Shown: piece after piece, positions 1 to 55,171 of the stretch
Position numbering within the stretch: the first letter of the stretch is position 1
How the letters are laid out: each line of letters opens with the position of its first letter
Source of the DNA: a bacterium
Lineage (GTDB): Bacteria > Babelota > Babeliae > Babelales > Vermiphilaceae
Assembly (NCBI GenBank): GCA_030588705.1
Contig: JAUUXD010000002.1
Coordinates: 1-55,171 of the forward strand
DNA: 55,171 nucleotides
Direction: 5' to 3'
Position numbers and translations under genes: made by a program
The notes under the pieces: generated by a model
The model's input: the letters and a program-made list of their open reading frames with translations, nothing else
Databases searched by the model: none
Told to the model about the DNA's origin: nothing

Positions 1-53
1 GCCGCTTGTTTTGCGTTGCCTCCGCTGGTGTTATATTAGGTCATCCCTGACCT

Positions 54-1112
54 TCACCATGATACCATTATACACCTAAGCATGGGATTTGTCAAGCCCC
101 CAGGACACCATTTTACCGGCATTTTGCGCACAAGATAATACCGAACCGGTTCTGGCTCATATAATTTGGCAAGCTCAATCGGATCCACCACGTTGCCACG
201 AGATTTGGACATCTTTTGTTTATCAACTTGTATCCAACCATGCACAAGAAGTTGTTTCGGCAATGCAAGATCAGCCGCCATCAAAAGTGCTGGCCAGTAG
301 ACCGCATGAAATCGCACAATATCTTTTCCCAGCACATGGAGCTGTGCCGGCCACCATTTCTCAAACATTTCCTTTTTATCCGAGTCACCATACCCAATTG
401 CCGTAATATAGTTGCACAGCGCATCAACCCACACATACACCACATGCTTAGAATCAGCCGAAAAAGGAACCCCCCAACTAATTGTTGTACGGGAAATGCT
501 CAAATCTTTTAATCCCGACTCCACAAAGCTCAACACCTCATTCATACGCTCGGAAGGCAAAATAAAATCGGCGTTTTCTTTGTAAAACGCAAGCAATTTA
601 TCGGCATACGCAGAAAGCCTAAAGAAATACGATTCCTCTGAAATCGCTACCGTTCCTCTACCACAGGATGAACAAGGAGGCGCTTTTTTGTCTTGGGTAG
701 TTACATACGTTTCACATGGCGTACAATACCATCCTTCGTAACTGGCCTTGTAAATATCCCCGCGTTCCATCAGCTTTGCAATAAGCTCCTGGACACCCTT
801 AATATGATACGGATCGGTAGTACGTATAAATTGGCTGTAGTCAATATGATAGAGATTCCAAACCTCTTTATAGGCAGCAATAAAACTGTCCACAAACTCC
901 TGCGGCGTTTTCCCTGCCTCTTTGGCAGCTTGCATAATTTTTTGGCCATGCTCGTCAGTGCCGGTAAGAAAATAACTGTCGGAACCCTGCAGCTTCTGCC
1001 AGCGGTTCACCACGTCAGCAAGGAGCGTTGAATAGAGCGAACCCAAATGGGGGCGCGCCGTTCCATAATAAATAGGGGTTGTTACATAAAAGGTTTGTTT
1101 GCTCATGGGCAT
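54..1112 (-). CDS. metG: Methionyl-tRNA synthetase catalytic domain, apparently 3'-truncated
   Basis: N-terminal FYVTTPIYYGTARPHLGSLYSTLLADV, zinc-type CxxC pairs, KMSKSRGNV; ends at YYLVRKMPV followed by unrelated residues, with no anticodon-binding domain. Confidence 0.85.
   Translation of the reverse strand: MPMSKQTFYVTTPIYYGTARPHLGSLYSTLLADVVNRWQKLQGSDSYFLTGTDEHGQKIMQAAKEAGKTPQEFVDSFIAAYKEVWNLYHIDYSQFIRTTDPYHIKGVQELIAKLMERGDIYKASYEGWYCTPCETYVTTQDKKAPPCSSCGRGTVAISEESYFFRLSAYADKLLAFYKENADFILPSERMNEVLSFVESGLKDLSISRTTISWGVPFSADSKHVVYVWVDALCNYITAIGYGDSDKKEMFEKWWPAQLHVLGKDIVRFHAVYWPALLMAADLALPKQLLVHGWIQVDKQKMSKSRGNVVDPIELAKLYEPEPVRYYLVRKMPVKWCPGGLTNPMLRCIMVSW
67..95 (-). promoter_or_regulatory. 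Consensus sigma70-type promoter (TTGACA - 17 nt - TATAAT), reading leftward out of the window
   Basis: Minus strand TTGACAAATCCCATGCTTAGGTGTATAAT; -35 at 90-95, -10 at 67-72. Confidence 0.75.
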
Positions 1113-1181
1113 ATCCCGTGCATAATCATATGAATAAGTCTGCTAGTTTCCAGGATACCGAAAACCAGAAGAATTAACAAG

Positions 1182-1205
1182 AAGGCCTCGGTTTCCCGAG
1201 ACCTT
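1182..1205 (-). terminator. Stem-loop, probable terminator of the 1232-1903 gene
   Basis: AAGGTCTCGG-GAAA-CCGAGGCCTT on the minus strand, just after the gene's stop codon. Confidence 0.45.
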
Positions 1206-1231
1206 TCACATCCATTTCGTAAATAATCACT

Positions 1232-1903
1232 CTACGGAATATTGCAACCACGCAGATCAAGCAATATTGTTTTAAGAAGCGCAATAACTGTTAGCGTAAG
1301 ATTATTGATATCATCCGGCACATCAATTGCAGAATCTAGGCAACTTCCTATATCAGTAAGCTCACCAAGAACATCCGAACTGGATGCGCAGCATGCCGAA
1401 ATGCCATCAACAGTAGATTCAATAACATCAAGCTGAGAGCGAACAAGCTCATCAGATGTTGATACCGAAATACTCTCAACCAGCGATTCAATAACATCAA
1501 GCTGTGAGCGAACAAGCTCATCAGATGTTGAAACCGAAATATTCTCAACCAGCGATTCAAAAACATCAAGCTGTGAACCATTCGAATCGCAGCAAGCATC
1601 AATGCCATCAACAGTAGATTCAATTACATCAAGCTGAGAGCGAACAAGCTCATCAGATGTTGAAACCGAAATACTCTCAACCAGCGATTCAATAACATCA
1701 AGCAAGGAAATAATGGCAGTATCATCAATAGAACAATCCCCTATTTTTTCCAGAATATCATGGGTCCATGGTTTTATCAGATTCGAATTATCAATCAAAC
1801 TCTGTAACATTTGCACCAGCAACTTATTTTCACAATTCGAAGCTGATTTGCTATAAGAAACCCCGAGTAACCCGATACAGATAAGAAGTATATATTTTTT
1901 CAT
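1232..1903 (-). CDS. Secreted protein with tandem ~23-aa repeats
   Basis: Signal peptide MKKYILLICIGLLGVSYSKSAS; repeated LDVIESLVESISVSTSDELVRSQ / LDVIESTVDGIDACC units. Confidence 0.7.
   Translation of the reverse strand: MKKYILLICIGLLGVSYSKSASNCENKLLVQMLQSLIDNSNLIKPWTHDILEKIGDCSIDDTAIISLLDVIESLVESISVSTSDELVRSQLDVIESTVDGIDACCDSNGSQLDVFESLVENISVSTSDELVRSQLDVIESLVESISVSTSDELVRSQLDVIESTVDGISACCASSSDVLGELTDIGSCLDSAIDVPDDINNLTLTVIALLKTILLDLRGCNIP
1400..1705. repeat. Intragenic tandem repeat, about 69-nt period with variant units
   Basis: Repeated 'aacatcaagctg(t/a)gagcgaacaagctcatcagatgttga(a/t)accgaaata(c/t)tctcaaccagcgattca'. Confidence 0.8.
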
Positions 1904-1985
1904 CACTACACCTCGAAATACGACCATAAAGATTTTATAAAATCTTATATAGGTCTACTATGCCGGGGTAACGAATGTCAACGAA

Positions 1986-3050
1986 TCATGATTTTAATGC
2001 GATCCAAAGCTCTCGCATCTGCTGTTCAGGAATCTCATAATCAAAGAGGTGCAACCGAGAGAAAAGTGACGGAGTCGGCGTAAGAAAATACCGATTATCA
2101 TCCGAGGTTATGTTACGCATTGCCGGGAAAAAATTGTACCGATCTGCATATTTTTTCATCACTTCCGGCCGATACACGTAAGAAAGGAACTGATATACCC
2201 AATCATCCTTCTTCGTCTCCTTTGGAATAAGCCACATATCCATCAACATGAAGCTTCCTTCCTTGGGCAAAAGGAATTTGATCGTATCGTATTCATGCAT
2301 AGCGTGATAGATATCAGAGCTTATTCCCAATACGGCAGGAGCCGCTTGAGAAACCAAAAGATAGTCGGTCCGCAAATCGGTATACATAGCCACGCGCTTT
2401 TTTTGTCTGCGCAACAATTGCTCTATTTGTTTCATTTGATCAACAGTGATTTGTTTATTTTTACCACCAAAGAGATATAACGCTGCAATAGAGACAACCT
2501 CTCGCGCATCATCAAGCATACCCACATGAGGAGGGGAAACCTTCTCATCAAAGAGTAATGCCCAGCTCGCGTCTGGCAATCCATTCTTATAGTAGGTGGT
2601 ATCAATGCCAACTCCATATATTTCCCAAGAATAAGGAATGGTGTATCTATTATCAGGATCAAAGGAAAGCCCCAAGAGCACCGGATATATATCAGAAAAA
2701 TAAGGAATTCTCTTTTTATCAATTGGCTTTACAACGTTGGATGCAATAAGAGTGCGCACCGCGTAATCAGAGGCCATTACCAAATCATAATCTCCCATTC
2801 CCGATTGCATCTTAACCAACAGCTCTTCATAATTTTCAAAATAACTCAATCGAACCTTGATACCAGTCTCTTTTTCAAAGGCTTCGAAATGCTCTGCATC
2901 AATAACGTTGGGCCAAACCAACACATTAATGCTCTTTGAGGGAACTATCCGATCGATCAGCTCAGGAATGCGCAAAAATCCATACACCGCAGCCCCAACA
3001 AGCAGAAAGAGAATGATGCGTATGGTGGTTCGTGTTACGTCCATCACCAC
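1986..3050 (-). CDS. potD: Spermidine/putrescine ABC transporter substrate-binding protein
   Basis: NVLVWPNVIDAEHFEAFEKETGIKVRLSYFENYEELLVKMQSG...YDLVMASDYAV; last gene of a potABC cluster. Confidence 0.88.
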   Translation of the reverse strand: MVMDVTRTTIRIILFLLVGAAVYGFLRIPELIDRIVPSKSINVLVWPNVIDAEHFEAFEKETGIKVRLSYFENYEELLVKMQSGMGDYDLVMASDYAVRTLIASNVVKPIDKKRIPYFSDIYPVLLGLSFDPDNRYTIPYSWEIYGVGIDTTYYKNGLPDASWALLFDEKVSPPHVGMLDDAREVVSIAALYLFGGKNKQITVDQMKQIEQLLRRQKKRVAMYTDLRTDYLLVSQAAPAVLGISSDIYHAMHEYDTIKFLLPKEGSFMLMDMWLIPKETKKDDWVYQFLSYVYRPEVMKKYADRYNFFPAMRNITSDDNRYFLTPTPSLFSRLHLFDYEIPEQQMRELWIALKS

Positions 3051-3829
3051 AGCCCTCGCTTTCTACCCGGCAACGCAAACATAATAAGCACCACGAGGCC
3101 GCTCATCAATAAAAGAACCGTAGAAAGTGCTCCTACTATCGGTGAGGATCCAGAGCGAATCATCGCAAAAATATACATCGGCAATGTTTGTGTCGAACCG
3201 CTTGCACAAAAAAATGACAGCACAAAATCGTCAAAGGAGATGATAAACACCAGCAATGCCGATACGAGTAATGATGGCGCTAATAATGGCAATACTACCC
3301 GATAAAAAGTTTGCCATGCCGTTGCTCCCAGATCCATCGATGCTTCCACATACCGCTTATCAAGTTCTTGGTATCGATCGTACATAATCGGCACCACATA
3401 CCCAAGCCCCAACACCGTGTGTGCAGCAATAAGCGTGGTCATACTTAATGGAACATAGCTAAAATAGAATAAACTCATTAACCCAACCGCCAGCACAATC
3501 TCCGGTAATGCAAGATTACCGTAAAACAGTAAAAGCATCCTCCGCACCGTTCTCTGACTGCCAAAAAAAATAAAGAGAGAACTCATCGTCAAGCAGAGCG
3601 CTACTGAAGCTCCCGCAACAACCAGCGATGTTTGCAATGCATGCCACACTTCAGTTGAATGCCATAAAGCTCGGTACCACTGCGTGGTAAACCCCGTCCA
3701 ATCAAAGCGCAGCTTATTGGCGTTAAATGAGAATATAGTAAGAACCGTTAGCGGAACATACAAAAAAAGATAGAAAGTCGCCACGAAAATCGGGAAAATA
3801 TATCGACTCCACAAACCATACAACATCAT
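3044..3829 (-). CDS. potC: Spermidine/putrescine ABC transporter permease
   Basis: Multi-TM protein with binding-protein-dependent permease EAA-like motif EASMDLGATAWQTFYRVVLPLLAPSLL. Confidence 0.87.
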   Translation of the reverse strand: MMLYGLWSRYIFPIFVATFYLFLYVPLTVLTIFSFNANKLRFDWTGFTTQWYRALWHSTEVWHALQTSLVVAGASVALCLTMSSLFIFFGSQRTVRRMLLLFYGNLALPEIVLAVGLMSLFYFSYVPLSMTTLIAAHTVLGLGYVVPIMYDRYQELDKRYVEASMDLGATAWQTFYRVVLPLLAPSLLVSALLVFIISFDDFVLSFFCASGSTQTLPMYIFAMIRSGSSPIVGALSTVLLLMSGLVVLIMFALPGRKRGLW

Positions 3830-3834
3830 AATTC

Positions 3835-4689
3835 CTACGATTTACGCAAAGAGTACAACCGGCTTATCACTATCACTAGGAGCAGTGTTCCAATCAACAC
3901 CATAGCACTCAAAGAGGTGAATGCCGCTCCGGCATAATTGTTGCGCGCAGCCAAAAAGTAGTAGGAGATCAATGAACCAACCAGCATATATTTCGAGCCG
4001 CCCACCAGAGCCGGAATCACAAACTCACCAAAGGCAGGAATCATTACTAATAGAAGACCGGTTTTTACCCCGGGCATTGAATACGGAACAGTAATACGCC
4101 AAAAGGTTTGCCATGGAGTTGCCCCCAAATCCGCGGATGCCTCTAAAAGACGATGATCTATTTTTTCTAGAGTGCTATAGAGCGGCATAATCACAAAAGG
4201 CAGATAACAGTAAAGCATCACCAAAAATACGGCAAACAAACTGTTGGATAAAAGCAACGGCTCCTGTATAAAGCCCAGCCTTAAAAGCACCGTATTGATC
4301 AATCCGTTTCGTTCCAACAAAAAATACCAAGCATAAATTTGCACTAAAAAATTCACCCAAAAGGGAAGCGTTAAAAAAAAGAGCATCAGATTCTTAAATC
4401 GACGCACCCGCAACGCAATAAAATAGGCAACGGGATACGCACACAAAAGCCCAGTAATCGCAGTAGCCACCGCAAGAAAGAGTGAACGGGCAATAACCTT
4501 AAAATAGGTGCTCTCAAATAGGTTTCTATAATGAACAAACGAGATATTGAGCCATGAACTGCTATCGGCAACGCTATAATACGCAATAATTACCAGCGGG
4601 GCCACCATGAAAAAAAATTGCCAAACAATCGCCGGCAACGAGCTAACGAACGGTAACTCTCTGGAAAAAAGACGTAAAACTTTTCTCAT
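3835..4689 (-). CDS. potB: Spermidine/putrescine ABC transporter permease
   Basis: EASADLGATPWQTFWRITVPYSMPGVKTG; start set at MRKVLRLF, which overlaps the potA stop as ATGA. Confidence 0.87.
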   Translation of the reverse strand: MRKVLRLFSRELPFVSSLPAIVWQFFFMVAPLVIIAYYSVADSSSWLNISFVHYRNLFESTYFKVIARSLFLAVATAITGLLCAYPVAYFIALRVRRFKNLMLFFLTLPFWVNFLVQIYAWYFLLERNGLINTVLLRLGFIQEPLLLSNSLFAVFLVMLYCYLPFVIMPLYSTLEKIDHRLLEASADLGATPWQTFWRITVPYSMPGVKTGLLLVMIPAFGEFVIPALVGGSKYMLVGSLISYYFLAARNNYAGAAFTSLSAMVLIGTLLLVIVISRLYSLRKS

Positions 4690-5777
4690 CGCTCTAACAA
4701 CACCACATTTTCTTTTTGCCAATACAAATACACTTGATCATCATAATCAATCGGTTCACGCTCAAAATGCTCTTCATTCTGCTCAAACACATGTACTATG
4801 CGATCATTCTTGAGCCGAACATTATATTGCGTGGACCGTCCGTGATACACAATCGCTTCCACAATACCAAGCCATTTATTGGAAAATCCTTCCATAACCG
4901 ATTTGCGTATCTCAATCTTTTCCGGACGCAAGCTCATCAATGCAAAACATCCATCGCATATCCACCGTTTACTTTCTGGAACCGCCACCTCACACGTTCC
5001 CAACCCCTCAATTTCAAACTGAGCCGTTTTACCAACAGAAGTAAGCTTCCCCTTAAAAATATTCGTGGTCCCCACAAACCGAGCCACAAATGATGAACTC
5101 GGAAACTCATAAATCTCTTTTGGGGTTCCTATTTGTTCAACATTGCCATCGTCATCCATAATCGCCATATGATCTGCAACGGTAAGTGCTTCAAATTGAT
5201 CATGCGTTACATACACAAACGTGGTTTTAAGATCGCTTTGCAAATCAATAAGCTCAATGAGCATGCGTTCACGCAACTTCAAATCAAGGGCCGCCAACGG
5301 CTCATCAAGTAAAAGAACTTCTGGCTCATTAATGATAGCTCGTGCCAGTGCCACCCGTTGCTGCTGCCCACCAGAAAGCTGATCGATTGGTTTATAAATC
5401 TGTTTTTCAAGGTGCACCGCTTTCAATACCTTGATCACCTTATGCTCAACAACATCATTTGCAACGTTCCGTATTCGCAACCCATAGGCAATATTCTCAA
5501 ACACATCCATATGCGGAAACAAGGCATATTGTTGAAACACCGTGTTAATCCGACGCTCATTAATAGGAATATCTGTGATGTTCTCTTCCCCCAGATACAC
5601 AGAGCCCGCATCTGGCTGTTCAAAGCCACCGATTAAACGAAGAAGCGTTGTTTTGCCACTTCCGCTTGGGCCAAGCAATGCAAAAAACTGGCCGGCCGGT
5701 ATGGTGAGGCTCAAATTCTCAATAATCGTTTCTCCGTGAAACGATTTCGTAATATTCTCTAGCCGAATACTTCTCAT
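4686..5777 (-). CDS. potA: Spermidine/putrescine ABC transporter ATP-binding protein
   Basis: Walker A GPSGSGKTT, LSGGQQQRVALARA, LLLDEPLAALD, C-terminal TOBE-like region. Confidence 0.93.
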   Translation of the reverse strand: MRSIRLENITKSFHGETIIENLSLTIPAGQFFALLGPSGSGKTTLLRLIGGFEQPDAGSVYLGEENITDIPINERRINTVFQQYALFPHMDVFENIAYGLRIRNVANDVVEHKVIKVLKAVHLEKQIYKPIDQLSGGQQQRVALARAIINEPEVLLLDEPLAALDLKLRERMLIELIDLQSDLKTTFVYVTHDQFEALTVADHMAIMDDDGNVEQIGTPKEIYEFPSSSFVARFVGTTNIFKGKLTSVGKTAQFEIEGLGTCEVAVPESKRWICDGCFALMSLRPEKIEIRKSVMEGFSNKWLGIVEAIVYHGRSTQYNVRLKNDRIVHVFEQNEEHFEREPIDYDDQVYLYWQKENVVLLER

Positions 5778-6448
5778 TTCTTACTGCCTACTCGCGCAAA
5801 CAACATTGGCACCACTACATCAGACAGGGTGCATGGAATAACCACTGCTACGATTAAAAATATAAACACCATGCCAATAATGCGATACCAATCAGTACAC
5901 CCATGGGCCACCAAATAAAACATGGAGGCTAAGGAGCTGACCAAAATATGGATCGCATGAGAACTGACCGCATACAGCATTTGGCGATCACCATAATGTC
6001 TACTGATGGCAAAACCATTCACGATACCCGCAATCAAAAACGGTATCACATTAGAAAGTTCCGTCACAAAACAAAGATGAAAATGCATATCCACTCCCAG
6101 CAGCTTTCCACCAATGTAGGGCAGGATCGAATCGGAAAGCGTGCAGAAGATCATGGGAGAGACTATCCCCAAAATCAAGGCTTTTGTAATGTTTTTTGAA
6201 AACCGAAAAAATGCTACCAACGTACCAGTAGCAGCAAAGACAATATGCATAAAGTGAAAGCTGTGAAAAAGCTGATCCGATTTATGGCACAATGTCTCCA
6301 CGGAGTCGCCGAAAGAAAAATAACTTACAAAGCTCAGCACAGTAATACTGAACGCGACGGAAAAAATGGCGTATGGCAGATGGCATATCAGCTCTCCCAT
6401 TATTGAGTGCTGATGGCCAACGGCTTCTGTATTATGACCTTTACTCAT
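5774..6448 (-). CDS. Polytopic membrane protein of unknown function, translationally coupled to potA
   Basis: Several hydrophobic segments; stop overlaps the potA start (ATGA); two CTLSDxxxP motifs. Confidence 0.65.
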   Translation of the reverse strand: MSKGHNTEAVGHQHSIMGELICHLPYAIFSVAFSITVLSFVSYFSFGDSVETLCHKSDQLFHSFHFMHIVFAATGTLVAFFRFSKNITKALILGIVSPMIFCTLSDSILPYIGGKLLGVDMHFHLCFVTELSNVIPFLIAGIVNGFAISRHYGDRQMLYAVSSHAIHILVSSLASMFYLVAHGCTDWYRIIGMVFIFLIVAVVIPCTLSDVVVPMLFARVGSKK

Positions 6449-6520
6449 ATTATGTCCCAGATATTTTGAATTAACCGATGTAAAGCATCAATATAACAAA
6501 CGCAGGGAATAAATAAAGAC

Positions 6521-9391
6521 TCAAAATGCGTGACCAAACGTAAGGAACCAATTATAACTATGCTCGTTGGGCGCCTGCTTTTTCCATTTCCATGCCACAT
6601 CAAATCGTAAAGGACCTATCGGGGTAAGATAGCGCGCTCCAAAACCAGTACCGGCTGCCACATGCTTAAGTTTGAAATCAGCAAACTGATCGCTGCTCAG
6701 CGCTCCAACATCCTGAAACAGCACAAATCCCGCATTTTTGAATAAGGGGATACGAAGCTCTGCATTCACATTAACCATCGTTTTTCCGCCACGAGGCACC
6801 ACGCAGCGCTTACCCTTCTCATCAATGAAGCAACCAAGAGGAGGTGCCAAATCGGTGGCATAACTACGAATCGAATGAGAACCCCCCAAATAGAAGCGCT
6901 CAGTAGGCATAATTTCACAAAACTGGCGATGAAAAATATGGCCAAATCTCAAACGCAACGCAACCACCACAGAGCGGACGGGGAAAAATAACGAATGCTC
7001 AACAAGAAACTTTATGAAAAAGGAGTGGGAATATTTCGATTTTGCGGGAAACATTCCCTTGATATTAAACAACGAAAATGATCCACGGGTGGGATTGAGA
7101 TTATTATCAAGTCGATCGATCATCATGGAAGGTTCCACAAAAAGAAACGGTACGCGCTTACCCAAAAGTGCCGCATCAAAGTTGATGGCCCTCGCAAGCT
7201 GATCGGCAAGCACGCTCGCATTATCCTTCAGCGTAGTTTCGGCAAATTCAAACCCAATAGTACCTCCCACATCAAGGGAACGCATTTGATGGCGCAGCCC
7301 TATCAAACCGCCCGTTTGAAAGACGGTGTAGATATCATTTTTACTTCCCACAAATCCTGGCTGTTCATATTTCGTGTCGTAGATTTGAAACGTACTATGT
7401 ATCGGCAAGGAAAGAAGCCACGGATATTGATATTTAAAAACCAGCTCACGGTGAGAACGCGCAATGTCCACATCAAGACGAAGCTGATCTCCACACCCAA
7501 ATGGATCTTTCACTATAAACGTGCCACCCACTTTGTAGGCAAGCCCAGTAAACGTTTGATACTGACGAATATGCTGCAGTTCAAACCCAGCACGAACACG
7601 TATTTCAAAGGGATCGTCCCGGCACAGCTTTACAAGCACCGGCCTCGTGGCACTATCAGATAATGAAATCGGGGTAAGGGAAACAATATCAAAAAGCTGC
7701 AAATTGCGTAGACGTAAAAATGATTGACGTATTTTTTCCTGATCCCAACACTGCCCCTCTTTATAGCGCAACTCACGCAATACATAGGGAAAGGGGAAAG
7801 CACTACTGCCCTGCACTACCGTTTTACCAAAACAGACCTGCTTGCCCGGATCAATATGCCACGTGATAATTGTTTTATCATCAACGGTTTGTAGTTCAGA
7901 TTGTGCAGAAGCAAACAAATATCCCTGTTTTTCAAAATGAGCCATCAGCCATCGTTTTTGTTCCTGCATCATCGCAACACCATATGGCTTGGGCAGCTTG
8001 GAACGTTTTATCCCAAGAAACAATGGCTGCTTTTCAAGTTCCGGATAATCAGGAATCACCAAATCATGCACCATTGTACGATCACCTTCCTCGATAATGA
8101 CCAGTAATGTGTAATGTGCTCCTTCCAACGGCACCAGCTCATGCGCCACAATTTTCATGTCCAAAAAACCTTCACACAAATAAAAGTCGGTCAACGCATC
8201 AAGTGCTTCATGTAGCTGACCATGATCAAAAAGCAACCGTTTCTTGAGTGAAGGAAAACAACGCTTTTGCAATAAACGAGACGTAAACTGATGCGCATTG
8301 CGTATCTCAACGGAATCAATAGTTGCTTGCCTTCCCTCTTTTATCACAAAAAAGGATCTATTGCCTTCATCACGTGCCTCAATTAAAATATCGAGAAACC
8401 CGCGAGCACGGTATGCCACTTTGAGCTCATCAGCCAATATCGACGCAGGAACAATCCATGCTGATCTGCCAAACTGCAAAATACGATCTAGAAGCTGATA
8501 ATGCGAAAACGCTCTATTACCAAAAAAAATAAAGATTCGCCGTTTATTCAGATCAATTTTCCAGACAAGACGCACCGCCCCATCCGCCCGATACAACCGT
8601 TCGGACAGTTTAATGGAGGATTGAAGAAATCCACAATGAATCAGATACTGCCGTATACTCCGCGCCTGACGCTCTATAAAACTTTTTGCATATTTGGTGC
8701 CGCGCATCGGACGAATATATTTCTTATCAAGATGCTCCTCAATCTCCTTTATTTCATCGGCGGGAACTCCCTCGGCCCGCACCACCAAAGAAAGATCGCG
8801 CATTACAAAACGATCTGAGCGTTTGATCGTTGCATGGGCAACCACCGACTTTGTGCTGACATCACGAACAAACTCACTCGTTATTTTGGCATTAAAAAAA
8901 CCGTCCCGAGCGCAAACCTCCTTAATTTTACGCATTGCATGTTCATGCTTGTCTTCATTAAACACATCGCCCGGATCCATCAAATAATATTGCTTATATC
9001 GGTCCTTATTTACCCAAATGCCGCTCACTTTGAACTTTTGAAATATCCACAATCCAACAAAATTGAAATGTATCCCTTTGCCCGCTCCGTCATCTTCAAC
9101 GGTAATCGTTATCGTCTCAAACAGTTTTTTCTGAAATAAACGCGGAATTGCCTCGCACAGATCGGCGGAACTGATTTTGCTCCCCACCGGAAGATCCACC
9201 AAATATAAAAATTCCTCCTTGGAAAAGGCAACGTCGGCACTATGGGTAAGGCTACTCAATAGAATGGGCTCCGGAAGCAGTTCCTGAATAGTTTCGCAAT
9301 CCTTTTCATGCGCAAGAGTAATGGTCTGTGCCTGCATAGGACAGAATAAAATCAGAAGAATGGCACAACAAAGAGAGCGTATAATTCCCAT
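6521..9391 (-). CDS. Omp85-family outer membrane assembly protein (BamA/TamA-like, POTRA plus barrel)
   Basis: Signal peptide, POTRA-like repeats, NPTRGSFSLF, GGSHSIRSYATDLAPPLG, GPLRFDVAW and C-terminal Phe. Confidence 0.85.
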   Translation of the reverse strand: MGIIRSLCCAILLILFCPMQAQTITLAHEKDCETIQELLPEPILLSSLTHSADVAFSKEEFLYLVDLPVGSKISSADLCEAIPRLFQKKLFETITITVEDDGAGKGIHFNFVGLWIFQKFKVSGIWVNKDRYKQYYLMDPGDVFNEDKHEHAMRKIKEVCARDGFFNAKITSEFVRDVSTKSVVAHATIKRSDRFVMRDLSLVVRAEGVPADEIKEIEEHLDKKYIRPMRGTKYAKSFIERQARSIRQYLIHCGFLQSSIKLSERLYRADGAVRLVWKIDLNKRRIFIFFGNRAFSHYQLLDRILQFGRSAWIVPASILADELKVAYRARGFLDILIEARDEGNRSFFVIKEGRQATIDSVEIRNAHQFTSRLLQKRCFPSLKKRLLFDHGQLHEALDALTDFYLCEGFLDMKIVAHELVPLEGAHYTLLVIIEEGDRTMVHDLVIPDYPELEKQPLFLGIKRSKLPKPYGVAMMQEQKRWLMAHFEKQGYLFASAQSELQTVDDKTIITWHIDPGKQVCFGKTVVQGSSAFPFPYVLRELRYKEGQCWDQEKIRQSFLRLRNLQLFDIVSLTPISLSDSATRPVLVKLCRDDPFEIRVRAGFELQHIRQYQTFTGLAYKVGGTFIVKDPFGCGDQLRLDVDIARSHRELVFKYQYPWLLSLPIHSTFQIYDTKYEQPGFVGSKNDIYTVFQTGGLIGLRHQMRSLDVGGTIGFEFAETTLKDNASVLADQLARAINFDAALLGKRVPFLFVEPSMMIDRLDNNLNPTRGSFSLFNIKGMFPAKSKYSHSFFIKFLVEHSLFFPVRSVVVALRLRFGHIFHRQFCEIMPTERFYLGGSHSIRSYATDLAPPLGCFIDEKGKRCVVPRGGKTMVNVNAELRIPLFKNAGFVLFQDVGALSSDQFADFKLKHVAAGTGFGARYLTPIGPLRFDVAWKWKKQAPNEHSYNWFLTFGHAF

Positions 9392-9494
9392 ATATTTTTC
9401 TTGTAGTAATACACAACATCAATACCCCACAGCGAACCCACTGCAGGGTATGCAGTGTACCAAAAAGAGGGAATTTAAAGAAGAAAGCGACTCG

Positions 9495-9779
9495 CTAATC
9501 AATTACCCGAAACACTGATCGATAATCCTTATCTTTCAGGAACGGCTCAACCTCCATGCTATGAAGATCAAATTTTGTGGCTTCTTTGTGAATAAGATCA
9601 ATAAAGTGATCAAGGTCTACAGCTGACCCACAAACCGTAATCCGTATTTGGTTATTTTTCGGATCGATCATCTGAGCCATACCCTCCAAACCGAGCTTTC
9701 TCGCGTGTTTTTGAATAAAAGCATACAAAAAATCATTCGACGAATCGGCGGTAAGGGCAATGCGAAGACATTTGTTCAT
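9495..9779 (-). CDS. Acylphosphatase-fold protein, probably catalytically inactive
   Basis: ACP-like spacing FIQKHARKLGLEGMAQ...ITVCGSAVDLDHFIDLI; canonical catalytic Arg and Asn positions not conserved. Confidence 0.5.
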   Translation of the reverse strand: MNKCLRIALTADSSNDFLYAFIQKHARKLGLEGMAQMIDPKNNQIRITVCGSAVDLDHFIDLIHKEATKFDLHSMEVEPFLKDKDYRSVFRVID

Positions 9780-9915
9780 TTCTACTCCCTTTTTACTGCT
9801 TCATTATGAGTATGATTAGAACATATGAACTAGACTTACCAGTAACAACGAGTACACTGTATACATAACAAAAAGCTAATGCAATAAAAATGATCGATCT
9901 GGACAGAGGATCCCG

Positions 9916-11358
9916 GTGAATTCAAAATCAATTCGTGTCCGATTTGCCCCATCTCCAACGGGCATTATGCATATTGGCAATATACGGACCGCCCTACTCA
10001 ACTACTTATTTGCAAAACAAAAAGGGGGCACCTTTGTACTGCGCATCGAAGACACCGATCCACAGCGCAATTTTGATCCAGGAGCCAAAATAATCATCTC
10101 CGATTTAGACTGGCTCTCCCTTGCTTACGACGAAGGACCAGGAAAGAAAGGAGCTTACGCTCCCTACTTTCAATCAGAACGATCAGCGATCTATCAAGAG
10201 AAGCTTGATGAACTGAAAGCAAAAAATCTGATCTATCCCTGCTTTTGCACAGAGGACGAGCTGAACAAAAAACGGGAACGACAAAAAGCGCTCAAAATTC
10301 CTCCCCGCTACGATCGTGCCTGCCTAGACCTTTCTGAGAAGGAGGTCGCGGATCGCCTCTCAGAGGGAACACCTCATATTTGGCGACTCAAGCTTAATCA
10401 CGATCAAGCGATCGAAATCACCGATCTTTCCCGGGGAGCCGTGAGGTTTGAGCTCAAAAACTTTTCTGATTTTCCCCTCACTAGAGCAGATGGAAGTTTT
10501 ACGTTCATGTTTGCAAACTTTGTTGATGATATGAGCATGAAGATGTCTCATGTGTTTCGAGGTGAAGATCACCAAAGCAATAGTGCCGGCCAGGCAGCCC
10601 TCTATCATGCATTCAATGCGCCACTACCAATCTTCTGGCATATGCCCATGCTATGCAACCTGGATGGCAAAAAACTCTCTAAACGCGATTTTGGCTTCTC
10701 ACTTCACGATCTTAAAAAAGAAGGGTTTTTGCCACAAGCGCTCAATAACTATTTGGCCATCATTGGCAGCTCGTATGAACAGGAGATCATGGATCTTGAT
10801 GAGCTCACGCAGGCGCTCAATTTCGAAAACCCGCACACCACCGGCAAGATCAAATATGATGTTGAAAAATTACGCTGGGTAAATCATAAATGGATTGATC
10901 GGCTTTCCCCTAATGAGCTCACTGCTGCCGCCAAACCATTTTTGGCTGAAGCCTATCCACAAGCTGCCTCATTGGATGAAGCACAGCTTTCGAGCATGCT
11001 CCAGATAATCAAGACCGATCTGTATACGCTCAAAGATGTGGTATCTGCACTGCAATTCTACTTTGAAGCACCGGAATTAACGACTACTGCAATCGAAGCA
11101 TGCGTGCCCAAAGAGAGTATGCCTGCGCTAGCAGATCTCATTAAAAAGCATCTCGGCACCATCGAAAATCCAGATGCATTCTTAGCAGCTCTCAAAACAG
11201 AAGCAAAAGAACTTGGCATACCGCTTAAACAACTGTTCTGGTTTTTGCGCTTAGCGCTCATGGGGCAAGTAAACGGCCCAAGCATTCATGATTTGATTGC
11301 AATTTTAGGGATTGATGAGAGCAAAAAACGCATTGAACGTGCGTTGGCAATTTTGTAG
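9916..11358 (+). CDS. gltX: Glutamyl-tRNA synthetase
   Basis: VRFAPSPTGIMHIGNIRTALLNYLFAKQ ... GKKLSKRDF. Confidence 0.96.
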   Translation: MNSKSIRVRFAPSPTGIMHIGNIRTALLNYLFAKQKGGTFVLRIEDTDPQRNFDPGAKIIISDLDWLSLAYDEGPGKKGAYAPYFQSERSAIYQEKLDELKAKNLIYPCFCTEDELNKKRERQKALKIPPRYDRACLDLSEKEVADRLSEGTPHIWRLKLNHDQAIEITDLSRGAVRFELKNFSDFPLTRADGSFTFMFANFVDDMSMKMSHVFRGEDHQSNSAGQAALYHAFNAPLPIFWHMPMLCNLDGKKLSKRDFGFSLHDLKKEGFLPQALNNYLAIIGSSYEQEIMDLDELTQALNFENPHTTGKIKYDVEKLRWVNHKWIDRLSPNELTAAAKPFLAEAYPQAASLDEAQLSSMLQIIKTDLYTLKDVVSALQFYFEAPELTTTAIEACVPKESMPALADLIKKHLGTIENPDAFLAALKTEAKELGIPLKQLFWFLRLALMGQVNGPSIHDLIAILGIDESKKRIERALAIL

Positions 11359-11369
11359 CTACAACTCAG

Positions 11370-11993
11370 CTACCGGCCAAAACAACTCCAACATGATTTG
11401 CGAGGTTTCGCCTTACGACATAGCTCGATAATATCATCGTGTCCCTGTTCATAGGCATAGTCTATAGCCTTTCTTCCACCATCCAACGGATTCTTCAATG
11501 ATTGGTCTGCTCCTGCTGTAAGCAACTTGTTAAATGCATCCATATACCCGACATACGCAGCGATCATAGATGGGGTCCAGGTTCCATGCAGATCCCGTTT
11601 ATTAACATCTGCCCCAGCATTTATCAGTTCTTCAATAATCCCAATAGATCGCTCCGACTTAATGGCATATGAAAGAAGGGGAATATAGCGCTCATCTAAC
11701 CTTCCTCGTATGTGACAAAACTTACCCTCAGAGAACGCATTAACATCTGCCCCTGCCTCAATGAGCTTACGAACAATTTCTCTTGGGCCACACGCAATAG
11801 CATAGTGAAGAACTGGACAGCCTCCGTCCGAAAAATGCGCTCCCACTCGTTCGTTAACATCCGCCCCATCACTAATAGCTTTAGCTACTGCAAGCTCATC
11901 TCTCTTTCTCACTGCAGCAATCAATGGGCTATCTTCTACATAAGCACAACAAACAATCGAACCTGCAGCTAAAAGTAGTAGATATTTTTTCAT
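11370..11993 (-). CDS. Secreted ankyrin-repeat protein
   Basis: Signal peptide MKKYLLLLAAGSIVCCAYV; ankyrin units such as LIEAGADVNAFSEGKF and LINAGADVNKRDLHGTW. Confidence 0.85.
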   Translation of the reverse strand: MKKYLLLLAAGSIVCCAYVEDSPLIAAVRKRDELAVAKAISDGADVNERVGAHFSDGGCPVLHYAIACGPREIVRKLIEAGADVNAFSEGKFCHIRGRLDERYIPLLSYAIKSERSIGIIEELINAGADVNKRDLHGTWTPSMIAAYVGYMDAFNKLLTAGADQSLKNPLDGGRKAIDYAYEQGHDDIIELCRKAKPRKSCWSCFGR

Positions 11994-12009
11994 ACCGTTC
12001 TCCTTATAG

Positions 12010-12261
12010 TTACAACTCACCATCGATTAATCGATTCGGCAGCTTTTCAAGATCATGCACCATCTGCTCCCGCTCAAAATAACGCATTACTTCTAAAAAT
12101 TGCTCCTCATATGAAGGAGCCACAAAAAACTCAAAGCGGCTTTCTGCAGGATCAATTGCACGATCAAAGCACAAATGTTCAAACATTTTAAGCGTTGCCA
12201 CCACAAAAAGCACGTCTGGTTTGCGTATCTGAGCTTGATAATATGAGCAGAACTGATCCAT
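12010..12261 (-). CDS. Small hypothetical protein (83 aa)
   Basis: ORF filling the gap between the ankyrin gene and the divergent permease; no family recognised. Confidence 0.5.
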   Translation of the reverse strand: MDQFCSYYQAQIRKPDVLFVVATLKMFEHLCFDRAIDPAESRFEFFVAPSYEEQFLEVMRYFEREQMVHDLEKLPNRLIDGEL

Positions 12262-12348
12262 GAGAAACCTTCAACATTGGCATTTATTGTATGTTTCTAT
12301 AGTATAGGAAACTTATTATATCTGTAACCCTTTTTTAAAGGATGAACC

Positions 12349-13524
12349 ATGGCACAGGAGAACGTGTCTAAGATAGGAGTAGTGACCGCGACAATTATTG
12401 GTATGAACGCAATGATCGGTGCCGGGATCTTTACCGCACCAGCAGCAATCGGTTCCTTTGTGGGCCCTGCAGGAATCATTGCCTACGTATTTGTCATAAT
12501 TGCCGTCTGGTTTATCGCCCAATCTCTGGCACGTGTTGCATCACGATTTCCGCAAGAGGGTTCGTTTTACACATATGCAAAACAGTGGGGCGGCCATGCA
12601 ATCGGATGCATTGCCGGCTACAGCTACTTAATCGGATTGTTGATTGCGATGGGCTTGCTCGCGCAAATTGCAGGTTCTTTCTTACACCATCCTTTCTTTC
12701 CCAATACGAGTAGCAGCACACTCGGCTTCATTGCATTGTGCTCATTAGTGGTACTCAATATGTTTGGCGTCGTTCTTTCAGAACTGGGCCAACAGATCCT
12801 GATTGTAACCACCACGTTTCCTCTGCTGGCCACCACGATTATGTGCTTCACCAAAGCAAATTTGAACAATCTCCTACCATTTGCGCCGTACGGGTTTCGC
12901 AACGTGATGCAGGCCACAAAAATAGTTATTTTTGGATTTTTTGGTTTTGAATGCGCAAGTTCACTGTTTTCAATTGTAAAAGACCCACAACGCAACGTAC
13001 CTCGCGCACTCACCTACTCCATCGGAATCGTAGGTGGTATCTACTTACTTTTCGTGGGCTCAATAATTCTTTCCACACCGCTCGCCCTTTTTACCGACCC
13101 ACGAGTGGCATTGCCGGTGGTATTGCAAAGCATATTTCCTGCAAATCCATGGATGTTGACTATCATTCATATCTCCATGCTTTCTGCGGTACTTGGCACC
13201 ATTCATTCGATGATCTGGAGCTCAAGCGCCTTGATGGTTTCATTGCTCAAACAGGCAAATGGCATAAAGCTCAATCAACGAGCTGCAGTGCTCATCGTTG
13301 GATTCTGTATATTTTTAAGTTTTATATTCTTCAAAAATATCGATCTGTTCTTTTCGATGACTGCAATATTTATTATTACCGCCTACGTACTCTCCATGTT
13401 TACGCTCTTTACGATTAAAGAAGAACGCTCAGGAATAAACGGCCTCATGACTGTTGGCGGAATGCTTACTGCCGGGGTGATATTCTACTTTGCCTTTGAA
13501 GGGCTCGTACAACAACTAGTTTAA
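12349..13524 (+). CDS. APC-family amino acid permease
   Basis: GVVTATIIGMNAMIGAGIFTAPAAIGSFVGPAGIIAYV; about 11-12 hydrophobic segments. Confidence 0.88.
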   Translation: MAQENVSKIGVVTATIIGMNAMIGAGIFTAPAAIGSFVGPAGIIAYVFVIIAVWFIAQSLARVASRFPQEGSFYTYAKQWGGHAIGCIAGYSYLIGLLIAMGLLAQIAGSFLHHPFFPNTSSSTLGFIALCSLVVLNMFGVVLSELGQQILIVTTTFPLLATTIMCFTKANLNNLLPFAPYGFRNVMQATKIVIFGFFGFECASSLFSIVKDPQRNVPRALTYSIGIVGGIYLLFVGSIILSTPLALFTDPRVALPVVLQSIFPANPWMLTIIHISMLSAVLGTIHSMIWSSSALMVSLLKQANGIKLNQRAAVLIVGFCIFLSFIFFKNIDLFFSMTAIFIITAYVLSMFTLFTIKEERSGINGLMTVGGMLTAGVIFYFAFEGLVQQLV

Positions 13525-13533
13525 AGATAATGC

Positions 13534-13568
13534 ACCCCGCTTATTATTCGGTGAGCGGGGTATTTTTT
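13534..13568 (+). terminator. Rho-independent terminator of the permease gene
   Basis: ACCCCGCT...AGCGGGGT followed by ATTTTTTT. Confidence 0.85.
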
Positions 13569-13686
13569 TCAGGACTCACCAAGGACCCCAAATAATAGAG
13601 CAAAGGATGAGCAACAATTGACGAACGAATAACAAGGATGGTATACGTTATTTCGAGTTGCGTCATGTCATAAAGGATGATTAATA

Positions 13687-15093
13687 ATGATGATTACCCA
13701 TAAACAGATTATACGAGCCTTCATCATAGCGTGGTGTTGTGCAATCAACATCCCTTTGTTCGGCCTAAGCTCTCTTGCAAAAAATGATCCCTATCCTGTC
13801 TACAATACGCTTGACCCGCATACATTTTTATACACGTATGAAAAGTTGAAAGTTACCGATCCAAAAAGTGCCGAACGCAAACATGACAACGTGGGCCTTT
13901 CTATCGCACCATTCGGGCAAAACGCTGATCGCGGACGTAATCTTAATGGCGTTAAAGTGCCACTCGGTGATCTGACTGGCCGCTGGAGCATGCTTGCCCT
14001 TATGTTTGGGCCAACTCCCACCGGAAAAACAATGGCTCCCACACTACAAACCGCTCTTACTAATCTATTTCCTGGCGTTGCACCCGGCGATCTAAATGAT
14101 GGTTCAAAAATCGATCCTGCTCAAAATTTCGGTTTCTTCTCCGTTCCTCTCAAATATAGAAAGCGAGGGATCCGCTTTGAGCTTGCTGCCGATATTTATG
14201 CCGGCTTTGGGCTCAGCGTTCAAACAGGCATCGTGAGCATGACGCAAACAAGCACCGGATTCCTTGATCAAACAGGATGCGATGATTTTTCCTGCCCATT
14301 TGATCCGGTAACCCCCACCAGAGATGATGTGCGTACCTACCTCATGCATGAATGGAAAACGATCGCCAAAGAGATCCAATTGGATATCGGCTCATTCTGT
14401 GAAACATCAGTGGAAGAAGTGCGAATCAATCTATTCTGGCGACGCGGCTTTGAATTGAATCGTGATGAGGAGGATGAAAGCTGCCACCCACATTTTCTTT
14501 TAATCCCGTTCTTCATGGTGAGCGGCGGAGCATCTCCTGGTGATGAGGATCGAATAGTAGGAGGATTTAATAAAGCGTTCTTTACCCCATTTGGAAATAA
14601 TGATCACAACACCATCGGTTTCACCGCTGGCCTTAATTTCGATTTTGTCGACACGGTTGAAATTGGTGGGGAAGTGGGCGTTACCCACTTTTTCAGCAAA
14701 AATTTTGAGAAGTTCCGCCTGCCAACGAGCGAATGGCAATCAGGCGTCTACCCATTCTTCACCGATGTGCGCGTGAGCCCCGGGTTCAACTGGCATTTTG
14801 GTGCCAAGATCTCCTCCTATCATTTCCTAGAATGCCTATCAGGGTATTTTGAATACATCCAAGTGCGCCACTCACAAGATAAGATTGAATTGAGAAAATG
14901 TGAGGATCAAGGGATATTTTTCCCTAATCAACTTGAGGTACTCACCGGATTTGAGGTGAAGCTCGTCAACGCAGCCCTGAACTACGATATCTCTCCAAAT
15001 ATTAACCTGGGCATCATGGGGCAGATCCCTCTTTCGCAGAAGAATGCCTACCGCAGCTCCACGATCCTCTTTTCCTTTGCCGCCACGTTCTAG
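13687..15093 (+). CDS. Predicted outer-membrane beta-barrel protein
   Basis: N-terminal signal sequence, amphipathic beta-like strands, C-terminal ILFSFAATF. Confidence 0.6.
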   Translation: MMITHKQIIRAFIIAWCCAINIPLFGLSSLAKNDPYPVYNTLDPHTFLYTYEKLKVTDPKSAERKHDNVGLSIAPFGQNADRGRNLNGVKVPLGDLTGRWSMLALMFGPTPTGKTMAPTLQTALTNLFPGVAPGDLNDGSKIDPAQNFGFFSVPLKYRKRGIRFELAADIYAGFGLSVQTGIVSMTQTSTGFLDQTGCDDFSCPFDPVTPTRDDVRTYLMHEWKTIAKEIQLDIGSFCETSVEEVRINLFWRRGFELNRDEEDESCHPHFLLIPFFMVSGGASPGDEDRIVGGFNKAFFTPFGNNDHNTIGFTAGLNFDFVDTVEIGGEVGVTHFFSKNFEKFRLPTSEWQSGVYPFFTDVRVSPGFNWHFGAKISSYHFLECLSGYFEYIQVRHSQDKIELRKCEDQGIFFPNQLEVLTGFEVKLVNAALNYDISPNINLGIMGQIPLSQKNAYRSSTILFSFAATF

Positions 15094-15107
15094 CTTAAGG
15101 AAAATTT

Positions 15108-15971
15108 GTGATTAAGAATCGTATGATTATAGCCATATTGGCACTATCCTTGGGTATATCCAACTCAACAGAAGCCATCTCGCTCGGCAGTATATATCAA
15201 ACATTCAAAAGTGATATGGAACACCTACTTAACCCCAAAAAAAAATGCTCCCAAGCCCAAAAGAAACGCATAGCAACTGAACTTTCTTTACTTACCTCTG
15301 GATGCTTGGCACTTGCAGGAGGAGCTGCAACTTTCATATGGCATCATACAAAAAAACTCAAGCGACGAAAAAAATCCGCGGAAGATGCTATATTTTCAAC
15401 CAGAAGCGAGTGGAGAAACGAAAACACGAGACAGGATCAACAAAATAAAGAGAGATTACAAAGACAACTTACTGAGGCAAACAAAAACAATCAGGACGAA
15501 CACGGCTTAACAGAACTGCATAAGGCTGCTGGAAATGGCTACACAGATAGCATGCAATATTTGATTCATGGCCTTAAAGTCTCTATAGAAATCTTGAATG
15601 ACCAGCATTGGACACCACTACATTGTGCAGCGGCACAAAACCAACTAAATGCATTAAGGATATTAGTGGATGCTAAAGCCAATATGAATGCCATGGACCA
15701 ATCAGGGACCACTCCTTTACACATCGCCATCAGAAACGGCAAGCCAGAAGCCGCAACCTTCTTGATTGAGCATGAAGCCCAATTAGACACTCAGGACAAA
15801 GCATGGAACACACCACTCCATTACGCTGCTGCAAGAGGTGACCAGGAGGTGGTAAAACTATTAATCGCCAGGGGGGCAACAGAAAAATGTAACCTGGCAA
15901 GCAAAAAACCATCCTATTATGCCCAAGACAAGAGAACTAAGGAGCTTTTTAGCCAGCCCCGGAAAACATAA
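15108..15971 (+). CDS. Ankyrin-repeat protein with signal peptide and N-proximal TM segment
   Basis: GTG start after AAGGA; ankyrin units DEHGLTELHKAAGNGY, DQHWTPLHCAAAQNQ, DQSGTTPLHIAIRNGK, DKAWNTPLHYAAARGD. Confidence 0.85.
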   Translation: MIKNRMIIAILALSLGISNSTEAISLGSIYQTFKSDMEHLLNPKKKCSQAQKKRIATELSLLTSGCLALAGGAATFIWHHTKKLKRRKKSAEDAIFSTRSEWRNENTRQDQQNKERLQRQLTEANKNNQDEHGLTELHKAAGNGYTDSMQYLIHGLKVSIEILNDQHWTPLHCAAAQNQLNALRILVDAKANMNAMDQSGTTPLHIAIRNGKPEAATFLIEHEAQLDTQDKAWNTPLHYAAARGDQEVVKLLIARGATEKCNLASKKPSYYAQDKRTKELFSQPRKT

Positions 15972-16142
15972 GCGGATGTAAATGACCGAACTCAAGCAGG
16001 TTATACACCGTTAGACTTGGCTACAGGATCTATCAGGGAGTATCTCAAAAATCATACCGATGCCAAAACGGATAAACATCTCAAAGCCGAAAAGCAGAAA
16101 CAGTTCGAAGCCGAACAGCGGAGAAAGAGAACCTCAAAATAA
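15972..16142 (+). pseudogene. In-frame post-stop ankyrin remnant
   Basis: Same frame directly after TAA: ADVNDRTQAGYTPLDLATGSIREYLKNHTDAKTDKHLKAEKQKQFEAEQRRKRTSK*. Confidence 0.6.
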
Positions 16143-16306
16143 AGGCGCTCATCCGGGCCCTCTGGCCCCCCATCAAGCCCAAAACCGCCTAAAACTGGAC
16201 AATCGATCGAAATGTGGGTAGAATTTACCCCTATAGATGGCAATTCTCTTTTTCATTCACGGAAAATGATAGTAGTACCCTAACCCTGAAAGGTAGTGAT
16301 TTATTT

Positions 16307-16531
16307 ATGTCTAAGAAGAAATCCAATATTGAGGTCAACGTAACTGGCCATATCGATAAAGCCCTCCGGCAGCTCAAAAAGAAGATTGAGCGTGAAGGAG
16401 TTGTCCGTGATATGAAACGTACCGTCTACTTTGAACCTGCCACACAAAAAAGAAGAAAACGTTTAGTCCGCGCCATCAAAATGAATATGATGCGCATCAT
16501 CAACCAAGGCTTTTTTAAACCTAAGAACTAA
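16307..16531 (+). CDS. rpsU: 30S ribosomal protein S21
   Basis: IEVNVTGHIDKALRQLKKKIEREGVVRDMKRTVYFEPATQKRRKR; internal ATG start. Confidence 0.85.
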   Translation: MSKKKSNIEVNVTGHIDKALRQLKKKIEREGVVRDMKRTVYFEPATQKRRKRLVRAIKMNMMRIINQGFFKPKN

Positions 16532-16902
16532 TGATTCGTTCCCGCGTAAGCGAAATTAAACACGCCCAAAAAGAATCTAATCTATCCCATAAGATTGCCC
16601 AGTTCTTCCTCCAGATCAAACAGGATGAACCAAAGCTTGAGGGGCTCTCTCTTTCTCGCGTTTCACTCTCGCCCGATAAAGGAACCTGCACCATATTTTT
16701 CTACTGTGCTGGGGGCCTCAAAGAGTATGAACTAATACGCCCCACGCTAGTCCTTTATAAGCATTCAATGCGTAAAGCATTAGCAGAATCTATTCCGGGA
16801 CGGTACACACCCAACCTAAAATTTTCCTACGACCCGCATCGAGAAAAGCAACGGCGCGTGGATGAACTACTTGATAAGCTAAAAAAGGAAGGGAACGAGT
16901 AA
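16531..16902 (+). CDS. rbfA: Ribosome-binding factor A
   Basis: SRVSEIKHAQKESNLSHKIAQFFL...LRKALAESIPGRYTPNLKFSYD-type sequence; overlaps the rpsU stop. Confidence 0.8.
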   Translation: MIRSRVSEIKHAQKESNLSHKIAQFFLQIKQDEPKLEGLSLSRVSLSPDKGTCTIFFYCAGGLKEYELIRPTLVLYKHSMRKALAESIPGRYTPNLKFSYDPHREKQRRVDELLDKLKKEGNE

Positions 16903-17664
16903 GTGATTCTCTGGCTGATACTGCTCATACCGCTGTTTCTCTGCTGGGGGTCATTTCTAAATGTGGTAGCCTATCGGCTCATCAAAGGCAAAGATCTTCT
17001 TCATCGATCCAGATGTATTCACTGCAAGCAAATAATCGCTTGGTATGATAACATTCCTCTTTTTTCCTACGTGGTACTGCGCGGCCGATGCCGAAGCTGC
17101 TCCAAGCCAATCTCGTGGCTCTATCCTGCCATCGAACTTTTCACCACCGTGATGATGACGCTATTATATTTGCGTATGGAAAATACCTATTTTTTGGGCT
17201 ACTTCGTGCTGTTCTCCGCGTTAATCGTTACGATACGCTCTGATTTGGAGACGATGCTCATCTCTCGCTGGGTCACCATCGCGTTGGTTCCGGTTGGTAT
17301 CGTTATGAGCTTCACCGACACGATCCCGATCGCACCACTCAACAGTATGATGGGGGCAGCATCCGGGTATCTTTCATTGTGGTTTGTAGGCACGTTATTT
17401 TATCTCGTTACCCGAAAAGAAGGATTAGGCCAGGGCGATCTTGATCTCTTGGCATGCATCGGCGCATTCACGGGCATTGTGGGTGTATGGATGACCGTGT
17501 TATTGGGATCATTGTTCGGATCGATCATCGGAACAGCGGTTCTTATCTACAAAGGCAAATTTCAACGATACATGAAACTCCCCTTCGGGCCATTTCTAGC
17601 CTTAGGAGCAATCACTTACGTACTTTTCCAAGGACCATTATTGCGACTAGTAGGATTTTGGTAA
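16903..17664 (+). CDS. Type IV prepilin peptidase (A24 family)
   Basis: CWGSFLNVVAYRL, CIHCKQIIAWYDNIPLFSYVVLRGRCRSC, GLGQGDLDLLACIGAF; GTG start. Confidence 0.92.
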   Translation: MILWLILLIPLFLCWGSFLNVVAYRLIKGKDLLHRSRCIHCKQIIAWYDNIPLFSYVVLRGRCRSCSKPISWLYPAIELFTTVMMTLLYLRMENTYFLGYFVLFSALIVTIRSDLETMLISRWVTIALVPVGIVMSFTDTIPIAPLNSMMGAASGYLSLWFVGTLFYLVTRKEGLGQGDLDLLACIGAFTGIVGVWMTVLLGSLFGSIIGTAVLIYKGKFQRYMKLPFGPFLALGAITYVLFQGPLLRLVGFW

Positions 17665-17687
17665 AAAAACCCCGGACTTGCCGGGGC
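17664..17687 (-). terminator. Rho-independent terminator for the minus-strand ankyrin locus
   Basis: Minus strand CCCCGG-CAAGT-CCGGGG followed by TTTTTTT. Confidence 0.7.
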
Positions 17688-17696
17688 ATTACATGA

Positions 17697-18260
17697 TTAT
17701 CTTCTTTTGCGCTTACCTGATTGCCTCTTAGCCTCTTTGAGCAGTACCTTACGTTGTTCCTGAATATCTCTACTCGATTTGCCTCCATGCTCATAGAGCA
17801 GAAGGTGGGCTAATGTGGAAGCTCTAAAATTCGTGGTTCCCACTTGCAACATTAGCGGCGCTTTTTGCGTGAGTAGATCTACGTGTTAGAATAAACATTA
17901 AAAAAAAAAAATAGGCTCGGCACCTGCATCTAGAAGTGCTCTCAGTATTTCTTCTTGTTTGCTACGTTTAGCCCCAGACCTTTTCTCAAGATCACCGAAT
18001 TCATCATCAGAATGTACCGGTTCATGATCAACATGCACAGCACTATATGCTTTTACTGCTAGATGAAGCGGCATATTACCATCTTGATCACGACTATTGA
18101 TGAGATAAGAATGGCCATGTATAATCCTCTCAACCAGCTTAGAGTTGCCTTGATTTATTGCATAGATCAATGTATTAAAAGAAGATTTTTCAGTGCCCAT
18201 ACCCAACCCTATGTGTGTCGTCATCATTAACCAAACTAAGGCAATAATTTTTTTATTCAT
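17697..18260 (-). pseudogene. Ankyrin-repeat gene, apparently frameshifted; intact N-terminal part 17898-18260
   Basis: Signal peptide MNKKIIALVWLMMTTHIGLG; ends at a 12-T run (DAGAEPIFFF*); the same frame beyond two stops reads HVDLLTQKAPLMLQVGTTNFRASTLAHLLLYEHGGKSS and ends just before a terminator. Confidence 0.6.
17900..17911. repeat. 12-bp A/T homopolymer in ankyrin coding sequence
   Basis: aaaaaaaaaaaa on the + strand. Confidence 0.95.
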
Positions 18261-18348
18261 CAGATGACTCCTTAAGAAAAGTTTGCGTAATATGAATACT
18301 GCCAATGCCAAGGTACCAAAAATAGCCTAAATTTCAATAAACCCTCCT

Positions 18349-18825
18349 CTACCCTGCAAGCGCATCCTGCACAATCGTGATTTTACTATTCTCATCAATC
18401 GTCAAAATATCCGGCTTGCCCTTTCCCATAATGTCTCCGGCAGCAACCGCCACAAAACTGTTCTTTCCCGCACTCGCACGCCCTAAATGGCTGCTTGCAG
18501 TGCCCAGCTTGCCAGTAAAATAGTTGCTCCCTTCAGAACCACCAAAACCATACGTGTAATAAAAGTTCTCGCCTGCACCCCCCCCGGAATACCCTTCCGG
18601 TTTCCAACCCACTCCTCCTTTGCCGCTGAGCACCGCTGAATAGGATCCTTGTTCTGCCCAATGCGCTTTCTGGGCTGCATAGATGGAGTTGAGATTCATG
18701 TACGCCTCGGCTCGTTTTGCCTTGGCCAAAAAACGCGTAAATGTGGGAACTGAAATCATCGCAAGAAATGCTATGATCGCCACGACAATCATCAACTCAA
18801 TGAGGGAGAAAGCCTCTCTTTTCAT
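18349..18825 (-). CDS. Type IV pilin/pseudopilin-like protein
   Basis: MKREAFSLIELMIVVAIIAFLAMISVPTFTRFLAKAKRAEA prepilin signal and N-terminal helix. Confidence 0.9.
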   Translation of the reverse strand: MKREAFSLIELMIVVAIIAFLAMISVPTFTRFLAKAKRAEAYMNLNSIYAAQKAHWAEQGSYSAVLSGKGGVGWKPEGYSGGGAGENFYYTYGFGGSEGSNYFTGKLGTASSHLGRASAGKNSFVAVAAGDIMGKGKPDILTIDENSKITIVQDALAG

Positions 18826-19075
18826 CTCTTCTCCTGGAGTAAAGGTTTGGGAATGTGTTGGTAACACCGCAAGCATAGAGAGGGGAGGATACCCAAGGCA
18901 AATTTTTCTGAAAAAAGGTGACAAAAGAGAAAATCTATATACAGTTATTGCAATTTTGCCCCCACTACTTGAGGATCAAGTGAAGCGCTCAAGGTTTTCG
19001 CGCGAAATTCTTCGAAGCCTTGGCGAAGTAGAAATAGTACCATAGAGATGTTCCATTACTATGAAAGGTATCACT

Positions 19076-19375
19076 ATGAAACAACTCTCACTTATTCTCC
19101 TACTAGCCACCTCATATTCATCATTTGCAATAGGGTTACCTCCTGCATTTCCCTATGGCATGAAGAGTAGTGAGAAATTAGACCCTACTATAAAAGCCAA
19201 TCATGCAAGCCCATACCCAGAAAGGCACAAACCTCATAGCAATAGTCTCGATCTTTCACTACATAGAGGAACTTTTATAGAATTTGTTAGACTCGCAGCA
19301 CGAGAGCCAGGAGAACCTCGTCCCCCTTTTGGTATGTTTAGACACTTTAAAGCGGTACCAGATGAAAACCATTAA
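19076..19375 (+). CDS. Small secreted proline-rich protein
   Basis: Signal peptide MKQLSLILLLATSYSSFA; short mature sequence without a recognised domain. Confidence 0.5.
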   Translation: MKQLSLILLLATSYSSFAIGLPPAFPYGMKSSEKLDPTIKANHASPYPERHKPHSNSLDLSLHRGTFIEFVRLAAREPGEPRPPFGMFRHFKAVPDENH

Positions 19376-19925
19376 TCAAAAACGATTATTCGTAGCTATC
19401 CCCCTCCCACAAACCGTACGCGATGAGCTTGTACACATTCAAAACAAACTAAAAAAGTCTGAACTCTGCGAGGGGCGATACACCAATGCCACGCAAGCAC
19501 ATCTCACGCTCGTTTTCATCGGACCGGTTGATGCGGCAGAGGTTGATCCCATCAAGCAAGCACTCGGCACTGTTTCATTCACCGCGTTAACGGCACAACT
19601 GGGCGCCATACATTACTTTCAAAAAAATGAAGCTGTTCGCATTATCTACGCTAATATCATCTGCCAAAAACTTGCCGCACTTGCGAGCTTGGTAGCAGAT
19701 ACGCTCAGCCCATGGGCGGCTAAGGATGATCGGCCATTTGTGAGCCATGCCACGGTCATGCGAGTCAAAAAAGTGGAGGATACTCAAAAGCTGATCTCTC
19801 TCATACAAAGCATATCTGTTGAACCACACACCTTTTCCATCGATTCGTTCCTTCTCATGGAATCCGAACTAGGGCCAGATGGGCCGGTCTATCGTGAGCT
19901 GGAGAGGTACGCGCTACTTAGCTAA
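19362..19925 (+). CDS. thpR: RNA 2',3'-cyclic phosphodiesterase (LigT/ThpR, 2H family)
   Basis: KRLFVAIPLP, HLTLVFIG and HATVMRVK (two HxT motifs). Confidence 0.88.
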   Translation: MKTINQKRLFVAIPLPQTVRDELVHIQNKLKKSELCEGRYTNATQAHLTLVFIGPVDAAEVDPIKQALGTVSFTALTAQLGAIHYFQKNEAVRIIYANIICQKLAALASLVADTLSPWAAKDDRPFVSHATVMRVKKVEDTQKLISLIQSISVEPHTFSIDSFLLMESELGPDGPVYRELERYALLS

Positions 19926-20692
19926 AGCCCCTTGATCTGCAAATACAAGTCACGCAAAAAAAGTTTGCTGCTTCCCGGCATCGGCAGTTTCTTGCTTGCC
20001 CCTTTTAAGATCGCAATCACCTTTTCCGCTTGAGCGGTTCGATCCGGAGCATCGCGCGTTATCCCTTTCTTATATTGCTTCATCCAAAAAGAAAGAAGCG
20101 CATCTGCAAGCTCCATCGTTTCTCGTTCAATAATGTTCGATTGATAGAGCTGCTGAGAAAATGCTGCCGGGTTGTATCCTTTGATGGTCGTTAGAAAATC
20201 GAACAAATCTTGGTGAGCCACACTCGATACACCATGTGAAATCGTGTGAATCATACAGCGTGAACGAATCGTGGGAAGCAAATCATCAAGCCGCGCAGCA
20301 GTCAGCAGAAAATAATATCCTGGTGGCGGCTCTTCCAATACTTTTAGCAAACTGTTGGCACATGATTGGGAAAGAGAATCGGCCTTTTGAATCACAATAA
20401 AAAACTGCTCTCCCTCATCAAGACCAAATGAAAGTTTCTTAAACACCGGATCAAACTGATCAAGCGTGTAACGCGCTTCCGGATAGAGCCAGAGCGCCGC
20501 GTAATATTGCTGTTGTTCAATCGATTTACAAACCGTACATCGATTGCATTCTCCCTTGGCACACGCCTGCTGCTTTATTATTGAGACAACCTGTTTTTTA
20601 GCCTCCTCATGAGCACCCACCCATATGTGGGATGGCATAGTGCCAAGCAGTACCCTTTCTACTGTTGGTACCTTCGCTTTATCTGCCACCAT
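19922..20692 (-). CDS. holB: DNA polymerase III delta' subunit
   Basis: CNRCTVCKSIEQQQY, ADSLSQSCANSLLKVLEEPPPGYYFLLTAARLDDLLPTIRSRC. Confidence 0.88.
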   Translation of the reverse strand: MVADKAKVPTVERVLLGTMPSHIWVGAHEEAKKQVVSIIKQQACAKGECNRCTVCKSIEQQQYYAALWLYPEARYTLDQFDPVFKKLSFGLDEGEQFFIVIQKADSLSQSCANSLLKVLEEPPPGYYFLLTAARLDDLLPTIRSRCMIHTISHGVSSVAHQDLFDFLTTIKGYNPAAFSQQLYQSNIIERETMELADALLSFWMKQYKKGITRDAPDRTAQAEKVIAILKGASKKLPMPGSSKLFLRDLYLQIKGL

Positions 20693-21368
20693 TTATTTCT
20701 CCTTGCTTGCCCCGCAGTTCCCTTGCCGTGGCCCACTGCATTACTGCCTGTGTAGCACTCTCTGCAATCTCTTCAGGCGACAACGTGCCATCGAGTGTAA
20801 TCACGTTGTCTCGATCACGAAAAATTTCATCAAACCCGGTAATCAATCGTTTCACAAACCCGGTCTGCTCCTTTTCAAATGCGGTGAGCGTGGTTCGTTT
20901 TTTCAGTCGCTCAATTGCCTCTTCCGGTTCAATCTTTAGGTAAAACGTAAGATCCGGTTTAATTTCCTGCATCGCCCACACGTTAATTGTATTGATCATC
21001 GCGAGATCTTCACCACGGCCATACCCTTGGTAGGCTAACGACGAATCCGCCATCCGATCAGAGATCACCACAGCACCGCTTTTAAGCGCCGGTTTGATCA
21101 CCTCATCCATATGCTGCGCGCGATCGGCTGCAAAGAGCAAATACTCCGCACGCGACATCAACGCCACCGGCTGATGCTGCAAAATTTCACGAAGCAGTTT
21201 TCCCAATGAGGATCCGCCCGGTTCTTTCGTGGTGACCACTGAACAATCATAAGTTTGTAACTGTTTTGCAAGATGACGAACCAACGTACTCTTTCCCGAT
21301 CCATCAATCCCTTCAATACTGATAAGCATGCCTCGTGCGATCGTCATCTGTTTCCTTCGGGTATTCAT
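20679..21368 (-). CDS. tmk: Thymidylate kinase
   Basis: ISIEGIDGSGKSTLVRHL, TKEPGGSSLGKLLR, DRMADSSLAYQG. Confidence 0.95.
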   Translation of the reverse strand: MNTRRKQMTIARGMLISIEGIDGSGKSTLVRHLAKQLQTYDCSVVTTKEPGGSSLGKLLREILQHQPVALMSRAEYLLFAADRAQHMDEVIKPALKSGAVVISDRMADSSLAYQGYGRGEDLAMINTINVWAMQEIKPDLTFYLKIEPEEAIERLKKRTTLTAFEKEQTGFVKRLITGFDEIFRDRDNVITLDGTLSPEEIAESATQAVMQWATARELRGKQGEINGGR

Positions 21369-21430
21369 GTAAGCCGATTTATGGTAAGTATAAAGGATAT
21401 TGATAACGATGTCTTTTTAAAGAGCAGAAC

Positions 21431-21652
21431 ATGAGCATAAAAAATGTCACCATCAAACCGGGATGTATTTCATGTGGTTTGTGCGCATTTGTTGCACCAG
21501 AACTGTTTGAAGTTACCGACGTTTCCCGCCTAAAAGAAGGTGCCGATCCCTCCCAATACAAAGAAAAGCTCAAACAAGCAGCGGAGCAATGTCCTGTTCG
21601 CGTAATCGCTTATACCGAAGAACCAGAAAATGATACAGCCAAAACAGAATGA
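21431..21652 (+). CDS. 4Fe-4S ferredoxin
   Basis: CISCGLCAFVAPELFEV ... AAEQCPVRVI. Confidence 0.88.
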   Translation: MSIKNVTIKPGCISCGLCAFVAPELFEVTDVSRLKEGADPSQYKEKLKQAAEQCPVRVIAYTEEPENDTAKTE

Positions 21653-23174
21653 AGAACAGTTTTTTAAAGAAACACTCGATGAAATAACGAAAGATGGACG
21701 CCTTCTCTACGTGGGCAGCCTCCTGCAACGTGCCGCACAAAAATTCACCGGGGAAGTTCCTGCGTTAATGTATAAAGATGAGCCGATCACCTATCAAGAG
21801 CTGTATGCTCGCGCAAGCGCCCTTTCCAAGCTTTTAAAAGAACAAGGGCTACAACCCAGAGAGCGAGTGTTGATCTGCTTTGAAAACTCTCCTGAGTTTT
21901 ATGTAGCCTACTTTGCTGTGCTTCAAGCGGGGGCAGTAGTGGCTCCTATTAACACGTTTTTAAAAGAAAAAGAACTCACACATATTGTTTCTGATGCACA
22001 GCCCCGTTTTATTATCACCTCTTCTGATCGCAAACCGCTCTTTGAGCAAACGAACGGCGGCAATCTGCCTCCCATTATCACGGAACAAGATATGCCCACA
22101 CCGGATGCGTCATTCACCCCCGATGAACCGATTGAATTAGAACCGGATGAGATGGCCGCACTTCTGTATACTTCGGGAACCACCGGACTTCCCAAAGGAG
22201 TGATGCTCAGCTCACGCAATATTATCACCAATACCTTGCAAGGGCTCACTCGTTTGCAGATTGGGTATAAAGAACGCATATTTGGCGTTTTGCCACTATT
22301 CCATGTATTTGCACAAGCTGCCTGCGTGTGGTCTGCTCTTTTTGTGGGTGCCACAGTAATTCTCGTTCCTAAAATTGATCGGCGCTATATTCTTTCAGCG
22401 CTCAAGCATGAACCAACCAGCTTTATCGGCGTGCCCGCCTTATACGGCCTCATGTGCCTGTTGAAAACTGCACCACTTGGCTCGGTTAAATTTTTCCTCT
22501 CTGGCGGCGATGCCATGCCAGATAAAATTCGCATGTATTTTGAACTGCTGTATCGACGCAAGATTTGCAACGGCTACGGCCTCACCGAAACATCACCGGT
22601 CATATCCATTGATTGTGACGATGTTGCTCAGCCAACCAACGTAGTGGGAAAACCGGTATTCGGCATAGAATGCGAAATGCGTGATGAACAACTCACCGCA
22701 TTACCCGAGGGACAAATCGGGGAGCTGTGGGTGAAAGGGCCAAATGTGATGCTCGGGTATTACAACGCTCAAGAGCAAACAGAGAAAGTACTCAAGGATG
22801 GTTGGTTTAATACCGGCGATACGATGTATATCGATAAAGATGGCAAACTAATTATTACCGGCCGCACGAAAGATCTGATCATTCACAAAGGTATCAACAT
22901 CTATCCGCAAGAGATTGAGAACGAGATTCTTGGGCATCCCAATGTTATTCGTGTTGGCGTAATCGGTAAAAAGGATAATACGCATGGTGAGATTCCTATT
23001 GCATACGTACAACTGCGACAAGAGGAAGAAGGTATCGAGAAAAAATTGAGAGCACTAACGTCTCACCAACTTGCACCCTACAAAGTGCCCCGCTCATTTA
23101 TTTGCAGCGTAGAAGAACTCGCTACCACCGCCACGGGGAAAGTGGATAAGAAGGTGCTCCGAAAGAAAGAATGA
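21630..23174 (+). CDS. Long-chain fatty acid-CoA ligase-like AMP-binding enzyme
   Basis: LLYTSGTTGLPKGVMLSSRN, GYGLTETSPVIS, GWFNTGD, TGRTKDLIIHKGINIYPQEIE. Confidence 0.92.
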   Translation: MIQPKQNEEQFFKETLDEITKDGRLLYVGSLLQRAAQKFTGEVPALMYKDEPITYQELYARASALSKLLKEQGLQPRERVLICFENSPEFYVAYFAVLQAGAVVAPINTFLKEKELTHIVSDAQPRFIITSSDRKPLFEQTNGGNLPPIITEQDMPTPDASFTPDEPIELEPDEMAALLYTSGTTGLPKGVMLSSRNIITNTLQGLTRLQIGYKERIFGVLPLFHVFAQAACVWSALFVGATVILVPKIDRRYILSALKHEPTSFIGVPALYGLMCLLKTAPLGSVKFFLSGGDAMPDKIRMYFELLYRRKICNGYGLTETSPVISIDCDDVAQPTNVVGKPVFGIECEMRDEQLTALPEGQIGELWVKGPNVMLGYYNAQEQTEKVLKDGWFNTGDTMYIDKDGKLIITGRTKDLIIHKGINIYPQEIENEILGHPNVIRVGVIGKKDNTHGEIPIAYVQLRQEEEGIEKKLRALTSHQLAPYKVPRSFICSVEELATTATGKVDKKVLRKKE

Positions 23175-24259
23175 AACTTATTCATTTCATTACCAGCTTA
23201 GAGATGGGTGGCGCGCAAGCAGTGCTCTATGATCTGGTTACCCATCTTGATGCACAGCAATTTGAACATCATATTATTTTCATTCATGATGGGCCCTACC
23301 GCAAAACATTGGCACAAGCACCTATTCCAACACACCAGCTTACTGGGTTTATTTCACCGTATGATGCTCTTGCATTGTATCGCCTTATCAAACTCATCAA
23401 ACAAATAAATCCAGACTGCCTGCACACGTTATTATGGTCGGCAAATTGGTTGGGGCGTATTGCAGCGTGGTGGCTTGGTATCAGATGCATCAACTCCTTG
23501 CACAATAACGTTGATCAAAACGGAACCATACGCACCATGCTCGATAAACTCGCGCCCGCACCTCAGCAGCTGATCGCCGTATCGCAGGAAGTCAAAGAAT
23601 CTTATACCCAGTTTCACCCTACCGCCTGCCCAATTACGGTGATCCCCAACGGAGTGGATTTCGAAGGAATTAGGCAGTTCGCCAGGAAAAACATGCTCAA
23701 TCGGCCCGACTTGGGCTACACAAAGCAAAATATTATTATCGGAGCAGTCGGACGATTTCAGCCGGTAAAACGATATAAACTGCTCCTTGAGACCTTCAAA
23801 TTGTTACATACAGAAAACTCGGAAATGCGCCTTCTTTTAATCGGTTCCGGCCCCCAAGAACAGGAATTGCGGAATAAAGCCAATGCATTGGGCATTTCCC
23901 AATTTGTTAGATTTGCAACAAACCAACGAGCCTATCCCTATTACCCGCTCATGGATCTCTTTGTATTGAGCTCTCAAAAGGAGGGGATTTCCATCGCACT
24001 TCTTGAGGCAATGAGCTATGGGGTACCACCTGTCATAACCTACCATTCTGACACCCATCCTGTTGTTATTCACGAGCAAAATGGCTATGTTGCAAAAACG
24101 TCTAAAGCAACAAGTTTTGCGCACACCCTCCGCCCGCTCATAGCAGACACCTCGTTGCGCAAACAGATAGGAAGCGCAGCACAAACTACCGTAAAAACAA
24201 GATTCAATATTCCCGCAATGGTAGCTGCATATGAAAAAATTTTCCATTCGCAATGTTGA
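23171..24259 (+). CDS. Glycosyltransferase (GT4-like)
   Basis: SLEMGGAQAVLYDLV, VIPNGVDFEGIRQF, GRFQPVKRYKLLLETF, LSSQKEGISIALLEAMSYGVPPV. Confidence 0.9.
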   Translation: MKLIHFITSLEMGGAQAVLYDLVTHLDAQQFEHHIIFIHDGPYRKTLAQAPIPTHQLTGFISPYDALALYRLIKLIKQINPDCLHTLLWSANWLGRIAAWWLGIRCINSLHNNVDQNGTIRTMLDKLAPAPQQLIAVSQEVKESYTQFHPTACPITVIPNGVDFEGIRQFARKNMLNRPDLGYTKQNIIIGAVGRFQPVKRYKLLLETFKLLHTENSEMRLLLIGSGPQEQELRNKANALGISQFVRFATNQRAYPYYPLMDLFVLSSQKEGISIALLEAMSYGVPPVITYHSDTHPVVIHEQNGYVAKTSKATSFAHTLRPLIADTSLRKQIGSAAQTTVKTRFNIPAMVAAYEKIFHSQC

Positions 24260-24433
24260 TGAGATTGCCTGCACATTTCAACACGCGAATATGCTTTTAT
24301 ATTCAGCATTAACGCCGTTTTAATTTGTTGCATACATTCGTTGCAAATTTGCTTAAAAGTTTGATTTTCAGTAAAAGATCCTGTACATTCATTGCTAATG
24401 ATTCGTCATTACCATAAATAGTGATAACCTCCA

Positions 24434-24471
24434 TTTCCCCTATCCATGACGTTCTGTCTGGGTAGGGGAAA
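24434..24471. promoter_or_regulatory. 12-bp stem-loop in the leader of the MBL-fold gene
   Basis: TTTCCCCTATCC - 14 nt - GGGTAGGGGAAA (G-U tolerant pairing). Confidence 0.55.
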
Positions 24472-24487
24472 ATTATTCGGTAGCCCT

Positions 24488-25540
24488 ATGCATAAATGGT
24501 ATCCACGCAAAACGAGAAATCGTTTTTACAACAGTTCTCCCAACTACACGCCAGAATCCTTTTTGTTTGGCACCATGCCGTCGATGTTACAATCAGTAAT
24601 TGCTCGATTTACTCGCACTCCCTATAATTCAGAAAAATGGTTCCACACTACCCCTCTTCCTTCTCAATCATCTTCACTACAAATTTCATGGATCGGACAT
24701 GCCACATTTCTAATTCAAGTAAACGGTTACAACATCATCACCGATCCAGTTTTTGGCAACCTATTATCACCCCTATTTCCTCGCTTATTGAAACCAGGTA
24801 TCTCAGCCACTTCACTGCCCCCCATTGATTATGTACTTATTTCTCATAACCATCGCGATCATATGGATAGGCATAGCTTGTATACCATCAAGCAAAAAAA
24901 CCCGAACGTGCACATCCTCGTAGCTCAAGGAGATAAAGCCTGGTTCGATTATCATAACTTTGCGCATAGTAGTGAACATAGCTGGTGGGAAGAAATCACA
25001 ATCTCTCCCCAATTACGATTCACGTTCTTGCCATCCGTGCATTGGTCACAACGATATTTGTTCGATAAAAACAGATCACTCTGGGGCAGCTGGATGATTT
25101 CAAGTGGTAATCAACATGTTTATTTTGCCGGCGATACCGCATACGGAGATCATTTTTCTCAAATCGCTCATGAGTTCCCTACAATCACGGCAGCACTCCT
25201 TCCTATTGGTCCCGGTGAACCATCACAATGGATGCAGCACAATCATTTAAACAGCGAAACCGCTTTGCAAGCTTTTGAAACATTAGGGGCTCATGCTTTT
25301 ATTCCAATGCATTGGGGAACGTTCGCATTTGGCTCTGATCACGGAGAAGAGCCGATTATTCGTTTAAAGCAGGCATGGGAACAAAAGAAAGAAACTCTCA
25401 ACGATCGTACGCTTCATATTATCAAAGCCGGCGAACCAGTTCACGTACACCAAAAAGAACAATTACCCGCGGAACCGACGCACATCCCGGAATGTGATGA
25501 ACAAAATAAACAAGAGAAACAACACAAAGAAAATGGTTGA
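24488..25540 (+). CDS. MBL-fold metallo-hydrolase resembling NAPE-PLD
   Basis: ISWIGHATFLIQVNGYNIITDPVFGN, VLISHNHRDHMDRHSL, FAGDTAYGDHF, AFIPMHWGTF; ORF could also start at 24446. Confidence 0.8.
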   Translation: MHKWYPRKTRNRFYNSSPNYTPESFLFGTMPSMLQSVIARFTRTPYNSEKWFHTTPLPSQSSSLQISWIGHATFLIQVNGYNIITDPVFGNLLSPLFPRLLKPGISATSLPPIDYVLISHNHRDHMDRHSLYTIKQKNPNVHILVAQGDKAWFDYHNFAHSSEHSWWEEITISPQLRFTFLPSVHWSQRYLFDKNRSLWGSWMISSGNQHVYFAGDTAYGDHFSQIAHEFPTITAALLPIGPGEPSQWMQHNHLNSETALQAFETLGAHAFIPMHWGTFAFGSDHGEEPIIRLKQAWEQKKETLNDRTLHIIKAGEPVHVHQKEQLPAEPTHIPECDEQNKQEKQHKENG

Positions 25541-26125
25541 ACTGATATCCGAAATCGATTCGGGCAGTTTTCCAAACAGCGCCTCCACGGTATACCACGC
25601 AATCTGTCCCCCATCAAAAAAAGGAATAGGCAACAGATTAAACATACCAATCCCCATGCTCAACGATGCAAGCACGAGAAGATAGTGGGTGAGGCCCAAC
25701 GCAGCACTGTAACTAATAATGGAGATAATCCCAATCGGCCCGATCACCGAATCATTAAATTTGCCCGAGGCTTCCATAAGTAGCGCACGAATATTGATCT
25801 GCCGAAAGCGAAAGAACAGCAAGAGAAAATAGGCAAAGAGAAAGTTTGCTGCAATACCGGCAGTGAGAATAATCATTTTAATGAGGTAGGGCTGCGCAGC
25901 AAGCTCTTTTTGTGCAATGGCCACATACCCACCAATAGGAAAAAGCGCCAGCTGAAATAACGTGCCGCCAATGCGCACGCCAAACAAACCAGGGCCAAAC
26001 CCAATCGAGAATAACGGAACCGCCACACCAAATAGTTTGGCAGCAAGAAAATGGCCAAACTCATGGATCATGATCACAAGGCTTAGGCCCAGTAAACCGC
26101 AAATGATGGAGGTTGATTTTTTCAT
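25463..26125 (-). CDS. Site-2 protease family metalloprotease without PDZ domain
   Basis: MIHEFGHFLAAKLFGV and MFNLLPIPFFDGGQI. Confidence 0.88.
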   Translation of the reverse strand: MKKSTSIICGLLGLSLVIMIHEFGHFLAAKLFGVAVPLFSIGFGPGLFGVRIGGTLFQLALFPIGGYVAIAQKELAAQPYLIKMIILTAGIAANFLFAYFLLLFFRFRQINIRALLMEASGKFNDSVIGPIGIISIISYSAALGLTHYLLVLASLSMGIGMFNLLPIPFFDGGQIAWYTVEALFGKLPESISDISSTIFFVLFLLFILFITFRDVRRFRG

Positions 26126-27090
26126 GGATGCACCTGAGAATATGAGGATTTTTTTCTTGGCATATTTTCTACCTCTCCTTGGGCATAAAAGCCCTTACTC
26201 AAATACGCACGCCCGGAATCACCAAAGATAAGAACCACCCGATCACGCTCCGATAGATGCTCCTTAGCATACTGATACGCCGCATGCGCCACCGCCCCGC
26301 TACTTGGCCCCACAAGAAAACCTTTGGCTGCAACCACCTTGAGCATTGCAATCGCATCATCGTCCGATACGGTCAGAATTTCATCAAGCACGGCACAGTC
26401 CAAAACCGGCGAATCAAAATCAATTCCCATACCCTCCACACAGTATGGTTTCGGACAACCGTTCGTAGCCCGATAGGAGTTCACTGAATCGACGGCAAAA
26501 ATTTTTACGTTCGGATTACGCTCTTTCAAATACCGCCCCACGCCAGTCACCGTTCCGCCGGTGCCCGCACCGGCAAAGAAATGGGTAACGGTCCCTTCAG
26601 TTTGTTCCCACACTTCAGGACCAAGCAATGTGTAGTGCGCTTGCGCATTGAGCGGATTAAAATATTGATTGGGCATAAATGAGTTGGGGGTTTCTTTTTG
26701 CAAGCGAAGCGCCACCGTATGATACCCTTCAGGATCATCAATGCGATCTGTTGGCGAGCAGATCACCACCTGCGCATTATACGCCCGCAATGTTTCGAGC
26801 TTCTCTTGGCTAATCTTTTCAGAGACCACGATGATCACGCGATACCCTTTTGCCGCCCCAATCATCGCCACCGCAATGCCTTGGTTTCCTGAAGAGGCAT
26901 CAATGATTGTGCCGCCCGACTTAAGCTGGCCGGTTTTCTCCGCATCCTCAATCATATAGATTGCCGAACGATCTTTCACGCTTCCGCCTGGATTTGCATA
27001 TTCAAGTTTGGCATAGATTTGAGCTGGAACATCAAATGGTATACGAACGAGTGGGGTGTTGCCAATGGCTTCTAGAAGTGTTTTGTGCAT
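26122..27090 (-). CDS. cysK: Cysteine synthase (PLP-dependent)
   Basis: AIGNTPLVRIP, NPGGSVKDRSA, ASSGNQGIAVAM, GAGTGGTVTGVGRYLKE, GPSSGAV. Confidence 0.87.
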   Translation of the reverse strand: MHKTLLEAIGNTPLVRIPFDVPAQIYAKLEYANPGGSVKDRSAIYMIEDAEKTGQLKSGGTIIDASSGNQGIAVAMIGAAKGYRVIIVVSEKISQEKLETLRAYNAQVVICSPTDRIDDPEGYHTVALRLQKETPNSFMPNQYFNPLNAQAHYTLLGPEVWEQTEGTVTHFFAGAGTGGTVTGVGRYLKERNPNVKIFAVDSVNSYRATNGCPKPYCVEGMGIDFDSPVLDCAVLDEILTVSDDDAIAMLKVVAAKGFLVGPSSGAVAHAAYQYAKEHLSERDRVVLIFGDSGRAYLSKGFYAQGEVENMPRKKSSYSQVHP

Positions 27091-27169
27091 GGTACAACTC
27101 TCTCAATAATTGGAATACGTATTGAAAGAGATACTATACCGCAAGTTTGGAATGATGGGTAGTAGGAGA

Positions 27170-27826
27170 TTACTCCGTAGCAGAATCCTCTGCAGCTAGC
27201 CGCACTGCGGTTTCCGCTTTATCTGCTTCATTATCTTTATCCCACGCAGCCAGCGCATCCTCCACATCTTCCGCAACATCTGGTGCCGAGCCTTCTGCAT
27301 TTAGCAAGGCAGTAAGTTCACTTAGGTACTCTGGCGATGTTTCAGATTCTTCCCCTACTTTTGCTTTTTCAGCTAATTGCTGGACTACTGGATCAGATGC
27401 CGCTGCTATCTCTGTACTTGTAGTAGGTCTGATAGGCCCTTCAGCCGCCCCTGTTTCATCTTCTTCCAATTCATTCTTTTGCTCACCCTCTTCTTCCGGA
27501 TCAAAACTTTGGGGCCCTTCTTTTTCTTCTGCTTCATCACCTTCTACAGGATCCAGTTTTACTCCATCCAATCTCCCCACACTGAACCATATACCCAGAC
27601 CAGACGCTGATAAAAGAACAATCGCCAAGCCCGTTCCGGCCTTTACCATGCGCTTCTGCTGTTGAGGAGCACATCGTTTAAACCCCTTTTGGCGCATACA
27701 ACGAAAATCTTCCAGTAATGTTTTGAAGAGCGACTTCTTCGAGCTACCTATCTGCGTCTCAGCAATAATAGGATTCATCCCCAACAAGCAGGCAAGTGCC
27801 ACTGATACCAAATAATTATTATTCAT
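27170..27826 (-). CDS. Secreted or membrane-anchored acidic protein
   Basis: Signal-like N-terminus, KRCAPQQQKR followed by a TM segment, long Glu/Asp-rich tail. Confidence 0.6.
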   Translation of the reverse strand: MNNNYLVSVALACLLGMNPIIAETQIGSSKKSLFKTLLEDFRCMRQKGFKRCAPQQQKRMVKAGTGLAIVLLSASGLGIWFSVGRLDGVKLDPVEGDEAEEKEGPQSFDPEEEGEQKNELEEDETGAAEGPIRPTTSTEIAAASDPVVQQLAEKAKVGEESETSPEYLSELTALLNAEGSAPDVAEDVEDALAAWDKDNEADKAETAVRLAAEDSATE

Positions 27827-27929
27827 GATTCCTTCCTCCCATAATGACCTATTCCATTTGCTCTTAAGATAGCAAATAGAGGAAGAAACGCCAGTTTTAC
27901 GCCCAAAAGGGCCAATCTGAGGGGTGCAC

Positions 27930-30182
27930 TCAGTAGAGATACACGAGGGTGATTGCGGCCAGGCAACCGAATAAAAATGGCCAATACAGAATCTTCTGTA
28001 TCATATTTTTCCGATACCGAATAAACGGTATATCAAAGCCAAGCTGATACAGAAGTGCCACGAGTAAAATTACAATAATCATTATGTACATCATGAAATA
28101 GAAGCTTTCAAAATATACAATCTGGGCTCGTGGAATCTTACCACGGAACCGTACATGGGCAACTACCGTAGCAAAAAACACACTCGCACAGGAACCTATT
28201 ACCGCGTATCCCTGCTGAACACTGGTCAGCAAAATTACAAAGAGAAGGAACGCAATTACCGCAATGGGCAACAGATCGGAAACAACCGTATCAAGCAGCT
28301 GACGCGTAACCAAGAGATCAAAATAAAGCTCTGGTACACCGGATTTATCAACAGAATCATAGACGCCAAATGGCCCGACTTTGTAGTTACCTAAATTACT
28401 CGCGTAGTTCACCGTTTTATACCCAAAATGGGTTGCCACGAGTTTCCAACCAGGCAAATACACATCATTATCAATACCAGGAAGCGACCGTGGATTAATC
28501 AGCTGATACGCATTAAGATCGGGAACAAGTACAATATTTTCTTTGCTATACCGATGCCACAACTGAATATGAATTGCTTTCGTATCAAATGGATATTGAT
28601 CAAATTCTAAGAACTGATTCAATGTGGCATACACTTCCCAAAGAATAACCTCGGATTTCCCCTCTTTTATACGAGACACCTCATTAATAACCACCGTAGA
28701 TGCCTGAGGGAACATCGGACCACGCGGTATTTCATCATGCAAACCATCAGTAAACCGCTGCCAGATATAGGCACTCATTTCAACTTGGCTTGCTGAGACA
28801 AAACGAATATTGTTTATGAAAATACCGGTTGGTATAAAGCGGGCATCATAAAAACCTTTATGCAATGCTTCCTTTGCTTTCTCAAAAAGAGATTCTTCCT
28901 TAGCTTTTGTTACCGCACCCTCTTTATCCTTTTTTTCATGTTTCTCCGACCTGCCCGATACATCAGTAGCAGCTTGATCAACCCGTACGCCATATCGCTG
29001 CCGTGCCGCCTCTTTTTTTAGATAATCAAAGAGTGTCGCTTTATTCTCAACGCGATGAGTTCCCTCATGCTGATAACTCGGATATATCGAGGTTGCATAC
29101 CAGACCCATAAAATTAAACCGGCCAACGCCAACGAAACAGCGAAGGAGGCAGACCACCAGCGAGAAGGGTTTGGCTGTTTGAATACAGAAATAATACATA
29201 CAAGGGACATAATAATGAAAAACACTAATGCCAACATAGGAAGAATAAGATTATGACGCAGCGTGTTGGGCTGCACATCAAGTTCACTCTTATCAAACAC
29301 TCCTACAATGCTCCAACTTGTATCTTCAATCGGTTCTGAAAATAGCCATGAAGGGGCACCGGTAACCTCGTTATCATACTCAAAGAATACCTCTTGTTGT
29401 TTCGCAATTTTTTTACCAACCTTTGCCAATTCCGGATTTTTTAATGTATCAGCAAGCTCAAACACCGAGATCTGTTTGTTGGCAAACTGAGTTTGTGGAT
29501 GGGAAAGGAAAACACCCTTTTTGGTAAGAATAAACCAATACCCGGTTTTTCCCAGAAAGAGCGTATCGAGCACATGTTTTAAATGCTCTATATTCTGGTT
29601 GGCATACACGATACCCGCAGGACGTTTTTTTCCTTCTGCATCGGTATGGTAAAAAGGAACAGCGTATTCCACTAAAATAGTTTTGCTTGCCTGTCCATAA
29701 TAGGGCTCAGCAAATCCAGGCCCCTTTTTAAGAGGATTATTAAACCATTGATGCTCCGGCTTGGTGTAATCATAAACTTTTTCTATATGCACCATCTTCA
29801 CTTCACCCTCTTGCTCCACCATATAGGGGGCATAGAGCTTCGTGTCGGGCCCAAATGCATTCGGTAAAAATGCAACACGGAGTCCCGCAATTTCAGGTGA
29901 TTTGTTTTCACGAAGAAGTGTTTCTATTTCAGCTTTGCTAAGTTTTTTACTACTCAACTCCTTAGCAATGGACTGGGCAAGCGGTTTGAGCATCGTAATA
30001 AAGCCGCTCAGCTCCTTAGCTGCATTTAGCGTATCTTGTCGCGCACTTTCACGCGCTTTATCAAGTAAGCGATCTCGGACCGCAAAAAAATTATACGTAA
30101 GATATATGGTCGCAGCCAAGCCCGCACCCGCTAGCAATAACCATAGGTATGATGTGCGCCTTACTTTAAATATCTTGGTCAT
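27930..30182 (-). CDS. Cache-domain sensor fused to a pentameric ligand-gated ion-channel-like domain
   Basis: N-terminal TM, Cache-like region (KTGYWFILTKKGVFLSHPQ), then GIFINNIRFVSASQVEMSAYIWQRF...FLEFDQYPFDTKAIHIQLWHRYSKENIVLVPD and four C-terminal TM segments. Confidence 0.65.
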   Translation of the reverse strand: MTKIFKVRRTSYLWLLLAGAGLAATIYLTYNFFAVRDRLLDKARESARQDTLNAAKELSGFITMLKPLAQSIAKELSSKKLSKAEIETLLRENKSPEIAGLRVAFLPNAFGPDTKLYAPYMVEQEGEVKMVHIEKVYDYTKPEHQWFNNPLKKGPGFAEPYYGQASKTILVEYAVPFYHTDAEGKKRPAGIVYANQNIEHLKHVLDTLFLGKTGYWFILTKKGVFLSHPQTQFANKQISVFELADTLKNPELAKVGKKIAKQQEVFFEYDNEVTGAPSWLFSEPIEDTSWSIVGVFDKSELDVQPNTLRHNLILPMLALVFFIIMSLVCIISVFKQPNPSRWWSASFAVSLALAGLILWVWYATSIYPSYQHEGTHRVENKATLFDYLKKEAARQRYGVRVDQAATDVSGRSEKHEKKDKEGAVTKAKEESLFEKAKEALHKGFYDARFIPTGIFINNIRFVSASQVEMSAYIWQRFTDGLHDEIPRGPMFPQASTVVINEVSRIKEGKSEVILWEVYATLNQFLEFDQYPFDTKAIHIQLWHRYSKENIVLVPDLNAYQLINPRSLPGIDNDVYLPGWKLVATHFGYKTVNYASNLGNYKVGPFGVYDSVDKSGVPELYFDLLVTRQLLDTVVSDLLPIAVIAFLLFVILLTSVQQGYAVIGSCASVFFATVVAHVRFRGKIPRAQIVYFESFYFMMYIMIIVILLVALLYQLGFDIPFIRYRKNMIQKILYWPFLFGCLAAITLVYLY

Positions 30183-30227
30183 GAAGACTCTCCCTTATAC
30201 AAATATCTGCATACTACTCTGTCACGT

Positions 30228-31400
30228 TTACACGATTTTATGATTATGTCCAGATCCGCCCAGCAGCTGCTGATACAACAAAATATGCTCCTGAACCATA
30301 TGAGGAACCTCAAAATCGGTTAAGAGATCCTGATATTGTTGGCACGTTCGATAGAAAGCAGCTTCCCCCATCATACGCATCATACCGTGCGCAAGCCCTT
30401 GCCAATCACCCTGCTTATAGAGAAGCCCATTCTCTTGATCCGTAATCACTTCGCCAATACCTCCCGTGTGATAACTAATCACCGGTAACCGCAGTAACCG
30501 CGCCTCAACCACTGCACACGGCAACCCTTCCCACAATGAAGAAAGCATGAAGGCATGCCAGGTTTTCATAATAGGTGCAACCGGCTGCTTCCATCCATGG
30601 AGCGTAATCACCCGTCCAAACGCCCGCTCCCGTATCCATTGTTCTATTTGAGGACGCAACACCCCATCACCAATAATCTCAAGACGTGCCCGCGGCTCGC
30701 GCATATGAACCCGCTCAAATGCACGCAGAAGATCAAACAAATTCTTCTGCGGCTTGAAACAGGAAACCGAACCAAAAATAAAGGGCTGCTTACCTGAAGG
30801 GAGCGATACTGCACCTGCTGGCTGATAAAACGATTCCCCATCGACCGCCGCACGAATAATAGAATGTTTTTTTGCAAAGCGAGGAAACAGCGCACTCCCC
30901 GTCTTTACATCCTGCGCTGAAACACATACAAAATGGGTAGTTATCAGGCTGGTAACCAATTCACAAAGATAAATAGTCCACCATACCAGCCGAGATTGAT
31001 GGTCATGAAACGCATAGCCGTGCACCGTGTGCACACGCGTTTTAATGCCCGCAAACCACGCTGCCCATCTGCCAAGGATGCCAGCCTTTGTACTATGCGT
31101 GTGGACCATAATCTGGGGATGTTGCTTTTTTAAACGTCGCAAACGGTTCATCAACTGCAAAAACGTGTAGAACTCTCTGAACACGCCTCTCAAAGAAATC
31201 TGCGCCATCATAGTATCAAGCAAAATAACATTTGGAGACCGTTCCACCTGCTGTACCAACGGCCCCTGCGCGCTTGAAATAAGCTTGGTGGCACAACCTG
31301 CTTGCGGTAACCCTTTAAACAAAGAAAGGCACACTTTTTGTGCGCCCCCCAGCTCTAATTTGGTGATAATGTATACCACCTGAATATTTTTCTTACTCAT
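30228..31400 (-). CDS. Glycosyltransferase (GT4-like)
   Basis: ITKLELGGAQKVCLSLF, SVSCFKPQKNLFDLLRAF, LSSLWEGLPCAVVEARLLRLPVISYHTGG. Confidence 0.9.
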   Translation of the reverse strand: MSKKNIQVVYIITKLELGGAQKVCLSLFKGLPQAGCATKLISSAQGPLVQQVERSPNVILLDTMMAQISLRGVFREFYTFLQLMNRLRRLKKQHPQIMVHTHSTKAGILGRWAAWFAGIKTRVHTVHGYAFHDHQSRLVWWTIYLCELVTSLITTHFVCVSAQDVKTGSALFPRFAKKHSIIRAAVDGESFYQPAGAVSLPSGKQPFIFGSVSCFKPQKNLFDLLRAFERVHMREPRARLEIIGDGVLRPQIEQWIRERAFGRVITLHGWKQPVAPIMKTWHAFMLSSLWEGLPCAVVEARLLRLPVISYHTGGIGEVITDQENGLLYKQGDWQGLAHGMMRMMGEAAFYRTCQQYQDLLTDFEVPHMVQEHILLYQQLLGGSGHNHKIV

Positions 31401-32369
31401 CTACCTTAAAAAAAGTAATAAAAACGAAATAAGCACTGCATATATTGCTGAGGTTTCAATCAATCCCTGCGCAAACATGCTCACGCGTGATAAAGCACTG
31501 TATGTTTCAGAATTAGATGCAATCTGTTTACATGCCTCTGTTGCCGTTTTTCCAGAACTAATCCCCGGACCAATAGTGCCAATACCCGTACATAATCCCG
31601 CAGCCAAAAACATAATCCCATCAACAAAATTTTCTGCTCCAAAGGCAGGAACCACGAATAATAAGGAAACCGAAATAATAAGCGCAAAAAGAATCGGCGT
31701 TTCAATAATTGCCTGACTAATTAATGCAAATGAAAACAGCTGTCGGTACGAAAAGCGATTCACCCCCATACCATCGCAGGCTGATTTCGTAAAGAACGCA
31801 AGGCCAATGGCAGGACCAATACTTCCTATTCCAATACAGACACCGCTCGCAATCAACCGTAAACTATCACGCACGGTCTCGATTGATCCCGCTTGTCCAC
31901 GAATAAAGAGGGCAACGATTAATCCAAAAATAATCGGTGTTTGCAATAAGGAAAGCGCAATCAACATAAAACGAACAATCTGTCGCGAAAAAAATGGTTG
32001 ACGCGCAATAGCCAAACATGCTGCTCGAGCCGGGAAGGCAGAGACAATACCTAATACAAACCCAGAAAGACCTACTGAAAAAACAATGCCTAGCTCTGCA
32101 AAGCCGGCAAGAGTACTATTTTGAGCGGTACTATTTGTTTGCAAGAGCAAAAGGAAAGCAATAAACGTGCCCATGAGCGCGGCCGTTTCCATGAGTGCCA
32201 TACCTAAAATAGAAGCACGCGTAATTTCATCGCGAGCAGATGGTTGCAGATCCATTGCCTCGAGAGCACCATGACTCGTTATTCCTTGCCCGATACCAAC
32301 AGCAAGCGCATTCGCCGCAACGGTAACCGCTATCGTGCCGTAATGCATATATTCTGCGAATCCTTCCAC
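31401..32369 (-). CDS. atpE: ATP synthase F0 subunit c with four fused hairpins
   Basis: Four ~80-aa two-helix units with ion-site motifs ALMETAAL, SLLQTPII, AIIETPIL, GLIETSAI; directly downstream of atpB. Confidence 0.85.
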   Translation of the reverse strand: MEGFAEYMHYGTIAVTVAANALAVGIGQGITSHGALEAMDLQPSARDEITRASILGMALMETAALMGTFIAFLLLLQTNSTAQNSTLAGFAELGIVFSVGLSGFVLGIVSAFPARAACLAIARQPFFSRQIVRFMLIALSLLQTPIIFGLIVALFIRGQAGSIETVRDSLRLIASGVCIGIGSIGPAIGLAFFTKSACDGMGVNRFSYRQLFSFALISQAIIETPILFALIISVSLLFVVPAFGAENFVDGIMFLAAGLCTGIGTIGPGISSGKTATEACKQIASNSETYSALSRVSMFAQGLIETSAIYAVLISFLLLFLR

Positions 32370-33101
32370 TTAATCTCCTTCACTTTGTATGGCAAGCGAA
32401 AGGTAGGTCAGTGAGAGCATAGCAAACACAAACGCTTGTAAAAAACCTTCAAAGATAACAAAAAAAGCCGCAAGCAGCAGATTTAAACCGGAGGCCAACC
32501 CAATAAACTCGAACATGAAATTTCCTTGGATCGCCGTAAAGTAAATACTGCTTATAATAGATCCTCCGAAAATATTACCAAAAAGACGAAAGGAGATAGA
32601 GACAACTGTTGCCAATTTTCCAACAACATTGATCGGCATCATAAGAAAGAACGGTGAAAAATACCCCCTAATATACTTCCAAAGCCCTCCCTCCCCAATG
32701 GCAGCAACCTGTGTATATAAAAAAGAGATAATCCCAAGAGCAAGCGTAGTATTCAAATCAATGGTTGGCTCCTCCATCCAAGGAATAATTGATACGAGAT
32801 TGCATGCAAACACAAAACAGAATAAGGAAGTAATAAAAACAAAATGATTGAACGAAAAGATTGATAACGTCTGATCAACCATCCCTACAAATAAGCGAAC
32901 GGCGTACATAGTAACAAATCGTGCCATAGAATCTTTTTTAGAAAGAAGATAGCGACCAAGAAGCAAAATTGCCACGATAATGCCAATCGTAATCCAGGTG
33001 TAGATCACGGTATGTTTATTAATAGAAAAAAACGGATGATTTGATGAAAAAAAAGGGCCAATGAGCCACTGTTCAGTTTCTTCTATGCCAATTCCGCTCA
33101 T
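32370..33101 (-). CDS. atpB: ATP synthase F0 subunit a
   Basis: EPTIDLNTTLALGI, SISFRLFGNIFGGSIIS (essential Arg), IFEGFLQAFVFAMLSLTYLSLA. Confidence 0.92.
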   Translation of the reverse strand: MSGIGIEETEQWLIGPFFSSNHPFFSINKHTVIYTWITIGIIVAILLLGRYLLSKKDSMARFVTMYAVRLFVGMVDQTLSIFSFNHFVFITSLFCFVFACNLVSIIPWMEEPTIDLNTTLALGIISFLYTQVAAIGEGGLWKYIRGYFSPFFLMMPINVVGKLATVVSISFRLFGNIFGGSIISSIYFTAIQGNFMFEFIGLASGLNLLLAAFFVIFEGFLQAFVFAMLSLTYLSLAIQSEGD

Positions 33102-33384
33102 TATGGGAAACCTTTACTCTAAGGATAACCTGCCAAAATAGGGCGATGAACACTACAACGCCCAGTATAGAAGGTATCAACTCAGATCGCAATAGGTACT
33201 TCGCGGTACCAAACAGAATTACAATGCGAGCAATAAAGAAAGAAATCTGCACAAGCCTTCCGCGAAGCGTGTATCCACCACTCACCCAGGACTGTTGCTG
33301 CAAAAGAAACGAGTATCCATACAGCAGTCCAGCAATGGTACATAGAGCGATCGGCGACAAATAGACAATCCAAGAAATAATCAT
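33073..33384 (-). CDS. Small membrane protein upstream of atpB, AtpR/AtpI-like
   Basis: Three TM segments, SFFIARIVILFGTAKYLLR with intramembrane Arg; overlaps the atpB start. Confidence 0.5.
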   Translation of the reverse strand: MIISWIVYLSPIALCTIAGLLYGYSFLLQQQSWVSGGYTLRGRLVQISFFIARIVILFGTAKYLLRSELIPSILGVVVFIALFWQVILRVKVSHNERNWHRRN

Positions 33385-33389
33385 ACGTA

Positions 33390-34805
33390 TTACAACCGCT
33401 TCATACCTTTGCTACGCCAATAGTCGGCCACCAACGCAGATGACCCCGCTACCACAATAAGACCATTTCGATCATCAACAGTCTTTGAAGCAAGTTCAAA
33501 TGCCTCCTGAAAACTTTTTGCTGAGCGCGCTTTAATTTTCATACTCTTGAGATCATTCGTCACTTTTTCTTGATCCCACGAAGCACTGCCATGAGGGCCT
33601 GCCTGCCCGCTCACTGAGCAAACAATAACCGAACCGGACATTTTTTTGAAAAAATAACGAAGTTGCTTCACAAATTCAGCCATCTGCATCCGCTCATTAC
33701 TATTGGCTAGAATCAACACCAACCCCTTAATAGGACAACGATAGTGCAGCAGCCGAATACCAAGGAGCAGATTTTCCATCGCATCCACATTAGAGGCTGT
33801 ATCAAGAAGTACTGTTGGCTTCTCTTTATCAAGGAGTTGAAATCGTCCGGGAAGTAAGCTGGTTACCTCCTTCCAAAACTCTTCAATCGTTCGTTGTGGA
33901 TGCAACTCAGACTTGCGCTTGGCTTCAAGAGTGGGCCGTCCGCGTTGCCCTTTCTGCTTGATAAGCAGACTGTTGGCAATGATAACGGTATCGTTAGCCA
34001 GAAACGTATTAACATACAGCTGTGCAACTCGCTCCGCTAATGCGGCACTCCGCCCATGAAGCTGTTCAAATGGATACGCAAGTGGCGCCAATTTACGAAT
34101 TGGCATTGCCCAAATCCCTTTTTTCTCAGCAGTGATTTTCTCCATCACATTCAAATTGATCTTGCTCTGATCAGCTGAAACAACATGGGTATTTGGTGAT
34201 ACCACCGAAAGAACATTCTTAATCGTTTGCTCCGAATTTTCTTCGGTCTCAAAATTGGTAATGCGCGTAATCGCACTAATTTTTGGTTTACTGATCAATG
34301 CGGGATCAGTGCCATGCAGATCTGTCAGCTCCAATAGAGCAACATCTACTCGCTGCCGCGAAAAATAGAGAAACGCCATCGTGGTAAGAATATCAAGCGC
34401 ATGTGGTTTTAAATCTAATGCTTCTACGGTATGAACCACCTCATTGCCTATATCGGCAAACTGCTTATTTGAAATCGTTTCATTATTATAGACAAACCGT
34501 TCGTTATAGGTCAGAAGATGGGGTGCATACAATGAACCAACCGATAACCCTTCTTGCTGTAATAAGCGAGTGGTGAAATAAGTGGTTAAACTTTTGCCGT
34601 TGGTTCCGGTCACCAGAATAGTATCAATCTTCTTTGATACATTATCAAACGCTTTATCAAGCTTTTTCATGCAGGAGAGAGAGGAATCTTTTCGATCATT
34701 CAACCAACACCCATCAAGATACTCCACAAGCTCATGATAGCTATAGCGCTTGCCAGGAACAACTCCCTTAGAAGTGGATTGCTTATGGGTTGAGAGATTT
34801 TTCAT
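33390..34805 (-). CDS. folC: Folylpolyglutamate synthase / Mur ligase family protein
   Basis: ILVTGTNGKSLTTYFTTRLLQQEGLSVGSLYAPHLLTYNERF; C-terminal ligase domain. Confidence 0.82.
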   Translation of the reverse strand: MKNLSTHKQSTSKGVVPGKRYSYHELVEYLDGCWLNDRKDSSLSCMKKLDKAFDNVSKKIDTILVTGTNGKSLTTYFTTRLLQQEGLSVGSLYAPHLLTYNERFVYNNETISNKQFADIGNEVVHTVEALDLKPHALDILTTMAFLYFSRQRVDVALLELTDLHGTDPALISKPKISAITRITNFETEENSEQTIKNVLSVVSPNTHVVSADQSKINLNVMEKITAEKKGIWAMPIRKLAPLAYPFEQLHGRSAALAERVAQLYVNTFLANDTVIIANSLLIKQKGQRGRPTLEAKRKSELHPQRTIEEFWKEVTSLLPGRFQLLDKEKPTVLLDTASNVDAMENLLLGIRLLHYRCPIKGLVLILANSNERMQMAEFVKQLRYFFKKMSGSVIVCSVSGQAGPHGSASWDQEKVTNDLKSMKIKARSAKSFQEAFELASKTVDDRNGLIVVAGSSALVADYWRSKGMKRL

Positions 34806-34991
34806 TCAGCTTCCCCAATAGTTTCAAAAACAGTTTTTTACTCGCTACTCACTTTACGGTACAATTAGTGATACTTATTTGAGACCTCCACCCATTTTCT
34901 TACGAACCCAATATAGGTAAAAACAATCAAATGTCAAAGAAGAAATTATCCGTTCGAATGAACAGCTTTATTTACAAATACGAGCAAAGAT

Positions 34992-35615
34992 ATGAATACA
35001 CGCAAGTATTGGCAAGACAAAACTATCGTTGATGAAATCGTAACAATAGTACAAAAAAACCAGATTGTTGCCGGCACCTCAGATACTATTATCGGGTTGA
35101 TTGCACCTCTCACCCAAAAAGGATTTGATACACTCAACAGATTAAAGGAACGAAGCGATAAACCATACTTAGTGTTGGTGGCACATAAAGAACAAGCGGA
35201 TCAGTTTACTGATGCACTCAAAAAGGAACCGCTCAAAACAGTGGTAGAAAACTGCTGGCCCGGCCCGCTCACGCTTATCGTTTCCGCAAAAGATTCCGTG
35301 CCATCATTCGCAACCTCAGCATCAAAGGCTATCGCGCTTCGCGTTCCTAATCACCCCGGTTTGCAAGAAATTGCCTCAAGGATGGGGGGCATTTTTTCAA
35401 CCAGCGCAAATCCAGCCAATCAACCCGTGCCTCAAACCATTGATGAACTTGATCCAACGATAAAATATTCGGTTGCCCTTCTTATTGATGATCATAATGA
35501 GACAAAGAAAAACCCCTCCACGATTCTTGATTGCACTGGCAATACGGTAAAAATTATTCGTGAAGGGGCGTATACAAAAGAAATATTACGTGATTACTTG
35601 CCAACGTTGAGGTAA
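34992..35615 (+). CDS. tsaC: L-threonylcarbamoyladenylate synthase (YrdC/Sua5)
   Basis: IVAGTSDTIIGLIAP, KERSDKPYLVLVAH, NCWPGPLTLIV, IALRVPNHPGLQEIA, FSTSANPANQP. Confidence 0.9.
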   Translation: MNTRKYWQDKTIVDEIVTIVQKNQIVAGTSDTIIGLIAPLTQKGFDTLNRLKERSDKPYLVLVAHKEQADQFTDALKKEPLKTVVENCWPGPLTLIVSAKDSVPSFATSASKAIALRVPNHPGLQEIASRMGGIFSTSANPANQPVPQTIDELDPTIKYSVALLIDDHNETKKNPSTILDCTGNTVKIIREGAYTKEILRDYLPTLR

Positions 35616-35626
35616 ACAGCAACCAG

Positions 35627-36301
35627 TTACGTGGTGGCCTTTTGATCTTTTAGTGCCTCAAACAATGGCCGAAACTTCTCAATGTTAGCTCGAAGTTCCG
35701 CTAACTGTGCTCCCTGTTGGGCTAGCTTAGCCTCGCTCTCTGCCAACTTACTTCGCAATTCCGCCACATCTCCCCCTTCTGCAGGTTCTTTCGGCTTACG
35801 TTTATTGCGAGCTTCATCATGACGTTTTTGAAGCGCCTCAAACCAGCATTTCGCTTCCAAGACAAGTTCATCCACAGCGGCCTCACCCTGCTTGAGCTTA
35901 CGTTGCACGCAAGGGCATTCAATCTTCGGCACTCTTTTCAGTTGGTTTCGTGCTCCCTGAATCGTTACCTGCGCACCCTCTCGTACTGTTCTAAAAAAAT
36001 CACAAATGTCGAACGCCGGGCCCTTGGAAGCAACTACTCCATCTCTTTCTTCCTCTTCTGGCGCGGCAGCTTCTTCCTCACCAGCTGCGCGGCGAAGAGC
36101 AGCGGAATCGTGAACCGCTACATCAACATTTTCATCGCCATCAGAACCTTCCGGCCCTTCGGCTCTTCCAAAGACACCTTGAGAAAGTAAGAGTTTAAAC
36201 TGATCGTCACTTAAAGCATCCCCCCCACCATCTGTAGGGCCTCCTGAATAGGCAGACGTTACCATTAATGTTGTAAGAAGAAGCAACGATATTTTTTTCA
36301 T
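35627..36301 (-). CDS. Secreted acidic/coiled-coil protein
   Basis: Signal peptide MKKISLLLLTTLMVTSAYSGG; C-terminal heptad-like ELRSKLAESEAKLAQQGAQLAELRANIEKF. Confidence 0.6.
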   Translation of the reverse strand: MKKISLLLLTTLMVTSAYSGGPTDGGGDALSDDQFKLLLSQGVFGRAEGPEGSDGDENVDVAVHDSAALRRAAGEEEAAAPEEEERDGVVASKGPAFDICDFFRTVREGAQVTIQGARNQLKRVPKIECPCVQRKLKQGEAAVDELVLEAKCWFEALQKRHDEARNKRKPKEPAEGGDVAELRSKLAESEAKLAQQGAQLAELRANIEKFRPLFEALKDQKATT

Positions 36302-36374
36302 CCCAGACCCTTTCATTGGTAGGAAATAAACATGTGAAGTACTATTGGTGAAAATACCGTATTTCAGGCAAAAA

Positions 36375-37835
36375 TCAACCGCCTTTGATCACCGCAAGCG
36401 GGCGTACACGCGCCACTTTTTTTGCAAGCCCCGCCTCATCAACAATATTCACCACATTATCCACATCTTTATACGCAAGTGGCGCCTCTTCAGCGAGGCC
36501 GGGATCTGAATCAGAACGAATGATAATACCGCGCTCCTCAAGCTGTTTGCGCAGCTCTGAACCACGCACTGTTTTTTTTGCTTGCGATCGGGACATACGA
36601 CGCCCTGCGCCATGGCACGAGCTTCCAAAAGCCACTTCCATACTCTCTTCTGTACCGGTTAAAATATAAGAACTGGTTCCCATGGTCCCCGGAATGAGCA
36701 CCGGCTGTCCGACGTGGCGATACTTCTCCGGCACCTCACGCCGCCCAGGCCCAAAGGCACGCGTGGCACCCTTTCGATGAAGCACAAGCTCATACTCCTT
36801 GCCTTCAATCCTATGCTTTTCAACCTTGCCCAAATTATGAGACACGTCGTACACCATGCGCAATTGAGACGATCCACCCACAATTTCTTGCCACGCTTCG
36901 CGCACCCAATGGCCGATCATATGACGATTTGCCCATGCATAATTTGCTGCTGCAGCCATCGCTTTAAAGTAATCCTGCCCCTCTTGCGAAAGATAGGGAG
37001 CATAAATCAGTTCACGATCAGGAAGGTCATATCCCCATTCGGGAAGTTTGTTCATCATTATTCGCACATAATCAGTACACGTTTGGTGACCAAGACCACG
37101 TGATCCGCAATGGATCATCACCGTTACCAGCCCTTTGTGCAACCCAAACGCTTGCGCCGCCTCTTCGTCATAAATTTCCTCAATGCCCTGCACCTCAAGA
37201 AAATGATTACCCGAACCCAACGTACCGAGCTGATCAGCTCCCCGCTTTTTGGCACGAGGAGAAATAAGCCCCGGATCCGCAACGTCCATGCAGCCGCGCT
37301 CCTCACAGTATTCAATATCTTCTGGCAATCCATATCCGAGTTCAAGCATTCGCTTGGCACCCTTTTGCAAAATTGAATCAAGCTCTCCCGCTTTAAATCT
37401 CAACTTGCCTCCTTTGCCCACACCGGAAGGAATCTTGTTGAATAATCGTGTTGCGAGCTCAGGAAGATAGGGAGCAAGCTCTTCCACCGTCATCGTGGAT
37501 GCCAAAAGACGCACGCCACAATTTATATCGTACCCAATGCCTCCTGGCGAAATCACGCCTCCATCATGAATATCCATTGCAGCCACTCCCCCAATAGGAA
37601 ATCCATAGCCCTGATGAATATCAGGCATGGCGAATGCTGCCTTTTTAATACCGGGAAGCGTGGCAACATTCGCGAGCTGCCACAACGATTTATCACCAAT
37701 TACATCCTCCATCATCGCCTCATTCATGAATATTTGTGCAGGAACTCTCATATCCGCACGATGTCCTTTAGGGATCTCGTAGAGCACGTCGCTTATTTTT
37801 TTAAGATCAGCCCGTTTAATCTCTTCCATCGTCAT
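36375..37835 (-). CDS. rtcB: RNA-splicing ligase
   Basis: AFAMPDIHQGYGFPIGGVAAMD, GGIGYDINCGVRLL, LGTLGSGNHFLEVQ, MIHCGSRGLGHQ, GSSCHGAGRRMSRSQAKK. Confidence 0.96.
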   Translation of the reverse strand: MTMEEIKRADLKKISDVLYEIPKGHRADMRVPAQIFMNEAMMEDVIGDKSLWQLANVATLPGIKKAAFAMPDIHQGYGFPIGGVAAMDIHDGGVISPGGIGYDINCGVRLLASTMTVEELAPYLPELATRLFNKIPSGVGKGGKLRFKAGELDSILQKGAKRMLELGYGLPEDIEYCEERGCMDVADPGLISPRAKKRGADQLGTLGSGNHFLEVQGIEEIYDEEAAQAFGLHKGLVTVMIHCGSRGLGHQTCTDYVRIMMNKLPEWGYDLPDRELIYAPYLSQEGQDYFKAMAAAANYAWANRHMIGHWVREAWQEIVGGSSQLRMVYDVSHNLGKVEKHRIEGKEYELVLHRKGATRAFGPGRREVPEKYRHVGQPVLIPGTMGTSSYILTGTEESMEVAFGSSCHGAGRRMSRSQAKKTVRGSELRKQLEERGIIIRSDSDPGLAEEAPLAYKDVDNVVNIVDEAGLAKKVARVRPLAVIKGG

Positions 37836-37840
37836 CCTTA

Positions 37841-47046: not shown

Positions 47047-47705
47047 GCTGCAGACACCTGCCGTTTTGTAGATACTCTCCCTATTTTCGATACCGCCCAT
47101 GAGATGGCCTTATGCATCACCACCATGCCACCAGCAAAGAGCAATCGCTCAATCAGCACTGCTGGAATAAGTGCCTGCCACGCAAAAGCATCCATTGGCA
47201 CCGTGTAGAGCCAGATGACCGATCCCACTGCATGCGCGGTGAACGTACTGCCCAAAGCAGTTAAAAAAGGATGGTTACTATTAAAAAAGTAGAGACCAAT
47301 TGGAATCAACCAATAAAGCGCATACGCCCATGCCACCCCACCGACTGCGTGAAACAGAAACAGAGCCATACAAAGCATCGCAATAAAAAGACGAATCCCT
47401 GCTGATCGGGATGCAAAGTAGTAGCCAGCAACCATTCCCGGCACAAAATGGGCCAAATAGGAAAGAGGCAATGGGCCCCCATAAAGGGCCATCCGAGCCA
47501 GAACGGCCATCCCAAACAGCATCGTACTTCCCGCTATTCCGCAAAAGGCTCCCGTAAGGGGTACAAAGCAGTTGGCCGCAGAAAAGAAGGCCGTATAGGA
47601 GCCAATAATGAAGCTCACCTTGAAAAGGCCGAACAGCTTTGAACCGAGAAAAAACGGCATAAAAGAGAGCAATTGCTTACTGCGCATAGAAATATCCCTA
47701 CTCAA
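47043..47705 (-). CDS. Polytopic membrane protein of unknown function
   Basis: About six hydrophobic segments; stop overlaps the uppS start. Confidence 0.6.
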   Translation of the reverse strand: MSRDISMRSKQLLSFMPFFLGSKLFGLFKVSFIIGSYTAFFSAANCFVPLTGAFCGIAGSTMLFGMAVLARMALYGGPLPLSYLAHFVPGMVAGYYFASRSAGIRLFIAMLCMALFLFHAVGGVAWAYALYWLIPIGLYFFNSNHPFLTALGSTFTAHAVGSVIWLYTVPMDAFAWQALIPAVLIERLLFAGGMVVMHKAISWAVSKIGRVSTKRQVSAA

Positions 47706-47906
47706 TAGATAGATTCACCGAGGTTAGATAGGCAGTGTACCATAGGAACCGTCAGCTGCAAAATTCACCAATCGGCCCTTCTACGCTTATCCGGGCCTTC
47801 AGGCTCGGCAAGCTACGCCGGGCAAGCCACCCTCTTCCCCTTTTTGGCCATTTTGCTATACTGGATAGTATCAAATAGGTTGATTTAGAGGGGAATCCAT
47901 GAATTT

Positions 47907-48449
47907 TTGGGAGACATGACCATGATAAGAAAGATTATGTTAGGGGCCATTCTGGTGGCAAGCACAAGCGCACTATATTCGATTGATGCATCAACACAAA
48001 CCGAGCCACAAACAAAATCGTTTATTAGTATGCAACGAGTTAAAAAAGCAATCGATCAAAGCGCACGATTTATCCGCAAGCACCAGAATTCCAAAGAAAC
48101 TCGAATCGGTGGCCATACATTAAAGATTCTAGGCAGCATATGGGCTATTGCAGGCTGTTTAAAAACTATGGCCTCGTTGAAACGTAATCATGCAAATGCA
48201 ACATTTATGATAGCTTTAGACAGGGAGATGGAATGGAAGCCATCTTTACTCGAAAGCATTATGAGACCAAAGACATCCCGCTTTAAACTAAAAATCGATA
48301 CTAGTGGGGAGTGGAATTTAGTAAAAATATCACGCCCGCCATACGAAGCAATTTTTGCCATCGGATCATACCTCATATATGATGGATGCTATGGTATCTA
48401 TAACGAACTGAACCCTAGAAAGAAAAAGAATGATACAGCTACAAGCTAA
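47907..48449 (+). CDS. Small secreted protein
   Basis: Signal-like MIRKIMLGAILVASTSALYS; no recognised domain; start may be internal. Confidence 0.5.
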   Translation: MGDMTMIRKIMLGAILVASTSALYSIDASTQTEPQTKSFISMQRVKKAIDQSARFIRKHQNSKETRIGGHTLKILGSIWAIAGCLKTMASLKRNHANATFMIALDREMEWKPSLLESIMRPKTSRFKLKIDTSGEWNLVKISRPPYEAIFAIGSYLIYDGCYGIYNELNPRKKKNDTATS

Positions 48450-48577
48450 CAAGCTCTTCAAAATTCTTTTTGCGCACTTCTTTCATCATCGCCATCTATC
48501 AGATGGTCACCCTTCGCGTTTATAACGCTTTTTCAGTACACTACTAAAAAACATTCTTTTCATACTAAGGAACTTTC

Positions 48578-49981
48578 ATGAACAGTGCGCTATTTTTTGC
48601 CGTATTTGCGGTACTTGCACTTTTTTATACGATACTCGGATTTTTGGCTTCTAAAAAAATCAAAACTACCAGTGACTATTTTCTAGCTGGCCGAAATTTA
48701 GGCCTCTTTTCCGTTACGCTCACGCTTATCGCCACGCAGGTTGGCGGCGGGATGCTTGTGGGTACCTCGCAAGATGCGTACCTCTACGGCATCTATGGCA
48801 TTTTATATACCGTTGGGATGGCGGTGGGGTTTGTGTTGCTCGGTTCTGGGCTTGCAAGCAAACTGCAGTCACTCAACGTGGCCACCACAGCAGAACTATT
48901 TGAAACGCGCTATGGATCCACCACATTGAAAACAGTCGCCTCTCTGCTTTCCGTCATCACCATGACCGGCATTTTGATCGGTCAAGTCGTTGCCTCGCGA
49001 ACCATCATTGAAATACTCCAATTTGGCAGCGGCAATGAGCTTATTTTTATTGGATTTTGGATATTTGTAATCCTTTATACCATGGTGGGCGGTTTGAAAG
49101 CGGTCGTGATTACCGATGTATTTCAGGTGCTTTTGATCATTGCCATATTCTCGGGCATCTTTATCTACAGCTTCTTCTTTGGACCCTCCTTCGATTGGGG
49201 CGCGCTCATGACGATCCAGAAAGAACAGTTTGGCTCGCTTCCAATCAGCATGAATATGGTCATTGCCACGCTCATCATGCCGATTCTTTTTTCCTTAATA
49301 GAACAAGATCTTGCACAGAGATTCTTTGCAGCACGGACCAAATGGATTGCCACGCTTTCGGCATTGCTTACGGCAGGATTCATGATCCTATTTGCGTTAG
49401 TGCCCATCTACTTTGGCATGCAAGCAAAACTACTCGGACTCTCAATACCAGCAGGGAGTAGCCCTCTAATGGCCACTATTGAACTACTCACGAATGAGTT
49501 TGTGGTCGTTTTGGCACTGTGCGCAATCATCGCGGCCATCACCTCCACCGCTGATTCACTTCTTTGCGCCATCAGTTCCAACCTCGCACAAGATTTTGAT
49601 TTTAGTTGGCTCGGAAAACACAATGCACTTTCTCGTTCAAAAATAATCACCCTAATTGCCGGCCTGGTTGCACTGGGAGCTTCCTTCGTGGTTCCCCAAA
49701 ACATCATCGATATTCTTATAGGAAGCTATGCAATATCAGTTAGTTGTTTATTTGTTCCGTTGGTATGGTCGTACTTTACTGATCGGATTTCAAAGCAAGC
49801 TGCGATCCTATCGGTTGCTGCAGGGTTCATAAGCTGGGTTGCTATGCTGTTCTGGAAAACCGATGCACCCAAAGCGCTCGTTCCACTAGCCTGTTCATTT
49901 ATTGGTTATTGTATCGGATTGCTATTACAAAGGAGAAGTAGTGAAAGAGAGCCGGTTTCAAAAGATAAAAGCAAAGGGTAA
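48578..49981 (+). CDS. Sodium:solute symporter family protein
   Basis: SDYFLAGRNLGLFSVTLTLIATQVGGGMLVGTSQDAY; about 12 TM segments. Confidence 0.88.
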   Translation: MNSALFFAVFAVLALFYTILGFLASKKIKTTSDYFLAGRNLGLFSVTLTLIATQVGGGMLVGTSQDAYLYGIYGILYTVGMAVGFVLLGSGLASKLQSLNVATTAELFETRYGSTTLKTVASLLSVITMTGILIGQVVASRTIIEILQFGSGNELIFIGFWIFVILYTMVGGLKAVVITDVFQVLLIIAIFSGIFIYSFFFGPSFDWGALMTIQKEQFGSLPISMNMVIATLIMPILFSLIEQDLAQRFFAARTKWIATLSALLTAGFMILFALVPIYFGMQAKLLGLSIPAGSSPLMATIELLTNEFVVVLALCAIIAAITSTADSLLCAISSNLAQDFDFSWLGKHNALSRSKIITLIAGLVALGASFVVPQNIIDILIGSYAISVSCLFVPLVWSYFTDRISKQAAILSVAAGFISWVAMLFWKTDAPKALVPLACSFIGYCIGLLLQRRSSEREPVSKDKSKG

Positions 49982-51215
49982 GAAACTTATAAAAATGGTG
50001 GGGCCGGGATTTATTACTGGCGCTGCTGATGATGATCCGTCAGGAATAGGAACGTATTCGATCGCCGGGGCAAAGTATGGGCTGTTGCTCACCTGGATTG
50101 TACCGTTCCAACTGCCGCTCATGTATTGCATTCAGGAAATGTGTTCTCGTATAGGGCTCGTGACTCAAAAAGGGCTAACCTCCAATATGAAACAGCTATT
50201 CCCCAAATCAATTCTCTATATTGTCATTTCGATTTTAGTGTTTGCAAACACGGTAAACATTGGGGCGAATATTGCGATTATGGCCTCCTCTATTACTATG
50301 CTTCTTGGATTCAATATTCACCTGCTTGCCATACTGGTTACTGCCATCATTATTCTTACCGAACTTTTTATTCCCTATCATTTTTATTCCAGAATATTGA
50401 TGCTCCTCTCTATCTCGTTGTTCGCCTACGTGATAACTGTCTTCATGGTTTCCCCCGATTGGCTCACGATTATACAATATACGTTTATTCCCCATATCAA
50501 ATTCGATCGGGAATTTATTCTCATTCTCACCGGTTTTATCGGGACCACCATCTCTCCCTACCTTTTTTTCTGGCAAACGTCACAAGAAGTGGAAGAGCAC
50601 CTCGATAGAAAGAAAAATGGAGAAGAAGATTCACCAATCCCCGCCCTGCTCAAAAAAAGCCGGATCGATACATTTGTGGGCATGGTCTTCTCACAGATCA
50701 TCGCATTCTTTATCGTAATCACCTGTTATGAAACCCTCCACCTAAATGGAATTACCGAAATCAATACTGCACACGACGCAGCCATGGCGCTTAAACCGTT
50801 TGCCGGGGAATGGGCCTACCTACTCTTTACCGTTGGTATCATCGGTGCAGGATTTTTAGGAATACCGGTTTTAGCTGGATCAGCAGCCTACGCGCTATCA
50901 GAACTGCTTAACTGGAAAGAAGGGCTCGCTGAAAAACCAAAAGATGCGGTTGGCTTTTATAGCATCATCGCCATCTCAACGCTCCTAGGACTCGGCATCA
51001 ACTTTATTGGCATTAGCCCAATCAAAGCGCTTCTTTACGCAGCAATCATCAATTGTATTGCTTCAGTTCCGGTGACTGCATTTGTAGTGCTTCTGGCCAA
51101 TAAAAAAGCAATCATGGGAGAACATAAGAACGGCTTGCTGGCCAACACATTCGGGTGGCTCACCTTTGCAACGGTATTCGCCTCATCAGCGCTCACGCTT
51201 ATTTATTTGTGGTAG
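49941..51215 (+). CDS. Nramp-family transporter, non-canonical DPS/SPY subfamily
   Basis: GPGFITGAADDDPSGIGTYSIAGAKYG and GTTISPYLFFWQTSQEVEE; GTG start after AAGGAGAA. Confidence 0.83.
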   Translation: MKESRFQKIKAKGKKLIKMVGPGFITGAADDDPSGIGTYSIAGAKYGLLLTWIVPFQLPLMYCIQEMCSRIGLVTQKGLTSNMKQLFPKSILYIVISILVFANTVNIGANIAIMASSITMLLGFNIHLLAILVTAIIILTELFIPYHFYSRILMLLSISLFAYVITVFMVSPDWLTIIQYTFIPHIKFDREFILILTGFIGTTISPYLFFWQTSQEVEEHLDRKKNGEEDSPIPALLKKSRIDTFVGMVFSQIIAFFIVITCYETLHLNGITEINTAHDAAMALKPFAGEWAYLLFTVGIIGAGFLGIPVLAGSAAYALSELLNWKEGLAEKPKDAVGFYSIIAISTLLGLGINFIGISPIKALLYAAIINCIASVPVTAFVVLLANKKAIMGEHKNGLLANTFGWLTFATVFASSALTLIYLW

Positions 51216-51867
51216 GTTCCTCAGGGCACCAGTTCAACAGCACCTGCATCGCCTCACTCACATCATCAGTAATGATAAAGGCACTTACCAAAGGAAGCGT
51301 GATAAACTCATATTCATACGCATGCTGATACCATTCAATAAGATCTTTCCAGTAGGATGAACCAATTAAAATAACGGGGACTCGTTTCATTTTACGCAGC
51401 TTAATAAGATCAAGCACCTCAAACAGCTCATTCATCGTGCCAACGCCACCGGGAAAGAGCACGAACCCACAACTGTATCTTGTGAGCAACCATTTGCGCG
51501 CAAAGAAATTTTCCACCTTAATCACCGGCGCACAAGGATTCACAAAATCGTCATCCACCCCCGTAACCCCAATCCCCAACGTGGCTCGTTTTTTATCTTT
51601 TGCCTCCTCATAGGCACCACAATTGGCCGCTTCCATGATGCCAGGGCCACCACCGGTAATCACCGACATTCCTTCTTTTGCACATCGACGAGATAAATCA
51701 CTGGCCATCTCCGCGTACTTGCCCCCTTCATACGCCCCTCGACCGCCAAACACAGAGACTATTGGTTGCGAAAGCCGAGAAAGACGATATACACCTCTGA
51801 CAATCTGCAATCCCGATTTGATCGAAATCCACAGAGCTCGAATTGCTTCAAAAAACCATCTTTTCAT
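51199..51867 (-). CDS. LOG-family protein (TIGR00730-like)
   Basis: TGGGPGIMEAANCGAYEE, FPGGVGTMNELFEV. Confidence 0.88.
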   Translation of the reverse strand: MKRWFFEAIRALWISIKSGLQIVRGVYRLSRLSQPIVSVFGGRGAYEGGKYAEMASDLSRRCAKEGMSVITGGGPGIMEAANCGAYEEAKDKKRATLGIGVTGVDDDFVNPCAPVIKVENFFARKWLLTRYSCGFVLFPGGVGTMNELFEVLDLIKLRKMKRVPVILIGSSYWKDLIEWYQHAYEYEFITLPLVSAFIITDDVSEAMQVLLNWCPEEPTTNK

Positions 51868-52526
51868 GGGGTCACCTTACATTCGTCACGAATCAAACAC
51901 AATACCTGCTCCAAATCATCGGTCATGGTAAACAGATCAAGATCCTCTTGGCTAATTGTTCCATGTTTAAGCGCTTCCATCTTAAGCCACTGCATAAAGT
52001 GATCCCAGTACTCCACACCAAAGAGCACAATCGGCACTCGTTTTAATTTTTTTGTTTGAATAAGTGTAATAACTTCTGAAAGCTCATCGAGCGTGCCAAA
52101 CCCCCCAGGAAACACCACAAACGCGGAAGAAAAGCGAGTTAATAACCATTTGCGTGCAAAGAAATAATTGAGCTCAAAATATTCCTGCACACATTTATTA
52201 GCCGACTCACCCAAATCAGTAACCCCGATCCCCATCATTCTTGTTTTGCCCTCTTTGGGGACAATAGCACCACAACTGGCTGCTTCCATTATGCCAGGCC
52301 CGCCACCGGTGAGCACTGAAATATCAAGTTCTACCAAGCGCTGGCCAAGCTCATGTGCTTTGCGAAAATAAACATCATCACCCGAAATGCGCGCACCACC
52401 AAAAATAGAAACAATCGGCCTTGGCAACTTTGACACGCGCCAGACCCCGTAAAGGAGCTGCCATAATACGCCGATCCATTGAAAGAGCGTTTTGCAACAT
52501 AATCCCATTCGTCTAAACATACGCAT
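51864..52526 (-). CDS. LOG-family protein, tandem paralogue
   Basis: TGGGPGIMEAASCGA, FPGGFGTLDELSEV. Confidence 0.88.
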   Translation of the reverse strand: MRMFRRMGLCCKTLFQWIGVLWQLLYGVWRVSKLPRPIVSIFGGARISGDDVYFRKAHELGQRLVELDISVLTGGGPGIMEAASCGAIVPKEGKTRMMGIGVTDLGESANKCVQEYFELNYFFARKWLLTRFSSAFVVFPGGFGTLDELSEVITLIQTKKLKRVPIVLFGVEYWDHFMQWLKMEALKHGTISQEDLDLFTMTDDLEQVLCLIRDECKVTP

Positions 52527-52529
52527 ACC

Positions 52530-54845
52530 TTATGGTAATGAAACTCGTTTTAATCTCAGCGCATTCAACACAACTGACAAACTGGAGAACGCCATCGCGG
52601 CACCGGCAAATATTGGATGGAGCATAATCCCCATCAATGGATACAACACGCCCATGGCCACCGGCAACAGCACAACGTTATACCCAAATGCCCAAATAAG
52701 ATTTTGGCGTATATTGCGCATCGTGGCACGCGACAAGCGAATCGTAAACGGTACTAATTTCATATCATTGTGCAGTAAAGCAATGCCAGCTGCCTCTAAC
52801 GCAACATCAGTACCGCTGCCAACCGCAATCCCCACATCCGCAGCGGCCAACGCCGGCGCATCATTAATACCATCGCCCACCATTGCCACGATAAAGCCTC
52901 GTTTTTTCAACTCAGCAACTTTCTGCGTTTTCTCTTCAGGAAGCACCTGCGCAAAAAACTCTTCAATGCCAACTTGCTGAGCAACCGCACGAGCTGCCTG
53001 CTCGTTGTCACCAGTCAGCATTACGGGCGTAATTCCCATTGCTTTAAGCTCTTCGATTGCTTTCTCTGAAGTTTCTCTCAGCTGATCGGCGACACAGAAA
53101 TAGGCAACGAGCTGTGTATCAATGCTCACAAATGAAACAGATTTGCCTTCTTGCGACCATTCATCCGCACAGCCAAGCGCATTGTCACCAAGCGATATTC
53201 CCTCGCTCTCCATCAAACGACGGGATCCTAGCAGTACTGTATGCCCATCGACAATGGCCCTAACCCCTAACCCCGACATAGCTTCAAACTGTTTTAGCTC
53301 AATATTTTTCATAAGATCATCGCGATTTTGCAGTTTGCTTTTTATGTACGTAACCAGCGCAATGGAAATAGGATGATTGGAACGTTCCTCAACTAATGAG
53401 ACCAACGCCAAAATATAGATTTCTGCTTTCGCATCCTGCAGCTTCCATCCCTGCTTATCAAGAATAGCACCTACATTATCAACAATAGTAAATTTCTCTA
53501 CGGTTTGCTTCCCCTGCGTGAGCGTGCCAGTTTTATCGAAAATAACGCAATTAATTGCACCTGCTTGCTCCAAGGTTTGCACATCTTTAATCAGCACTCC
53601 CTGCAATGCACCGCGCCCCACACCCACTATGATCGACATCGGAGTTGCGAGCCCAAGGGCACACGGACAAGCAATAATGAGCACCGCCACCATATTAATA
53701 ATCCCATACATAAGCTGTGGCGTTGGCCCCCAGTTAAACCAGATCAGAAAAGTAATCAATGCCAAAACAATTACCGTGGGGACAAAGATCGATGATATCT
53801 GATCTACTATCTTTTGCACCGGCGCGCGAGATGCTTGCGCCTTTTTAACCAAATCAATAATCTTTGCAAGCATTGTATCGGTTCCCACCTTCGTTGCCTT
53901 CATCTCAAGTGAACCAGAGATGTTGATCGTGGCACCAATTACCACATCACCCTCTTTTTTGGAAACCGGTTTCGATTCACCCGTTATCATGCTTTCATCA
54001 ATTGATGAAGAACCATTCACAATCTCCCCGTCCACCGGAATACGATCTCCCGGAGAAACGCGGATAGTATCACCAATTTGTACCGCATCAACCGACTTTC
54101 GCTCCCACACCTCTTTGCCATCACGTTGCGTTAACACCAGTGCCGTCTCTGGCTGCAGATCCATTAATTTTTCTATCGCACGAGATGTTCGTTTTTTAGC
54201 ACGGGATTCGAGATACGTGCCCAACAAGATAAAGGTAATAATTGCTACCGCCGCATCGAAATATTGGTGAGTTGGCAAACCAGCAGCATGCATCTGTTTT
54301 TCAAAAATAAGCACAATCAATGAGTAGAAATAAGCCACCAACGTACCCAAAACAATTAACGTATCCATATTAGCAGCACGATATTGAAGCGCACGCCACG
54401 CACTCACATAAAATCGAGAGGCCACCCAAAACTGAACCACGGTAGCTAGGATGAAAACAAACCAGTCCACGTACGGGATAGTATACCAATAGCTAATAAC
54501 CATATTAGTCATCAATAAAACAAAGGCCACTCCACTCACGACAAGTTTACGGCGCATGCGCGTGAGCTCATGCTCTTGCAACGCACTTACTTTGTGATGC
54601 TCATGCGCACCAAGCTTTGGATCTTGGCCAGGCATCACCACCTGATACCCCATAGATTCCACCATCGATTTGATCTCACGATCATCAATTTTTTCTGGAT
54701 CGTACGTAACAGTCCCCTGCTGCCCGGCATAGCTTATGGAGCCTTCGTTTATGCCAGGATGCTTTTCTAGCACCTGCTTAATCGATACCTCGCAACTACT
54801 GCAATGCATTCCCACAATCTTAAATTCTATCTTTTTATGAGCCAT
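52530..54845 (-). CDS. copA: Copper-type P1B ATPase
   Basis: [60 protein letters not shown]. Confidence 0.94.
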
Positions 54846-54948
54846 CGCCATCCCTCTTTTTGAGCAAACGATGGCCAAAGAAAAACCAGGCCACCAGGAC
54901 AATGAGCCCTACAACCACCCCATTTATCAACCAATGCCATCCCGTCAT
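54835..54948 (-). CDS. 37-aa single-TM sORF upstream of and overlapping copA
   Basis: [45 protein letters not shown]-like sequence upstream. Confidence 0.55.
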
Positions 54949-55056
54949 GAATATCCTCTTTCAGTAAAGGGGGATCAAAATCGTTCAAAATCTAATAAAA
55001 TTGAGGGGGAAATGGCAATTTTTGGCCTCGAAATCCTGGATCTCCCCCGCAGGCCT

Positions 55057-55090
55057 GCCCTTCGTAGCTCCGTAAGGAGCGAAGTAGGGC
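55057..55090. repeat. Imperfect palindrome (REP-like or terminator-like)
   Basis: GCCCTTCGTAGCTCC-GTAA-GGAGCGAAGTAGGGC, 12 of 15 arm positions pair. Confidence 0.4.
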
Positions 55091-55171
55091 CCTTTTAAAA
55101 TAGCGAACTCGATCCCCATTGCGAGACCCCCCTCCTGAACCCCTCCTAAAAAAGTTACAATCTGTCAATTC

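Follow-up and report, generated by a model that had tools for sequence, protein, structure and literature searches.

Proteins of Methanosarcina, Cytophaga, and Microbulbifer in which an MCP-N or Cache domain is fused to an ART-LGIC were reported by Tasneem et al. (2004/5, PMC549065), whose account of these fusions proposed a function in chemotaxis; an architecture in which a Cache domain is joined to a channel of this superfamily was therefore already known. For DeCLIC, a pentameric ligand-gated ion channel (pLGIC) with a large N-terminal domain, a 2025 paper states that it is the only pLGIC whose N-terminal domain has been partly characterized. In the open-access literature searched, "ligand-gated ion channel" and "Cache domain" are brought together in this sense only by Tasneem et al., and the same literature yielded neither a structure nor a recording of a Cache-fused pLGIC.

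Here we describe a gene for a Cache-pLGIC fusion in a 55,171-nucleotide stretch of bacterial DNA, referred to below as the window. Candidatus Dependentiae, to which the window genome belongs, are host-dependent bacteria.

Results

Architecture of the fusion protein

The open reading frame of the fusion gene contains all the motifs quoted in an earlier sequence-only reading of this DNA, which had proposed a Cache sensor fused via extra transmembrane (TM) helices to a pLGIC, and sequence profiles and fold comparison bear this proposal out (Table 1). In hydropathy and in the full-length AF2 model (pLDDT, 79.8), TM1 is followed by a mixed alpha/beta domain to residue ~304, TM2, TM3, a linker, a beta domain at residues ~449 to 627, and four C-terminal TM helices; the N-terminal part of this order is the one proposed earlier. 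Foldseek matched the full-length model to both GLIC and the dCache structure 3lib with a probability of 1.00 each. The secondary-structure string of the model merges M1 and M2 into a helix at residues 629 to 680, while the fold comparison still aligns the whole module with GLIC. The pLGIC part had been located correctly (channel module, 27933 to 28844, residues ~447 to 750; Cache, 29271 to 29996), and a small correction is needed, in that the segment from hairpin to channel is a linker of ~75 residues that is mostly disordered.

Positively charged residues are found before TM1 (KVRR), between TM2 and TM3 (K/R), and between M3 and M4 (RYRK). From the KVRR motif we infer that the N terminus is inside, and hydropathy and charge fit a topology in which the Cache and the beta domain would both be periplasmic and the C terminus would be outside. 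The closest named record is OFTM262, a Candidatus Dependentiae MAG with 68% identity over the channel module, which was the sole locus to come from the single-protein contig scan.

Table 1. Features of the Cache-pLGIC gene and of neighboring genes, in window coordinates
Feature	Position	Strand	Basis
Cache-pLGIC fusion gene, 750 aa	27930..30182	-	ORF; intact homologues in other Dependentiae genera, closest 55-57% identity
TM1 (residues ~12-34), inside one long helix 2-63	30081..30149	-	AF2 secondary structure; hydropathy clear in relatives
Periplasmic double Cache sensor domain (63-304)	29271..29996	-	PF22673/PF02743; PDB 3li8/3lib by sequence and fold
TM2-TM3 hairpin (305-333, 339-366), anchoring the Cache ahead of the channel	29085..29270	-	Hydropathy, AF2 helices, hairpin profile
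Linker (367-446), mostly disordered	28845..29084	-	pLDDT <50 at 393-443; 28 to 213 aa in aligned relatives
pLGIC extracellular (ligand-binding) beta domain (447-628)	28299..28844	-	Profile to GLIC, AF2 and Foldseek
Pro-loop YPFD (530-533), superfamily signature	28584..28595	-	P 33/33, D 32/33 in relatives
Pre-M1 arginine R627, salt-bridge partner of D533	28302..28304	-	R 32/33 in relatives
Four-helix channel domain M1-M4 (629-750)	27933..28298	-	Hydropathy, AF2/Foldseek
Predicted pore helix M2 (0' to 23', residues 661-684)	28131..28202	-	Register from GLIC profile alignment; column counts
Acidic protein, 218 aa, TM-like segment	27170..27826	-	
Tetra-hairpin ATP-synthase c protein, 322 aa	31401..32369	-	
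ATP-synthase a subunit	32370..33101	-	

The Cache domain

The Cache assignment held up in Pfam, where both PF22673 (residues 93 to 180; E = 7e-11, above its cutoff) and PF02743 (residues 144 to 294; E = 4e-9, below its curated cutoff) matched. By sequence, the dCache sensors 3li8 and 3lib from the PDB match the protein at E values of 1e-7 to 1e-6, and chemoreceptor domains are also among the PDB relatives. A double PDC fold lies between two TM helices, as in members of the dCache family (PF22673/PF02743, fold match to 3lib, flanking TM helices).

In dCache_1AA domains, the amino acid is held by a conserved Arg and a conserved Asp, which are R126 and D173 in PctA (PMC10104139). Aligned to u102569, the window Cache has His in place of R126 and Asn in place of D173, and it was rejected as a dCache_1AA amino-acid sensor. 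An assignment as a dCache_1AM amine sensor was likewise rejected, the conserved Asp at the end of that motif being Asn in the window protein; among relatives this site is Asn or Thr in most, Asp in one of the L032 copies, and Asp at this position or adjacent to it in L053. Because the dCache_1AA residues are replaced here and these ligand positions vary among relatives, known motifs do not allow the ligand to be predicted. A reading of the protein as an MCP was also discarded, since the cytoplasmic MCP signaling domain is absent from both the protein (Pfam) and the genome.

The channel module

No Pfam or NCBIfam family, Pfam Neur_chan included, was found in the channel module, and a search of the genome with Neur_chan_LBD gave no matches; the latter result proves nothing, because no control genome matched either. 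A plainly GLIC-like channel from another Dependentiae genome (L095) matches GLIC at an E value of 3e-9, yet it was missed by Pfam too, so the silence of Pfam is not evidence against a pLGIC. The window sequence alone found GLIC weakly (E = 0.008, residues 520 to 719), and a profile of 33 Dependentiae relatives found it at an E value of 4.7e-12 (hmmsearch; profile positions 52 to 305). Thus, the profile match anticipated in the sequence-only reading did not appear with the Neur_chan families of Pfam and was obtained with the family's own profile. The AF2 model of residues 440 to 750 (pLDDT, 87.5) has the anticipated channel beta-sandwich and four helices, and its first Foldseek match is GLIC (E = 1e-16; probability, 1.00; TM-score, ~0.74); GABA-A receptors are also among the matches, likewise at a probability of 1.00. 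With a beta-sandwich on the extracellular side, four TM helices after it, and a match over the full length, the module belongs among the pLGICs.

Relatives, layouts, and the linker

At an E value of ≤1e-3, the channel profile was found in 43 of the 101 phylum genomes sampled, a count that includes a second, weaker GLIC-like group (E = 1e-4 to 1e-13, mostly 340 to 390 aa), and in 33 of the 68 good assemblies. Four layouts occur within the family proper. In the first, one Cache is followed by the hairpin and the channel, as in 20 intact proteins of the order including that of the window, and the hairpin profile was found in 20/20 of these single-Cache proteins. The second consists of ~1,000-aa proteins with two sensor modules, such as L045 with its two PF02743 stretches; the third, of 370 to 460 aa, has a hairpin or a single TM helix and the channel without a Cache; and in the fourth, the layout is split, with the gene of a Cache-like membrane protein 10 bp upstream of the channel gene (L059). 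The two-sensor channels and the split version tie the Cache and channel modules together, and the Cache-less relatives indicate that the channel can exist without a Cache.

Several loci showed further arrangements. In L059 (4735 to 7225, plus strand), a ~450-aa membrane sensor (dCache_1, E = 9e-7) is encoded immediately upstream of the Cache-less channel gene, and L057 (6467 to 9072, minus strand) has a similar arrangement with a ~450-aa sensor, for which there was no significant Pfam match. The fusion gene occurs as a tandem duplicate in L032 (6654 to 11072, minus strand) and L041 (6559 to 10908, plus strand), where heteropentamers are possible. Copies in L044 (6686 to 8801, minus strand) and L051 (6553 to 8669, minus strand) are apparently broken into two or three frames, which suggests decay or assembly errors. 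The GLIC-like pLGIC of L095 (1246 to 3495, minus strand; 357 aa) directly adjoins the gene of a periplasmic binding protein of type I (PF13458, E = 1e-19), resembling the periplasmic binding protein neighbors reported for other bacterial pLGICs. In L096 (577 to 2391, plus strand), an open frame of 604 aa ends in a pLGIC-like C terminus, which is preceded by a long N-terminal part rich in hydrophobic stretches and without Pfam matches.

Outside the phylum, a full-length homologue comprising TM helix, Cache, hairpin, and channel (24% identity) is encoded on a complete replicon of Vibrio sp. THAF191d (L063, 3695 to 5770) as a 697-aa open frame (692 aa from the Met). In the PDB, this homologue is closest to the Cache domains 9hvj and PctB, not to 3li8/3lib. 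A Cache-less homologue was found on an Acaryochloris plasmid, and phage records and viral contigs gave no matches.

The variation in linker length (Table 1) argues against a rigid rod passing through the linker, and coupling between sensor and channel would have to run via the TM hairpin, direct contact between the Cache and the channel's extracellular domain, or ligand delivery. The same variable and mostly disordered linker speaks for a different reading, namely, that the Cache serves as an accessory for structure, assembly, or ligand concentration and that gating is left entirely to the extracellular domain of the pLGIC, for example, through pH. This reading is also in line with the Cache-less paralogues, with the loss of the ligand residues of known Cache classes, and with the proton gating of GLIC, the nearest solved relative. 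However, the 20 intact proteins all retain Cache and hairpin, other proteins carry them in duplicate, and this genome offers no other partner for the Cache. We therefore regard an accessory Cache as unlikely, though by no means negligible.

Signature residues and the pore

Pro-loop receptors share an [F/Y]PxD loop with an invariant Pro (Jaiteh et al., PMC4795631), and both this loop and the pre-M1 Arg are conserved among the 33 relatives (Table 1). The sole exception is L060, in which Ser and Glu replace the loop Asp and the pre-M1 Arg; joint loss is as expected if the two residues form a salt bridge. In M2, the window protein has bulky Phe residues at 8' and 9', Arg at 19', and small residues at 2', 5', 6', and 10', and it has no Glu at -1'. 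Position 9' is Phe in 28/33 relatives, and 19' is Arg in 28/33 and Lys in 2. Across the relatives, Glu is not conserved at -1', and a charged ring close to the cytoplasmic end is missing. Nor is there a basic residue at 0', a feature that is frequent in pLGICs (79%) and not defining; this position is V661 in the window protein and V, I, T, or L in relatives. Classical selectivity signatures are thus absent from M2, and that the conserved 19' Arg ring may lean towards anions is a guess from these columns.

Such an unusual M2, which lacks both a basic 0' and a charged ring towards its cytoplasmic end and has Phe at 8' and 9', might indicate a nonconducting pLGIC-like scaffold that signals or organizes by conformation only. 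However, 9' Phe is a known minority state found in 13% of known pLGICs (PMC4795631). Retention of the small M2 residues, together with the loop Asp-Arg pair that is kept in all relatives but one and lost jointly in that one, likewise makes a nonconducting scaffold improbable.

Genome context and signaling output

Profile searches found one pLGIC in the window genome and one Cache, the fusion's own. The signaling searches covered MCP signaling and response-regulator domains: MCPsignal gave no matches in the window genome and was positive in 7/14 control genomes, and Response_reg gave no matches and was positive in 12/14. The genome is ~96% complete, so these absences are not absolute. With the sole Cache in this protein and neither signaling domain found, neither chemotaxis nor two-component signaling can be seen as an output, and the channel itself is the only one that is visible.

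The reading proposed for the Cache-fused members by Tasneem et al. (PMC549065) is that of a chemotaxis receptor in which ion flux through the channel steers motility, and the Cache is indeed a classic chemoreceptor domain. A genome in which no MCP signaling or response-regulator domain, and hence no CheY, was detected does not fit that proposal, and we consider chemotaxis very improbable for this organism. That an assembly or gene-prediction artefact joined two genes can be dismissed, since only the draft state of the genome speaks for it and the same fusion recurs across independent assemblies (20 intact proteins) and on the complete Vibrio replicon.

Upstream of the fusion gene and on the same strand are genes for a glycosyltransferase, a tetra-hairpin ATP-synthase c protein, and the adjoining ATP-synthase a subunit (Table 1). 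Hairpin 2 of the c protein has Gln in place of the ion-binding Glu of the other three hairpins, and an ordinary single-hairpin c (86 aa) is encoded on contig C7 together with a gene of the F1 alpha/beta type. In 12/12 close relatives, the a and c genes likewise lie upstream and on the strand of the channel gene, the gap to the tetra-hairpin c gene being 109 to 4,672 bp; homologues of this c protein, nearly all full length, were found in 85 of the 86 genomes of the order searched. Because the c gene is near-universal with or without the channel, synteny alone shows no functional tie between the channel and ATP synthase. Judged by their sequences, the tetra-hairpin c and the a subunit look like a conserved second Fo-type module. 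On the other side, a 218-aa acidic protein is encoded between the channel and a gene for a PLP-dependent (cysteine-synthase-like) protein; it has no Pfam match, and no similar open reading frame was found beside the channel genes of relatives.

Discussion

Collectively, these findings suggest that the protein is a Cache-gated homopentameric channel that converts a chemical signal into ion flux, with the flux as output, a reading to which we assign a probability of about 0.6. The gene product would be one subunit of a homopentamer in the inner membrane, each subunit carrying a periplasmic double Cache that is anchored by TM1 and the TM2-TM3 hairpin. The flexible linker would tether this Cache to the channel part, which consists of an extracellular domain like that of GLIC and a four-helix pore. 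Binding of a small periplasmic solute to the Cache would shift the open probability of the pore, and a second solute may bind the channel's own extracellular domain; the "two-input ligand-gated channel" suggested earlier from the sequence is therefore plausible. The chemical signal would in this way become a flux of ions. With no MCP signaling domain, response regulator, or other Cache detected in the genome, this flux, felt through the membrane potential or the ion balance, most likely makes up the entire output. A more specific claim is that the protein is the cell's own chemical-to-electrical transducer, in which the Cache gates the pentameric pore directly and flux, rather than phosphorylation or methylation, is the signal; this is possible, and we put it forward tentatively. 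With one Cache, two, none, or a split arrangement, the family provides natural variants for testing sensor gating of a Cys-loop-type pore.

Of the known systems, GLIC (the Gloeobacter proton-gated channel; PDB 3eam etc.) has the same fold over the C-terminal module at 17% identity; unlike the window protein, it is without an N-terminal sensor, and the M2 residues differ. The Methanosarcina histidine-kinase sensors 3li8 and 3lib have their dCache fold in common with the window Cache (TM-score of the target, 0.73 to 0.79), whereas their output is a histidine kinase and the window Cache does not retain the Asp and Arg that are key to amino-acid or amine binding. DeCLIC, named as a precedent in the sequence-only reading, is likewise a pLGIC with a large periplasmic N-terminal domain, one that modulates gating (PMC12664993, PMC9897478). 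The likeness is loose, however, because that domain consists of two Ca2+-binding jelly-roll lobes and is not a Cache, and no TM hairpin is described ahead of the DeCLIC channel.

The MCP-N/Cache-fused ART-LGICs described by Tasneem et al. (PMC549065) come closer as a precedent. By their description, to which this comparison is confined, these proteins likewise consist of a single chain in which a Cache-type sensor precedes a pLGIC ligand-binding domain and four TM helices; the passages describing them mention no TM hairpin between Cache and channel, whereas the window protein has one. The window protein also differs in coming from a new phylum. What is added here is a fusion whose Cache is the only one of its genome, in which neither an MCP signaling domain nor a response regulator was detected, and this setting separates the role of the channel from chemotaxis.

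What the first reader, a model, noticed from the sequence alone, without database searches (positions are those of the whole stretch)
31401..32369. Tetra-hairpin ATP synthase c subunit with one inactivated ion site
Four c-type hairpins are fused in a single 322-aa protein. The ion-binding Glu is present in hairpins 1, 3 and 4 (METAA, IETPI, IETSA) but is Gln in hairpin 2 (LLQTPII, codon CAA at 31941-31943). Hairpin 2 nonetheless keeps the RQP-type loop (AIARQP). Fused and site-deficient rotor subunits are known in V/A-type and some anaerobe ATPases. A 3-of-4 ring in an F-type context would lower the ion/ATP ratio, favouring ATP-driven pumping, which fits an energy-parasitic lifestyle (inference).
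Basis: partly seen in the sequence, partly recalled or inferred. Interest (0 to 1): 0.85.

Follow-up and report, generated by a model that had tools for sequence, protein, structure and literature searches.

The report
Four-hairpin subunit of hybrid ATPase rotor
A phylum of bacteria that live inside protists (Dependentiae) carries, beside its normal rotor protein, an ancient fused rotor protein made of four copies, so its ATP-driven ion pump probably turns on a mixed, lopsided ring that in most families has one ion site switched off.

Summary
An uninterrupted 322-aa ORF on the minus strand (GTG start, directly after atpB) holds four PF00137 hairpins with E61, Q143, E223 and E305. It is no artefact: 106 of 107 atpB loci of the same order (Dependentiae/Babeliales; the exception ends at a contig edge) have a four-hairpin c gene directly after atpB, including the complete PacBio genome of isolate Noda2021.

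This genome also has a canonical single-hairpin atpE, heading atpF-F'-H-A on another contig, but only one a, alpha, beta and gamma gene. 104 of 113 genomes (77 of 78 near-complete) have both c genes. Best explanation: a hybrid c-ring of single-hairpin c plus four-hairpin c, the Acetobacterium woodii principle. A. woodii c1 (4bem_J) is the closest solved relative by sequence and fold. Elsewhere in bacteria, 2-4-hairpin fused c genes sit between atpB and atpE.

Hairpin 2 is Q in 67, E in 29 and M/V/G in 10 genomes, split by one deep branch. "3 of 4" is therefore a clade trait, and the whole-ring ratio is unknown. Short epsilon, ATP/ADP translocases and no detected heme-copper oxidase or complex-I-type subunits fit ATP-driven pumping. 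Physical co-assembly is inferred, not shown.

The parts
31401..32369 (-). Four-hairpin c-type rotor subunit, 322 aa, GTG start, directly downstream of atpB
   Evidence: ORF; four PF00137 matches; AF2 pLDDT 94.4; best PDB relative 4bem_J by sequence and fold
32136..32348 (-). Hairpin 1 (residues 8-78): E61-T62, GQG at residues 27-29, loop LQP
   Evidence: E/D in 106 of 106 relatives
31890..32108 (-). Hairpin 2 (residues 88-160): Q143-T144-P145 at the ion site, RQP loop kept
   Evidence: RQP in 94 of 106, site Q67/E29/M7/V2/G1
31941..31943 (-). Codon CAA = Gln143, at the place of the ion-binding Glu
31995..32003 (-). R123-Q124-P125 polar loop of hairpin 2
31650..31871 (-). Hairpin 3 (residues 167-240): E223-T224-P225, loop VNR
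   Evidence: E in 101 of 106
31404..31628 (-). Hairpin 4 (residues 248-322): E305-T306, Y310 kept
   Evidence: D/E in 105 of 106, Y in 101 of 106
32370..33101 (-). atpB, F-type subunit a, the only copy found in the genome
   Evidence: PF00119 E=3.8e-34; single match in own genome
33073..33384 (-). 103-aa small membrane protein, probably AtpI/AtpR-like; homologues upstream of atpB in relatives
   Evidence: phmmer homologues upstream of atpB; relatives weakly match ATP-synt_I (E 0.0028 and 0.044) and AtpR (E 0.11), below cut-offs

Best explanation
The protein is a four-hairpin, c1-like rotor subunit of a hybrid (heteromeric) F-type c-ring. The ring is assembled from canonical single-hairpin c subunits (gene on contig C7) plus one or a few copies of this tetra-hairpin subunit, against the genome's only a subunit and only F1. 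Hairpins 1, 3 and 4 carry ion-binding carboxylates. Hairpin 2 in the clade of this window has lost it (E-to-Q) but keeps the RQP loop that in other F-type enzymes contacts the central stalk, so the ring would have slightly fewer ion sites than hairpins. In this ATP-importing intracellular bacterium the enzyme probably runs mainly as an ATP-driven ion pump. Shown here: the gene, its conservation, the coexistence with atpE, the single copies of a/alpha/beta/gamma, the residues. Inferred: physical co-assembly in one ring, stoichiometry, direction of work, coupling ion.
For: One a (107 of 113 order genomes have atpB, essentially one each, two of them with an extra partial fragment), one alpha and one beta, one gamma, but two c-type genes. 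Both c genes occur in 104 of 113 genomes and in 77 of 78 that are at least 90% complete. The tetra gene directly follows atpB in 106 of 107 loci. Carboxylates are kept in hairpin 1 (106/106), 3 (101/106) and 4 (105/106). Each hairpin forms its own clade across the order, so the fused gene is ancient and did not homogenise. Closest solved relative is A. woodii c1, by sequence (4bem_J, E=3.7e-20) and fold (rank 1); it too has Q in its last hairpin, and PMC7911925 describes C. aceticum c1/c2 with the same logic (Q....QT in hairpin 2) and cites the A. woodii mixed oligomer. In at least 12 unrelated bacterial loci a 2-4-hairpin fused c lies between atpB and a single-hairpin atpE in the same operon. 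Hydrolysis direction: short epsilon, ATP/ADP translocases, no PF00361 or PF00115.
Against: No biochemistry or structure of any Dependentiae F-ATPase. The two c genes are unlinked here. Co-assembly could not be modelled (single-chain prediction only). In Bacillus PS3 a single E56Q in a fused c10 ring abolished ATP synthesis (PMC8809890), so a dead hairpin is not harmless in an ordinary ring. No single-hairpin atpE was found in G057, G072, G086 and G093, probably assembly gaps (only G072 is over 90% complete).
Confidence: 0.72

Rival explanations
1. Homomeric tetra ring: the ring is built only of four-hairpin subunits, 3 of 4 sites active, and the single-hairpin c has another or minor role.
For: The tetra gene sits beside atpB at the place where atpE usually lies; fused-only rotors exist in A/V-type enzymes (M. 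jannaschii, M. kandleri; PMC2359735).
Against: The canonical atpE keeps the Glu (107 E and 1 D of 108) and heads the b/delta/alpha operon; it is nearly universal in the order. In other bacteria both genes lie in one operon.
Confidence: 0.08
2. Two alternative rings: a c-only ring and a tetra-containing or tetra-only ring that share the same a, b and F1 and are exchanged by condition or host stage.
For: Two unlinked loci (C62 and C7) could be regulated apart.
Against: Only one a and one F1; no regulatory data; same-operon arrangement elsewhere favours joint assembly.
Confidence: 0.12
3. The tetra protein is not a ring member but a c-derived assembly factor, plug or regulator of subunit a or the ring.
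For: Co-transcribed position with atpB; hairpins 1 and 2 lack the Pro28 of the others and the GxGxG packing motif of hairpin 1 is weak; long branches.
Against: Ion-site carboxylates are near-invariant in three hairpins over more than 100 genomes, which a non-translocating factor would not need; the fold matches ring subunits.
Confidence: 0.08

Closest known systems
Acetobacterium woodii F/V-hybrid rotor, subunit c1 (PDB 4bem chain J), and Clostridium aceticum c1/c2
   Same: Fused c beside a canonical single-hairpin c in an F-type enzyme; E-to-Q in one hairpin with the following Thr kept (QT); fused gene just before the single-c gene near atpB in C. aceticum. Best hit by sequence and fold.
   Different: Two hairpins against four; one of two sites against three (or four) of four; here the genes are unlinked and the fused protein is conserved over a whole phylum-level lineage.
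Enterococcus hirae NtpK / eukaryotic V-ATPase c (2bl2, 6o7u)
   Same: Fused hairpins with fewer carboxylates than hairpins; same fold.
   Different: V-type rings without single-hairpin F-type c; here F1 alpha and beta match atpA/atpD above the curated cut-offs.
Methanogen A-type c (M. jannaschii three, M. kandleri 13 hairpins; PMC2359735)
   Same: More than two hairpins in one chain.
   Different: Archaeal A-type; in M. kandleri every hairpin keeps the full ligand set.
Unnamed bacterial fused c genes found here (L304-L319)
   Same: 2-4 hairpins between atpB and atpE; middle hairpins with QTP or STP, as Dependentiae hairpin 2.
   Different: They have lost most carboxylates (often only hairpin 1 keeps Glu, in some none), whereas Dependentiae keep three or four.

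Membership tests
ATP synthase c subunit (PF00137) | TM1-loop-TM2 hairpin with match over the curated cut-off | tested here: met
   Four matches over cut-off; AF2 model
F/V-type hybrid rotor (A. woodii kind) | Fused multi-hairpin c gene plus a canonical single-hairpin c gene in the same genome | tested here: met
   104 of 113 genomes
F/V-type hybrid rotor (A. woodii kind) | One set of a and F1 subunits serving both c proteins | tested here: met
F/V-type hybrid rotor (A. woodii kind) | At least one fused hairpin without the carboxylate | tested here: met
   Q143; not met in 25 EEEE genomes of the sister clade
F/V-type hybrid rotor (A. woodii kind) | Fused and single c genes in one operon | tested here: not met
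   Unlinked here (C62 and C7); in single-contig G023 they lie about 700 kb apart by coordinate. Met in unrelated bacteria
F/V-type hybrid rotor (A. woodii kind) | Both proteins in one physical ring | not testable with these tools
   Needs biochemistry or multimer modelling
V-type ATPase K subunit | V-type catalytic partners / V-type K model over cut-off | tested here: not met
   NF004913 53.5 bits against cut-off 211; atpA 646 and atpD 756 bits over cut-off
N-ATPase (alternate F1F0) | alt_F1F0 models over cut-off | tested here: not met
   TIGR03322, 03306, 03324, 03305 all below cut-off

The most novel reading that the evidence does not exclude
The four hairpins are specialised parts of a deliberately asymmetric rotor. 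Hairpin 2, which alone keeps a strict RQP loop (94 of 106; the single c's have KYP or KKP instead), is the docking site of the gamma/epsilon foot and can give up ion binding, while hairpins 1, 3 and 4 carry ions. The ring would have a built-in register for the central stalk, and the Q/E state of hairpin 2 would set a dead step in each turn.
Probability: 0.22. Interest if true: 0.82.

Novelty: new variant of a known kind. Interest (0 to 1): 0.62.

Why it matters
Hybrid F-type rotors are characterised in a few acetogens with a two-hairpin c1. Here a four-hairpin form is ancient, nearly universal in a phylum of obligate intracellular bacteria, and keeps three or four active sites with hairpin-specific signatures. 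It makes testable how many dead sites a ring tolerates and where, and whether a symmetric ring needs symmetry breaking. Two natural clades (hairpin 2 Q against E) offer a ready comparison of ion/ATP ratio in energy parasites. The wider set of 2-4-hairpin fused c genes between atpB and atpE suggests that hybrid rotors are much commoner than the described cases.

Tried and rejected
Assembly or frameshift artefact: rejected by 106 uninterrupted orthologues and a complete PacBio genome. Decay of hairpin 2: rejected as the reading, because hairpin 2 is as conserved as the others (mean pairwise identity 0.42 against 0.34, 0.47, 0.37) and Q143 is invariant in the 31-sequence alignment A3. Covariation between hairpin 2 (T or A after the site) and hairpin 3 position 32 (L or Q), 71/26/7/2, looks like a shared site across the interface but rests on one deep split; the independent-pairs test has too few pairs, so it is not used as evidence. 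Origin of the tetra gene and direction of the change in hairpin 2: the best tree puts hairpin 2 with inactive middle hairpins of other bacteria, which would make Q ancestral and E regained, but the AU test does not reject one Dependentiae clade (p 0.23 and 0.27), so this is left open. Na+ or H+: single c's mostly carry Q32-E65-S/T66, the Na+ criterion of PMC2359735, but hairpins 3 and 4 lack Q32 in this clade, so the ion is not assigned. Independent search of the literature found no description of this protein in Dependentiae; McLean 2013 and Matthies 2014 are not held. A profile of 42 diverse sequences could not be used for the GTDB scan, so the named-genome scan used a family-level profile and under-samples distant relatives.

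Full report
What is there. The frame 32369-31401 on the minus strand encodes 322 aa, starts with GTG directly after the atpB stop and is uninterrupted. Pfam finds only ATP-synt_C, four times. AlphaFold2 with 31 natural sequences gives four hairpins at pLDDT 94.4 and pTM 0.92.

It is ancient and general in its lineage. The genome (869,502 bp, 65 contigs, 96% complete) belongs with Candidatus Dependentiae/Babeliales: nearly all named relatives in a GTDB scan are Dependentiae, Babeliales or TM6 records, including the complete genome AP025250.1 of isolate Noda2021 (PMC8812299). In the order, 107 atpB loci were read: 106 have a 313-352 aa four-hairpin ORF directly downstream and the last ends at a contig edge. 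A tetra gene was seen in 108 of 113 genomes, the five without it being 53-78% complete. A hairpin tree makes hairpins 1, 2 and 3 single-origin groups with support 98-100, hairpin 4 a group with weaker support in the first tree (43) and 94/91 in the second: the fusion predates the families and the hairpins have kept their identities.

It is not the only c subunit. The genome has an 85-aa single-hairpin c with GQG and VETEAIY on contig C7, followed by genes for b, b', delta and alpha. C7 begins 182 bp upstream of it. Single-hairpin c genes were found in 108 of 113 genomes; 104 have both c genes, and of 78 genomes at least 90% complete only G072 lacks a detected single c (counted from those tables). 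Yet there is one atpB per genome, one alpha and one beta (the third PF00006 match scoring far lower and presumably Rho), and one gamma. One a and one F1 with two c proteins is the genetic pattern of a hybrid rotor.

Relatives point the same way. The closest solved protein by sequence is A. woodii c1, 4bem_J (E=3.7e-20), and Foldseek ranks it first, then E. hirae NtpK. A. woodii c1 has Glu in hairpin 1 and Gln (AQTT) in hairpin 2 (alignment). In C. aceticum, c1 and c2 are encoded side by side, the second c1 hairpin having Q....QT without the carboxylate, and the paper relates this to a reduced Na+/ATP stoichiometry (PMC7911925). A profile search of 388 genomes found further fused c genes outside the order. 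In the loci read, genes of 2, 3 or 4 hairpins follow atpB and precede a single-hairpin atpE and the F1 genes (L304-L309, L311-L317, L319). Their first hairpin usually keeps Glu, the middle ones have QTP, STP or similar, the last QST with Tyr. Dependentiae differ by keeping carboxylates in three or four hairpins.

The state of hairpin 2. Over 106 sequences: Q 67, E 29, M 7, V 2, G 1; hairpin 1 E/D 106, hairpin 3 E 101, hairpin 4 D 61 and E 44. On a tree of a plus tetra, without the site columns, one group of families (f5, f8, f11, f15, f16, f18, f20 and f12) is E except one G, and the rest is Q/M/V except one E: three changes, against 25.6 in shuffles. So the missing carboxylate is an old clade trait, neither a quirk of this genome nor universal. 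Which state is ancestral is open. Hairpin 2 is not decaying: its loop is RQP in 94 of 106, in both clades, while single c's have KYP, KKP and the like and hairpins 3 and 4 have other loops. That the loop contacts gamma/epsilon is established for E. coli-type enzymes (own knowledge); that hairpin 2 is a docking hairpin here is a hypothesis.

How it probably works. Steps shown: gene content, conservation, residues, fold of the single chain. Steps inferred: tetra and single c form one ring; ions are carried by single c and by hairpins 1, 3 and 4; hairpin 2 makes one site fewer per tetra unit. The direction is likely ATP-driven: three ATP/ADP translocase genes (four matches, two in one frame; B. 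massiliensis is also reported to have three, PMC4378268), an 82-aa epsilon without the C-terminal domain that restrains hydrolysis in other bacteria, and no complex-I antiporter-type or heme-copper oxidase match while controls rang. A caution is that one E56Q in a fused PS3 c10 ring stopped ATP synthesis (PMC8809890), so a hybrid ring must be built to pass the dead hairpin, or must work only as a pump.

Verdict.

Noticed in passing
L304-L309, L311-L317, L319 (G212, G293, G208, G195, G258, G349, G220, G342, G228, G366, G246, G236, G374, G358): Outside the order, fused c genes of 2-4 hairpins lie between atpB and single-hairpin atpE. Most have lost carboxylates; L304 (all four) and L319 (all three) have none left. 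Taxa unnamed in this data set.
   Followed up: partly
window 33073-33384 (-): 103-aa small membrane protein overlapping the atpB start, with homologues upstream of atpB in relatives; no Pfam or NCBIfam match over cut-off, weak AtpI/AtpR similarity in some relatives. Probably an assembly factor family not covered by models.
   Followed up: partly
G000 contig C30:3094-3339 (L147) and 103 of 113 order genomes: F1 epsilon is short, mostly 80-90 aa, i.e. without the C-terminal domain.
   Followed up: partly
G000 contigs C7, C30, C38, C62: The F-ATPase genes are scattered over at least four places: a + tetra c; c-b-b'-delta-alpha; beta-epsilon; gamma.
   Followed up: yes
window 27930-30182 (-): 750-aa membrane protein with an N-terminal Cache sensor domain and a C-terminal half without any Pfam match, containing a FDQYPFDTK stretch that recalls pentameric ligand-gated channels (impression only).
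   Followed up: no
window 36375-38284 (-): RtcB RNA ligase gene (Pfam) next to a 147-aa gene that looks like archease (not tested).
   Followed up: no
window 13687-15093 (+): 468-aa ORF without any Pfam match at E 0.001.
   Followed up: no
L264 (JAIYDZ010000006.1): Record titled Proteobacteria bacterium carries the atpB-tetra locus; probably a mislabelled Dependentiae MAG.
   Followed up: no
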